Below are positions 1-50,588 of a stretch of DNA of 50,588 nucleotides, piece by piece. Positions within the stretch are counted from its first letter, which is position 1. Each line of letters opens with the position of its first letter. A program made the position numbers and the translations under genes. The notes beneath the pieces were generated by a model. The model was given only the letters and a program-made list of their open reading frames with translations. It had not been told where the DNA came from and did no database searches. The DNA comes from Beijerinckiaceae bacterium. Its GTDB lineage: Bacteria; Pseudomonadota; Alphaproteobacteria; Rhizobiales; Beijerinckiaceae. The DNA lies in NCBI GenBank assembly GCA_025459195.1, contig JALORF010000010.1:1-50588 (forward strand). Reading direction: 5' to 3'.

Positions 1-259
1 GCGTGGTCGCCTCGCTGCGCCGGTCGCGCAGCTTGACCTCGCCGCGCACGAAACCGCTGATCCTGACACAGGTGGTGCTGCCGGCTTGGCGGAAGAACCC
101 AGGGCCCATCTCGGGGCAAGGCTGCACCGCGGCGGATGGCTCGGGCACGGGCTGCTTGCGCGACGCCTGGGTCTGCGCCTGAGCCGGTAACAGGCCGGCA
201 GGCAGCAGCATCAGGGCCAGGGCCAAGGACAGGGAAAGGGCGTGGACAGGGCGAGCCAT
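1..259 (-). CDS. Porin precursor, N-terminal part only
   Basis: The gene runs off the left edge, so only the first 86 codons are present. They encode a Sec signal peptide with hydrophobic core LSLSLALALMLLPAGLL followed by PAQAQ. A mature start follows with QPCPEMGPGFFRQAGSTTC and then VRISGFVRGEVKLRD. The pattern of a cysteine, a GPGFF or GAGF turn and TCVRISG is the usual start of the outer-membrane porins of Hyphomicrobiales, where the two cysteines are conserved. It would form a trimeric beta-barrel for small hydrophilic solutes. Its start is divergent from ureD, with 200 bp between them that must hold both promoters. The family call is good, but barrel length and completeness cannot be seen. 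Confidence 0.75.
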   Translation of the reverse strand, partial: MARPVHALSLSLALALMLLPAGLLPAQAQTQASRKQPVPEPSAAVQPCPEMGPGFFRQAGSTTCVRISGFVRGEVKLRDRRSEATT

Positions 260-459
260 GCCGCGAGATTAGCATTCCCGCCCCCCTCCGCGCCAGTGCC
301 CCGTGCATCACGGCACCGATGCCATGCCCGGACGAACAGGTCGCAAGCATGGTGCGCTTGCCGGCATTGCCCAAAATTCGTGCAGCACCCGTATTCGCCG
401 GCCCTTGCGGGTGAAAAGGGCAGGCGCGATGATTTGGCGGGGGAGTTCAGACCACGGGC

Positions 460-1332
460 ATGCTTGAGAGTTCGACAGGCGACGATGGCAGCCTTGCCAT
501 GGAGCGGCCCGCCATGGTCCCGATCATGCCGGGCTATGTGCGGGCGCGCGGTGGCGTCCGGGTGCGCTTTGCCCGTGCCGGCGGGCGCACCGTGCGCACC
601 GAACTGGCCGAGAGCGGCGGATTTCGGGCCCGGTTCCCCAACACCTTCAACCCCTCTTGCGAGGCTGTGCTGATCAACACCGGCGGCGGCATGACCGGCG
701 GCGACGCGCTGGCCACCTGCATCACTGTCGAAGCGGGTGCAGCGGCCGTGGTGACCACGCAGGCTGCCGAGAAAATCTACCGCAGCCAGGGGCCGGCCAC
801 CGAGGTGAGCACCCGTCTGGAGATCGGCGCCGGGGCCGCGCTGCACTGGCTGCCGCAGGAGGCGATCCTGTTCGGGCAGGCCCATCTTCGCCGCCATCTG
901 GAGGCGGCGATGGCGCCCGATGCCACGTTGATCGCCTGCGAAAGTGTGTATTTCGGGCGCAGCGCCATGGGCGAGGTGCTGGACGAGGCGATCCTGCGCG
1001 ACCGCTGGCGCATCCGGCGCGGCGGGCGGCTGATCTTTGCCGAAGATGTGCGGCTCGAAGGGCGCGTGGCCGAGATCCTGAGCCGGCCCACGATTGCGGG
1101 CGGCGCGCGCGCGGTCGCCACCGTTTTGCTGGTCGCGCCCGGCGCTCCCGAACGGCTCGATGAGGCGCGCGCGGCGCTGGTGGATGCGGTCTCGGAATGC
1201 GGTGTCAGCGGTTTCGACGGCATGCTGATCGCGCGCTTTCTCTGCCCCGATGCGGCGGCCTTGAGGGCCGATCTCGCCCGTTTCATCATCACGCTGACAG
1301 GCGCAGCCCTGCCGCGCAGTTGGCAAACCTGA
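460..1332 (+). CDS. ureD: Urease accessory protein UreD (UreH)
   Basis: UreD is the scaffold of the urease maturation complex. It binds the apo-urease and recruits UreF and UreG for nickel delivery. The 290-residue protein shows the family landmarks NTGGGMTGGD (around residues 73-82) and TTQAAEKIYRS (around 97-107), and its length is normal for the family. It is the first gene of the urease cluster and ends 18 bp before the fused gamma/beta subunit gene. The start at 460 has only a distant GGGGAG. In-frame ATG codons at 499 and 514 are alternatives, because the conserved region begins only at about MPGYVRARGG. Confidence 0.93.
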   Translation: MLESSTGDDGSLAMERPAMVPIMPGYVRARGGVRVRFARAGGRTVRTELAESGGFRARFPNTFNPSCEAVLINTGGGMTGGDALATCITVEAGAAAVVTTQAAEKIYRSQGPATEVSTRLEIGAGAALHWLPQEAILFGQAHLRRHLEAAMAPDATLIACESVYFGRSAMGEVLDEAILRDRWRIRRGGRLIFAEDVRLEGRVAEILSRPTIAGGARAVATVLLVAPGAPERLDEARAALVDAVSECGVSGFDGMLIARFLCPDAAALRADLARFIITLTGAALPRSWQT

Positions 1333-1350
1333 GGCAAGGATGCTCCGGCC

Positions 1351-1971
1351 ATGATGCTGTCGCCCCGCGAGAAGGACAAGCTGCTGATCTCGATGGCCGC
1401 CATGGTGGCGCGCCGCCGGCTCGAACGCGGCGTCAAGCTCAACTACCCCGAAGCGGTGGCGCTGATCACCGATTTCGTGATCGAGGGCGCGCGTGATGGC
1501 CGCACCGTGGCGGACCTGATGGAAGCCGGCGCGCATGTGATCAGCGCCGGGCAGGTGATGGACGGCATCGCCGAGATGATCCACGACGTGCAGGTGGAAG
1601 CGACCTTTCCCGATGGCACCAAGCTCGTCACCGTGCATGAGCCGATCCGCTCCGCGACACTGGCGCTGGAGCCGGGCAAGGTCAGCACGCTGGCTGGTGA
1701 CATCACGCTCAATGCAGGCCGCAACACGGTGACGCTCACAGTCGCGAACACCGGCGACAGGCCGATCCAGGTCGGCAGCCACTATCATTTCTTCGAGACC
1801 AACGATGCGCTGCGCTTCGACCGTGCAAGGGCGCGCGGCTACCGCCTCGATATTGCCGCCGGCACCGCCGTGCGCTTCGAGCCGGGCCAGACGCGCGAGG
1901 TGACGCTCGTGGAAATGGCCGGCGCCCGCGAGGTCTATGGCTTCCAGGGCAAGGTCATGGGTGCGCTGTGA
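1351..1971 (+). CDS. ureAB: Urease gamma/beta subunit fusion (UreA-UreB)
   Basis: One 206-residue frame contains both small urease subunits. Residues 1-99 are a whole UreA: it starts [19 protein letters not shown], and contains [15 protein letters not shown] and [18 protein letters not shown]. Residues 100-206 are UreB, with the signature [11 protein letters not shown] (141-151), [17 protein letters not shown] and [12 protein letters not shown] at the end. There is no linker, and the beta part starts directly after HEPI. Most bacteria encode the two as separate proteins. Fusion is known from Helicobacter UreA and some other bacteria. The product would assemble with UreC into the urease core. 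An AAGGA lies 12 bp before the ATG; the next codon is also ATG. Confidence 0.95.
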
Positions 1972-2089
1972 GCGGCTTTTCCGCAGCATGGCATGACCCA
2001 TCCGCACAGCTTTCCCGCAAGGGGAGACGGGTTTCGCTGCACCTGCGAGACTTTGGCCAACATTCCGACATCCGAAAGGCACCACCTGC

Positions 2090-2656
2090 ATGATCCGTCT
2101 CCTGCCTGTCGCCATCGCTCTTGTTGCAGCTACTCCGGCCCTGGCCCATCCGGGCCATGGCAGCGGCTTTGCCGCCGGCTTCGGCCACCCGTTCGCGGGG
2201 CTTGATCATGTGCTGGCCATGCTGGCGGTCGGTCTCTGGGCGGCCTTGCGCGGCAGGGGCGCGATGCTGGCCTGGCCGGGTGCCTTCATCGCGGCCATGG
2301 CGGCAGGCTTTGCCGCCACGCAAGGCGGGCTGGTGGTGCCAGCCGTCGAGACGATGATCCTGGCCTCGGTCGTGCTGCTGGGCAGCGCCATCGCGCTCCG
2401 GCTGGCGGCACCGGTCTGGCTCGGGGCGCTCGCCATCGCGCTGTTCGGCATCGCCCATGGCGCGGCCCACGGCATGGAACTGCATGGCGAGCCGCTGCCC
2501 TTTGCCGGCGGCTTTGTGCTGGCAAGCCTTGTTCTGCACGGCGCGGGCCTCGGCCTTGCCGCGCTGGCTGCGGCGGCCGGGCGGCACTGGCCCGTGCGGC
2601 TGGCGGGCGCGGGCGTTGCCGCCGCAGGGCTGGCACTGGCCGCAAGCGTGTTCTGA
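2090..2656 (+). CDS. ureJ: HupE/UreJ family nickel permease
   Basis: This is a 188-residue membrane protein with a cleavable signal (MIRLLPVAIALVAATPALA) and then HPGHG at the mature N-terminus. The motif HPFAGLDHVLAMLAVGLWAA is the hallmark of the HupE/UreJ family, in which the histidines and aspartate are thought to bind nickel during uptake. A second histidine-rich segment, GIAHGAAHGMELHG, follows in the middle. About six membrane segments can be counted. It sits between the fused small subunit gene and ureC, the position of ureJ in many rhizobial urease operons, so it most likely supplies nickel for urease. An AAAGG precedes the start by 10 bp. Confidence 0.9.
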   Translation: MIRLLPVAIALVAATPALAHPGHGSGFAAGFGHPFAGLDHVLAMLAVGLWAALRGRGAMLAWPGAFIAAMAAGFAATQGGLVVPAVETMILASVVLLGSAIALRLAAPVWLGALAIALFGIAHGAAHGMELHGEPLPFAGGFVLASLVLHGAGLGLAALAAAAGRHWPVRLAGAGVAAAGLALAASVF

Positions 2657-2698
2657 TCCGCAGCCCTCCCTTCATCACGCCTGGCGCAGGAGCCTGCC

Positions 2699-4435
2699 AT
2701 GCCTTTCACGATGTCCCGCGCCGCCTATGCGGACATGTTCGGCCCGACCACCGGCGACAAGGTCCGGCTGGCCGATACCGATCTTTACATCGAGGTCGAG
2801 CGCGACTTCACGAGTTATGGCGAGGAGGTCAAGTTCGGCGGCGGCAAGGTCATCCGCGACGGCATGGGCCAGGGCCAGATGACGAACGCTGAGGGCGCGG
2901 CCGACACGGTCATCACCAACGCGCTGATCCTCGACCACTGGGGCATCGTGAAGGCCGATATCGGCATCCGGAACGGACGCATCAGCGGCATTGGCAAGGC
3001 CGGAAACCCCGACATCCAGGCCGGCTTCGGCAATCTCGATCCGGGCCAGACCATCATCATCGGGCCCGGAACCGATGTCATCGCCGGCGAGGGCAAGATC
3101 GTCACGGCGGGCGGCTTCGACAGCCACATCCACTACATCTGCCCGCAGCAGATCGAGGATGCGCTGATGAGCGGGCTGACCACGATGCTGGGCGGCGGCA
3201 CAGGCCCTTCGGCCGGCACCTCGGCCACCACCTGCACGCCCGGCCCCTGGCACATGGCGCAGATGCTGCGCGCCGCCGATTCCTTCCCCATGAACCTCGC
3301 CTTCGCCGGCAAGGGCAATGCCGCGAGGCCCGCAGCCCTGATCGAAATGATCGAGGCCGGGGCCTGCGCCATGAAGCTGCATGAGGATTGGGGCACCACC
3401 CCCGCTGCCATCGACAACTGCCTGAGCGTGGCTGATGACCACGACGTGCAGGTGATGATCCACACCGACACGCTGAACGAGAGCGGCTATGTCGATGACA
3501 CGATTGCCGCCTTCAAGGGCCGCACCATCCACGCCTTCCACACGGAAGGGGCGGGCGGCGGCCACGCGCCCGACATCATGAAGGTGGCCGGGCTCGCCAA
3601 TGTGCTGCCCTCATCGACCAATCCGACGCGGCCCTTCACGGTCAACACGCTTGATGAGCATCTCGACATGCTGATGGTCTGCCACCATCTCGACCCGTCA
3701 ATCCCCGAAGACCTCGCCTTTGCCGAAAGCCGCATCCGCAAGGAGACCATCGCCGCCGAGGACATCCTGCATGATCTGGGCGCGCTTTCGATGATGAGTT
3801 CGGACAGCCAGGCCATGGGCCGCATCGGCGAGGTCATCACCCGCACCTGGCAGACCGCCCACAAGATGAAGGTGCAGCGCGGTGCCCTGCCGGAGGATGC
3901 CGGCAAGGGCAACGACAATTTCCGGGCCAAGCGCTATGTTGCCAAATACACCATCAATCCGGCCATCGCCCATGGTGTCTCGAAGCATATCGGCTCGATT
4001 GCCATCGGCAAGCTGGCGGACCTCGTGCTGTTCGATCCGGCCTTCTTCGGGGTCAAGCCCTCGATGGTGATCAAGGGCGGGTCCATTGCCGCCGTGCCGA
4101 TGGGCGACCCCAACGCCTCGATCCCGACGCCGCAGCCGGTGCATTACCGGCCGATGTTCGGTGCCTTCGGCAAGGCCATGACCGCGACCAGTCTCACCTT
4201 CGTCTCGCAGGCCTTCGTGGCCAATGGCGGGGCCAAAGCGCTGGGGCTGGCCAAGGAATGCGTCGCGGTCGGCAATGTGCGTGGCGGCATCTCCAAGAAG
4301 AGCATGATCCACAATGACGCCACGCCCGACATCAGGATCGACCCTGAAACCTATGCCGTGACGGCGGATGGCGAACTGCTGGTGTGCGAGCCCATGGCCG
4401 TGTTGCCCATGGCGCAGCGGTATTTCCTGTTCTGA
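2699..4435 (+). CDS. ureC: Urease alpha subunit (catalytic)
   Basis: This is the catalytic subunit that hydrolyses urea to ammonia and carbamate at a dinuclear nickel site. At 578 residues it is slightly longer than the 567-residue Klebsiella protein, and active-site numbering is shifted by 9. All key residues are present: His143 and His145 ([10 protein letters not shown]), the carbamylated Lys226 ([10 protein letters not shown]), His255, His281, the flap pair Cys328-His329 (MVCHHL) and Asp369 ([10 protein letters not shown]). The C-terminus MAQRYFLF is typical. A CAGGAG lies 7 bp before the ATG. No ureE, ureF or ureG follows; the next gene is an unrelated protein on the other strand. Confidence 0.98.
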
Positions 4436-4802
4436 GCAACGCGTTCCCATGCGCGTCAAACCCGACCATGACGCCGTTTGCAACCAACGCTGACAGCCGT
4501 CATCCCGGCTCGGAGGGCCGGCATGACAGCGATGGCTACGATGGAGAGAGATAGAATCGCCAGTGCCCGCCGACAGGCCTCGGCAGCCGTGCGTCCCTTC
4601 ACGTCCATCCATCATGGCCGGACTTGACCCGGCCATGACGCGATAGGGTGCCGGGCACTCGTCGCTGGCGTGAGACCTCGGTCATTGGCCTTGACCGGTG
4701 CATCGATCGCAAGCGCGCAGGTGCGCCCGATCATGTGTGGGGGATGCCATGATCTGTGGTGGGTCACAGATCGGGATCACTGGAATGAGACCTGCCCTTC
4801 AG
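4436..4802 (+). other. Gene-free stretch after ureC with two palindromes
   Basis: These 367 bp separate ureC from a convergent small gene. I see no credible reading frame. The stretch holds two copies of the dispersed GTCATCCCGG-type palindrome (4499-4527 and 4613-4640) and shorter fragments related to it. The palindromes could serve as transcription end or mRNA-stabilising structures for the urease transcript. Confidence 0.6.
4499..4640. repeat. Dispersed extragenic palindromes, two copies
   Basis: At 4499-4527 a GTCATCCCGGCTCGGAG arm faces GGCCGGCATGAC. At 4613-4640 CATGGCCGGACTTGACC faces CGGCCATGACG. Both are imperfect members of a palindrome family with further copies near 8.8, 18.1, 18.2, 37.0, 38.7 and 40.3 kb in this window. 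Confidence 0.6.
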
Positions 4803-5177
4803 CTATCGCTTCGTGACCGAAATCACGTAGTTGTCGCCAGTGTATGTGTTCCGGATCGTCAGCTTTCGGCCCTGCACCGCAACGGTGCCGCGCGAGCCAA
4901 GGCTGCAGGCGTATTCGAGCGTCGGCCGGTTACCCGAATAGTTGCAATAGTTGATGCGCCCGTCGGGCAGCACCCACCGGGCCGCGCAATTGTTGATCGA
5001 CATGGTGAGCTTGCCCACCAGCCTGCCGGAGATCGTGCCGGTCCATTCGCCATCGAGGCTCGGGCAGACTGATTGGGCGCGGACAGGCTCCGCTGCCACG
5101 AGACCTGCCGTCACCACGATCAAAGCCAGTGACTTGGCCACTGGCATGGCCAGTGCCGTCCGCAACCTTTGGTCCAT
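4803..5177 (-). CDS. Small secreted protein of unknown function
   Basis: I do not recognise a family. The chosen start gives 124 residues and sits 6 bp after GGGGAGC on the coding strand; the frame is open further upstream but without a better start. A signal peptide is clear (VAKSLALIVVTAGLVAAEPVRAQ). The mature part begins SVCPSLDGEWTGTISG and has four cysteines, tryptophans and alternating hydrophobic residues. This suggests a small disulphide-bonded beta protein, in the style of periplasmic lipocalin-like or DUF-type proteins. It is convergent with ureC and stands alone, 166 bp upstream-to-stop from the MFS gene on the same strand. Confidence 0.7.
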   Translation of the reverse strand: MDQRLRTALAMPVAKSLALIVVTAGLVAAEPVRAQSVCPSLDGEWTGTISGRLVGKLTMSINNCAARWVLPDGRINYCNYSGNRPTLEYACSLGSRGTVAVQGRKLTIRNTYTGDNYVISVTKR

Positions 5178-5343
5178 CAGAAGCTCCCCGATGTTTGCCG
5201 ACCCATGCCTGCCATGGGCACGGCCAAGGCTGGACTGCGCCGTCAGCGATGGCAAGTCTCCAATGGTCTTGCACCTGCCACGCAGCCGCCATGGCCCCAT
5301 CGACCGCGATTGCGGCGTCCGCAACCGGCCCTGCCGGTCCGGC

Positions 5344-6546
5344 TCAGGCTGCCGGTTGGTCTGCCCGCCGCGTGCGGCTTCCGAAAGCCAGGGCGAACGA
5401 GCCGGCTGTCGCGGCCAGCATCAGGATCAGGAAGGCCGGAGGCCACAGCGGCGTGAGCGCGCCGGAGGCATAGGCCACCGCCGAGCCGATGCTCAGTTGC
5501 ACGAACCCGTTGAGCCCTGCCGCCGCGCCGGCCAGATCAGGCCGCACCGACAGGGCCGATGCCGTGGCGCTGGGAATCGTCAGCCCGTTGCCGATGCCGT
5601 TGAGCATCAGCGGCACGAACAGCAAGGCCGGTGTCCACGCGGTGAGAAAGGGCATCAGCGACGCAAATCCGACGGCAGCCATCGACAGGGCAATGCCGAG
5701 CGGGATCATCCGCGCCGCACCGATGCGCTGGCTGAACCGGCCGGTCAGGAAATTGCCCATCATGTAGCTGCCCGCCATGATCACGAAGAATGCGCCATAG
5801 ACATCAGGCCCGGCCTTCATGTGTTCCACCACCGCATAGGGCGCACCGGCGATAAAGCTGAAAAAGGTGGCTGAGGTCAGTGTCAGGATGGCGCTGTTGA
5901 CCACGAAGGCCCGCTCGCGCATCAGAACCGGAAACGCGCGGAACGTGTCCATCACGCTGGCCGGCGGGCCGCTGCGCTTCAGGGTTTCAGGCAGCTTCAT
6001 CAAAGCACCGAGTGTCGCAGCCACACCGACCAGCGCCATCAGCGCAAAGATCGTGCGCCAGCCTTGCGTCTTCTCGATGAAGCCGCCGACCAGCGGCGCC
6101 AGCATCGGGGCCACCACCATCGCCATCGTGACATAGCCAAGGATGCTGGCGGCTTCGTCCTTGTCGCCCATGTCGCGTGCGATGGCGCGGGTCAGCGCGA
6201 ACGCGGTGCCGGCCCCCACGGCCTGGAGCATCCTGGCCAGCAGCAGCACGATGAGGTTGCCCGACAGGAGCCCCACCACCGAGCCCACCGCGAACAGGCC
6301 GAGCCCGGCAATGATGCACGGCCTGCGCCCGATCCGGTCCGAGAGCGGGCCGACCACGAGTTGCGACAGCGCCACCGCCGCCAGGTAGAGCGTCAGGGTG
6401 AGCTGGATCGTGCCGTAGTCGGTGCCGAGTGACCGCGCGATGGCCGGCGTGGCCGGTGCCAGCACGTTGAGCGCAAAGGGCTGCACGGCGCTGCACAGCA
6501 CCAGGATGGCCAGCGAAGGCCGGACGGACAGGGGCGCATTGCTCAT
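5344..6546 (-). CDS. MFS transporter, Bcr/CflA drug-resistance type
   Basis: This is a 400-residue major facilitator with about twelve membrane segments. It shows motif A after the second helix (GPLSDRIGRRP, residues 66-76), the LARMLQAVGAGTAFALTRAI stretch of the Bcr/CflA subfamily, and GQ/PL-type proline-glycine helices (MLAPLVGGFI). Members export drugs or amino-acid and peptide metabolites with protons. The ATG at 6546 overlaps the TGA of the upstream EamA gene in an ATGA, so the two are translationally coupled. The open frame extends further upstream, but that part has no membrane-protein character. The operon partners (a sarcosine-oxidase-like enzyme and an EamA permease) suggest a role with small amines or amino acids, an inference only. 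Confidence 0.88.
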   Translation of the reverse strand: MSNAPLSVRPSLAILVLCSAVQPFALNVLAPATPAIARSLGTDYGTIQLTLTLYLAAVALSQLVVGPLSDRIGRRPCIIAGLGLFAVGSVVGLLSGNLIVLLLARMLQAVGAGTAFALTRAIARDMGDKDEAASILGYVTMAMVVAPMLAPLVGGFIEKTQGWRTIFALMALVGVAATLGALMKLPETLKRSGPPASVMDTFRAFPVLMRERAFVVNSAILTLTSATFFSFIAGAPYAVVEHMKAGPDVYGAFFVIMAGSYMMGNFLTGRFSQRIGAARMIPLGIALSMAAVGFASLMPFLTAWTPALLFVPLMLNGIGNGLTIPSATASALSVRPDLAGAAAGLNGFVQLSIGSAVAYASGALTPLWPPAFLILMLAATAGSFALAFGSRTRRADQPAA

Positions 6547-7445
6547 GCAGGCTGGCTTTCGGTCTGGCTTTCCCGGGCGCGCACGCGCTGCCGGTGCAAG
6601 GTGTAAAGGCCGCTGCCGACAATCAGCCCTGCGCCGGCCAGGGCGGGCAGGTCGGGCCAATCGCCCCAGACCATGACACCGATGATGATCGCAAAGACAA
6701 GCACCGTGTAGCGGAAGCCGGACACCAGCGAGACGTCGGCGTCGCGATAGGCCACGATGATGGCATAATTGCCCAGCGCCACGAACACCGCTGCCGCTAT
6801 CAGGAACAGGGTCGGCTTCAGGTGAAGCGGCTGCCAGACCTCGACCAGACCGATCAGCCAGCCGATCAGGCAGACCATGGCCGTGGTCGAGAAGGTCACC
6901 ACGGTTGACGGGATGTCCGACCCGATCTGCCGTGTCACCAGATCGCGCACCCCCACGAGGATGGCACTGGCCAGGGCCACCAGCGCGTAGATGTTGAAGC
7001 CATCCGCTGCGGGCCTGACGATGACCAGCACCCCGGCAAAGCCCACCACGATGGCCAGCCAGCGCCGCCAGCCAACCCGTTCGATGCCGAGCATGGCGGC
7101 CATGGCCACCACGATCAGCGAGGCGGCCTGCAGGATCGCAGTGATGTTGGCCAGCGGCAGCTTCGCCAGCGCGGTGATGAAGGTGAAGGCGATCAGGCTT
7201 TCAAGCAGCGCGCGTGCTAGAACCAACGGTCGGGCGAGGGCCCTGAGATCGCTGAACTGCCCGAAGGCGCGCACCAGAACGAGCGCGGCCAGCGTGGCAA
7301 ACAGGCCCCGGACGGCCAGAACCTGCCCGGTCGGAAAGCTGCTCGTGGCCAGCTTCACCAGGGCATCGTTGACCACGAACAGCGCCATGGCCGCGATCAT
7401 GGCCCACACGCCGCGCCGGTTGCTGGCAAGCGAGGCCAGGGCCAT
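6543..7445 (-). CDS. EamA/DMT family permease
   Basis: This is a 300-residue protein with about ten membrane helices arranged as two EamA repeats. Characteristic stretches are FVVNDALVKLATSSFPTGQ in the first half and ALGNYAIIVAYRDADVSLVS in the second, the latter close to the ALLAYRYAPAS... region of EamA exporters. Relatives move amino acids, purines or other metabolites outward. The ATG at 7445 has a GAGG 6 bp before it and lies 7 bp after the stop of the flavoenzyme gene. Its own stop overlaps the start of the MFS gene by 4 bp. The three genes thus look like one operon. The C-terminal tail is basic and cytoplasmic. Confidence 0.88.
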   Translation of the reverse strand: MALASLASNRRGVWAMIAAMALFVVNDALVKLATSSFPTGQVLAVRGLFATLAALVLVRAFGQFSDLRALARPLVLARALLESLIAFTFITALAKLPLANITAILQAASLIVVAMAAMLGIERVGWRRWLAIVVGFAGVLVIVRPAADGFNIYALVALASAILVGVRDLVTRQIGSDIPSTVVTFSTTAMVCLIGWLIGLVEVWQPLHLKPTLFLIAAAVFVALGNYAIIVAYRDADVSLVSGFRYTVLVFAIIIGVMVWGDWPDLPALAGAGLIVGSGLYTLHRQRVRARESQTESQPA

Positions 7446-7452
7446 CAGCGCC

Positions 7453-8604
7453 TCATGCCCGTGCAACCGCGGCAAAGCGGGCCAGCCGGAACGGCGCAAG
7501 ATCGAAACGTGTCGCGCCGCTGATGCTCAGATCGGCCATGATCTCGCCGATCACGCTGGCAAACTTGTAGCCATGGCCCGAACAGCAAGAGGCGAAGGCC
7601 ACCTGCTCGGCACCGGGGATGGTGTCGATCACGAAATGCTCGTCGGGCGTCACGGTGTAGATGCAGCCCTTCAGCGCCAGCGCCTCTCCGGTCGCATCCG
7701 GGAAATAGCGCCCGATCGCGTCCTTGAGGAACTGCACCTGCCGGGGGCTGGGCGTGCGGTCTGCTTGCGATGGATCGATCGGCTCGCGCCCGAAATGCGG
7801 ACCGCCGAGCTTGAAACCGGGGTGCTCCCAGAGCGGGAAGCCATAGAAATTGCCTTCCTCGACGGTGAGGATGAACACCGGCAACCGCCCCATGCGGAAC
7901 GGCTCGGGGTTCTTCACCGAATACCAGCCAATGGCCTGTTTGACGGTCTTCAGGTGCGGGGCCAGCGCCGGATTGAGCGTGTCCATCCAAGCGCCGGAGG
8001 TCAGCACCAGCCGGCCTGCGGTGTAGGTGCCCTTGTCGGTCACCACCTTGACCCCGCCATGGGCCGTGGTCGACCATTCCAGCACGGGCTCATTGGTGCG
8101 GATCACCGCGCCGGCTGCCTGCGCCAGCCCGACATGGGCATAGATCGCGCGCTCCGAAGCCACGAAGCCGCCATCGGGCTGCCAGAGCCCGACATGGCCT
8201 TCCGGAAGACGGAAGGCAGGGAAGCGCCGCATGATCTCGGTGCCCGACAGGGTCTCATGCAAGAGGCCGTGGTCGAGGCACGAACGCCGCGAGCTTTCGA
8301 CAAAACCGGCCCCTTCCGCCGCAATGTCGATGGAACCTGTGACGTGCAGCAGGTCGAGCCCGGCCTTGCGGCCCGTCTCGGCCCAGAGTTCGTGTGCCCT
8401 TCGCACCATCGGCACGTATTGCGTGCCTTCGAAATAGGCGAGGCGGATGATGCGGGTCATGCCGTGGGAGGAGCCCATGCCATGGCCGAGATCGAACCGT
8501 TCGAGCCCGAGCACGCGTTGGCCGCGCTGGGCCAGATGCCAGCAGGCCGCCGAGCCCATGCCACCGACGCCGGCAACGATCACGTCATAGCTGTGTTCCG
8601 ACAT
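7453..8604 (-). CDS. FAD-dependent oxidase, monomeric sarcosine oxidase / SolA type
   Basis: This is a 383-residue DAO-fold flavoenzyme. The dinucleotide-binding start is DVIVAGVGGMGSAACWHLA (residues 6-24). The MSOX/MTOX landmarks are all visible: GSSHGMTRIIRLAYFEG (44-60), Cys314 in KGCIYTVTPDEHF, which is the position of the cysteine that binds FAD covalently in this family, and CSGHGYKFASVIGE near the end. The family oxidises N-methyl amino acids such as sarcosine or N-methyltryptophan to the amino acid, formaldehyde and peroxide; substrate cannot be read from sequence. The ATG at 8604 is chosen because the Rossmann motif starts just after it. The frame stays open upstream through a 15-bp tandem repeat, where a TTG at 8673 could also start. 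It heads an operon with two permeases. Confidence 0.88.
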   Translation of the reverse strand: MSEHSYDVIVAGVGGMGSAACWHLAQRGQRVLGLERFDLGHGMGSSHGMTRIIRLAYFEGTQYVPMVRRAHELWAETGRKAGLDLLHVTGSIDIAAEGAGFVESSRRSCLDHGLLHETLSGTEIMRRFPAFRLPEGHVGLWQPDGGFVASERAIYAHVGLAQAAGAVIRTNEPVLEWSTTAHGGVKVVTDKGTYTAGRLVLTSGAWMDTLNPALAPHLKTVKQAIGWYSVKNPEPFRMGRLPVFILTVEEGNFYGFPLWEHPGFKLGGPHFGREPIDPSQADRTPSPRQVQFLKDAIGRYFPDATGEALALKGCIYTVTPDEHFVIDTIPGAEQVAFASCCSGHGYKFASVIGEIMADLSISGATRFDLAPFRLARFAAVARA

Positions 8605-8622
8605 GCCGCCCCCGCCACCTTC

Positions 8623-8682
8623 CGCCAAGCCGTTCCACGCCAAGCCTTTGCACGCCAAGTCGTTGCACGCCAAGTCGTTGCA
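8623..8682. repeat. Four 15-bp tandem repeats
   Basis: The unit is CGCCAAGTCGTTGCA. Copies are at 8623-8637 (CGCCAAGCCGTTCCA), 8638-8652 (CGCCAAGCCTTTGCA), 8653-8667 and 8668-8682; the last two are identical. The array ends 18 bp upstream of the oxidase start codon on the opposite strand. Read in the oxidase frame, it would encode a five-residue period such as ACNDL, ACKGL, AWNGL. Confidence 0.9.
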
Positions 8683-8799
8683 TGCGCCGTGACCGAAGTA
8701 GCGGCAGAACGCAGCTCCTGCGGCCTCCGGAGCAGGAATCTCGCGCGAGATCGCCTCCGGAGCGCCGTTTTTCTCCTAGGCCAGCCGCAAGGGGCGGTC

Positions 8800-8826
8800 C
8801 ATGGGCCCCGGCACATGCCGGCATGA
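8800..8826. repeat. Dispersed extragenic palindrome, one diverged copy
   Basis: GGGCCCCGGCACATG faces CCGGCATGAC. It resembles the right arm of the palindromes at 4.5 kb and near 18, 37, 38 and 40 kb, but the left arm is degenerate. Confidence 0.4.
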
Positions 8827-9052
8827 CAAAAGCGCGCAGGCCGGCGGAAACGCCCATCCGGCCCGTTCGCAAAGGCAACCATTAACCATGCGTCAGGCTT
8901 TGGCCGGTAGCATGTTTGTATTATTTTGATCATTGAAGGACGCATCGCCTTGGCCCGACCGATCTGTGACAGAGGTCTGACGATATGCCTTGCCGCGATG
9001 ACCTGGTTGGTCGCGCCTGCTGCAGCCGCGCCGAAACCTGCCGGAGCCGTCG

Positions 9053-10831
9053 ATGCGCCTGCTTGACCGGGCCCGCAAGCTGATCTGGCCGACCGTGCCC
9101 GGTCCGGCAGCGCCGGCGCCCACAGCGTTGCCGGTTGTGCAGAGGGTCGTCAGGCCGGCGACCAGCGAGCCGGATGCCGGCCACCTGCATTTCCGCCAGT
9201 CGATCGACATGATCGAGCATGACGTCTCGAATGCACTCGACCGGCTGACGACGCTGATGTCCACCTCCGGGCAGATCACCGCCGAGACGGCAGCAGACCT
9301 GGAACAGATTCACGCCGGCATGGCTGCCCTGCGCGAGGCGGCCGGCGCGGCCAACCGCGATGTCGCCGAACTGGCTGAAGCCTCGGCCCAGGTTTCCAAC
9401 AGCGCCGCCACCGTCAGCAGCAATGTCGCCCTCGCGCGCCAGAGCGTCGACGAGGCTTCGCGCGTGGCCTCGAATGCCAACGACATCATGTCCAGCCTGT
9501 CGACGGCCTCGGGCGAGATTTCCGGCATGGTCGACACCATCGCGCTGATCGCCCGCCAGACCAACCTGCTGGCGCTCAACGCCACCATCGAGGCAGCCCG
9601 CGCCGGCGAGAGCGGGCGCGGTTTCGCGGTCGTGGCGCAGGAGGTCAAGTCCCTGTCGGTCGAGACCGCCCGGCGCGTGGCCGACATCCGCAACCGCGTC
9701 AAGGTTCTCGAAGACGCCACCTCGCGCTCGTTCGGGGCGATCTCGGAGATTGCCGGGCTGATCGGCGACGTCACGCCAATGGTCTCGGCCATCGACGATG
9801 CCATGCAGATCCAGGCCATGTCCGTCGGCGAACTCACCCGGCGGACCAAAAAGACCGCCCGCTTCATCGAGACCGTGGCGGCGAAGGTCGGCGCCGTCGA
9901 CAGCGCCGCGACAACCGCCACTGAACGCAGCCTGCGTGGCTCGGAAGCCTCCGGCAAGGCCATCCAGGAAGCGGCCAATGTCTCGCGCTTCGTGGCTTCG
10001 ATCCGGCAGGCCGGGTTCGCCGCACGCCGGCGGCATGATCGTTATCCGCACGAAATGCCGCTGCTGCTCAATGCCGGGCACGCCACCTGGCAGACGTCGA
10101 CCATCGACATCAGCCGTGGCGGAGCCCTGATCGCGCGGCCCGAGACAGCGGGCCTCGTCCGCAACGACAAGATCGAACTGGTCTTCGCCGGCATCGGCGA
10201 GATCCAGGCCACCGTGGCCGGGGTCAGCCCGGTCGGCCTGCATTGCGCGTTTGACGATCTCGACAACCAGGCCGGCCTGCGCTTTTCCGAATGCGTCAGT
10301 GCGGTGCATGACATCTACCAGCCCCTGATCGAGCGCACCCAGAAAGCCGCCCATGATGTGGTCGAGGCCATGCACAGGCTGATCCAGGATGGCGTGGCGA
10401 CAGAAGCTGTGCTGTTCGAGACCTCATACCGGCCCGTTCCAGACAGTGACCCGCCGCAGTTCGAGACAGCGGGCCTGCACCACTTGCGCACCGTGCTGCC
10501 GCCGATCTGCGAGGCGGTGATCAAGGAGGATGCGCGCCGTGTCTATTGCGTCGCCGTGGATCGCAACGGCTATGTGCCGGTCCACAACCGCGCCTTCTCC
10601 CACCCGCAGCGCAAGGACGATCCGCTCTGGAATATGGCCCATTGCCGGGATCGCCGCTTCTATGACGACAATGCCGGCATCACGGCGGCCCGCTCGGTCC
10701 GCTCCTTCGTGATCCAGTCCGTGCGCCGCGACATGGATGATGGCTCTGCACAGCTCTTGCGCGAGATTTCCGTGCCGCTGTTTGTCTGCGACCGCCACTG
10801 GGGCGGCCTCAAGCTGGCGTTCAGGCTCTGA
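9053..10831 (+). CDS. Soluble methyl-accepting chemotaxis protein with PilZ domain
   Basis: This 592-residue signal protein has no membrane segment. Residues about 48-320 are a chemoreceptor coiled coil. Its hairpin tip is at 164-202 ([20 protein letters not shown], then [17 protein letters not shown]), the part that binds CheA and CheW. Residues about 323-410 are a PilZ domain with the c-di-GMP motif intact: RRRHDR (325-330) and DISRGGA (352-358). The C-terminal 170 residues contain [18 protein letters not shown], a [13 protein letters not shown] stretch and HWGGLKLAF. This module is found at the end of other alphaproteobacterial receptors and looks like a PAS/Cache-type sensor. CGGAG precedes the ATG by 7 bp. 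The protein could link c-di-GMP level to the chemotaxis array; this is inference. Confidence 0.92.
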
Positions 10832-10876
10832 GCAGTGCGCCAAGGCGTGCCTTTTGCGCGCGCCTGACGAGGGTTC

Positions 10877-11932
10877 TCAGCCGCCAGTGACGCTCATGTG
10901 CCGACCCACGGCGGGCCGGTTGACCTGCCGGTCGATCACGAAATCATGGCCCTTCGGCTTGCGCGCGATCGCCGCTTCGATGGCGGCGTGCAAGGGCGCA
11001 TCGCTCTCGCTCGCCCTGATCACCGACCTGAGGTCTGCGGCATCTTCCTGGCCGAGGCACATGTAAAGCGTGCCCGTGCAGGTCAGCCGCACCCGGTTGC
11101 AGCTTTCGCAGAAATTGTGGGTCATCGGCGTGATGAAGCCGACGAGCCCGCCGGTTTCCGCCACCCGCACATAGCGCGCCGGCCCACCGGTGCGGTAAGG
11201 GTCCTCGGTCATGGTGAAATGGTCGAGCAGGCGCGCGCGCACCACGGAGAGTGGCAGGAACTGGTCGATCCGCGCCGGTTCGATGTCACCCAGCGGCATC
11301 ACCTCGATGAAGGTGATGTCCATTCCGTCGCCATGGGCCCAGCGGATCAGGTCCTCGATCTCGCCTTCGTTGACGCCCTTGAGGGCCACCGCGTTGATCT
11401 TGATGCGCAGCCCCGCCGCCCGCGCCGCCGCAAGCCCCTCGTGAACCTTGGCCAGGTCACCCCAGCGGGTGATCGAGCGGAACTTGTCGGGATCGAGCGT
11501 GTCGAGCGAGACATTGATGCGCTTGACCCCGCAATCGGCCAGTTCCGCCGCATGGCGCGCCAGTTGCGAGCCGTTGGTGGTGACAGTCAACTCCTCGAGG
11601 CCCTGGCCAAGATGCCGGGACAGCGAGCGGAACAGGCTCATGATGTCACGCCGCACCAGGGGCTCGCCGCCGGTGATGCGGATTTTGCGGGTGCCGCGCA
11701 TGATGAAGGCAGAGCCGATCCGGTCCAGTTCCTCCAGCGTCAGCAGATCGCGCTTGGGCAGGAAGTTCATGTCCTCGGACATGCAATAGACGCAGCGGAA
11801 ATCGCACCGGTCCGTCACCGAGATGCGGATGTATTCGATCGTGCGGCCAAAGGGATCGACCAGCGGCGCAAGGCCGGCCTCGTTGCCGGGGGACAACTGC
11901 ATCATGCGTGTTCCTGTCTTCGAGGCAGCCAT
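10877..11932 (-). CDS. moaA: GTP 3',8-cyclase MoaA
   Basis: MoaA is the radical SAM enzyme that turns GTP into 3',8-cyclo-GTP, the first step of molybdenum cofactor synthesis. The 351-residue protein has the SAM cluster motif CDFRCVYC (Cys43, Cys47, Cys50), the glycine-rich ITGGEPLVR, and the second-cluster cysteines [20 protein letters not shown]. It ends in the conserved double glycine (SVTGG), which is needed for activity. The ATG at 11932 is preferred by the normal length of the N-terminus; ATG codons ten residues further in are possible. It is convergent with the chemoreceptor gene and divergent from a DUF971 gene. No other moa gene lies in the window. Confidence 0.97.
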
Positions 11933-12072
11933 CCCGGCCTTCAGCCGCGCTGCGGCGTCAGGGCCCTTGCCGGACCACCCGTTTCGAACCTATCACCCCA
12001 CAATGAGCGGTGTGGCAAGCGGACGTCAATGTCCGGCCTTGTCGCATGTGCCGGTTGCGGGGACCTTGTGCC

Positions 12073-12474
12073 ATGTCAAACACGCCATCGCCAGAGCAGC
12101 AGGCCTGGCCCACCGAGATCCGGCTCTCGAAGGACAAGCGCACGCTGTCGATCAGCTTCGGCGACGGCACGCGCCATGACCTGCCGGCGGAGTATCTGAG
12201 GGTCGAAAGCCCTTCCGCCGAGGTGCAGGGCCACGGTCCGAACGAGAAGAAGACCATTGGCGGCAAGCGCGATGTCGAGATCATCGGCGTGGTGCCGGTC
12301 GGCCACTATGCGGTCAAGCTGGTCTTCGATGACATGCACGACACCGGCATCTACGGCTGGGACACACTGGCGGCGATGGGCCGCGACTATGCCGTGAAAT
12401 GGCAGGCCTATCTCGATGCGCTGGCTCTGGCGGGGCTGAGTCGCGAGCCTGTGCGCCGTCCGCCGCGCGCCTGA
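12073..12474 (+). CDS. DUF971 family protein (GBBH-like N-terminal domain)
   Basis: This is a 133-residue protein made up almost entirely of one DUF971 domain, also called the gamma-butyrobetaine hydroxylase-like N-terminal domain. Visible marks are TEIRLSKDKRTLSISFGDG, DLPAEYLRVESPSAEVQGHG and HDTGIYGWDTLAAMG. In eukaryotic hydroxylases this domain binds zinc; free-standing bacterial versions are seen near iron-sulphur or Mrp-type genes and their role is not settled. It is divergently placed from moaA with 140 bp between the starts. The ATG at 12073 is chosen over the longer open frame because the added residues have no similarity to the family. Confidence 0.88.
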   Translation: MSNTPSPEQQAWPTEIRLSKDKRTLSISFGDGTRHDLPAEYLRVESPSAEVQGHGPNEKKTIGGKRDVEIIGVVPVGHYAVKLVFDDMHDTGIYGWDTLAAMGRDYAVKWQAYLDALALAGLSREPVRRPPRA

Positions 12475-12702
12475 TGGCACGAAAGCGCCGGCCTGGCCGC
12501 CGATGACGGCGCTTTGGTGCAGCTTTCTGCGAAATCTGCACAAAACCTTTGGAATCGCTTCAAGTCGCTCAAAACTGCGCTGCGAATGCTTTGAAATCTG
12601 CCGGATTTCATTAAGGACGTTGGCGTGTCCGTGTATCCGGGCAAGGTTGTGTTAATCTTGCTGACCGACAACCATGCCATGTCAATCGCAGAGGTTTCGG
12701 TC

Positions 12703-14397
12703 ATGCAGGCCCGTGTCATGGAACACCCGCTCGAGGTCGGTTCCGGCGAGCGTCGCGATGCCCGTCAGCCGACCGAGCGCATGATCGGGCGCATCGTCGC
12801 CTGCGACGGCTCGCGCGCCACCATTGCCGCTTCCGCCACCAGCCTTGTCGGCACTGCCACCGACTTCTGGTCGATCGGCCGCCTGATCTCCATCAGCATG
12901 GGCCAGACCCGCGTGGTTGGTCTTGTCTGCGAGATGAGCGCCAATGACAGCGCCTGGGACGAGGGCATGCAGAACCACATGCAGGTGCGCATCGAACTGG
13001 TCGGCGAGATCGTCGACCGCAACGATGGTCGCCTCGAGTTCCGGCGCGGCATCAGCACCTATCCCTATCTGGGTGCCATTGCTCACCGCATCCGCATTGC
13101 CGACCTTCTGGCGGTGCACGATCTGGGTGATCGCTCCGCCATCGAGGTGGGCTGGCTCTCGCAGGACAGCAGCATTCCGGCCACGATCTGCGTCGACGAC
13201 ATGCTGCGCTGCCACTTCGCCGTGGTCGGCACCACCGGCGTCGGCAAGTCCAGCGCCGTTGCACTGCTCCTGCGCGAATCGGTCGCCAAGAAGCCCAATC
13301 TCCGGGTTCTGGTGCTCGATCCGCACAACGAATATGCCCATGCCTTCCACGGCATCTCGACCACGCTCGACTCCAACTCGCTGGAACTGCCCTTCTGGCT
13401 GTTCAACTTCGAGGAAATGGTCGATGTCGTTTTCCGTGGCCGGGACGCGGTGCAGGAAGAGATCGACATCCTGCGCGAGATCATCGCCACGGCGAAGGGT
13501 CGCTTCCGCGTCAGCAACGAATCGGCGGCCATGTCGAGCCTGCTGCGCAAGCCGTTCGATGCCTCGAACTTCTCCGCCGATACGCCGGTGCCCTATCGCT
13601 TCGCTGATCTTTACAAGATCATCGACGAGTATCTCGGCCAGCTTGAGCCGCGCTTTGCCCGCTTCCACCTGCGCGCCCTCAAGAGCCGCCTGGAAAGCCT
13701 GTTCAACGACCAGCGCTACCGCTTCATGTTCGGCAAATCCACGGTCGATGATTGCCTTGACCGCGTGATCAGCACGATCTTCCGCATCCCGCACGACAAC
13801 AAGCCGATCAGCATCCTGCAACTGGCCGGCATTCCCTCCGAAGTCGTCAATGCGGTGGTGTCGGTGCTGGCGCGGCTGTCCTTCGATCTCGCCTCGTGGA
13901 GCGGCGGCGGCTTCGAGGTCCTGCTGCTCTGCGAGGAAGCCCACCGCTATGTGCCCCATGACAGGGGCAGCGGCTTTGCACCGACGCGCGCCGCCATCGC
14001 CCGCATCGCCAAGGAAGGCCGCAAATACGGCGCCTATGTCGGCATCGTCACGCAGCGGCCCGGCGAACTCGATCCAACCATCCTGTCGCAGTGCTCGACC
14101 GTGTTCGCCATGCGCCTTGGCAACACGCGCGACCAGGAGATCATCCGCGCGGCCATTTCCGATTCCTCGGCCAGCACGATCGGGTTCCTCTCCTCCATCG
14201 GCAACCGCGAGGCAATTGCCTTCGGCGAGGGCGTGGCCACCCCGATGCGCATCACCTTCCGGGGCCAGAAAGCCCATGAACTGCCTTCGGCCCAGCACAG
14301 CGGCGCGCGCAACCTGCCGGCGGAAGCGGAGAACGGCATCAGCCTGCGCGACATCATCGGCCGCATGCGCGGCGGTGAGGCCACGGAACGGTTCTGA
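12703..14397 (+). CDS. HerA-type ATPase with DUF87 domain
   Basis: This is a 564-residue FtsK/HerA-superfamily ATPase. The first 100 residues form a HAS-barrel-like beta domain (MIGRIVACDGSRATIAAS). The motor has Walker A at 176-184 (GTTGVGKSS), Walker B at 405-416 (EVLLLCEEAHRY), and IAKEGRKYGAYVGIVTQRP, a sensor/arginine-finger-like segment typical of HerA. HerA proteins form hexamers that translocate DNA, classically with the NurA nuclease. No nuclease or SIR2/DUF4297 partner adjoins it, so a housekeeping role is as likely as defence. The ATG at 12703 has AGAGG 7 bp before it. GTG at 12625 and ATG at 12679 are in frame but lack such a site. Two hairpins follow the stop. Confidence 0.88.
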   Translation: MQARVMEHPLEVGSGERRDARQPTERMIGRIVACDGSRATIAASATSLVGTATDFWSIGRLISISMGQTRVVGLVCEMSANDSAWDEGMQNHMQVRIELVGEIVDRNDGRLEFRRGISTYPYLGAIAHRIRIADLLAVHDLGDRSAIEVGWLSQDSSIPATICVDDMLRCHFAVVGTTGVGKSSAVALLLRESVAKKPNLRVLVLDPHNEYAHAFHGISTTLDSNSLELPFWLFNFEEMVDVVFRGRDAVQEEIDILREIIATAKGRFRVSNESAAMSSLLRKPFDASNFSADTPVPYRFADLYKIIDEYLGQLEPRFARFHLRALKSRLESLFNDQRYRFMFGKSTVDDCLDRVISTIFRIPHDNKPISILQLAGIPSEVVNAVVSVLARLSFDLASWSGGGFEVLLLCEEAHRYVPHDRGSGFAPTRAAIARIAKEGRKYGAYVGIVTQRPGELDPTILSQCSTVFAMRLGNTRDQEIIRAAISDSSASTIGFLSSIGNREAIAFGEGVATPMRITFRGQKAHELPSAQHSGARNLPAEAENGISLRDIIGRMRGGEATERF

Positions 14398-14404
14398 AAC
14401 CGAA

Positions 14405-14471
14405 CGCTTTCGGGCAGCAGCCGAAAGCGGCATCCGACACACGAAAAAGGCCGGGGTGAGCCGGCCTTTTT
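14405..14471. terminator. Two hairpins; the second looks like a bidirectional terminator
   Basis: The first hairpin is CGCTTTCGG (14405-14413) with CCGAAAGCG (14421-14429), a perfect 9-bp stem with a 7-nt loop. The second is AAAAAGGCCGG (14444-14454) with CCGGCCTTTTT (14461-14471), a perfect 11-bp stem with a 6-nt loop and a T-run on either strand. It lies between the convergent HerA-type and L,D-transpeptidase genes, so it can end both transcripts. Confidence 0.88.
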
Positions 14472-14510
14472 GCTTGTCTGGGCAGCGTCGCGCCGGTCGG
14501 CGCGGGACAC

Positions 14511-15086
14511 TCAGCGCAGAACGACCACGCGGGAGCCGACCTTGGCGCGCTCGTAAAGATCGATCACATCGTCATTGACCATGCGGATGCAGCCGGAGGA
14601 CACGGCCTGGCCGATGGTTTCCGGCTCGTTCGAGCCATGGATGCGATACAGCGACGAGCCAAGATACAGCGCGCGCGCGCCCATCGGGTTCTCGGGTCCG
14701 CCTGGCATGAAACGCGGCAGGTCGGGGCGGCGCTTGAGCATCTGCGAGGGCGGGGTCCAGCTCGGCCATTCGGCCTTGCGGGTGATATTCTTGGTGCCGG
14801 ACCACTCGAAGCCCGGACGGCCGACGCCCACGCCGTAGCGCACAGCCTGGGTGCTCGACAGCACGAAGTAGAGCCTGCGCTCGCGGGTGTCGACGAGGAT
14901 CGTGCCGGGGCTGTACTTCGAATTGTAGGTGACGACCTCGCGCGGGATCGCGGTCGCCTGCGGCTTGAAGCCTTCGGGATTGGTGAGCAGGGGCTGACGG
15001 GTCAGCGGGTCGATTTCAGCGATGGCTGGCGCGGCAAAGCCGGCGCTCATGGCCATGGCAGCAATCGCGAAGGCGAGACGGCGCAT
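14511..15086 (-). CDS. L,D-transpeptidase (YkuD domain), periplasmic
   Basis: This 191-residue secreted enzyme forms 3-3 cross-links in peptidoglycan or attaches proteins to it. It has a signal peptide (MRRLAFAIAAMAMSAGFAAPAIA) and then a YkuD catalytic domain. The nucleophile motif is SSGCIRMVNDDVIDLY with Cys166, and the partner histidine is His150 in YRIHGSNE. The middle carries GVGVGRPGFEWSGT and NPMGARALYLG, typical of the rhizobial short L,D-transpeptidases. The ATG at 15086 has GAGGT 7 bp before it. The frame continues upstream, but without a signal-like start. It is transcribed toward the HerA-type gene and shares the terminator with it. Confidence 0.93.
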   Translation of the reverse strand: MRRLAFAIAAMAMSAGFAAPAIAEIDPLTRQPLLTNPEGFKPQATAIPREVVTYNSKYSPGTILVDTRERRLYFVLSSTQAVRYGVGVGRPGFEWSGTKNITRKAEWPSWTPPSQMLKRRPDLPRFMPGGPENPMGARALYLGSSLYRIHGSNEPETIGQAVSSGCIRMVNDDVIDLYERAKVGSRVVVLR

Positions 15087-15294
15087 GTGTGACCTCAGTT
15101 GACAAACGAACGGATTGCAAAAAATCCAACACCACGGAAATGTCCGATTTTCGCCGCAAGTGCAATCCGGATGAGCCCCATCACGCAAATGTTAGCGTGC
15201 TGGCCCTTGAAGCGTGGCCGTCGCGCAACAGTCGCGGGGTCTGGCCTTGGTGCTTGACGCGCAAAAGCGTTGCCCTTATCCCCACCGGCGGAGC

Positions 15295-15369
15295 GGGCGC
15301 GTAGCTCAGCGGCAGAGCACTCCCTTCACACGGGAGGGGTCACAGGTTCAATCCCTGTCGCGCCCACCA
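15295..15369 (+). tRNA. tRNA-Val, anticodon CAC
   Basis: All cloverleaf parts fit. The acceptor GGGCGCG (15295-15301) pairs with CGCGCCC (15359-15365), and the D arm is GCTC...GAGC. The anticodon stem CTCCC/GGGAG carries the loop TTCACAC with anticodon CAC at 15327-15329. The T arm is ACAGG-TTCAATC-CCTGT. A discriminator A and an encoded CCA (15367-15369) follow. The CAC anticodon reads GUG, a frequent valine codon in this GC-rich genome. Confidence 0.97.
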
Positions 15370-15396
15370 TTCCAGCCAGCATACCAGCCACGTCAA

Positions 15397-16119
15397 TCAC
15401 ATCGATGGTCCCTGACCGCGCTCCGACAGCGTGGCCACGGCGCCCACGAGCCCGTCGAAATGCGGGATGACCAGATCGGGCTCCAGGCTCTCGATTGGCA
15501 CGTCCGTGTAGCCGAACGGCACGCAGATCACCGGCAGCCCGGCATTGCGCGCGGTCTGGATGTCGGTGCGTGAATCGCCGATCATGATGGCATGGCCCGG
15601 ATCCCCCCCGGCCGCCGTGATCGTCATGGTCAGGTGGCGGGCATCGGGCTTGAAGAACGGGTAGGTGTCCCGCCCGGCCACCGCGGCGAACCGCGCCGTG
15701 ACGCCAAGCGCATCCAGCAGCAGACGTGAATGCCGCTCGGGCTTGTTGGTGCAGACAGCGAGACGGTGGCCGCTGGCCGCGAGTGCATCGAGCGCCGGCA
15801 GCACGCCGTCATAAAGATGCGACAGGTCGGCCACCCGCCCGGCATAGATGTCGAGAAACAGCGCGAACAGGTCATCGAGCCGCTCCGCTGACAGGGGGCG
15901 GTCATAGAGGCGAAAACCGCGCTCGATCAACGCCCTCGCGCCCGCCCCGACCAGGTCGCGCGCCTTTGACACAGGCACCGGGGCCAGTCCTTCACGCTCC
16001 AGAATGGTGTTCAACGTGCCGATGATGTCAGGTGCCGTTTCGGCCAGGGTGCCATCAAGGTCGAAGACGATGGTCGGGCGTTCGGTCTGGAAGGCAGGGG
16101 GTCTGGTCATGTCGCCCAT
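15397..16119 (-). CDS. gph: HAD phosphatase, phosphoglycolate phosphatase type
   Basis: This 240-residue haloacid dehalogenase-fold phosphatase resembles Gph, which removes 2-phosphoglycolate arising from DNA repair or oxygenase side reactions. Motif I is VFDLDGTLAET with nucleophile Asp20 and Asp22, motif II is the threonine in AVCTNKPERHS, motif III is the lysine in YPFFKPDARH, and motif IV is MIGDSRTDIQTA. The cap (LVGAGARALIERG) is the helical type of Gph. Substrate is assigned by family resemblance only. The start is uncertain between ATG 16119 and ATG 16110, and neither has a strong ribosome site. It is convergent with the tRNA-Val gene, 27 bp away. Confidence 0.87.
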   Translation of the reverse strand: MGDMTRPPAFQTERPTIVFDLDGTLAETAPDIIGTLNTILEREGLAPVPVSKARDLVGAGARALIERGFRLYDRPLSAERLDDLFALFLDIYAGRVADLSHLYDGVLPALDALAASGHRLAVCTNKPERHSRLLLDALGVTARFAAVAGRDTYPFFKPDARHLTMTITAAGGDPGHAIMIGDSRTDIQTARNAGLPVICVPFGYTDVPIESLEPDLVIPHFDGLVGAVATLSERGQGPSM

Positions 16120-16235
16120 CTGGAGAAGGCAAGCTGCGCTGGCAAGCGAAATCCGCCGCAGGCGCTGGCGCGTCTGCGGCGGACCGGGCTCGGGGCAGGG
16201 CGTCAGCCGGTTGGCGCTGGCCAGCCGGCGCGCGA

Positions 16236-16463
16236 TCAGCGCTGCTTGACGACGATCGGGGTCAGCAGGTCGCCCCAGAAACCGTCCTCGTGATGGTGCC
16301 GGGCCGAGCGCTGCAATTCGACCGACAGGCCGGAATCAACGGCCTTGATGACGGAGGCGTTCAGGCGGTGCAGATCGTTGGCGAGCATGCGGATGGCCAT
16401 CTTCTGCTCGTCATTCATGCTGGAAGCGAAGCCTTCAGCGCGTTCTTTCACATTGGCCTTCAT
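16236..16463 (-). CDS. Short hypothetical protein
   Basis: This is a 75-residue soluble protein with no family I can name. It is rich in charged residues and appears helical in the first 45 residues (SMNDEQKMAIRMLANDLHRL), followed by a histidine patch (RSARHHHEDG) and a hydrophobic tail (DLLTPIVVKQR). A GAGGAG ribosome site stands 7 bp before the ATG, which together with codon use supports a real gene. It lies between gph and the broken isocitrate lyase gene on the same strand, with a repeat between it and the latter. Confidence 0.7.
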   Translation of the reverse strand: MKANVKERAEGFASSMNDEQKMAIRMLANDLHRLNASVIKAVDSGLSVELQRSARHHHEDGFWGDLLTPIVVKQR

Positions 16464-16538
16464 GGTCTTGTCTCCTCTATGCGCGGGTATGGTGGCCGCG
16501 GTCCGAGTTGGTGGGGCGTGTCGGGGATGGTGCTGGCT

Positions 16539-16623
16539 CTCATCCTGAGCCCTGTTGAAGGATGAGAACCAGTGTCTTGCGCCAGCGGCGGCTTCCCCGC
16601 CCTCAGGCAGGCCCAGGATGAGG
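16539..16623. repeat. Palindromic repeat of the CATCCTGAGC...GAAGGATGAG family
   Basis: A hairpin-like unit CTCATCCTGAGCCCTG/TTGAAGGATGAG occupies 16539-16566. A second, poorer arm (CCTCAGGCAGG then CCCAGGATGAGG) lies near 16600-16623. It sits 19 bp past the end of the isocitrate lyase remnant. The same family occurs at 49411-49571. Confidence 0.65.
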
Positions 16624-16641
16624 AAGCCATGCTGGCTGGTG

Positions 16642-17882
16642 TCATTCGGCGGCCTGGAGCTTCGGCTTGCCGGCGTTGAACTGGTCGGTCTCGGTCGATT
16701 CCTTCATCGCCGTGGTCGACGACTGGCCTGCCGAGATTGTCACCGCCACCTGGTCGAAGTAGCCGGTGCCGACCTCGCGCTGGTGGCGGGTGGCAGTGAA
16801 GCCGCGCTCCTCGGCATCGAATTCGCGCTGCTGCATTTCCGAGTAGGCCGCCATGCCGCGGTCGCGGTAGCCGTCGGCCAGATCGAACATCGACAGGTTG
16901 AGCGAGTGGAAGCCGGCCAGCGTCACGAACTGGAACTGAACGAGGGCGAGCAGTTGTAGGCCAAGAGCTTGCCGGGGTGCTTCTTGTGGACCGCTTCGGC
17001 GAACTTGCGGGCGTCGTCGAGGTCCGGATGCGAGGTTTCCCACCACAGCAGGTCGGCAACTTCGGCGAAGGCCAGACCGCGCTTGATGCAGTGATCAAGG
17101 CCGGTGCCTTCCTTGAGGCGATAGAAACCTTCGGGCGTGCGGCTGTCGGCCTCGATGAACTCGCGGTCGCGCTCGTCGACATCGGAGGTGATCAGGCGGG
17201 CCGATTCAGCATCGGTGCGGGCGATCACCAGGGTGGGCGTGCCCATCACGTCGGCGGCGAGGCGCGCGGCGGTCAGGTTGCGCTCATGGGCTGCGGTGGG
17301 GATCAGCACCTTGCCGCCGAGATGGCCGCACTTCTTTTCCGATGCGAGCTGGTCCTCGAAATGCACGCCCGAAGCGCCGGCCTCGATGAAGGCCTTCATG
17401 ATCTCGAAGGCGTTGAGCGGCCCGCCGAAGCCGGCTTCCGCATCGGCCACGATCGGGGCAAACCAGTCACGCTTGGCGCCACCTTCGGCATGCTCGATCT
17501 CGTCGGCGCGCTTCAGGGTGCGGTTGATGCGGCGGCACAGTTCCGGCGCGGCATTGGCGGGGTAAAGCGACTGGTCAGGATACATGGCCGAAGCGGTGTT
17601 GCTGTCGGCGGCGACCTGCCAGCCGGACAGGTAGATCGCCTTCAGGCCGGCGCGCACCTGCTGCATGGCCTGGTTGCCGGTCATGGCACCGAGCGTGTTC
17701 ACGAAGGGCTCGTTGTGCAGCAGGTTCCACAGCTTGTTGGCGCCGCGCTCGGCCAGCGTGTGGGCGATGGGGAAGGAGCCGCGCAGCTTGGCGACATCCT
17801 CGGGGGTGTAAGGGCGGCGGATGCCGTCATAACGGCCTTCCGGAGCGGATGGGACGAGGTCCCGGAATGTCAGCTTGCTCAT
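16642..17882 (-). pseudogene. aceA: Isocitrate lyase, disrupted by an internal deletion and frameshift
   Basis: Isocitrate lyase splits isocitrate into glyoxylate and succinate in the glyoxylate shunt. Residues 1-315 read normally, including the signature KKCGH (183-187, catalytic Cys185) and NCSPS (310-314). Directly after SPSF the frame is lost, and translation would stop four codons later at residue 319. The C-terminal 97 codons continue in another frame from [19 protein letters not shown] to KPKLQAAE. Relative to family members, about 24 residues (the NWKKN... segment that follows SPSF) are missing, equal to about 70 bp, with the break at 16935-16938. Both the loss of residues and the frame change argue against activity. 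An AAGGA stands before the ATG. A RamB-type regulator is divergent upstream. Confidence 0.9.
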
Positions 17883-17994
17883 CGGCGTGGTTCCTTGCAG
17901 GGCTCATACAGTGGTTTTACAACTTTCGGATAAGACCGGCTTGGTCTGTCTTTTCCGTGCCGTTGCGATGGATTGTGTATGCTGCGCTGCGAAA

Positions 17995-18010
17995 TCTGAC
18001 ACAAGTCAGA
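17995..18010. promoter_or_regulatory. Inverted repeat TCTGAC-acaa-GTCAGA, possible operator
   Basis: This is a perfect 6-bp dyad with 4-bp spacer, 113 bp upstream of the aceA start codon. Its position in the divergent region next to a DNA-binding regulator gene suggests an operator. No footprint is known. Confidence 0.4.
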
Positions 18011-18040
18011 CATTTCCGGGCAAAGGTCTGCATGAGTGTG

Positions 18041-18056
18041 TTTTACTTTTGTAAAA
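18041..18056. promoter_or_regulatory. Inverted repeat TTTTAC-tttt-GTAAAA, possible RamB-type operator
   Basis: This is a perfect 6-bp dyad with the same 4-bp spacer as the one 30 bp to the left. The central ACTTTTGTAAAA is close to the AACTTTGCAAA core reported for RamB in corynebacteria. This is an analogy, as the protein here is a distant homologue. An isolated TTTTAC half-site is also present at 17915-17920. Confidence 0.4.
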
Positions 18057-18103
18057 ATGTATGTATGTAAAAAATGTATGTTCCAGTGGGTTGGACCACG
18101 GCA

Positions 18104-18216
18104 GTCATCTCGGCCTTGAGCCGGGATCAGGTTCGTCCGCGTGGGCGGTCGGGAGCAGGTTGTGGCCGGTTGGGAGCGTGGCGCGCCGGGTGATCCCGGC
18201 TCAAGGCCGGGATGAC
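18104..18216. repeat. Dispersed extragenic palindromes, two copies
   Basis: Copy one, 18104-18129, has GTCATCTCGGCC and TTGAGCCGGGATCA. Copy two, 18191-18216, is TGATCCCGGCTCAAGG with CCGGGATGAC and is close to the reverse complement of copy one. They lie as an inverted pair 61 bp apart. Confidence 0.75.
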
Positions 18217-18255
18217 GGCGACTTGACCCATTGGTCCGAGTCGCAACGTCGCCCC

Positions 18256-18304
18256 CGACTGCCGACTGCCGACTGCCGACTGCCGACTGCCGACTGCCGA
18301 CTGC
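18256..18304. repeat. Seven perfect 7-bp tandem repeats (CCGACTG)
   Basis: The heptamer CCGACTG, equally read as CGACTGC, is repeated seven times without a mismatch. The array ends 43 bp before the start codon of the RamB-type regulator. Such a short perfect array is prone to slippage, so copy number may differ between strains. Confidence 0.92.
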
Positions 18305-18347
18305 CCACCATGGAACAACAATGACCAATCCCGGAGGCGAATGAGCG

Positions 18348-19799
18348 ATGTCGGATGAATCGGGGCGGAAAATCCTGGCCGGGGCGCGCCTGCGGCGGCT
18401 GAGGCGCGAACTGGCGTTGTCGCAGACCGCGATGGCCTCCGAGCTTGGCATCTCGGTGTCGTATCTCAACCTGATGGAGCGCAACCAGCGCCCGGTCACA
18501 GCGCAGGTGCTGATCCGGCTGGCCGAGGTCTATGATGTCGATCCGCGCTCCTTCGCCCGCGAGGAGGAGTTGCGGGCCGCGAGCGAACTGGAGGAGGTGT
18601 TCGCTGACCCGCTGTTCCGGGCCGCCCCCGTGCCGCGTACCGAACTGCGCGAGGCGGCCGATGTGGCCCCCTCGCTGGTCAGCGCCATCCAGCGGCTCTA
18701 CCGCGCCTATGTCGAGACCCGCGAGAGCGGCGAGGGCGGGTTTTCCGACAATGACCGCGGTGAGGGCATCCAGCGCGGCGAAGGCGGGCAGGGGGCCCGC
18801 GAGAACCCGGTCGAGCGGGTGCGCGATTTCCTGCACGCTGCCTATAACCATTTCCCCGAAATCGAGGACCTGGCCGAGAGGATGGCGGGCGAACTGGCCG
18901 CCACCGGGCATGAGCTGTTCTATGCCCTGAGCGAGCGGCTGCGCGAGCGGCATGGCATGCGCCTTCAGGTGCTGCCGGTGGATGTGATGAGCCAGGCGCT
19001 GCGCCGTTTCGACCGCCACCGCAAACGCATCATGATCTCCGAACTGGTCGAGCCGTCGGGCCGCACCTTCCAGGCGGCCTATCAACTGGCCTTCATCGAG
19101 GCCAACGACATGATCGATGCCATCGCCGCCCGGCTCGATCCGACGCAAGGGCCGATGCGCCGTCTGCTGCGCATCACGCTTGGCAACTATTTCGCCGCCG
19201 CCCTGATGATGCCCTATGCCCGCTTCCTGCAGGCGGCAGAGGCGCTCGACTATGACGTGGAGGTGCTGAGCGCCCGCTTCAATGCCAGCTTCGAGCAGGT
19301 CGCCCATCGCCTGACCACGCTGGCCCGACCCACGGCGCGCGGCGTGCCGTTCTTTCTCGTGCGCGTCGACAATGCCGGCAATGTCTCCAAGCGCTTCTCG
19401 TCGGGCAGTTTCCCGTTCTCGCGCTTTGGCGGCACCTGCCCGCGCTGGAACCTGCACCAGACCTTCCGCTCGCCGGGGCGCATCGTCACCCAGATCGTTG
19501 AATTGCCCGATGGCGCGCGCTGGTTCTCGGTGGCGCGCACGGTGCGCCGCACCGCATCGCCCTGGGGCGAGCCGGAAGCGCAGTTCGTGATCGGGCTGGG
19601 CTGCGAACTGAAATATGCCAGCCGGCTGGTCTACTCGCGCGGGCTTGACCTGAAGGCTTACGAGCCGACGCCCATCGGCATCAACTGCCGCCTGTGCGAG
19701 CGCCCCAACTGCTCCCAGCGCGCCGCCCCGCCACTGCTGCGCACGTTGCAGATCGACGAAAGCATCCGCGGCATCAGCCCGTTCGACTTCGAGGCCTGA
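18348..19799 (+). CDS. XRE-family regulator of acetate/short-chain fatty acid metabolism (RamB-like)
   Basis: This 483-residue regulator has three parts. Residues about 10-70 form an XRE helix-turn-helix (LRRLRRELALSQTAMASELG, then SVSYLNLMERNQRPVTAQVL). The middle (about 170-300) resembles the IrrE-like domain, and the C-terminal DUF2083-type domain carries the conserved cysteines of GGTCPRWNLHQTF and GINCRLCERPNCSQR. This layout is that of RamB, which controls isocitrate lyase and acetate genes in corynebacteria and in Paracoccus, where it senses acyl-CoA-related signals. Its divergent placement from aceA fits. A glycine- and glutamate-rich insert (ESGEGGFSDNDRGEG) lies between the first two parts. 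The gene is intact although its presumed target aceA is broken. Confidence 0.9.
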   Translation: MSDESGRKILAGARLRRLRRELALSQTAMASELGISVSYLNLMERNQRPVTAQVLIRLAEVYDVDPRSFAREEELRAASELEEVFADPLFRAAPVPRTELREAADVAPSLVSAIQRLYRAYVETRESGEGGFSDNDRGEGIQRGEGGQGARENPVERVRDFLHAAYNHFPEIEDLAERMAGELAATGHELFYALSERLRERHGMRLQVLPVDVMSQALRRFDRHRKRIMISELVEPSGRTFQAAYQLAFIEANDMIDAIAARLDPTQGPMRRLLRITLGNYFAAALMMPYARFLQAAEALDYDVEVLSARFNASFEQVAHRLTTLARPTARGVPFFLVRVDNAGNVSKRFSSGSFPFSRFGGTCPRWNLHQTFRSPGRIVTQIVELPDGARWFSVARTVRRTASPWGEPEAQFVIGLGCELKYASRLVYSRGLDLKAYEPTPIGINCRLCERPNCSQRAAPPLLRTLQIDESIRGISPFDFEA

Positions 19800-19835
19800 G
19801 GACAGGTCATGCGGCGCGCGGACTTGACCAGGGAT

Positions 19836-19861
19836 CATATTTCTGCAAAACTAGAAATATG
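19836..19861. promoter_or_regulatory. Operator palindrome CATATTTCT-N8-AGAAATATG covering the arsR start
   Basis: This is a perfect 9-bp inverted repeat with an 8-bp spacer. Its last three bases are the ATG of arsR (19859-19861). A TTGACC at 19824-19829 with 17 bp to AAAACT (19847-19852) is a plausible promoter, which would put the transcript start at or next to the A of the ATG. ArsR repressors bind such dyads over the -10 region. Confidence 0.7.
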
Positions 19862-20179
19862 GATATTGAAAACACAGCCGCACGACTCGAAGCCCTTGGC
19901 AATCCGACCCGGTTGTCGATCTTCCGCTTCCTGGTGAAGGCGGGCGATCCGGGCTTGTCCGTCGGCCAACTTCAGGAGCGGATCGGCATCGCGGCGTCCA
20001 CCTTGTCGCACCATCTGCACAAGCTCGTGCTGGTGGGTCTGGTATCGCAGGAGCGGCGCTCGACGGTGCTGATCTGCCGGGCCAACTTCGCCATGATGCG
20101 CGGACTGGTCGACGCTCTGGCGGCGGATTGCTGCGCCGATGCCTGTGCGCCGGTCCCAGCCGGCAAGGCCCGGGCGTAG
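19859..20179 (+). CDS. arsR: ArsR/SmtB family metalloregulator
   Basis: This 106-residue winged-helix repressor senses a metal(loid) and leaves its operator when loaded. The core reads LEALGNPTRLSIFRFLV, SVGQLQERIG and ASTLSHHLHKLVLVGLV (recognition helix), then RRSTVLICRAN. The sensor site is probably the C-terminal cluster Cys91-Cys92-x3-Cys96. C-terminal cysteine pairs of this kind bind As(III) in the Acidithiobacillus ArsR and methylarsenite in the Shewanella ArsR that controls arsP. No ribosome site precedes the ATG, which coincides with the end of the operator, so translation may be leaderless. It is followed 53 bp later by an ArsP-like permease gene. Arsenic specificity is inferred. 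Confidence 0.9.
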   Translation: MDIENTAARLEALGNPTRLSIFRFLVKAGDPGLSVGQLQERIGIAASTLSHHLHKLVLVGLVSQERRSTVLICRANFAMMRGLVDALAADCCADACAPVPAGKARA

Positions 20180-20232
20180 GCACCAACGCCGTATTTTTTT
20201 CGCCTGTAATTCGACATTTCTAGGAGGATCAA

Positions 20233-21276
20233 ATGAATGACTCGCAGACAGCACGAACCCTGATCCCGGGCGTGTGGCCGAAGCCTGACCTGGTCTGGCT
20301 GGTGATTGCCGCCATTTTCGCACTTCTGTTCTGGCTGGTGCCGGAGCAGGGCATGGCCAGCCTCGCCTTTGTGCTGAAGGCCGTGCTGTCTGTGCTGCCG
20401 CTGTTCCTGTTGTCCATTGCCTTGCTGGCGGCAGCGACCGGCAGCGGTGCCGACAACCTGATCGCGACCGCGTTTGTGGGGCGCACGGCACCCATGATCG
20501 TGCTCGCCGCCCTGATGGGGGCGCTGTCGCCCTTCTGCTCGTGCGGCGTGATTCCCCTGATCGCGGCTTTGCTAGCGCTTGGAGTGCCATTGCCGGCCGT
20601 GATGGCCTTCTGGCTGGCTTCGCCGCTGATGGACCCGGCGCAGTTCGTGCTGACCGCGTCGGTTCTCGGCTTGCCATTCGCCCTGGCCAAGACGGTGGCT
20701 GCCATTGCGGTCGGCCTGCTTGGCGGGTTCGGAACCTATGCCCTGACGGCGGCCGGCGCGCTGGCCCAGCCGCTGCGGGACACGGCTGGCAATGGCGGCT
20801 GTGGCGGTGCCAGGGTCCGCAACCCGAAAGCGGTGGTCTGGGCCTTCTGGCGTGAGCCGGCCCGGCGCGACAAGGCCTTGTCCGCAGCCGGCAAGAACAC
20901 GCTGTTCCTCGGCAAGATGCTGATCCTGGCGTTCGTGCTCGAAAGCCTGATGTCGGCCTGGATGCCCTCCGGCTGGATTGCCCGGGTGCTCGGGGGCGAT
21001 GGTCCGGTCGCGATCATCATCGCCGCACTGATCGGCATTCCGGCCTATCTCAACGGCACGGCGGCATTGCCCCTGATGCGCGAGATGATCGGGCAGGGCA
21101 TGGCACCGGGGGCAGCGCTGGCTTTCCTGATCGGAGGCGGTGTCACGTCCATTCCCGCAGCGATTGCCGTCTGGAGCATCGCCCGTGCGCCGGTCTTCGT
21201 GGCCTATCTCGCATTTTCCCTCGCCGGCGCCATCCTGTCGGGACTGGCCTGGCAGACCGTCCTGTCGCTCAACTGA
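20233..21276 (+). CDS. Permease of the ArsP / SO_0444 type (DUF318)
   Basis: This 347-residue membrane protein has about eight helices in two halves. The family hallmark PFCSCGVIPLIAALLALGVP (Cys102, Cys104) is followed by FWLASPLMDPAQFVLTA. The second half mirrors it with AYLNGTAALPLMREMIGQG and GGGVTSIPAAIAV. A cysteine lies in the central loop (NGGCGGARVRNPK). ArsP exports trivalent organoarsenicals such as methylarsenite and roxarsone(III), and SO_0444 exports zinc or copper; sequence alone does not separate them. The ArsR partner with a cysteine pair favours arsenic. A strong AGGAGG stands 5 bp before the ATG and is overlapped by CATTTCTAG, a half-site similar to the arsR operator, so repressor may act here too. 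Confidence 0.87.
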   Translation: MNDSQTARTLIPGVWPKPDLVWLVIAAIFALLFWLVPEQGMASLAFVLKAVLSVLPLFLLSIALLAAATGSGADNLIATAFVGRTAPMIVLAALMGALSPFCSCGVIPLIAALLALGVPLPAVMAFWLASPLMDPAQFVLTASVLGLPFALAKTVAAIAVGLLGGFGTYALTAAGALAQPLRDTAGNGGCGGARVRNPKAVVWAFWREPARRDKALSAAGKNTLFLGKMLILAFVLESLMSAWMPSGWIARVLGGDGPVAIIIAALIGIPAYLNGTAALPLMREMIGQGMAPGAALAFLIGGGVTSIPAAIAVWSIARAPVFVAYLAFSLAGAILSGLAWQTVLSLN

Positions 21277-21288
21277 AGGAGAATGCCC

Positions 21289-21465
21289 ATGTCCATCATC
21301 AGCATCATGACAGGTTTCCTGTCCTCCCTGGCCTGCAAGGCCTTTTGCCGGCCCGCCGGTTTCCGTGGCATCCGGCGGGACTGGCCGGAGTGTTGCCGCG
21401 ACAGCGATGCCAGGCGGGCCGCCATCGAAAGCATGCGCGAGGAATGCCGCAGGACCGGCTTCTAG
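21289..21465 (+). CDS. 58-residue cysteine-rich protein in the arsR operon
   Basis: No family is recognised. The frame begins 12 bp after the permease stop. A GAAGGAG ribosome site lies 7 bp before the ATG at 21289; another ATG at 21283 is too close to it. The product has a hydrophobic start (SIISIMTGFLSSLACKAFC) and a basic remainder with a Cys-Cys pair (WPECCRDSDARRA) and a fifth cysteine (REECRRTGF). Five cysteines in 58 residues is high for this genome. The tight spacing suggests co-expression with the permease. Possible jobs are a metal(loid)-binding chaperone or a small membrane-associated subunit, both guesses. Confidence 0.65.
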   Translation: MSIISIMTGFLSSLACKAFCRPAGFRGIRRDWPECCRDSDARRAAIESMREECRRTGF

Positions 21466-21576
21466 GCGCGCATGCAGGCCATGGCGTCCGGTGCCGCCGG
21501 GCGCCAGTGCTTGCGCCGGGTGGCGCTGGTGTGTTCAAGGAAAGCTGAGGCCATCTTGTTTGGCCAGATGCGACCG

Positions 21577-22998
21577 ATGACCGCCAGCCATCTCTACCGC
21601 CCGCCCGCACCGCGCCCGCTGTCACCGCTGGTGTCGCTGCTCAGGGTGCTCTCCAGCCAGCCGCGCAGCCTGCTCGGGCTTGTGCCGAAGCAGGCCTATA
21701 CCGAGATGGTGACGCCGCTCGGCTATTCCCGGCGCGGCATCCTTCTGGTCAACGATCCCGAGATCACCCGCACCATCCTGACCAATCCGCTGGAGCATTT
21801 CCCCAAGAACGATCTGATGGTGGGCGCGCTGGAGCCGCTGGTCGGCGAGTCGATCTTCGTCTCGGATGGCGCGGCCTGGCGCCGCCAGCGCCAGATGGTC
21901 GAGCCGGCCTTCAGCCACATGGGCATTGCCCGCGCCTTCCGCTGGATGCGCGAGGCGGTGGACGATTACGAGCGCCATCTCGATGGTGTGGCGGCGCGTG
22001 GCGAGCCCATCTCGCTCGATGCGGCCATGAGCCACCTGACGGCTGACATCATCTGCCGCACGATCTTCTCGAAATCGCTGGAGATCGGCACCGCGCGGGA
22101 CGTGTTCACCTCGTTTGCCGAGTTCGAGCGCTCGGTGGCCAGCGTCGATCTCTACCAGCTCATCGTCGGCAAGCCCTGGGCCAAGGTGCGCCAGCCGGAT
22201 CATGTGCTGTCGGCCTGCGAGCGCATCCGCGCCCACATCGATGCGTTGCTGGCCCCGGCGCTGGAGGCCGGTTCGACCAAAGCCGGAGGCGTTATTTCTG
22301 ATCAAGCCGGAGGTGACAATGTTGCCGAAGCGCGCGGCGACATCGTGGCCGATCTGGTGGCGGCGCGCGATGCCACGACCGGGGAGGGCTTCACCCGCAA
22401 GGAGTTGATCGACCAGATTGGCGTGTTCTTCCTTGCCGGCCACGAGACCACGGCCAGCGTGCTGACCTGGGCTTTCTTCATCCTGTCGCAGCGGCCCGAC
22501 ATGGTCGAGCGCCTGCGTGCCGAGATCGATGCCGTGGTCGGCAGCGGCGAGGTCGAGCTCGGCCACGTCAAGAAACTCGACCTTGTGCGCGATGTCTTTC
22601 GCGAGACGCTGAGGCTTTATCCGCCGATCACCTTCATCCCGCGCGTGGCGGCTGTGGACACGCAGATTGGCCGCTATCGTGCCAAAAGGGGCACGATGAT
22701 CATGATCGCGCCGTGGACCACCCATCGCCATCAGGCGCTCTGGCCCCATCCCGACCGCTTCGATCCGGACCGCTTCACCCGCGACGAGATCATTCCTGGC
22801 AGCTACATGCCGTTCGGGCTCGGGCCCCGCATCTGCGTCGGTGCAGCCTTCGCCACCATCGAGAGCGGCCTGATGCTGGCCCGTCTGGTGCGCCGCTACG
22901 ATTTCGAGGCAATCGCGCCCGATGCGGTCAAACCCGTGGCGCGGCTGACCACCCGGCCCGCCAGCGAGATCATGATGCGGGTGCGGCGGCGGGGGTGA
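21577..22998 (+). CDS. Cytochrome P450
   Basis: This 473-residue haem monooxygenase is complete in its signature regions: the I-helix FFLAGHETTASVLTWAF with the acid-alcohol pair, the K-helix ExxR (ETLRLYPP), the PERF-like DPDRFTRDE and the haem loop PFGLGPRICVGAAFA with the thiolate cysteine about residue 420. It is soluble, with no N-terminal membrane helix. Proteins of this look in alphaproteobacteria hydroxylate fatty acids, terpenes or other hydrophobic compounds; substrate is unknown and no ferredoxin gene is adjacent. A glycine-rich insert with a direct repeat lies before the I-helix. The start is uncertain: TTG 21556 has GAGG 5 bp before it, and ATG 21568 and ATG 21577 do not. Confidence 0.9.
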   Translation: MTASHLYRPPAPRPLSPLVSLLRVLSSQPRSLLGLVPKQAYTEMVTPLGYSRRGILLVNDPEITRTILTNPLEHFPKNDLMVGALEPLVGESIFVSDGAAWRRQRQMVEPAFSHMGIARAFRWMREAVDDYERHLDGVAARGEPISLDAAMSHLTADIICRTIFSKSLEIGTARDVFTSFAEFERSVASVDLYQLIVGKPWAKVRQPDHVLSACERIRAHIDALLAPALEAGSTKAGGVISDQAGGDNVAEARGDIVADLVAARDATTGEGFTRKELIDQIGVFFLAGHETTASVLTWAFFILSQRPDMVERLRAEIDAVVGSGEVELGHVKKLDLVRDVFRETLRLYPPITFIPRVAAVDTQIGRYRAKRGTMIMIAPWTTHRHQALWPHPDRFDPDRFTRDEIIPGSYMPFGLGPRICVGAAFATIESGLMLARLVRRYDFEAIAPDAVKPVARLTTRPASEIMMRVRRRG

Positions 22999-23001
22999 GC
23001 C

Positions 23002-23616
23002 TCACCGGCTCGCCACCACCAGCCCTGATCCCACCAGCATCACGCCTGTGGTCTGGTTGAGCCGCTTGGCCGTGTTGCCCGACATCAGCAGCCTTCCCGC
23101 GCGCATCGCGATGACCATGTAGGCGCTGTAGACCGCAAACGAGACCCCGATGACCACCGACATCAGGATGGCAAAATCGATGACGCCGATGCGCGACAGA
23201 TCGAGAAAGGTCGGCAGCAGCGCGCCATAGAAGATGATCGGCTTGGGGTTGCCGAGCGTCACGAACAGGCCAAGGCCCAGATCCTTGAGCAGCCCGCCGC
23301 GCGAGGGCGCAGCCTCGACCGTGACCGGCGCATTGGCGGAACGGAAGGCCTGGATGCCGAGCCAGACAAGGTAGGCCGCGCCGGCATACTTGATGATCTG
23401 GAACAGCGGCCCCATGGCGCTGGCAATGGCCGACAGCCCGACCATGGCGATGGCCAGAAAGATGGCGTCGCCGATCACGAGGCCAGCCGTCACCGCCATC
23501 CCGGCAGGATAGCCGCCACCCAGCGTGCGCGACAGGATGGCGACAAGCCCCGGGCCGGGCGAGACCGCCAGAATGAGAAAAGCGCCCGCAAAGGCAAGAG
23601 TCATGTCGAGGGTCAT
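23002..23616 (-). CDS. LysE/RhtB family amino-acid exporter
   Basis: This is a 204-residue protein with about six membrane helices. The N-terminal SPGPGLVAILSRTLGGGYPA (19-38) and the central LGNPKPIIFYGALLPTFLDL are the two best-conserved parts of the LysE/RhtB family. Members export amino acids such as lysine, threonine or homoserine, and the exact substrate cannot be told. It is convergent with the P450 gene, with only 3 bp between the two stop codons and no visible terminator there. Upstream, about 110 bp separate it from a membrane-protein gene on the same strand. Confidence 0.92.
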   Translation of the reverse strand: MTLDMTLAFAGAFLILAVSPGPGLVAILSRTLGGGYPAGMAVTAGLVIGDAIFLAIAMVGLSAIASAMGPLFQIIKYAGAAYLVWLGIQAFRSANAPVTVEAAPSRGGLLKDLGLGLFVTLGNPKPIIFYGALLPTFLDLSRIGVIDFAILMSVVIGVSFAVYSAYMVIAMRAGRLLMSGNTAKRLNQTTGVMLVGSGLVVASR

Positions 23617-23725
23617 GGCAGGCTCGGTGAAGTGGTTGGGGCGATGATCGTCACCCCACCGTGGACGGAGTTCAACTCAAGAATTGTGTGCTTTGGTTTC
23701 GTGCTGAACATGACGCCTTTGTTCG

Positions 23726-24454
23726 CTACTCCACCGCCCGTTTCCAGCCGAACCGCTCGAAATAGTTCCGCTTGTGGGCGTGCCAGATGATGATGCTGAG
23801 GCCGATGATGCAGGGGATCGACCAGGCAATCGGGTTCAGCGCGTGTTGCGGCGCATAGCGCACCGCGCCGAAGGCGAGGAAGGCGGTGTAGCACGAGATG
23901 CCCGCGCCGACGCCGGCCTTGAAATGCTCGATCAGGTAATCGAGGCGCGGCGGCACCGGCTTGGCGATGAACCACAGGTTGGTGGCCGCCGAGGCAAAGC
24001 CGATGAACGGCATGGCGATCATCAGCGGCTGCCGCAGCATCAGCCCGAGCCCGAGGCAGATCAGCCCCGTGGCGATGGTCAGCGCCTGCATGCCCACGTT
24101 GAATGGTGCGCGGTTGGCAAGATGGCTGTGCTTGTTGCGCACCACCACCAGCGAATGCCAGGCCAGGCTGGCGGTCAGCACACCCAGATACAGCATCATC
24201 CAGCCGAAGATGCCCCTGATCAGGCCTGCGTCCGTGAGCTTGGGGTGGGTCGCCAGCGGCTCGACCAGCGTGCAGGCCGCCATCGCGGCGGCCAGCACGC
24301 CGTTGACCAGCATCGCCCAGGCGAACCAGCGGCCCCAGCGCCTGTGGTTGACGCCGCCCTTGCGGCCGATCACCGGCACCCAGAAGGCCACGAGCCCGAA
24401 TGCGCCCACGACAATGTGGACGATGACAATGTGCTCGAACAGCCAGACGATCAT
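23726..24454 (-). CDS. Multi-pass membrane protein, DUF2306-like
   Basis: This is a 242-residue protein with six to eight predicted membrane helices and little soluble part. Helix starts are IVIVHIVVGAFGLVAFWVPV and a HRRWGRWFAWAMLVNGVLAA segment. The histidines in the first helices (HIVIVHIV) and the HRRWGR loop recall DUF2306 and other small haem- or quinone-type membrane proteins, but no catalytic signature can be named. The N-terminus MIVWLFEHIVIVHIV needs no signal peptide. It is transcribed away from gabD, 219 bp apart. The function is unknown. Confidence 0.75.
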   Translation of the reverse strand: MIVWLFEHIVIVHIVVGAFGLVAFWVPVIGRKGGVNHRRWGRWFAWAMLVNGVLAAAMAACTLVEPLATHPKLTDAGLIRGIFGWMMLYLGVLTASLAWHSLVVVRNKHSHLANRAPFNVGMQALTIATGLICLGLGLMLRQPLMIAMPFIGFASAATNLWFIAKPVPPRLDYLIEHFKAGVGAGISCYTAFLAFGAVRYAPQHALNPIAWSIPCIIGLSIIIWHAHKRNYFERFGWKRAVE

Positions 24455-24673
24455 CGATGCCCCCGGAGCGTCCGGATTGGATGACCCAAGTCTAGTGGCT
24501 GGTTACGGCCCTGTCATCCGGTCAAGCCCTGACCCGCCCGGCGCATCAGGTTGCCTGCGCATGGCCGATCAGCCGCAAGCCCCCTTAAACTGCGCTGCGC
24601 AACCTGCTAACAGCACGCCAAACAGCAAACCGGCAAGCTGCGCGAAAAACCCTGCCCAACGCTAGAGGACGCC

Positions 24674-26122
24674 ATGAAGCTCAATGATCCGACCCTGCTC
24701 AAGTCGCAGTCCTACATCAACGGCCAGTGGGTCGGGCAGGGCACGGATGCGGTCGAGAACCCGGCCACCGGCGAGGTCATCGGCAAGGTGCCGCATCATG
24801 GTGCCGCTGAAGCGCAGCAGGCCGTCGATGCCGCCGCTGCGGCTTTCAAGATCTGGTCGAAGAAACTGGCCAAGGAGCGCTGCGCGATCCTGAAGAAGTG
24901 GTTCGACCTGATCATCGCCAATGCCGACGATCTGGCCGTGATCATGACCTCAGAGCAGGGCAAGCCGCTTTATGAGGCCAAGGGCGAGGTGGTTTATGCC
25001 GCCTCCTTCGTCGAGTATTATGCGGAAGAAGCCAAGCGCATCTATGGCGAGACCATTCCCTCGCCCTTCCCCAATGCCCGCGTCATGGTCACACGCCAGC
25101 CGGTGGGCGTGATCGCGGCGATCACGCCGTGGAATTTCCCGGCCGCGATGATCACCCGCAAGGTTTCGCCGGCCCTGGCTGCCGGCTGCACCGCCGTGAT
25201 CAAGCCTGCCCCGGAAACCCCTCTCACCGCGCTCGCCATCGCCGAACTGGCCCACCGTGCCGGCATCCCGGCGGGTGTGCTCAATGTCATCACCGGCGAT
25301 GCCCCGGCCATCGGCAAGGTCTGGTGCGAGTCCCCGACCGTGCGCGCCATCGGCTTCACCGGCTCCACTGAAGTGGGCAAGCTGCTGATGCGCCAGGCCG
25401 CCGGCACCGTGAAGAAGGTCGGCCTCGAACTGGGCGGCAATGCGCCGTTCATTGTCTTCGATGACGCCGATCTCGATGCGGCTGTCGAGGGCGCGATGAT
25501 CTCGAAGTATCGCAACATGGGCCAGACCTGTGTCTGCGCCAACCGCATCTATGTGCAGGACGGGATCTACGACGCCTTCGTCGAGCGCTTCGCGAAGAAG
25601 GTCATGGATCTCAAGGTCGGCAACGGGCTTGAGGTCGGCGTCATGCAGGGCCCGCTGATCACCATGGAAGCGGTCGAGAAGGTCGAGAGCCACATCAAGG
25701 ATGCGGTTGCCAACGGCGCAAAACTGGTGGTCGGCGGCAAGCGCCACGCGCTCGGCGGCACCTTCTTCGAGCCCACCGTGCTCAGCCATGTCACCACGAA
25801 GATGGTCGTGGCGCGCGACGAAACCTTCGGGCCGATGGCACCGATCTTCCGCTTCAAGGACGAGGCCGACGTGATCGAGCAGGCCAATGCCACGCAGTAT
25901 GGCCTTGCCTCGTATTTCTATGCGCGTGACCTTGGCCGGGTGTTCCGTGTCGCCGAGGCGCTGGAATACGGCATGGTCGGCGTCAACACGGCGCTGCTTG
26001 GCGCGGCCGAAGTGCCGTTCGGCGGGGTCAAGGAAAGCGGCCTTGGCCGCGAGGGCTCCCGCCACGGCATGGATGAGTTCACCGAGATCAAATACGTCCT
26101 GCTTGGCGGCCTCGGCGGCTGA
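24674..26122 (+). CDS. gabD: Succinate-semialdehyde dehydrogenase
   Basis: This 482-residue aldehyde dehydrogenase oxidises succinate semialdehyde to succinate, the last step of 4-aminobutyrate breakdown. The NAD(P)-binding FTGSTEVGK, the base glutamate in LELGGNAPFIVFDDADLD and the nucleophile cysteine in NMGQTCVCANRIYV are present. The second cysteine two residues later is characteristic of GabD-type enzymes, where it can form a redox switch. The end, AEVPFGGVKESGLGREGSRH, is also typical. GAGGA stands 5 bp before the ATG. No gabT is adjacent. A 94-bp tandem repeat follows the stop. Confidence 0.95.
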   Translation: MKLNDPTLLKSQSYINGQWVGQGTDAVENPATGEVIGKVPHHGAAEAQQAVDAAAAAFKIWSKKLAKERCAILKKWFDLIIANADDLAVIMTSEQGKPLYEAKGEVVYAASFVEYYAEEAKRIYGETIPSPFPNARVMVTRQPVGVIAAITPWNFPAAMITRKVSPALAAGCTAVIKPAPETPLTALAIAELAHRAGIPAGVLNVITGDAPAIGKVWCESPTVRAIGFTGSTEVGKLLMRQAAGTVKKVGLELGGNAPFIVFDDADLDAAVEGAMISKYRNMGQTCVCANRIYVQDGIYDAFVERFAKKVMDLKVGNGLEVGVMQGPLITMEAVEKVESHIKDAVANGAKLVVGGKRHALGGTFFEPTVLSHVTTKMVVARDETFGPMAPIFRFKDEADVIEQANATQYGLASYFYARDLGRVFRVAEALEYGMVGVNTALLGAAEVPFGGVKESGLGREGSRHGMDEFTEIKYVLLGGLGG

Positions 26123-26609
26123 CGCCCCCCTCGAACCGCAAGGTTCGCAAGGGCGACGGCCCGCCGGCCGGTCAGGCCGCCCCGTCGGAGCCGCGCGCGC
26201 AGCGCGCTGGCGCGAGACATGTTCTTGTCCCGCAAGGTTCGCAAGGGCGACAGCCTGCCGGCTGGTCAGGCAGCCCCGTCGGAGCCGCGCGCGCAGCGCG
26301 TTGGCGCGAGACATGTCCTTGTCCCGCAAGGGCGACAGCCCGCCGGCCGGTCAGGCCGCCTCGCCACGGCGGCGCGCTCTGCGGACAGGGGCAACGCAGG
26401 TCCGGTGCTCAAGCGCGGCATGAGACAATCTGGCACGCCGGCGCGCACCGGCTGTTCGGCACTCCTTAACCACGACGTGGCAGAGGTCAGCCAGCGGATC
26501 ACGTCTGCGTTACGGCCTCCAGAAAGCGATGCCGTTCACGCAAGCGTGTCGTGATTTCGCCACTGATCCTGAATATCCGTTCATCATGCGAACGCGCGGA
26601 GCCACTGCG
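26123..26609. other. Gene-free stretch between gabD and opgC
   Basis: Half of these 487 bp is the 94-bp tandem repeat at 26136-26361. The rest (26362-26609) carries no reading frame I believe and should include the promoter of the downstream acyltransferase-like gene. Confidence 0.55.
26136..26361. repeat. 94-bp tandem repeat, two full units and a partial third
   Basis: Units start at 26136, 26230 and 26324 with CCGCAAGG. Units one and two run 94 bp each and differ at only a few positions. The third lacks the nine bases GTTCGCAAG near its start and stops matching at about 26361. Each contains two self-complementary GC-rich blocks, CCGGCCGG and GCGCGCGCAGCGCGC. Because 94 is not a multiple of three, any reading frame shifts from one unit to the next, so the repeat is not protein-coding. 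Confidence 0.92.
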
Positions 26610-27842
26610 ATGGGAGCCCCCGGTCTGGGCAGGGATGTGCGACTGGACATGCTGCGAGGCATGGCTCTGGTCATCATCTTCATCACCCATATTCCCGGCC
26701 TGGTCTTTGCCGGGCTGACACCGCGTGCCTTTGGTTTCGCCGATGCCGCCGAGGCCTTCGTGTTGCTGGCTGGCCTTGCTGCCTATTTCGCCTATGCGCC
26801 CACGTTCCTTCATGGCGAGATCGGCGTGGCGCGCATGGCCCGTGGCTCCTTCCCGATCTTCACGCGTGTCTGGCAGCTCTACATCACCCATGTGGCGCTG
26901 GTGCTGCTGGTCACCGGCATCCTGGCCTACGCCGCGCAGCGCTTCGGCGATCCCGACTATCTGGAATCGGGAGGCCTCGACATCCTGCTCAGCGCCCCGG
27001 CTGATGCGGTGCGCGGCATCGTCACCCTGACCTTCCTGCCGCATTTCCTCGATATCCTGCCGCTTTACATCCTGTTTCTGGCCGGCATGCCGCTGGTGCT
27101 GCTGGCGCTGAGGCTGCACTGGATGGTGCCGCTCGCAGCCTCGCTGGCGCTGTATGGCTGGACGCAGGTCACCTGGGTCAACATTCCCAACATCAACGCG
27201 TCCAGCGTCTGGTTCTTCAACCCGTTCGCCTGGCAGATCCTGTTCGTCACCGGCATCGTCGTCTCGCATCTGGGCGCGACCGGGCGGCTCGATGCTCTGT
27301 TCGCGCGCCGCGGGCTGGTCAGGGCCATCACGGCGCTGGCGCTGGTCTATGTCATCTTCACCTTCCTCGCTGCCGGCCCCTGGCGGCAGATCGCCTCGCT
27401 CGCCAATGTCGAGGTGCTCGACATTGCCCTGCTGCCGCTGGTCGACAAGACCAACCTGACGCCGCTGCGCCTGCTGGATGCGTTCGCCAAGTTCTGGCTG
27501 CTGGCAGTGCTGATCAAGCGGTCGGCGCCGTGGCTGGCGTCACTGCCGGCCCGTGTGCTGATCCTGGCTGGCCGGCATTCCCTGCCCGTGTTCGTGCTGG
27601 GCCTCGTGCTCTCGACAATCGCCACGGTGATCACCAAGGAAACCGCCTATGTGCTCTGGGTGCAGGCGCTGGTGGTCCTCGCCGGCACGGCGCTGATGAT
27701 CGGCTTCGCCGGCCTGCTCGACTGGCAGGCCGGCCAGATGAAAAGCGAAGCCGCCGCCCGCGCCGCCCAGCGTGCCGCCCCCGCCGCGACCGCTCCCGGC
27801 ACGCTGATGGCGTCCGTTGCCGCCGAGCCCTCGACAAAGTGA
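26610..27842 (+). CDS. opgC: OpgC-family membrane acyltransferase-like protein
   Basis: This 410-residue integral membrane protein has about ten helices. It starts RDVRLDMLRGMALVIIFITH and continues with DAAEAFVLLAGLAAYFAYAP, both typical of the OpgC family. OpgC adds succinyl groups to osmoregulated periplasmic glucans, and many rhizobial members are annotated this way without proof of substrate. The ATG at 26610 is chosen because GGAG stands 8 bp before it; ATG 26586 is possible. The C-terminal 40 residues are alanine-rich and cytoplasmic. Eleven base pairs separate its stop from the next gene, so the two should be one transcript. Confidence 0.85.
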   Translation: MGAPGLGRDVRLDMLRGMALVIIFITHIPGLVFAGLTPRAFGFADAAEAFVLLAGLAAYFAYAPTFLHGEIGVARMARGSFPIFTRVWQLYITHVALVLLVTGILAYAAQRFGDPDYLESGGLDILLSAPADAVRGIVTLTFLPHFLDILPLYILFLAGMPLVLLALRLHWMVPLAASLALYGWTQVTWVNIPNINASSVWFFNPFAWQILFVTGIVVSHLGATGRLDALFARRGLVRAITALALVYVIFTFLAAGPWRQIASLANVEVLDIALLPLVDKTNLTPLRLLDAFAKFWLLAVLIKRSAPWLASLPARVLILAGRHSLPVFVLGLVLSTIATVITKETAYVLWVQALVVLAGTALMIGFAGLLDWQAGQMKSEAAARAAQRAAPAATAPGTLMASVAAEPSTK

Positions 27843-27853
27843 GGGGCTGTGGC

Positions 27854-28915
27854 ATGATGGGAATGATGAAACAGGCCGTTTCCAGACCCGGCGCCATGCT
27901 GGCCCGGCGCGTGACGCTGGCAGGCTCTGCGCTGCTGGCCTTCACCGTCATGTCCGTCAGTGCTGTCCTGTCCTCCGGCGCAGCGCTCGCGGCGGAGCCG
28001 CAGCGCCCGGTGCTGTCCAGCATCGAACTGGGTGGCTCCGTGTTGCCCCATGGTATTGTCGGAGCGGACGGCGCGGAGCCGACCGTCTGGTTCTCCGCCG
28101 CGCGGCGCTCCGCCATTGGCGAGATCGACGTGGCGACCCGCAGTGTCGGTTACATCGCGCTGGGCCATGGCGCCCGCCCGCGTGCCCTGACGCGCTGCCC
28201 CAATGGCAAGCTGTATGCGCTCGACCCGGCGCTGAACGTCATCCACGAAATCACCTCGGCGACCGAGGAAGTCGTGCGTCATCCCATGCCGGATGGCCAC
28301 ACGGCCGATCTGTCCGGCGCGACCTGCACCGCCGGCAACCTGCTGGTCTTCACCGGCTACAATGGCTGGGTCGGCACGCTTGATACCGCCAGCGGCAAGG
28401 TTTCGCTCAGCGAGGCCGTCACGGGCCGCGGCCCTGCCAGCATCGCCCTGTCATCGGGTGGCGCTGTCTGGTTCGCCGCCTACGCCTCCAACCAGATTGT
28501 CCGGGTCGATCCTGTCAGCATGCGGCAGGATGCCTTTGCGATGCCCACCGGCGTCGAAGGGCCCAAGGGCATGGTCGTCGACAGCACGGGCCGGGTCTGG
28601 GTCACGGCCTACCGGTCGGGGCGCATCGCCCGCTTCGATCCGCGCCGCCGCTCCTGGGATGCATGGTCGCTGGGCGAGGGCGCACGCCCGTTCGCGCTGA
28701 CGCTCGATGCCGCCGGCACGGTCATCGTCAGCGATGTCGGCCGTGACAAGCTGGTGCGCTTCGATGCGGCAACCGGGTCAGGCACCGTGATCGCATCCCT
28801 CTCCGAAAGAGGGCAGGCGCGCGCCGTCACCCGCCTGGGAGACCAGATCTGGATCAGCGAAACCGCTGTCGACCGCATCCGGATCATCGATACGAGCGTG
28901 CCGCCCTCGAACTGA
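27854..28915 (+). CDS. Secreted beta-propeller, streptogramin lyase-like
   Basis: This 353-residue exported protein has a signal peptide (VTLAGSALLAFTVMSVSAV up to LAAEP). The rest is a series of about 45-residue propeller blades. They include repeated elements such as VWFSAARRSAIGEIDVAT, VWFAAYASNQIVRVDP and VWVTAYRSGRIARFDP, the WFT...NKIGRID pattern of virginiamycin B lyase (Vgb) relatives. Most homologues in non-producers are not antibiotic lyases and have no known substrate. It follows opgC by 11 bp. GAGGGG precedes the ATG at 27854, and a second ATG follows directly. A periplasmic sensor or glycan-related function is possible but not shown. Confidence 0.82.
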   Translation: MMGMMKQAVSRPGAMLARRVTLAGSALLAFTVMSVSAVLSSGAALAAEPQRPVLSSIELGGSVLPHGIVGADGAEPTVWFSAARRSAIGEIDVATRSVGYIALGHGARPRALTRCPNGKLYALDPALNVIHEITSATEEVVRHPMPDGHTADLSGATCTAGNLLVFTGYNGWVGTLDTASGKVSLSEAVTGRGPASIALSSGGAVWFAAYASNQIVRVDPVSMRQDAFAMPTGVEGPKGMVVDSTGRVWVTAYRSGRIARFDPRRRSWDAWSLGEGARPFALTLDAAGTVIVSDVGRDKLVRFDAATGSGTVIASLSERGQARAVTRLGDQIWISETAVDRIRIIDTSVPPSN

Positions 28916-28985
28916 TCCGATCAGCCGGCAGGACTGCGCGCCCGGCGCTTTGAAGCGCCTGCAGGTCAGTCAGTGGCAGGGCCTG

Positions 28986-29798
28986 TCAGTGATTTGCACT
29001 TGCCAGCGTCGTGGACAACTGGCGCAGTTCGGTGGCGATCGCCTCGGCCAGCACCTTGCCTGTGCAGACATGCATCGGCACGGTCATGTGAAGCTGGTCC
29101 GGCCTGATCAGGTCATCACTGCTCGCCGCGCGCGAGGCCAGGATCCCCCGCATCAACTCGAACCGGCTCCAGAACAGTGCCTGATGGCGCTTGGCGGCAG
29201 CCTTCAGCAGCTTCTGCGTCTGATCGAGGACCGGCGAGATGGCAACCGAAGGGGCCGTCTGCGTATCCATCATCACGACCGGGGTGCCACTCGTGGCAAG
29301 TTGCAGCATCCCGTCCTCGACGCTCCTGGCCGTCACCTCCGGATCGGTGCGGCGCACGATGTCATTGGCCCCGAGTTGCCAGACCACGAGGTCGGGCTTG
29401 AGGGCAACCACATCGCGCTTGAAGCGCGCCACGGTCTCGGGCACGCCTTCACCGCCCTTGCCCTTGTTGAGCACGGTCACGACCTTGCTGCCGAGCAGCG
29501 CGTTCAGGTGACGCTCCAGATGCGTGGGATAGGCGAGCGTCGGGTCTGACAGGTCGGAGCCTTCGGTCGACGACGATCCGATGGCCACCAGCGTGATCGC
29601 TTCGCGCCGGGCGGCCTTCTCGGCGATGCGCTGGAACAGGGCCGCGTTGGCCATTCCAGGGCTCGGCCCGCTGGCGGGGCACCAGGCCGGGGCGGGCAGA
29701 TTGCTGGCGTCAGCGGCCATGGCAGGCGAATCGGCAGCCGCCAGCGCCAGCAGCATGGCTGTTCCCAGTCCCAGTCCCCAGCGCCGTCCGTGTCTCAT
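28986..29798 (-). CDS. Secreted SGNH/GDSL hydrolase
   Basis: This 270-residue periplasmic or secreted hydrolase has a signal peptide ([22 protein letters not shown]). The catalytic blocks are [11 protein letters not shown] (block I, serine near residue 76), the glycine in NKGKGGEG (block II), [10 protein letters not shown] (block III) and RPDQLHMTV with the aspartate and histidine near the end (block V). SGNH enzymes deacylate or esterify glycans, lipids or peptidoglycan. The neighbouring OpgC-like protein makes a role in acyl groups on surface sugars conceivable. The ATG at 29798 is preceded by GGGG on its strand; ATG 29816 is also possible. It is divergent from rpiA, 115 bp apart. Confidence 0.85.
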
Positions 29799-29913
29799 TG
29801 AGCCCCAGTCCGCCATGCCGGATGGCCGCCTGTCAAGCCGGGCCGGCATCCTGCCCCGCAATTCGGTTTACGCATTCCGGTCGACACGCTATGTGGCGCT
29901 GGATGAACGGGGC

Positions 29914-30624
29914 ATGACCATGGCCGACCTTGAAGCTCTCAAGCGTGTTGCTGCGGCGCGCGCACTGGAACTGGTCAAGCCCGGCATGCGCCTTGGTCTC
30001 GGCACAGGCTCAACCGCCAAACACTTCGTCGAACTGCTCGGCGAGCGCGTGGCGGGCGGCCTGGCGGTGGTCTGCGTTCCGACCTCGGAACAGACCCATG
30101 CGCTGGCCCTGACCGTCGGCATTCCGCTCAGCACCCTCGATGAGACCCCCGAGCTCGACCTGACGGTCGATGGCGCGGACGAACTCGATCACCAGCTTCG
30201 GCTGATCAAGGGCGGCGGTGCGGCCCTGCTGCGCGAGAAGATCGTGGCGGCCGCCTCGGCCCGCATGATCGTCATTGCCGACGAGACCAAGCTGGTCGAC
30301 ACGCTCGGGCGCTTTCCACTGCCCATCGAGGTCGCGCCGTTCGGCATGACCAGCACCATCGTCGCCGTGAAGCGGGCTCTGGCGGCGTCCGGCTGCCACG
30401 GTTCGGTCACGGTCAGGCGCGACAAGGCCGGGGCTGTCCTCGTCACCGATGGCGGGCATCACATCCTCGACGCGGCACTGGCCCGAATCGCGGACCCGGC
30501 GGCACTCTCGCAGGCATTGGCTGCCGTGCCGGGCGTGATGGAGCACGGCCTGTTCCTCGGGCTTGCCACCGGTGCCATCCTGGCCACAGGCTCCGGCCTG
30601 AAGCTCATCGGTCAAATCGATTGA
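29914..30624 (+). CDS. rpiA: Ribose-5-phosphate isomerase A
   Basis: This 236-residue enzyme interconverts ribose-5-phosphate and ribulose-5-phosphate in the pentose phosphate pathway. Family motifs are in place: [52 protein letters not shown] with the catalytic lysine and glutamate region, and [17 protein letters not shown] near the end. The ATG at 29914 follows GGGG; ATG 29920 is the alternative and gives the same core. It starts a run of same-strand genes (DUF2059 protein, glutathione reductase), with 52 bp to the next one. Confidence 0.96.
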
Positions 30625-30676
30625 CGAAGACCGCCCGTCTCTGACAAGGACGGGTCACGACAAAGGATCAACGCCC

Positions 30677-31204
30677 ATGACGATCAGATCTTTCGCAGCC
30701 GCTCTGGCGCTTCTCGGCCTCGCAGCCGGCCCCCTTCAGGCGCAGGCCCCGGCGCCCGCAGCCCCCGCCGGCGTGCCCGTCACGGCGGTCAGCGAACCTG
30801 TCCTGCGCCTGGCCCGCGAGGTTGTGGAAGGCTCTGGCCTTGCCAGGACCTTCGACGTCGCCTTGCCGGACATTGCCCTGCGCATCCGCCAGGGTTTTGC
30901 CAGCCGCACGGAGCTGGCCAAGGACATGGACGACACGCTCGTCGCCCTGCTGCCGGAAATCCGCACCCGCCGTGGCGAGATGATCGAGCGCTCGGCGCGC
31001 GCCATCGGCACCACGTTCACCGAAGCTGAACTGCGCGATCTGGTGACCTTCTTCAATTCGCCGACCGGCAAGAAGTATGTCAACGCGCAGCAGGGCCTGC
31101 TCGATCAGGTCTTCCGCTTCCTCGAACCGTGGATGCAGCAGACCTCCGAGTTCTTCCTGGCCCGCTTCCGCGAGGAAATGGGCAAGAAGGGTCACAAGCT
31201 CTGA
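30677..31204 (+). CDS. DUF2059 periplasmic protein
   Basis: This is a 175-residue protein with a signal peptide (SFAAALALLGLAAGPLQAQA) and a proline-alanine linker, followed by one helical DUF2059 domain. Recognisable stretches are FTEAELRDLVTFFNSPTGKK and the final FFLARFREEMGKKG. The role of the domain is unknown. In alphaproteobacteria it often lies immediately before the glutathione reductase gene, as here (39 bp), which suggests a shared transcript. AAAGGA stands 10 bp before the ATG. Confidence 0.9.
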   Translation: MTIRSFAAALALLGLAAGPLQAQAPAPAAPAGVPVTAVSEPVLRLAREVVEGSGLARTFDVALPDIALRIRQGFASRTELAKDMDDTLVALLPEIRTRRGEMIERSARAIGTTFTEAELRDLVTFFNSPTGKKYVNAQQGLLDQVFRFLEPWMQQTSEFFLARFREEMGKKGHKL

Positions 31205-31243
31205 GCGCGGCCTTGCCGCTCGCCGAGAACGCCAGGACATCCC

Positions 31244-32605
31244 ATGCGCCAGGTTGATCTGTTCGTCATCGGCGCAGGATCAGGCGGCGTCCGTGCCGCC
31301 CGCATCGCGGCAGGCCACGGGGCCAGCGTGATGATCGCCGAGGAGGACCGCATCGGCGGCACCTGCGTGATCAGGGGCTGCGTGCCCAAGAAGCTGTATG
31401 TCTATGCCAGCCGCCTTGGCGATGACATGGCCGATGCAGCCTCCTTCGGCTGGCAGGTCGGCCCCGTCCGGTTCGATTGGCCGACCCTGCGCGATGCCGT
31501 GGCTGCCGAGGTCACGCGCCTGTCCGGCCTCTACCGCAAGGGGCTGAACGGTGCCGGCGTCGAGATCGTCGAAGAGCGCGCGGTCGTCACCGCGCCCGGC
31601 ACGGTGCGCCTGTCGCGTTCGGGCGAGAGCATCAAGGCGCGCCATATCCTGGTTGCCACAGGCGGGCATCCGGTGCTGGAGCCGGTCATTCCCGGCGGCC
31701 ATCTCGGCATCACCTCCAACGAGGTGTTCCACATGCCGGCGCTGCCGGCCCGGATGGTGGTGGTCGGCGGCGGCTATATCGCGCTCGAATTCGCCTGCGT
31801 CTTCGCCCGCCTCGGGGTCAAGGTCACGCTGGTGCATCGCGGCGACAACGTGCTGCGTGGCTTCGATGAGGACATCCGCACCCGTCTGCGCGACGCGCTT
31901 GCCTTGGGCGGCATCACGCTGGCGCTGGGCCGCACCATCACCCGCATGGATGAGGGCGCGGGCGGCGTGCGCCAGGTCAGCCTGTCGGATGGCGCGGTGA
32001 TCGAGGCCGATGTCGTGCTGGTGGCCACCGGCCGCCGCGCCAACACGGCCGGCCTTGGGCTGGACAGCATCGGCGTCGCGCTCAATGGCGATGGCTCGGT
32101 CAAGGTCGATGCCGCCTCCGCCACCAATGTTCCGGGCGTTCATGCGGTCGGCGATGTGACCAACCGTGTAAACCTGACGCCCGTGGCCATCCGCGAGGGC
32201 CACGCCTTCGCTGACAGCACCTTTGGCGGCAAGCCCTGGACAGTGGCCCACAGCCCCATCGCGACCGCTGTTTTCACCACGCCGGAGATCGGCACCATCG
32301 GCCTGTCGGAACAGGATGCGCTGGCGGCAGGCCATCAACTCCGCATCTTCGACACCCAGTTCCGCGCCATGCGGGCCACCATGACCGGGCGCGAGGATCG
32401 CACCTACATGAAGCTGGTGGTCGATGCCGGCACGGACCGGGTTCTGGGCGCGCATATGCTCGGGCCTGACGCCGGCGAGATCATCCAGTCGCTTGGCGTC
32501 GCCATCACCATGGGCGCCACAAAGGCCGATTTCGACCGCACCATGGCGCTGCACCCCAGCGCTGCCGAGGAGTTCGTCACCATGCGCAGCCCGCGCAAGG
32601 GCTGA
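31244..32605 (+). CDS. gor: Glutathione-disulphide reductase
   Basis: This 453-residue flavoprotein reduces oxidised glutathione with NADPH. The FAD motif is FVIGAGSGGVRAAR and the redox disulphide Cys41-Cys46 lies in GGTCVIRGCVPKKLY. The second dinucleotide motif is VVVGGGYIALEFACVFARLG. The FAD-binding VHAVGDVTNRVNLTPVA and the dimer-interface HPSAAEEFVTMRSPR with the proton-transferring histidine close the picture. The form with CVIRGCVPKK is the plant-like reductase common in alphaproteobacteria. AGGA precedes the ATG. It probably shares a transcript with the DUF2059 gene. Confidence 0.96.
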   Translation: MRQVDLFVIGAGSGGVRAARIAAGHGASVMIAEEDRIGGTCVIRGCVPKKLYVYASRLGDDMADAASFGWQVGPVRFDWPTLRDAVAAEVTRLSGLYRKGLNGAGVEIVEERAVVTAPGTVRLSRSGESIKARHILVATGGHPVLEPVIPGGHLGITSNEVFHMPALPARMVVVGGGYIALEFACVFARLGVKVTLVHRGDNVLRGFDEDIRTRLRDALALGGITLALGRTITRMDEGAGGVRQVSLSDGAVIEADVVLVATGRRANTAGLGLDSIGVALNGDGSVKVDAASATNVPGVHAVGDVTNRVNLTPVAIREGHAFADSTFGGKPWTVAHSPIATAVFTTPEIGTIGLSEQDALAAGHQLRIFDTQFRAMRATMTGREDRTYMKLVVDAGTDRVLGAHMLGPDAGEIIQSLGVAITMGATKADFDRTMALHPSAAEEFVTMRSPRKG

Positions 32606-32772
32606 TGCGCCGATCCGGCCCATGGCATCGGCCATCTGACCCGATCCATGAACGCCTTGCATCGATCTCTCAGGCGCCTGAATCACGTCATCGACGTGTG
32701 TTGGCAAGCCTCTGAATTTCCTGAGATTTTCTCTTGCGCTCTGCCTTTCCAGGCACTTCGATCGGAGCCAGC

Positions 32773-33741
32773 ATGCTCATCGGACTTCTCGCGGGCCTTG
32801 GCGCCGGTGCCTTCTGGGGGCTGACCTTCGTCGCCCCGCGCGCTGTCCAGCCCTACAGCGAGGTCGATCTCGCCATCCTGCGCTACCTCGCCTTCGGGCT
32901 GACATCGCTGGTGCTGATGGCGCTGAGCCCGCGTTTCCGTCCGGGCCGGATCACGCTGCGGCAGGCCGGGCTCGCCCTTGTGCTGGGTCTGACAGGCTAT
33001 GTGATCTACTACATCTTCGTGGCCTTCTCGGTGCGCCTGTCAGGCCCGGCCATTGCGCCACTGGTGATCGGCGCGCTGCCGGTTCTGCTGGCGATCTACG
33101 GCAACTGGGATGAGCCGGCGGTGCGCTGGCGGGCGCTCGCGCTGCCGCTGGGCCTGATCTTGGCCGGGCTGGCCGTGATCAACCTGGGCACATTGGCCGA
33201 AGCGGCCGACCCGCGCCAGAGAGCCGATGTGCTGCTTGGCTTTGCGCTCGCCTGCGGGGCGCTGGTGGTCTGGTTCGGCTATGGCGTCATCAATGCAAGG
33301 GCCCTGCGGGCTGCCGATGCGCCGGCAGCCTTGCCTTGGACGAGTCTGCAAGGCCTGGGCGCGATGGTGGGTGTGCTGCCGCTGCTGGTGCTCGCGCCGC
33401 TGATGGGCTGGAGCGAGATCCCGGCACGCGGCTTTGCCGGAACCGATGGCACCCGGCTGCTGATCTGGGCTGTGCTCACCGGCGTGATCGGCTCATGGCT
33501 GGCGCAGTATTTCTGGACGCTGGCCTCACGCCGCCTGCCACTGGCCTTCGCCGCGCAACTCATTGTCTCGGAGACCATCTTTGCGCTGCTCTATGGCTTT
33601 GCCTTCGAGGGCCGCTGGCCGGCCCCGCATGAATGGCTTGGCGGAGCGCTGCTTCTCGCCGGGGTGTTTGCCGGCATCCGCCTGTTCGGGGCCGCGCATG
33701 GCAAGGCCACGGCCGGCAAGACGGCCGCTGCCGCCCCTTGA
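32773..33741 (+). CDS. EamA/DMT family permease
   Basis: This 322-residue membrane protein has ten predicted helices in two EamA halves. The first half starts LLAGLGAGAFWGLTFVAPRA, and the second contains WLAQYFWTLASRRLPLAFAAQ and SETIFALLYGFAF, both typical of DMT exporters. The substrate is unknown. The ATG at 32773 with CGGAG 7 bp before it is preferred over the longer frame. It is convergent with tctA, 25 bp from its end. It is not closely similar in its motifs to the EamA gene at 6543-7445, so the two are not a recent duplication. Confidence 0.88.
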   Translation: MLIGLLAGLGAGAFWGLTFVAPRAVQPYSEVDLAILRYLAFGLTSLVLMALSPRFRPGRITLRQAGLALVLGLTGYVIYYIFVAFSVRLSGPAIAPLVIGALPVLLAIYGNWDEPAVRWRALALPLGLILAGLAVINLGTLAEAADPRQRADVLLGFALACGALVVWFGYGVINARALRAADAPAALPWTSLQGLGAMVGVLPLLVLAPLMGWSEIPARGFAGTDGTRLLIWAVLTGVIGSWLAQYFWTLASRRLPLAFAAQLIVSETIFALLYGFAFEGRWPAPHEWLGGALLLAGVFAGIRLFGAAHGKATAGKTAAAAP

Positions 33742-33766
33742 CCCTGCCATCGCCGGCGCGGGCCTG

Positions 33767-35269
33767 TCAGGCCTTGCGACCCGCCAGCTTCATGACCACG
33801 GGCGCGAGCACGCAGGCGATGGAAATCGCCAGCAGCAGGGCCGTCACCGGCCTTTCCCACAGGAAGGCGAACGAGCCGTCATTGACCAGCAGCGCCCGGC
33901 GCAGGTTCTCCTCCAGCAGCTTGCCGAGCACGAAGCCGAGCAGCAGCGGGGCCATCGGATAATCGAGCAGCCTCAGCCCGATGCAGACCACGCACAGCCC
34001 GATCATCAGCCACAGGTCGAAGGTGTTGAACGAGACGAGGAAGACGCCGACCAGGCAGAAGAAGGCGATCAGCGGCGACAGGATCTGTTCCGGAATGGCC
34101 AGCGTCCGCGCAATGTAGGGGATCAGCGGCAGGTTGATCACGAGAAGGATCAGGTTGCCCAGATACATCGAAACGACCACGGTCCAGAACATCGCCGACT
34201 GGTCGACATAGAGCCTGGGGCCGGGTTGCACGCCCAGCGCCACCAGCGCGCCGAGGATCACCGCCGTGGTGCCGGAGCCCGGAATGCCGAGCGTCAGCAG
34301 CGGCACATAGGCCCCGCCGGCAGCGGCGTTGTTGGCCGTTTCCGGAGCGGTGACACCGCGCCGCGAGCCCTTGCCGAACTCCTCGCGGCGCTTGCCGGTG
34401 GCAAGGTTGCGCTCCACCGCATAGGACATGAAGGCCGCGATCGTCGCGCCCGCGCCAGGCAGAACACCCACGACGAAGCCGAGCACCGACGAGCGCGCCA
34501 TGGTCGGGGCCACCTCGCGGATGTCATCGGCGGTGAGCTTCAGAGAACCGACATCGCCGCGCGCCGCTTTCTTGGCTTCTTCGCTGACCTTTTCATTGCG
34601 CAGGGCGGCGAGAATGGCTTCCGAGAGCGCGAAGGCCGCCATGGCCAGCAGCACGAAGGAGAGCCCGTCAGCAATGTCGCGGATGCCGAACGTGTAGCGC
34701 TCGACGCCATCCGCCACATCGGTGCCAACCGTGGCCAGCATCAGCCCCACCACGGTCATCAGCAGCGCCTTGATCACCCCGCCGCTTTCGGTGAAGGCGG
34801 CCACGGCGGTCAGGCCAAGCACCATCAGCGCGAAGTATTCCGGGGCCTGGAAGGTCAGCGCCCAGCTTGCCAGCGTGGGGGCGGCGAGCATCAGCAGCAG
34901 CGTCGCCACCGTGCCGCCGACGAAGGAGCCCCAGGCGCACAGCGCCAGTGCCCGCCCGGCCTCGCCGCGCTTGGCCATGGGGTAGCCATCGAAGGTCGTG
35001 GGCACGGAACTCGACTCGCCCGGCGCATTGATCAGCACCGAGGCGGTCGAGCCGCCGAACATCGCGCCGTAATAGATCGAGGCCAGCAGCACCATGGCCG
35101 AGGCCGGCTGCATGGTCAGCACCACCGGGATCAGCAGTGACACCGCGGTCACCGGCCCGAGCCCCGGCATCATGCCGATGAAGGTGCCGAGGATGCAGCC
35201 CATCATCAGAAGCCCGATGTTCATCGGGGTCATCAGGCCATAAAGGCCGGTGAGCAAGCCTTCGATCAT
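33767..35269 (-). CDS. tctA: Tripartite tricarboxylate transporter, large permease TctA
   Basis: TctA is the large membrane subunit of a TTT-type secondary transporter that takes up citrate or other carboxylates using a periplasmic receptor. The 500-residue protein has about twelve helices and the conserved glycine-rich signatures GMMPGLGPVTAVSLLIPVV near the start, and GFVVGVLPGAGATIAAFMSY and LLTLGIPGSGTTAVILGAL in the middle. Its ATG overlaps the end of tctB by 4 bp, so the pair is translationally coupled. It is the last gene of the tctCBA operon. The substrate is unknown. Confidence 0.96.
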   Translation of the reverse strand: MIEGLLTGLYGLMTPMNIGLLMMGCILGTFIGMMPGLGPVTAVSLLIPVVLTMQPASAMVLLASIYYGAMFGGSTASVLINAPGESSSVPTTFDGYPMAKRGEAGRALALCAWGSFVGGTVATLLLMLAAPTLASWALTFQAPEYFALMVLGLTAVAAFTESGGVIKALLMTVVGLMLATVGTDVADGVERYTFGIRDIADGLSFVLLAMAAFALSEAILAALRNEKVSEEAKKAARGDVGSLKLTADDIREVAPTMARSSVLGFVVGVLPGAGATIAAFMSYAVERNLATGKRREEFGKGSRRGVTAPETANNAAAGGAYVPLLTLGIPGSGTTAVILGALVALGVQPGPRLYVDQSAMFWTVVVSMYLGNLILLVINLPLIPYIARTLAIPEQILSPLIAFFCLVGVFLVSFNTFDLWLMIGLCVVCIGLRLLDYPMAPLLLGFVLGKLLEENLRRALLVNDGSFAFLWERPVTALLLAISIACVLAPVVMKLAGRKA

Positions 35270-35727
35270 GACCAGATCCGTTCAAAGACGCCCCAGTCCA
35301 GCTTCACGTCGAGCAGGCTGAACATGACCCAGAAACCGAGCGAGACACCGAGCGCCACCAGCCCCAGCACCAGCGGCCGGCGCTCGCCCAGCGCCCAGAA
35401 GCCGCCCGCAAGGAACAGGGCCGAGGTGACGACGAAACCAAGATGGTTGATCGCCAGCGCATAGAACGCCATCAGCCCGATCAACCCCAGTGCGCGCCCC
35501 CACGAGAACCCGGCGGCACCGACCGGCGCGCCCTCCGGCGGGCGCACCAGCAGCACCAGCGAGAGAGCCATGCCAAGCGGCCCCAGCATCAGCGGGAAGC
35601 TGCGCGCCGAAAACGGGCTGTCATCGGAGGAGGGCGGTGCCTTGATCCCGAAAGCCAGCACGAAATAGCCCAGCGAGAACAGCAGGATCGCCAGCGCCGC
35701 CAGCCGTTCGCCCTGGGTGCGGGTCAT
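35266..35727 (-). CDS. tctB: Tripartite tricarboxylate transporter, small permease TctB
   Basis: This 153-residue protein has four predicted membrane helices, the normal size and form of TctB. The first helix LAALAILLFSLGYFVLAFGI is followed by SARSFPLMLGPLGMALSLVL, the conserved part. The final helices carry HLGFVVTSALFLAGGFWALG. It sits between tctC and tctA and overlaps tctA by 4 bp. A 170-bp gap with three tandem hairpin-forming repeats separates it from tctC upstream. Confidence 0.92.
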   Translation of the reverse strand: MTRTQGERLAALAILLFSLGYFVLAFGIKAPPSSDDSPFSARSFPLMLGPLGMALSLVLLVRPPEGAPVGAAGFSWGRALGLIGLMAFYALAINHLGFVVTSALFLAGGFWALGERRPLVLGLVALGVSLGFWVMFSLLDVKLDWGVFERIWS

Positions 35728-35730
35728 GCT

Positions 35731-35850
35731 CCACCCCCGCTCAAGGAGCGCGGAGCGCGGTAGCGTTCACCCCCGCTCAAGGAGCGCGAAGCGCGATAGC
35801 GGGAGCCTTCACCCCCGCTGAAGGAGCGCGAAGCGCGGTAGCGGGAGCAT
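35731..35850. repeat. Three tandem hairpin-forming repeats between tctC and tctB
   Basis: Units start at about 35731, 35767 and 35809. Units two and three are 42 bp each and nearly identical, and the first is shorter by 5 bp. Each has an outer dyad CCCGCT/AGCGGG and an inner GCGC-TTC-GCGC hairpin, so the transcript of the minus-strand operon would fold into three stem-loops. Confidence 0.88.
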
Positions 35851-35897
35851 TCACCCTCTTTCTCAGGCATTGCACGCCTCCGGCGCCGGCGGGCGCG

Positions 35898-36902
35898 TCA
35901 GGCCTGGATGAACCCGAGTTCGATGAGCATGCCGCGGATGTCCTTCTCGTGCTGCACGAAGAAGTCCTGTGCCGGCTGGCCGCGCTTGAAGAACATGTTC
36001 CAGCCATTGCGCGCCCGGACCTCTTCCCAGGCGGGTGTCTTGATCAGCTTCTCCAGCAGATCGGCAAAGGCGGCCACGCGCGCCGGTGGCGTGCCCGGTG
36101 CCATGAACAGGGCGCGCACATTGGCCAGCGTCGCGCCCGGCACGCCGGCTTCCGCCAGCGTCGGCACGGATGGCACGTCGGCCGAGCGCTTCTCGTCCAT
36201 GATGGCGAGCATCCTGAGCTGGTTGCCCCGGATCTGCGTCAGCGCTTCGGAGAACGGCATCACGATGCACTGCACCTCGTTGCCGAGCAGTCCTGCCATG
36301 GCCTTGCCGCCACCGTCATAGGCGACATACTGCATGGCCTTGGCGTCGATGCCGGCCTGCTTGAGGTAAAGCGCGGCCGCGCAATGGTCGATGCCGCCGC
36401 GCGGGCTGCCGCCGCCGAAACGCACGGCACGCGGATTGGTCTTCAGCGCCGCCGTCAGCGCCTTGATGTCGGCATGGGGTGAGGCAGGATTGACGAGAAT
36501 GCCGAAGATCTCGGCTGTCACCGTGCCGACCAGCGTCACATCGCGGAAGGTCTGCTGGAACTCGCGGCTCAGCGAGCGGATCACGATCGAGGTGCCGTTG
36601 ACCATCAACGTGTTCTGCTGGCGCGCGGCCGTCTCGATCAGATGCGCGATGGCGACCGAGCCGCCGCCACCGGTGCGGTTCTCGACCGCGACGTTGGCGA
36701 TCAGCCCTGACTTCTGCAAGGCTTCCTGGATGCCGCGCGCGGTCTGGTCGAAGCCGCCGCCAACGCCGAAGCCGACGAGAAGCTGCACCCGGTCGATCAC
36801 CTCGGCCGCCTGGCTGAACGCTGGCAGCATTGCTCCGGCAGCGAGGGCGGAGACGCCGGCAAGGGCCTGGCGACGGGTGAGCGTGGTCTTGTCAGAGATC
36901 AT
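35898..36902 (-). CDS. tctC: Tripartite tricarboxylate transporter receptor TctC
   Basis: TctC is the periplasmic receptor that delivers carboxylates to TctAB. The 334-residue precursor has an N-terminus TLTRRQALAGVSALAAGAML with a twin arginine, which may use Tat or Sec. The mature protein shows the family features VQLLVGFGVGGGFDQTARGI, VENRTGGGGSVAIAHL and FGGGSPRGGIDHCAAALYL, with ligand loops around NPRAVRFGGGSPRG. A CAGGA stands 7 bp before the ATG. It is the first gene of the operon. Receptors of this family are often numerous and their ligand cannot be predicted. Confidence 0.94.
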   Translation of the reverse strand: MISDKTTLTRRQALAGVSALAAGAMLPAFSQAAEVIDRVQLLVGFGVGGGFDQTARGIQEALQKSGLIANVAVENRTGGGGSVAIAHLIETAARQQNTLMVNGTSIVIRSLSREFQQTFRDVTLVGTVTAEIFGILVNPASPHADIKALTAALKTNPRAVRFGGGSPRGGIDHCAAALYLKQAGIDAKAMQYVAYDGGGKAMAGLLGNEVQCIVMPFSEALTQIRGNQLRMLAIMDEKRSADVPSVPTLAEAGVPGATLANVRALFMAPGTPPARVAAFADLLEKLIKTPAWEEVRARNGWNMFFKRGQPAQDFFVQHEKDIRGMLIELGFIQA

Positions 36903-37233
36903 GTTGGTTCCTGCCCTGATTGGTCGCGCGGTTTGTTCCGCACGTCGTGCCTTGGCGTGAGCATAACGCCTTTGTGTCCCGCTTCAACGACGATGATGTG
37001 TCTGCGCGCTCCCCGCCTGTTGTCATCCCGGCGCAAGGCCGGGATGACGTCGTGGGTATGACGGGGCGCACGCCGTGCATCCGACGAGAGCATGGATGGC
37101 AAGCCGGCGCGAACCGCGCTGCCCATGCGCTCGAACATTGCCGGATGGGCAAAACGGCGCTAAGGCGTCGTCTCAAGGCAGGTCCGGGGCGAAAGATGGC
37201 TGTGGGCCTGCACCGTGTTGAGGAGTGACGACC
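36903..37233. other. Divergent region between tctC and the DAHP synthase gene
   Basis: These 331 bp hold the promoters of both genes. Besides a palindrome at 37022-37048 I see no reading frame or other repeat. A stretch around 36958-36985 (AACGCCTTTGTGTCC) loosely resembles GACGCCTTTGTTCGC at 23711-23725, which may be chance. Confidence 0.5.
37022..37048. repeat. Dispersed extragenic palindrome
   Basis: GTCATCCCGGCGCAAGG is followed by CCGGGATGAC, a near-perfect palindrome of the same family as the copies at 18.2 and 40.3 kb. Confidence 0.75.
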
Positions 37234-38619
37234 ATGGCAGAGCGCTGGACACCCGATAGCTGGAGGCAGAAGCCGGTCCAGCAGGTTCCGCAATATCCCG
37301 ATGCAGCCGAACTGGCCAATGTCGAGAAGACCTTGTCAGGATTTCCGCCGCTGGTTTTTGCCGGCGAGGCGCGCAAGCTCAAGCGGGCGCTCGGCAAGGT
37401 TGCGGCGGGTGAAGCCTTCCTGTTGCAGGGCGGCGATTGTGCGGAGAGCTTCGAGGAGCATTCCGCCGACAACATCCGCGATTTCTTCCGCCTGTTCCTG
37501 CAGATGGCGGTGGTGCTGACCTTTGCCGGCTCGTCCCCGGTGGTCAAGGTCGGCCGCGTTGCAGGCCAGTTCGCCAAGCCGCGCTCGGCCAACACCGAGA
37601 CGATCAACGGCGTCGAGTTGCCGAGCTACCGCGGCGACATCATCAACGACATCGCCTTCACGCCCGAAGCCCGCATCCCGGACCCGCGCCGCCAGTTGAT
37701 GGCTTACCGGCAATCCGCTGCGACGCTCAACCTGCTGCGCGCCTTCGCCACTGGCGGCTATGCCAACCTCGACAATGCCCATCGCTGGATGCTGGGCTTC
37801 GTGTCGGGCTCGAACCAGAGCGGGCGATACCGTGAGTTGGCCGAACGCATCACCGAAACCCTCGACTTCATGCGCGCCATCGGCATCGATCCCGAGCGGC
37901 ATCCGGAAACCCGCACCACGGAATTCTACACCAGCCACGAGGCGCTGTTGCTCGGCTACGAGCAGGCCATGACCCGCGTCGATTCCACCACGGGCGACTG
38001 GTATGACACCTCCGGCCACATGATCTGGATCGGCGACCGCACCCGCCAGCATGATCACGCGCACCTGGAGTTCTGCCGCGGCATCCGCAACCCGATCGGG
38101 CTGAAATGCGGCCCCTCGATGAAGCCGGATGACCTGATCCGCCTGATCGACATCCTCAACCCGACCAACGAGACGGGCCGGCTGACCCTGATCACCCGCT
38201 TCGGGGCCGACAAGGTGTTTGACCACCTGCCGGCGCTGGTCCGCGCCGTCAAGCGCGACGGCCGCGAGGTGCTGTGGTCATGCGATCCGATGCACGGCAA
38301 CACCATCAAGGCCTCGTCCGGCTACAAGACAAGGCCGTTCGACATGATCCTGAGCGAGGTCAAGGCCTTCTTTGCGGTCCACAATGCCGAAGGCACCCAT
38401 GCCGGCGGCATCCATCTCGAAATGACCGGCAAGAACGTCACCGAATGCACCGGCGGCGCGCGTTCGATCTCGGACATCGACCTGTCGGACCGTTACCACA
38501 CCGCTTGCGATCCGCGCCTCAACGCCGAGCAGGCGCTGGAAATGGCCTTCCTGGTGGCCGAACTGATCAAGAAGGAACGTCAGGCCAAGGGCCGGCCCGA
38601 GGTTGAAGCGGCGGAGTGA
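37234..38619 (+). CDS. 3-Deoxy-7-phosphoheptulonate synthase, class II
   Basis: This 461-residue enzyme condenses phosphoenolpyruvate and erythrose-4-phosphate, the entry step to aromatic amino acids. It is the plant-type class II form. Visible marks are [14 protein letters not shown], the [15 protein letters not shown] region, the metal-site [16 protein letters not shown] and [46 protein letters not shown] and [18 protein letters not shown]. The last part, [15 protein letters not shown], is also diagnostic. GAGGAG lies 8 bp before ATG 37234; a GTG nine bases earlier is in frame but too close to the ribosome site. It is a single-gene unit followed by two palindromes. Confidence 0.96.
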
Positions 38620-38650
38620 GGCCTGCCTTGTCCGTGTTGAACATCGCCCT

Positions 38651-38746
38651 GTCATCCCGGCCTTGAGCCGGGATCGGAATGGGCGCTCCTGCTGCCGGGC
38701 AAACGGGTGATGGCCCATCGTGGTCCCGGGTCAAGCCCGGGATGAC
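38651..38746. repeat. Dispersed extragenic palindromes, two copies
   Basis: Copy one, 38651-38675, is GTCATCCCGGCCTTGAG with CCGGGATC. Copy two, 38722-38746, is GGTCCCGGGTCAAGC with CCGGGATGAC. They are an inverted pair between two convergent genes, the DAHP synthase and an outer membrane protein, and could act as the transcript ends. Confidence 0.75.
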
Positions 38747-38799
38747 GAGGGTTGAGAGAAGTCCGCTGAGGCAGGCAAAGCGCGGTCTGATGCCGGATC

Positions 38800-39654
38800 T
38801 CAGAACTTCACGCCGGCGCCGACGCGGCCCTGGTTGACGTCGATGACCACGCCGCCCTGGGCCGAAACGCGGGTGAAGAGATATTCGCCGCGCACGATCA
38901 GGCCGCCCAGCATCGCCTCGACACCGCCACCCACCGTGAAACCAGCCATGAAGGCGTTCTTGCGGCTGCTGCTGAGTGTGCCGGAGTTGACGTTGAACGG
39001 CGGCAGGGCGGGAGCACCGAGCGGGTCGGCATCGACACCGCTGTGGTTGACGATGGCAGTATTGTTGACCGTGCCGTAGCCGAGCGCCAGACCACCGGTC
39101 ATGTAAGGCATGATGTTGCCCATGGCGTAGCCGGTGCGCAGGCGCATGGTCACAAGGTCATTGAGCTTCGCCGTCGTGCCGCCCGAGAGCGTGACGCTCT
39201 CGATATAGCCGGTGCTGGTGGCGAAGGAGCGCCCGATCGAATTGGTGCTCGAACCGCCCTTGCCGAAGCGCATGTAGTCCACTTCGAAGCCGATGACGGC
39301 CTCGCCGAACTGCATGTTGTAGCCGAGGAAGGCCCCGAAATTGATGCCGCGCGTGCTGAACTGGCTGGGCTGGAGCAGGCGCGAGGCCGCGAATTGCGCC
39401 TCGACAGCCGTGCTGCGCAAGGCTCCGTCACGCGCCAGATCGGCCGCGCCGGTGCGCGGATCGAAGATCACGGAACTGTAGCCGGCCAACCCGCCCATGT
39501 AGAAGCCATCCCACTGCGTCGGCTCCTCCTGGATCATCGGCGGCGGCGGCAGCGATGGCGATGACGTTCCGCGCAGCACCGGATAATCGGCGGCGGCGGC
39601 GGGAAGGCTGGCAGCGAGGCCAAGGGCCGCGACAGCAACAAGGCGAATACGCAT
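38800..39654 (-). CDS. Outer membrane beta-barrel protein, Omp25/RopB type
   Basis: This 284-residue secreted protein begins with a signal peptide (MRIRLVAVAALGLAASLPAAAA) and a short proline-rich segment, followed by WDGFYMGGLAGYSSV, the usual first strand of Omp25/RopB barrel proteins. Repeated elements such as FGAFLGYNMQFGEAVIGFEV and VTMRLRTGYAMGNIMPYMTG and the final phenylalanine (GRVGAGVKF) fit an eight-stranded barrel. The terminal F is needed for insertion by BamA. It is probably a structural surface protein. The first ATG of the longer frame, 18 bp upstream, is less likely because it precedes the signal. Confidence 0.9.
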   Translation of the reverse strand: MRIRLVAVAALGLAASLPAAAADYPVLRGTSSPSLPPPPMIQEEPTQWDGFYMGGLAGYSSVIFDPRTGAADLARDGALRSTAVEAQFAASRLLQPSQFSTRGINFGAFLGYNMQFGEAVIGFEVDYMRFGKGGSSTNSIGRSFATSTGYIESVTLSGGTTAKLNDLVTMRLRTGYAMGNIMPYMTGGLALGYGTVNNTAIVNHSGVDADPLGAPALPPFNVNSGTLSSSRKNAFMAGFTVGGGVEAMLGGLIVRGEYLFTRVSAQGGVVIDVNQGRVGAGVKF

Positions 39655-39864
39655 CGGACATGCTCCACTCAAATCAGCCCAGTGAGCCGATGGAGCATTT
39701 ATCCTCCGGTAACCCTAATGCCGGGTAAACGTAAGGCTAACAAAGGGTTAACCATGTCGCTTTCCGCCACATCCCGGCCATGATGTGTTCAGGGATCATA
39801 CAGATTTTTTGCCCTACCCTGTTCAGTGATTGGTCACCAAACCGTCCTCACCGGAGTTTGCGTT

Positions 39865-40251
39865 ATGGCTCACCGCCGTTGCACTGCCCGCCTGTCCGGC
39901 ATCACCCTTGTGTCCGTCGCCGCGCTGTCGGCCGGCCTCGTCATGCTGCCCTCCGCGGCTGAGGCCGATTGGCGCTACCGCCGCCATCATGATGGCGGCG
40001 CGGTCGCAGCCGGCCTGATCGGCGGCCTTGCGCTCGGCGCGATTGCCGGCAGCGCCATCGCCGCCTCGCGGCCTGCCTATGGCTATGAGGCCCTGCCGCC
40101 GCCACCACCGCGCTATCACCCGGCCCCGGTCTACTATGCGCCGCCCCGCGTGGTTTACGAGGAGCAGCCGGTGTTCTGCGAGTGGCGTCGCCAGAAGGTC
40201 TGGATCGACAGCTATACCTATCAGGTGCGCCGCGTCCGCGTCTGCAACTGA
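39865..40251 (+). CDS. Small secreted protein with glycine-alanine segment and C-terminal cysteines
   Basis: This is a 128-residue precursor with signal peptide (SGITLVSVAALSAGLVMLPS up to AEA). A hydrophobic glycine-alanine segment (AGLIGGLALGAIAGSAIAA) follows, typical of glycine-zipper-type envelope proteins, then a proline-tyrosine stretch (LPPPPPRYHPAPVYYAPP) and a C-terminus with two cysteines (PVFCEWRRQKVWIDSYTY and RRVRVCN). Proteins of this form are common in Hyphomicrobiales with no known function. GGAG lies before the ATG at 39865. It is divergent from the Omp gene with 210 bp between starts. Confidence 0.82.
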   Translation: MAHRRCTARLSGITLVSVAALSAGLVMLPSAAEADWRYRRHHDGGAVAAGLIGGLALGAIAGSAIAASRPAYGYEALPPPPPRYHPAPVYYAPPRVVYEEQPVFCEWRRQKVWIDSYTYQVRRVRVCN

Positions 40252-40277
40252 CCGTTTGACGGCCCCAGACTAGCGCT

Positions 40278-40373
40278 GTCATCCCGGCCCTGAGCCGGGA
40301 TCACCAAGTGTGCTCGTCGAATGGTCAAGGTGCGGCAGTATCCCTTCCGATCCCGGCTCAAGGCCGGGATGAG
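40278..40373. repeat. Dispersed extragenic palindromes, two copies
   Basis: Copy one, 40278-40303, is GTCATCCCGGCCCTGAG with CCGGGATCA. Copy two, 40349-40373, is GATCCCGGCTCAAGG with CCGGGATGAG. They form an inverted pair between the secreted protein gene and nadE, with a spacing close to that of the pair at 38.7 kb. Confidence 0.75.
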
Positions 40374-40443
40374 GGCGCTCAATGGGGGCCACATTGCTGG
40401 CAGCCCCGTTGCCCGTTGCGGCGGCGGGCGCTAAACCGGGGGC

Positions 40444-42207
40444 ATGACCTCACGTCCACATTCCTCGCTCCCCCGCACCGCGCCCTTGCGCATCGCGCTG
40501 GCCCAGCTCAACCCCGTGGTCGGCGACCCTGCCGGCAATGCTGCCAAGGCGCGGGCCGCCCGCGCTGAAGCAGCCGCACGCGGCGCCGATGTGGTGATGC
40601 TGCCCGAACTGTTCCTCTCGGCCTATCCGCCGGAGGATCTGGTGCTCAAGCCGGCCTTTCAGGATGCCTGCCGCAAGGCCTGCGACGACCTCGCCGCCGA
40701 GACGGCCGATGGCGGGCCTGCCATCCTCATCGGCCTGCCATGGCTGGAGGCCGGCAAGCTCTACAATGCCTATGCCGTGCTCGATGAGGGCAGGGTGCAG
40801 GCGGTGCGCTTCAAGGTTGATCTGCCGAATTATGGCGTGTTCGATGAAAAGCGCGTGTTCGAGCCCGGCCCGCTGCCCGGTCCGGTCACAGTGCGCGGCG
40901 TGCGCATCGGCTTGCCTGTCTGCGAGGACATCTGGGAGCCGGATGTGGTCGAATGCCTGTCCGAAACGGGGGCCGAAATCCTGCTGGCACCCAACGGCTC
41001 GCCCTACCGGCGCGGTGTGCGCGACGAGCGCATGGCCGTGGCGGTGCCGCGCGTGGTCGAGAGCCGCCTGCCCATGGCCTATCTCAACCAGGTTGGTGGC
41101 CAGGACGAACTGGTCTTTGACGGGGCCTCGTTCGTGCTCAATGCCGATGCGGCGCTGGCGGTGCAACTGCCGGCCTTCCGCGAGGCGGTCGTGATCACCG
41201 AATGGCGGCGCGAGCCGTCAGGCTGGGTCTGCGTCCCCGGCACACGGGCGCTGAACGAGGAAGGCGAGCAGGCCGATTATGCCGCCTGCACGCTCGGCCT
41301 CAAGGACTATGTGGAGAAGAACGGCTTCAAGGGCGTGGTGCTCGGCCTGTCGGGCGGTATCGATTCGGCCATCTGCGCGGCCATGGCCGTCGATGCGCTG
41401 GGCCCCGCGCGCGTGCGCTGCCTGATGATGCCCTACCGTTATACCTCCCAGGACAGCCTTGCTGATGCCTTTGCCTGCGCCACGGCGCTCGGCGTCAGCT
41501 ATGAGATCGTGCCGATCGAGCCTGTCGTGGCCGGCTTTGAGGCGGCGCTCGCGCCCCTGTTCGCCGGTCTCCAGCCCGACATCACCGAGGAAAACCTGCA
41601 AAGCCGGGCGCGCGGCACCATCCTCATGTCGGTGTCCAACAAGTTCGGCCCGATGGTCATCACCACCGGCAACAAGTCGGAGATGTCGGTCGGCTACTGC
41701 ACGCTCTATGGCGACATGAACGGCGGCTTCAACCCGATCAAGGACCTCTACAAGATGGAGGTCTACCGGCTCAGCGCCCTGCGCAACCGCTGGAAGCCGG
41801 AGGGCGCGCTGGGCCCCGATGGCGTGGTCATTCCGCCCAACATCATCACCAAGGCCCCCACCGCCGAGTTGCGCGAGAACCAGACCGACCAGGACTCGCT
41901 GCCGCCCTATGAGGTGCTCGACGATATCCTGCACGGCCTCGTCGAAAGCGAGATGCGCGTGGCCGACATCGTGGCGCGCGGCCATGCGCTGGAAACCGTG
42001 AAGAAGGTCGAGCGGCTGCTCTATCTGGCCGAATACAAGCGCCGGCAGGCCGCACCGGGCGTCAAGGTCACCAAGCGGTCCTTCGGCCGCGACCGGCGCT
42101 ATCCGATCGTCAACCGCTTCCGTGATCCGGGCGGGGGGCCCTATCAGCCCGCAGCCAACGGGCCGGCCCCGCAAGGTGCGGCGCGGCTCGATGTCGTGGA
42201 TTTCTGA
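40444..42207 (+). CDS. nadE: Glutamine-dependent NAD+ synthetase
   Basis: This 587-residue enzyme makes NAD+ from deamido-NAD+ with ammonia released from glutamine. Residues 1-270 are a nitrilase-type glutaminase with the triad Glu55 (MLPELFLSAYPPEDL), Lys124 (VRFKVDLPNYGVFDE) and Cys160 (LPVCEDIWEPDVVE). The synthetase half begins with LGLKDYVEKNGF and the ATP loop LSGGIDSAICAAMAV (Ser303-Ser308), then TSQDSLADAFACA and TTGNKSEMSVGYCTLYGDM. The normal length, without insertions, points to the channelled two-domain enzyme. The stop TGA is followed directly by the ATG of the next gene, so they are co-transcribed. GGGGG stands before the start. Confidence 0.97.
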   Translation: MTSRPHSSLPRTAPLRIALAQLNPVVGDPAGNAAKARAARAEAAARGADVVMLPELFLSAYPPEDLVLKPAFQDACRKACDDLAAETADGGPAILIGLPWLEAGKLYNAYAVLDEGRVQAVRFKVDLPNYGVFDEKRVFEPGPLPGPVTVRGVRIGLPVCEDIWEPDVVECLSETGAEILLAPNGSPYRRGVRDERMAVAVPRVVESRLPMAYLNQVGGQDELVFDGASFVLNADAALAVQLPAFREAVVITEWRREPSGWVCVPGTRALNEEGEQADYAACTLGLKDYVEKNGFKGVVLGLSGGIDSAICAAMAVDALGPARVRCLMMPYRYTSQDSLADAFACATALGVSYEIVPIEPVVAGFEAALAPLFAGLQPDITEENLQSRARGTILMSVSNKFGPMVITTGNKSEMSVGYCTLYGDMNGGFNPIKDLYKMEVYRLSALRNRWKPEGALGPDGVVIPPNIITKAPTAELRENQTDQDSLPPYEVLDDILHGLVESEMRVADIVARGHALETVKKVERLLYLAEYKRRQAAPGVKVTKRSFGRDRRYPIVNRFRDPGGGPYQPAANGPAPQGAARLDVVDF

Positions 42208-43155
42208 ATGAGCGGCGGCCTGCTGGCACTGCTCGACGATGTGGCGGCCATCGCCAAAGTGGCCGCAGCCTCGCTCGATGACGTTGCCGCGCAGGCCTCG
42301 CAGGCCGGGGCCAAGGCCGCCGGCATCGTCATCGATGATGCTGCCGTGACGCCGCGCTATGTCGTTGGCTTCGCGGCGGACCGCGAATTGCCGATCATCG
42401 GCAAGATCGCGCTCGGCTCGCTGCGCAACAAGCTGCTGCTGTTGCTGCCTGGCGCGCTGGCGCTGAGCCTGTTCGCGCCCTGGGCCATCACGCCACTGTT
42501 GATGGCGGGAGGGCTGTTCCTGTGCTTCGAAGGTTATGAGAAGGTCCACAGCCTGTTCGCCAGCCATGGCCATGCGCCAGCCCCGGCAGCGGGCGAGGGC
42601 GCATCCGGCACCGATCCGGGCTCGGTCGAGGAGGCCAAGGTTGCCGGCGCGATCCGCACCGATCTGATCCTGTCGGCCGAGATCATGGCGATCACCCTGG
42701 CCTCGGTGCCGGACCAGTCCTTCCTGATGCAGGCCGTGGTGCTTGCCGTGGTCGGCATCGGCATCACCTTGCTGGTCTATGGTGCCGTAGCGCTGATCGT
42801 GAAGGCCGATGACCTCGGTGTGCTGATGGCGCGCGGCCATCTTGGGCTGACACGCGCGCTTGGGCGCGGGCTCGTCAAGGGCATGCCGGGTCTGCTCAGG
42901 CTGCTCAGCCTTGTCGGCACGGCGGCGATGCTCTGGGTCGGCGGCGGCATCATCCTGCATGGTGCGGCCGGGTTGGGCTGGCCCGCCCCCGAACATGCGC
43001 TGCAAGAGGTCGCGGCGCAGGTCGCTGCCGTGCTCGGGGCAGCCGGGGGCTTCACCGCCTGGCTGGTCAGCGCCATCGCTGCCGGCGTGCTCGGCATCGG
43101 GCTCGGTGCCATGGTGGCGCTGGCGATGAGCGCGATCAGAGGATCGAAGCACTAG
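42208..43155 (+). CDS. DUF808 family membrane protein
   Basis: This 315-residue membrane protein belongs to DUF808 (YedI in E. coli). It begins SGGLLALLDDVAAIAKVAAA and has the segment DDVAAQASQAGAKAAGIVID and VGFAADRELPIIGKIALGSL, both nearly invariant in this family. Five or six helices follow, including LLMAGGLFLCFEGYEKVHSL and RTDLILSAEIMAITLASVP. The function is unknown. The start codon directly follows the nadE stop codon, so the two should be co-translated, yet no link between them is known. Confidence 0.95.
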   Translation: MSGGLLALLDDVAAIAKVAAASLDDVAAQASQAGAKAAGIVIDDAAVTPRYVVGFAADRELPIIGKIALGSLRNKLLLLLPGALALSLFAPWAITPLLMAGGLFLCFEGYEKVHSLFASHGHAPAPAAGEGASGTDPGSVEEAKVAGAIRTDLILSAEIMAITLASVPDQSFLMQAVVLAVVGIGITLLVYGAVALIVKADDLGVLMARGHLGLTRALGRGLVKGMPGLLRLLSLVGTAAMLWVGGGIILHGAAGLGWPAPEHALQEVAAQVAAVLGAAGGFTAWLVSAIAAGVLGIGLGAMVALAMSAIRGSKH

Positions 43156-43289
43156 AAAAGCTGTCTGCGCGCTTTTCGGCAATCTCCCGTTCACCCTGCC
43201 GGCAAATGCCCGCGCCGGCCTTGCCCTCCGGCAACGGCATGGCAACCGGTTTGCGCGAGCCTGCGAGCCTCGAACGGGGAGGCACGACC

Positions 43290-43808
43290 TTGGCATTCTG
43301 GCGAAGCGAAGCAGCCGATCAGCGCGCCAGCAGCCCAGTGCTTGTGTGGTTCTCGGGCCTGTTCATCCTGGCCATTGCCGCCATGACGATGGACGCCACC
43401 CTGCGGGCCAACGGGTTCTACGGCACCCGCACGCTCGCCGTCGAAAAGGTTGTCGACAAGCGCATGGTCTATGCGCGGCGCAGCAGCACACCGATGATCT
43501 ATCTTGCGCATCGCGGCCAGCGGCTCGGCGCACGCGTCATGGCCGATGAATACGAGCGCATTGCCATTGGCGAGCGCCTCAAGGTCGTGATCGTGCCGGG
43601 CCGCTTCGGAAATCCGCATGTGTTCCTCGACCGGCCTGGCTTCAAGCATGATCCGCACAGCCGCATGGTCATGTTCGGGCTGATCATCGTCACGCATTTT
43701 GCAGCGCTGTTCGGCCTGTTCCACTGGTTTCTCGCCCGCGCCCGCCGCCGCTCATCGACCGCCAGCAACGGGCTGGAGGCACGGTTGCTCGGCCTGCGCC
43801 AGCCCTGA
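43290..43808 (+). CDS. Membrane protein with two helices and an outside domain
   Basis: This 172-residue protein has no family I can name with certainty. One helix (LVWFSGLFILAIAAMTM) near the N-terminus and one near the C-terminus (MVMFGLIIVTHFAALFGLF) enclose about 85 polar residues, an arrangement like that of DUF3592 proteins. A TTG at 43290 with GGGGAGG 6 bp before it is chosen as start. ATG codons at 43206 and 43239 are in frame without a ribosome site and would add a non-helical leader. It lies between the DUF808 gene and gltX, with 60 bp to the latter. Confidence 0.65.
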   Translation: MAFWRSEAADQRASSPVLVWFSGLFILAIAAMTMDATLRANGFYGTRTLAVEKVVDKRMVYARRSSTPMIYLAHRGQRLGARVMADEYERIAIGERLKVVIVPGRFGNPHVFLDRPGFKHDPHSRMVMFGLIIVTHFAALFGLFHWFLARARRRSSTASNGLEARLLGLRQP

Positions 43809-43868
43809 ACCGGTCTCGAACCGCGCCTCGCGGTTGCGCCTGACCGCCGCCTTCGCCATAAGCGGGGC

Positions 43869-45212
43869 ATGACACCGACCGTCCGCTTCGCCCCTTCACC
43901 CACCGGCCGCCTGCACATCGGCAATGCCAGGCCTGCGCTGTTCAACTGGCTGTTCGCGCTCAGCCATCAAGGGCGCTTCATCCTGCGCTATGACGACACC
44001 GACAAGGAGCGCTCCACCAGCGCCTTTGCCGAAGGCATCGCTGCCGATCTTGGCTGGCTGGGAATCGAGCCGCACGCGGTGTTTTCCCAGTCAGAGCGAT
44101 TCGCGCTCTATGACGCTGCGGCGGAAAAGCTGCGGGCCATGGGCCGGCTCTACGCCTGCTATGAGACGCCGGACGAACTCGACCGCCGCCGCAAGCGCCA
44201 GCTCGCGCGCGGCCTGCCGCCGATTTATGACCGCGCCGCATTGGCGCTCACGGCCGAGCAGAAGGCGGCTTTCGAGAGCGAGGGGCGCCGGCCACACTGG
44301 CGCTTCAGGCTCGAAGCGCGTGATGTCGCCTGGCATGACCTGGTGCGCGGGGCGACCCATGTCGATTGCGCCTCGCTCTCTGACCCGGTGCTGATCCGGG
44401 GTGACGGCACCTATCTCTACACCTTGCCATCGGTGGTCGACGACATCGACATGGCGATCAGCCATGTCATCCGCGGCGAGGATCATGTCACCAACACGGC
44501 GGTGCAGATCCAGATCTTCGAGGCTCTCGGCGGCGCGATCCCGGTGTTTGCGCACCACAACCTGCTGACCACTGCCAGCGGGGAGGGCCTGTCCAAGCGC
44601 CTCGGCCACCTGTCGCTCGCCTCCTTGCGCGAGAACGGCATCGAGCCGCTGGCCGTGGCGGCATTGGCCACGCTTGTCGGTTCGGCGGATGCGGTCCGCC
44701 CTGTGAACAGCCTTGCTGAACTGGCCGGGCTGGTCGATCTCGCCCATGTCAGCCGCGCGCCGGCCCGCTTCGACGAGATCGAACTCGATCACCTCAATGC
44801 CCGCACGCTTCACCAGATGAGCCATGCCAGCGCGGCTCCCCGGCTCGCAGCCATGGGCATCGCCCAGCGTGATGGCGAAGCGTTCTGGCTCGCGGTCAGG
44901 GGCAATCTTGGCCGCTTTGCCGAGGTCAAGGATTGGTGGGCCGTCGTCAACGGGCCTGTCACACCCCTGATCGAAGACAGCGCTTTCGCCGCTGCCGCGC
45001 TGGCCGCGCTGCCGGAAGGGGAGCCCGATGCCGGCACCTGGAAGCTCTGGACCGACGCGGTGAAGGCTGCCACGGGTGCCAAGGGGAAGGCGTTGTTCAT
45101 GCCGATCAGGCTGGCGCTGACCGGGCGCGAGCACGGCCCGGAACTGGCCCCGTTGCTGCCGCTGATCGGCCGCGCCCGGCTGGCCGCGCGCCTGGCCGGC
45201 CAGACCGCCTGA
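43869..45212 (+). CDS. gltX: Glutamyl-tRNA synthetase (second, GltX2-type)
   Basis: This 447-residue class I aminoacyl-tRNA synthetase attaches glutamate to tRNA. It has the HIGH-like motif in [15 protein letters not shown] (His16-Asn19) and the KMSKS-like motif GLSKR (240-244). Other marks are [17 protein letters not shown] and [37 protein letters not shown]. The protein is shorter than the usual 470-490 residues. Many alphaproteobacteria have two genes: one loads tRNA-Glu, the other tends to act on tRNA-Gln or is otherwise specialised. The HIGN-A-R form and length place this one with the second group, by recollection rather than by tree. The cysS gene lies 4.6 kb downstream. Confidence 0.9.
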
Positions 45213-45230
45213 GGGCCGGAATCACCGGCG

Positions 45231-46454
45231 CTATTGCAGCGAGGGCGGCGTCAGCGCCGGCGCGACGATGCGCACGGTGCGGGTTTCGCCCGCCGAATTG
45301 GTGACGGTGCGGCGTTCGCCCTGCGTGGCCGTCACCGTTCCGGAGCCCAGGCTTCTGGGCCCGATGCCTGAGGATTCCGTGCTCGCGGTCGGAGCGCTGC
45401 GCCCCGCCGCTTCCAGCGCCCGCGCCGCTGCCGCATCGGCGGCGATCTCTGCGGCTGGCGCTTGCGGGGCCACGTCTGCCTGTGCCTTGAGCTGCCGCTC
45501 GGCTTCGCGCCGGGTGCGCGGCGCTGTTCGCGCCCGTGACATCTCCTCGGCGCGCTGTTCCGTCACGATCACGTCGCCGCGCCGTCGGTCGAGCAGGCTT
45601 TCGGCATCCGCCAGCGCCTGTGCCCAGCTCTGCCCCTGCTTGCGGCAGGAACAGGAGGCATCGAACTGGCGCAGGTATTTTCCGGCATTGGCGAGGCTGC
45701 TGTAGCTGCCCCCGCCGCGCCGGGTGGCGTTCTCGATGTTGCCGTCGCCGCCCATGTACATCACTTCCGTCTCGGCAGCGGGGCACAGGGCCTGACACAT
45801 GTCGCTCTGGCTTTCGCGCCCGCCCGGACTGTTGGCCAGCGGGAAGAAGAACCCGTCGCAGGTGCGCACGCAGACCGGCCGCCCGGAACCCCAGCTTGGC
45901 GTGCGATCCTCCGGGAAGCCATCGAGCGGCTGGCCGTCGAGTTGCGGCATGCCCGGGGGAGGTGGCGGCAGGCGCTCGGGCACGCCGAACAGTGCCTCGA
46001 ACAGGGTGCGCGGCTGCTGCACGGGCGCGGGGGCGATGGGCTGGCTGCGGAAGACGCCGGCCCGGCAATTGTCGTCGATGGCCGCCATCAGCGCGCGCCG
46101 ACGGTTCTCATTCCCGGCACCGCCGCCAGCCTGCTGCTGGAGGCTGTTATACTGCGCGCGCAACTGGCCGATCTGGGCTCTCAACCCGCCGCATTGCGGA
46201 GGAGGAGCCTGGAACACCCAGGATCCGTCGCATTGCAGCGAGGCATAGGCCGCCTGCGCCCGGCCAAGCTGGGCTCCGACCTGCTGTGCGGCGCGGGCCG
46301 CTGCCGGCGAGCCACCGCCACCACCGCCACCACGATCAAGACGGGCCAGTTCGCCGCGCCAGGCATCGCATTGCGGCGACTGCGCATGGGTCAGCGACGG
46401 CGCGCCGACCAGGGCGGCAACCGCGATGACCAAGTGTCGAAACCGAAAACCCAT
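45231..46454 (-). CDS. DUF2865 secreted protein
   Basis: This 407-residue secreted protein is conserved in Hyphomicrobiales without known function. The signal peptide is FRHLVIAVAALVGAPSLTHA. A coiled-coil-like region with glycine and alanine runs follows. The DUF2865 core reads RPVCVRTCDGFFFPLANSPG, SDMCQALCPAAETEVMYM and FDASCSCRKQGQSWAQALAD. Cysteines are paired and probably form disulphides in the periplasm. The C-terminal 120 residues are alanine- and arginine-rich and low in complexity. ATG 46454 is chosen because the signal peptide starts there; the frame upstream is not signal-like. It is convergent with gltX, 18 bp away. Confidence 0.88.
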   Translation of the reverse strand: MGFRFRHLVIAVAALVGAPSLTHAQSPQCDAWRGELARLDRGGGGGGGSPAAARAAQQVGAQLGRAQAAYASLQCDGSWVFQAPPPQCGGLRAQIGQLRAQYNSLQQQAGGGAGNENRRRALMAAIDDNCRAGVFRSQPIAPAPVQQPRTLFEALFGVPERLPPPPPGMPQLDGQPLDGFPEDRTPSWGSGRPVCVRTCDGFFFPLANSPGGRESQSDMCQALCPAAETEVMYMGGDGNIENATRRGGGSYSSLANAGKYLRQFDASCSCRKQGQSWAQALADAESLLDRRRGDVIVTEQRAEEMSRARTAPRTRREAERQLKAQADVAPQAPAAEIAADAAAARALEAAGRSAPTASTESSGIGPRSLGSGTVTATQGERRTVTNSAGETRTVRIVAPALTPPSLQ

Positions 46455-46566
46455 GAAATTGCTCTGACCCGACCCCGGCGCGCCACCCCGCGAGGTTTGC
46501 GGGCGTATGGATAACAGAAGGTAAACAAGACGGAAGTATGTTTGTTGCGCGCCTGGCCTGAAACAC

Positions 46567-47064
46567 TCAATCGTCAACGCCGCTGAAACCGGCTGACAGC
46601 ACCCGCGCGCGCTCGGTCAGCGTTGACAGGACCCGGGTGAAGGTCTGCATTTCATGGGGTGGAATGTCGTCGGTCAGCCGCTTCTCGAAAGCCAGCGCCA
46701 GCAGCGCGACCTGATCGTAGATCCGGCGGCCCGGCGGGCTGAGTGACAGGAAGGCCTCGCGCCGGTCATCGCGGTTGGGTGTCTTCTGCACCAGCCCGCG
46801 CGTGACCAGTTCACTCACGGCGCGCGAGACCTTGGTCTTGTGCATGTGCGACAACTCGCCGACATCGCGCGCCGTCAGCCGCTCGAACTGCCCGAGCATC
46901 GCCATCACCCGCCATTCGGGGATGCCGATGCCGAAATGGTGGCCATAGATGCGGGCCAGCGCTCGACTCGCCAGCGTCGCCGCCACCACCAGCCGGTAGG
47001 GCAGGAAGCGTTCGAGCTTGAGGTCCTCTGCCGCCGGCGGGGCGGAAGGCTCCGGCAGGTCCAT
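46567..47064 (-). CDS. MarR family transcriptional regulator
   Basis: This 165-residue winged-helix regulator has the MarR core: LPYRLVVAATLASRALARIY, IPEWRVMAMLGQFERLTARD, then the recognition helix in HMHKTKVSRAVSELVTRGLV and the wing TPNRDDRREAFLSLSPPGRR. Such dimers bind palindromes and let go upon binding aromatic or other small ligands. It lies 22 bp after the TRAP receptor gene on the same strand, so it may control uptake of the receptor's ligand. The start at 47064 is preferred; the ATG at 47124 would overlap the receptor gene and add a tail without MarR features. Confidence 0.92.
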   Translation of the reverse strand: MDLPEPSAPPAAEDLKLERFLPYRLVVAATLASRALARIYGHHFGIGIPEWRVMAMLGQFERLTARDVGELSHMHKTKVSRAVSELVTRGLVQKTPNRDDRREAFLSLSPPGRRIYDQVALLALAFEKRLTDDIPPHEMQTFTRVLSTLTERARVLSAGFSGVDD

Positions 47065-47086
47065 CGGCGCGCAGCTTTTCTTGGCG

Positions 47087-48178
47087 TCAGCCGCGCCCGC
47101 GCGAGCGCGCCATGAAGCTGTCATAGGACAATTCGCCCACCTGCCACCACAGCAGGCTCTCGCCCCTGAACGCCGTCATCGACTCGAGTGTCTTCTTGAA
47201 GCCTTCGTTGCGGCCTGCCAGATCGGCATAATACTCGTTGGCAGCCTTCAGCGCCGCTTCCATGATCGGCTGCGGGAAAGCCCGCAACTCCGTCCCCGCC
47301 GCCACCAGCCGGCGCAGCGCCGGCGGATTGACCGCGTCATACTTGGCCAGCATCCAGTTGTTCGCCGCCTCGCAGGCATGATGCACCATGGCCTGATAGT
47401 GCTTCGGCAGCTTGGCCCACTCGCCCTGGTTGATCACCAGATGCAGCATGGCCCCGCCTTCCCACCAGCCCGGATAGTAATAGTATTTGGCGACGCGGTT
47501 GATGCCGAGCTTCTCGTCATCATAGGGGCCGACGAACTCGGCAGCATCGATCGTGCCGCGCTCCAGCGCCGGATAGACATCGCCCGCCGCCAGTTGCTGC
47601 GGCACCACGCCCAGCCGTGACAGCACCTGCCCGCCCATGCCGCCGATGCGGAACTTGAGGCCCTGCAGGTCGGCAGCGGTGTTCAGTTCCTTGCGGAAGA
47701 AGCCGCCCATCTGGCAACCGGAATTGCCGCACGGGATGGAGTAGGTGCTGAACTTCGCCAGCGCCTCGTTGATCAGCTTCTCGCCGCCGCCGAAATGCCA
47801 CCATGAGTGCTGCTGGCGCGAGTTGAGCCCGAACGGAACGCCGGTGCCGAAGCCCAGCACCGGGTCCTTGCCCACATAAAAGTAGGTCGGCGTGTGGGCG
47901 CACTCGACCGTGTTGTTGGCCACCGCATCCAGCGCCTGCAGGCCGGGCACGATCTCGCCGGCCGAGAAGGTCTGCACCTGGAATTTCCCATCCGTGGCCT
48001 CGGCCATATACTTCGCGAAGGTCTGGCAGGTGCCGAAGATCGTGTCGAGCGAGCGTGGAAAGCTCGAGGTCAGCCGCCACTTCACCTCGGGCATGGACTG
48101 GGCGATGGCCGGCGCGGCAATCGTGCCGGCTGCGGCCGTGGCGAGTGCTCCCGACTTCAGAAAATCACGACGCTTCAT
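47087..48178 (-). CDS. TRAP transporter receptor, TakP-like (DctP family)
   Basis: This 363-residue periplasmic receptor of a TRAP carboxylate transporter has a twin-arginine signal (MKRRDFLKSGALATAAAG). Residues 34-45 (KWRLTSSFPRSL) and the following stretch including AGEIVPGLQALDAVANNTVE, HTPTYFYVGKDPVLGFGTGV and FGLNSRQQHSWWHFGGG closely resemble the Rhodobacter alpha-keto acid receptor TakP. Its group binds pyruvate, 2-oxobutyrate or lactate. TRAP receptors need the DctQ and DctM membrane partners, which are not in this window, so it is an orphan here. GGGGAGG stands 7 bp before the ATG. It probably forms an operon with the MarR gene. Confidence 0.92.
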   Translation of the reverse strand: MKRRDFLKSGALATAAAGTIAAPAIAQSMPEVKWRLTSSFPRSLDTIFGTCQTFAKYMAEATDGKFQVQTFSAGEIVPGLQALDAVANNTVECAHTPTYFYVGKDPVLGFGTGVPFGLNSRQQHSWWHFGGGEKLINEALAKFSTYSIPCGNSGCQMGGFFRKELNTAADLQGLKFRIGGMGGQVLSRLGVVPQQLAAGDVYPALERGTIDAAEFVGPYDDEKLGINRVAKYYYYPGWWEGGAMLHLVINQGEWAKLPKHYQAMVHHACEAANNWMLAKYDAVNPPALRRLVAAGTELRAFPQPIMEAALKAANEYYADLAGRNEGFKKTLESMTAFRGESLLWWQVGELSYDSFMARSRGRG

Positions 48179-48350
48179 GGCAGTCCTCCCCTGTGTCCCG
48201 TGTCGCCTCTGGCGATGTCTTTTGCCGCGTTCCGTTGCGGGCGCTCGATCGGTGCAGCGTGGAGCCGCGTGCGCGGCACGTCAAGCGCCAACCGCCCTTC
48301 AAAACCGTCCGGCGAACCCCCATCTTGGCAAGTGGAAGAAGGACATGCCC

Positions 48351-48908
48351 ATGCAGACCCCAAGTGCCGCGACCCGCCAGACCGTGACCCGCACCATTCC
48401 CGGCCTCGCCGCTGCGCTGCTGTGTGCCACCATGGCCCTGGCGCCGGGTGCGGCCAGCGCCAATGACGATCCTGACCTGATCTTCAAGAAGTCCACCGTC
48501 TGGAAGATGCTGACGCCCGACGACAAGCTCGCTGTCTACGGCATCGACGATCCCGCCGTCGAGGGCGTGGCCTGCCACTACACCGTGCCCGAGCGCGGCG
48601 GCGTCGCTGGCATGTTCGGTGTTGCCGAGGAGGTGTCGGACATTTCGCTGGCCTGCCGCCAGATCGGTCCGATCCGCTTCAAGCAGCGCGTCGAGCAGGG
48701 CGAGGTCGTATTCCGCGAGCGCCGTTCGCTGATCTGGAAGCGCATGCAGATCGTGCGCGGCTGCGATGCCAAGCGCAACGTGCTGGTCTATCTGGTCTAT
48801 TCCGACAAGCTGATTGACGGTTCACCCAAGAACTCGACCTCGACCGTGCCGATCATGCCCTGGGGCACGGACGCCGCGCCGAAATGTTCGGACTGGGTGA
48901 GGGGCTGA
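48351..48908 (+). CDS. creA: CreA family protein
   Basis: This 185-residue precursor has a signal peptide (IPGLAAALLCATMALAPGAAS). The CreA domain reads FKKSTVWKMLTPDDKLAVYG, DDPAVEGVACHYTVPERGGV and EEVSDISLACRQIGPIRF, with three cysteines. The end PIMPWGTDAAPKC is typical. CreA is widespread in Gram-negative bacteria and has no proven role. AAGGA at 48339-48343 lies 7 bp before the ATG at 48351, so this is chosen rather than ATG 48345. It is divergent from the TRAP receptor gene with 172 bp between them. Confidence 0.93.
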   Translation: MQTPSAATRQTVTRTIPGLAAALLCATMALAPGAASANDDPDLIFKKSTVWKMLTPDDKLAVYGIDDPAVEGVACHYTVPERGGVAGMFGVAEEVSDISLACRQIGPIRFKQRVEQGEVVFRERRSLIWKRMQIVRGCDAKRNVLVYLVYSDKLIDGSPKNSTSTVPIMPWGTDAAPKCSDWVRG

Positions 48909-48942
48909 GCGGTGCCGGAGGGCGCAGCCCAGGTGGCAACGC

Positions 48943-49269
48943 TCATTCCGCGCAGGTGATCATCACCGGCGGCTCGCTGGCGGCTGCGCCAGCCCGGCCA
49001 GCGATGGAGCCGGTGATCTCGGTGGGCGAGACCAGCGCGTAGGACGCGGCCTTGGCAAAGCCCTTGGATTCGCACCAGGCATTGGCAACGATCTTGCCGC
49101 ATTCCCGGTTCTGGGCGATGCAATCGGCAATGCCGTAGCCATCCGATGGCGGCAGCAGGAACACGCTCTGGTCACTGGCCTTGCGCGGCGCCGCCGAGGG
49201 CACAACCGAGAACGACACCGCACCAGCGGCGATCAGCGCAAATCCCAGCGAGACAATGACGCGGCGCAT
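48943..49269 (-). CDS. Small secreted hypothetical protein
   Basis: This is a 108-residue precursor with a signal peptide (VIVSLGFALIAAGAVSFSVV). The mature part has a cysteine pattern, DCIAQNRECGKIVANAWCES, and KGFAKAASYALVSP. This DCI...CG..VANAWCESKGF arrangement recurs in rhizobial hypothetical proteins as I recall them, but I cannot name a family. It is convergent with creA, 34 bp away. The fifth cysteine (VMITCAE) is near the end, so two disulphides are likely in the periplasm. Confidence 0.72.
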   Translation of the reverse strand: MRRVIVSLGFALIAAGAVSFSVVPSAAPRKASDQSVFLLPPSDGYGIADCIAQNRECGKIVANAWCESKGFAKAASYALVSPTEITGSIAGRAGAAASEPPVMITCAE

Positions 49270-49842
49270 GGCGTGTCCGTTCGGTGATAAGAAAAAATCA
49301 ACCCTGAATGTGCGCGCCAGGGCTTAACAAACCATGAATCGGCACGCTGCTGCGTCTCCGATGCGGGCCTTCCAGCGCGGTTGCCAGCCTCAGGATGAGC
49401 GTGCCGCCAGCCTCTTCCTGATCTTGTCGACATCCTCTTCCTGCGCTTGTCGCCATCCTCATCCTGAGCTTGTCGAAGGACGAGGATGGCGCATCCACGA
49501 TCAGCCGCACCGGCCCTTTGTTCATCTCATCCTTCGACAGGCTCATCCTTCGACAAGCTCAGGATGAGGATTGTGGCAGATCACCCGGAAACGACGGCCA
49601 TAGGCGGCCCGGCCGACCTCGCGCCCTTGACCCGCGCGCCATGACGCGGCATGAAGGGCTCATGACGACGTCCGCACCCATCGCCATCGCGATCAGCATT
49701 ATTTGTCGCTAGCCCGACCGCTGGCTGGAACCGTCTCGTCTTCTGCAATCTCTCAAGATGACAAGCGCCCGGCCAGAAGGTCGGGCCGAACACGTCTCGC
49801 GCCCCCGTGTTCCTCTGATTGCACCCTGACGGACCTGATCTT
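49270..49842. other. Gene-free stretch before cysS, rich in repeats
   Basis: These 573 bp hold the repeat cluster at 49411-49571 and otherwise no frame I consider coding. The last 200 bp before cysS contain no T-box-like structure, no strong ribosome site and no clear promoter. Confidence 0.5.
49411..49571. repeat. Cluster of CATCCTGAGCTTGTCGAAGG repeats
   Basis: Three direct, decaying copies about 23 bp apart (TTCCTGATCTTGTCGACATC, TTCCTGCGCTTGTCGCCATC, ATCCTGAGCTTGTCGAAGGA) precede two inverted copies. A 26-bp perfect inverted repeat links about 49455-49480 with 49546-49571. The family is shared with 16539-16566. Confidence 0.85.
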
Positions 49843-50588
49843 ATGTCGACGATTCCGAAACTGAAACTCTACAACACCCTGTCCCGGACCAAGGAGCCGT
49901 TCGAGCCGCTCGATCCGGCCAATGTGCGCATGTATGTCTGCGGCCCGACGGTCTACGACTATGCCCATATCGGCAACGCGCGCCCGATGATCGTCTTCGA
50001 CGTGTTGTTCCGCCTGCTGCGGCACATCTACGGCGAGACCAGCGTCACCTATGCCCGCAACATCACGGACGTGGACGACAAGATCAACCAGCGCGCCTTT
50101 GATCGGTGGACACGGAAGCGCCCGCTGCTGGCCGAAATGCGCGACCTCACCGAAGGCACGGTGGCGCAGTTCAACAAGGACCTGAAGGCGCTGAACGTCC
50201 TCGATCCGACGCACACCCCGCGCGCCACCGATTTTGTGGCCAATGGCGAGCAGCCCATGGACATGGTGCGCATCATCGCCAAGCTGGTCGAGCGCGGCGT
50301 GGCCTATGCGGCGGAAGGCCATGTGCTGTTCTCGCCAACGGCGATGGACAAGCTGCCGGGCGCTCCGCGCTATGGCGCGCTCTCGCGCCGCAATCTCGAT
50401 GACATGCTGGCCGGCGCGCGCGTCGATGTCGCGCCCTACAAGCGCGATCCGATGGATTTCGTCCTGTGGAAGCCCTCCGATCCGGCCACCGAGCCGGGCT
50501 GGGACAGCCCCTGGGGCTTTGGCCGCCCCGGCTGGCACATCGAGTGCTCGGCCATGGCCGGCGCGCTGCTGGGCGAGACGTTCGACAT
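49843..50588 (+). CDS. cysS: Cysteinyl-tRNA synthetase, N-terminal part
   Basis: The gene runs off the right edge after 248 codons. The frame is unbroken over that distance. Marks are the zinc-site Cys33 in [18 protein letters not shown] with the HIGH-like HIGN (42-45), [13 protein letters not shown], the EGHVLF region and the second zinc-site WHIECSAMA (Trp231-Cys235). All residues expected in this half of the enzyme are present. A segment [18 protein letters not shown] differs from the usual ATDHIPEMIAII form, as in some alphaproteobacteria. The ATG at 49843 has only a weak ACGGAC before it. Confidence 0.95.

Follow-up and report, generated by a model that had tools for sequence, protein, structure and literature searches.

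The closest described counterparts of the gene considered here are the isocitrate lyases of the AceA family (NF011645, TIGR01346 and PF00463, with solved chains such as 1igw), which it matches over residues 14-316 and over the last ~88 residues. Unlike members of this family, it is devoid of 23 codons plus one base, and its frame changes at that point. As for the control of such genes, Paracoccus denitrificans harbors a ramB, malate synthase, icl arrangement, and its RamB protein is bound by intermediates of the ethylmalonyl-CoA pathway, according to the study describing it (PMC10370305). Compared with this module as presented there, the locus under study is similar in that a RamB-like gene lies divergent from, and adjoining, a glyoxylate-cycle gene. 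In contrast, the neighboring gene is here aceA alone, malate synthase is encoded elsewhere, and the regulator falls under the RamB cut-off. Moreover, no crotonyl-CoA carboxylase/reductase (Ccr) was found here, so that the ethylmalonyl-CoA signals to which RamB reportedly binds in P. denitrificans should be absent, and the RamB-like protein of this group should therefore respond to another signal.

The window, i.e. the whole 50.6-kb stretch of DNA analyzed, is an entire contig (C34) of a draft genome of 3.23 Mb (3,226,408 bases in 253 contigs, with a completeness of 96.7% and a contamination of 1.3%). It carries aceA on the minus strand (16642-17882), recognized by NF011645 and BLASTN as two parts in two frames, with no full-length isocitrate lyase match in a single frame. 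The N-terminal part (16935..17882, minus strand) encodes isocitrate lyase residues 1-316, and its open frame continues to 16923. Taken alone, it scores 541.5 bits against NCBIfam NF011645 over residues 14-316, below the cut-off of 562, and passes that of TIGR01346 (402 for a cut-off of 275.9). This first frame is 319 aa long, stopping three residues after the family match, and contains both the KKCGH loop and the NCSPSF stretch, which we take to have roles in isocitrate lyase. The C-terminal part (16642..16938, minus strand) consists of about 97-98 codons and a stop in the other frame, covers profile positions 342-429, and aligns with solved lyases at about residues 341-429. That both parts derive from a single gene is unmistakable and well beyond what chance would give. 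The identification as isocitrate lyase made in the original prediction is borne out by the NF011645 match on both parts, and so is its claim that 97 C-terminal codons are preserved in another frame; residues 1-315, which it held to be preserved, are indeed so, the match in fact extending to residue 316.

At the junction between the two parts (16935..16938, minus strand), the gene lacks 70 bases that relatives have, and one base is common to both sides. In BLASTN against the closest relative (L034), identity is 93.7% over query positions 1-946 and 95.2% over 946-1239, and query base 946 is aligned both with subject position 10946 and with position 11016: the window thus has exactly 70 bases fewer, where a break of about 70 bp had been announced. 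An alignment with six relatives gives the same gap, which is unique to the window. The missing stretch, located between NCSPSF and FQFVTLAG, amounts to 23 codons plus one base; its absence after NCSPSF had been seen correctly, and only its size, then put at about 24 residues, needs correction. The break is confirmed as described in the draft sequence, with its junction well inside the contig. In all 80 named relatives' loci fetched with the N-terminal part, the aceA frame is unbroken (426-437 codons), these loci being the best 80 of 544 confirmed matches as ranked by that same part, so that breaks located there could be under-represented among them; 37 of the 80 have MAG in their record titles.

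The surroundings of aceA are those of an acetate locus, the gene being flanked by two acetate regulators, both of them whole in the window. Immediately downstream, a 75-aa gene (16236..16463, minus strand) codes for an acetate metabolism repressor of the SMc00767 family (NF050174 over cut-off). On the other side, the ramB-like acetate regulator (18348..19799, plus strand; 483 aa) is divergent from aceA and reaches 442 bits against NF038139, for a cut-off of 700. The region between aceA and ramB (17883..18347) contains a conserved stretch also found in G049, G056, G062 and G080, four relatives, and a phosphoglycolate phosphatase-like gene (15397..16119, minus strand) and a cytochrome P450 gene (21472..22998, plus strand) serve as landmarks of the locus. 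Ahead of ramB, the window also contains seven tandem copies of a seven-base unit (18257-18305) that are absent from the same four relatives in the alignment.

Does the gap belong to the genome, or to the draft? Cooley and Wright (2024; PMC11017572) report that assembly errors account for many of the frameshift pseudogenes of public assemblies, and that such errors are commoner at low coverage. The present draft resembles the cases described there in showing several clean frame breaks in genes that are otherwise conserved, and differs from them in that its indels are mostly of 8-109 bases. A control sample of 423,075 of the 3,226,408 draft bases, in 43 stretches of which 11 are all N (30,590 bases), was compared with about 1.27 Mb of the relative G056, breaks being detectable in this way only in genes at least 65% identical. 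Frame breaks were recorded in 7 of the 109 genes compared, and six of these were retained, the break in a ubiquinone hydroxylase gene (L259) having been dropped, as the G056 frame begins about 94 codons ahead of the family match. Besides the 70 bases of aceA, the breaks concern an oligopeptide-type permease (1 base, with the first 131 residues unmatched), an Hsp20 gene (109 bases), a phasin gene (35 bases), hisH and cytidylate kinase. The hisH gene on L254 (G000:C13, G000 being this draft) has both an internal net 38-base gap at about 12827-12835 and an exact 76-base tandem duplication at the gene end (13235-13386), this exact copy being plausibly the product of a misjoin. In the cytidylate kinase gene (189-801) of the same contig, a gap of 8 bases with respect to G056 causes a split into two frames, and this split copy is the sole one found in the draft. 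CMP kinase is required by most bacteria, so that this break, at least, should be false. Breaks comparable to that of aceA are thus found elsewhere in the draft, including in a gene that is probably essential.

The rate of such breaks does not significantly exceed the one seen in other drafts (6/108 vs 2/64 genes in stretches of six other drafts, sampled mostly around aceA; Fisher p = 0.71). Within the window itself, aceA is the sole two-frame gene among 27 compared with G049. Four other rows of this comparison were odd, three with stops and one short at the end; 33773-35503 and 6564-7604 were rejected as broken genes, their stops falling in doubtful upstream extensions.

Selection on aceA was considered along its own branch, where codon changes numbered 37 silent and 3 replacing; the corresponding figures for the G049 branch are 43 and 3 (Fisher p = 1.0). 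The neutral share of the window's aceA branch is at most about 5-6% (one-sided 95%, for an assumed site ratio of 2.5-3). Relative to the G049 branch, there is consequently no sign of relaxed selection, in line with the earlier statement that the rest of the gene shows no decay, and since a very recent break would leave none either, this one is either very young or not real.

Taken together, breaks in about 5% of the genes compared, at least one of which affects a gene that the cell could hardly do without, and the absence of any trace of relaxed selection lead us to consider an error of this fragmented draft as the most likely origin of the 70-base gap, and we infer that its clean frame-breaking indels, that of aceA included, are false. 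In the cell, aceA would probably be whole, encoding a normal isocitrate lyase for the glyoxylate shunt, and would sit between the acetate repressor gene and the divergent RamB-like regulator. The original prediction left the choice between a recent event and an assembly artefact level; both options are kept here, but the control sample tilts the balance towards the artefact. The weights given to this and to the three other readings below are judgements and were not computed.

Several points count against a draft error: the break rate in the sample is not significantly raised, aceA stands alone as a two-frame gene among the 27 compared in the window, the draft has no second aceA allele, and the junction has neither a repeat suited to a misjoin nor a strong hairpin that would account for the error. 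Only one base is shared across the junction, and no repeat or overlap that would explain a misjoin was found there, nor at a 70-base spacing. Folding lends no support to a dropout caused by a hairpin at aceA, as 80% of 300 random stretches were more stable than the aceA segment. The same comparison gave 4% at the hisH place and 5% at the cytidylate kinase place, which both fold strongly, as opposed to 65% and 91% at the Hsp20 and phasin places, which do not, so that no single cause fits all the breaks. A further point is that the group does contain a case of aceA loss, if the gene order of the relative G070 is read by parsimony (see below).

A real and very recent 70-base deletion that inactivated aceA is the main alternative, although an unlikely one. 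Slippage between short direct repeats, which had been put forward as its cause, can be rejected: no direct repeat of at least 9 bases was found in window positions 16850-17060, and in a relative, where two families of direct repeats were found, the spacings are 33 and 99 bases instead of 70, leaving the single shared base. A deletion would be consistent with the clean junction well inside a 50.6-kb contig and with the fact that the group loses the gene elsewhere. It would also agree with the draft's content in acetate routes. No second isocitrate lyase was found in the draft, the only PF00463 match besides aceA being a 292-aa protein on C247 that most resembles methylisocitrate lyase (283 bits, for a cut-off of 354) and was rejected on this ground. 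Nor was any Ccr (TIGR01751) found over cut-off. Of the bypasses named in the original prediction, a second aceA and the ethylmalonyl-CoA pathway, neither is thus at hand, and its conclusion that the break would cost this route of acetate use in their absence holds: if real, the break would remove both routes. The malate synthase it also mentioned is present, as a single malate synthase A on C84, a contig separate from that of aceA. An organism with the deletion would be left without the glyoxylate shunt and, lacking Ccr, without the ethylmalonyl-CoA pathway, so that acetate could be burnt but would be insufficient alone for growth, while malate synthase would handle glyoxylate of other origin. 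Against a real deletion stand the absence of relaxed selection on aceA, the similar breaks at cytidylate kinase and hisH in the same draft, and the wholeness of the neighboring regulators. Read literally, the break would suggest that this organism is unable to grow on acetate, which is probably false.

To what extent does the wider group depend on aceA? The genus sample comprises 67 genomes, of which the nearest, from another species, shows an identity of about 93% over three marker genes. Window-type aceA occurs in 6 of the 67, the window's own included, all of 3.2-3.9 Mb, and a more distant PF00463 protein occurs in some large-genome members (G002, G016, G024 and G055). Ccr, counted in 61 of the genomes, is found in 52 and absent from G000, G002, G046, G049, G056, G059, G062, G070 and G075; none of the five aceA-bearing genomes in this Ccr sample has it, G080 being outside that sample. 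G046, G070 and G075 have neither window-type aceA nor Ccr, and their PF00463 matches are short, like those of PEP-mutase relatives. Malate synthase, for its part, is present in 65 of the 67 genomes. An unrooted three-gene tree groups G000 with G046 and G049 (support 100), and G070 with G062 and G080 (support 100), two deeper nodes having support of 49 and 54.

In G070, a single contig spans the phosphatase gene, thiE, thiM and the P450 gene, and the repressor gene, aceA and ramB are missing between them (L222, G070:C63, about 16472-17006, flanked by the thiamine genes and the P450 gene); none of the three was detected at E 0.01 in its 19.6-kb stretch. The three genes are present in both of its sisters, G062 and G080, and the gene order in G056 is repressor, aceA, ramB, P450. 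By parsimony, G070 represents a true loss of aceA together with both acetate regulators. The situation differs in G046, where contigs end on both sides of the locus, with the repressor at the end of one, in G059, where they end inside aceA and inside ramB, and in G062, where one ends inside ramB; these contig ends say nothing about loss, and G046 is accordingly unproven as a second true loss. In G080, about 77 bases are missing from ramB (L226, G080:C13, 966-2319) and its frame changes, next to a whole aceA; this may be due either to error or to decay. It is tempting to see in the small-genome Bosea branch, in which no Ccr was found, a repeated loss of the glyoxylate shunt, with a clean loss in G070, a broken ramB in G080, and the present genome at a first step (aceA cut, with malate synthase, the control region and both regulators whole), but we regard such a scenario as doubtful. 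These relatives, one of which appears truly devoid of aceA and of the two regulators, would provide a usable case for studying how bacteria give up acetate assimilation.

It is far less probable that the source population was a mixture of cells with a deleted and a whole aceA, from which the assembler kept the shorter path. The relatives' contigs that end in or next to aceA and ramB (G046, G059, G062) might reflect such an effect of strain mixture, whereas in this draft no second allele came to light. Finally, that the two parts might still yield a working enzyme, through frameshifting or as two chains, can be set aside almost entirely despite the conservation of both, given that 23 codons are wholly missing beyond the frame change, that the first start codon of the C-terminal frame lies upstream in sequence of an unrelated frame, and that the gene is in a single frame in all 80 relatives fetched.

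A draft error thus remains the preferred origin of the gap, and a break seen in an individual gene of this draft calls for reads before it is taken as biology. Elsewhere in the window, an Rfam match to the 5' ureB small RNA family was recorded on the minus strand (2851-3161; 120.6 bits). This family is known from Helicobacter, and the match may reflect conserved coding sequence.
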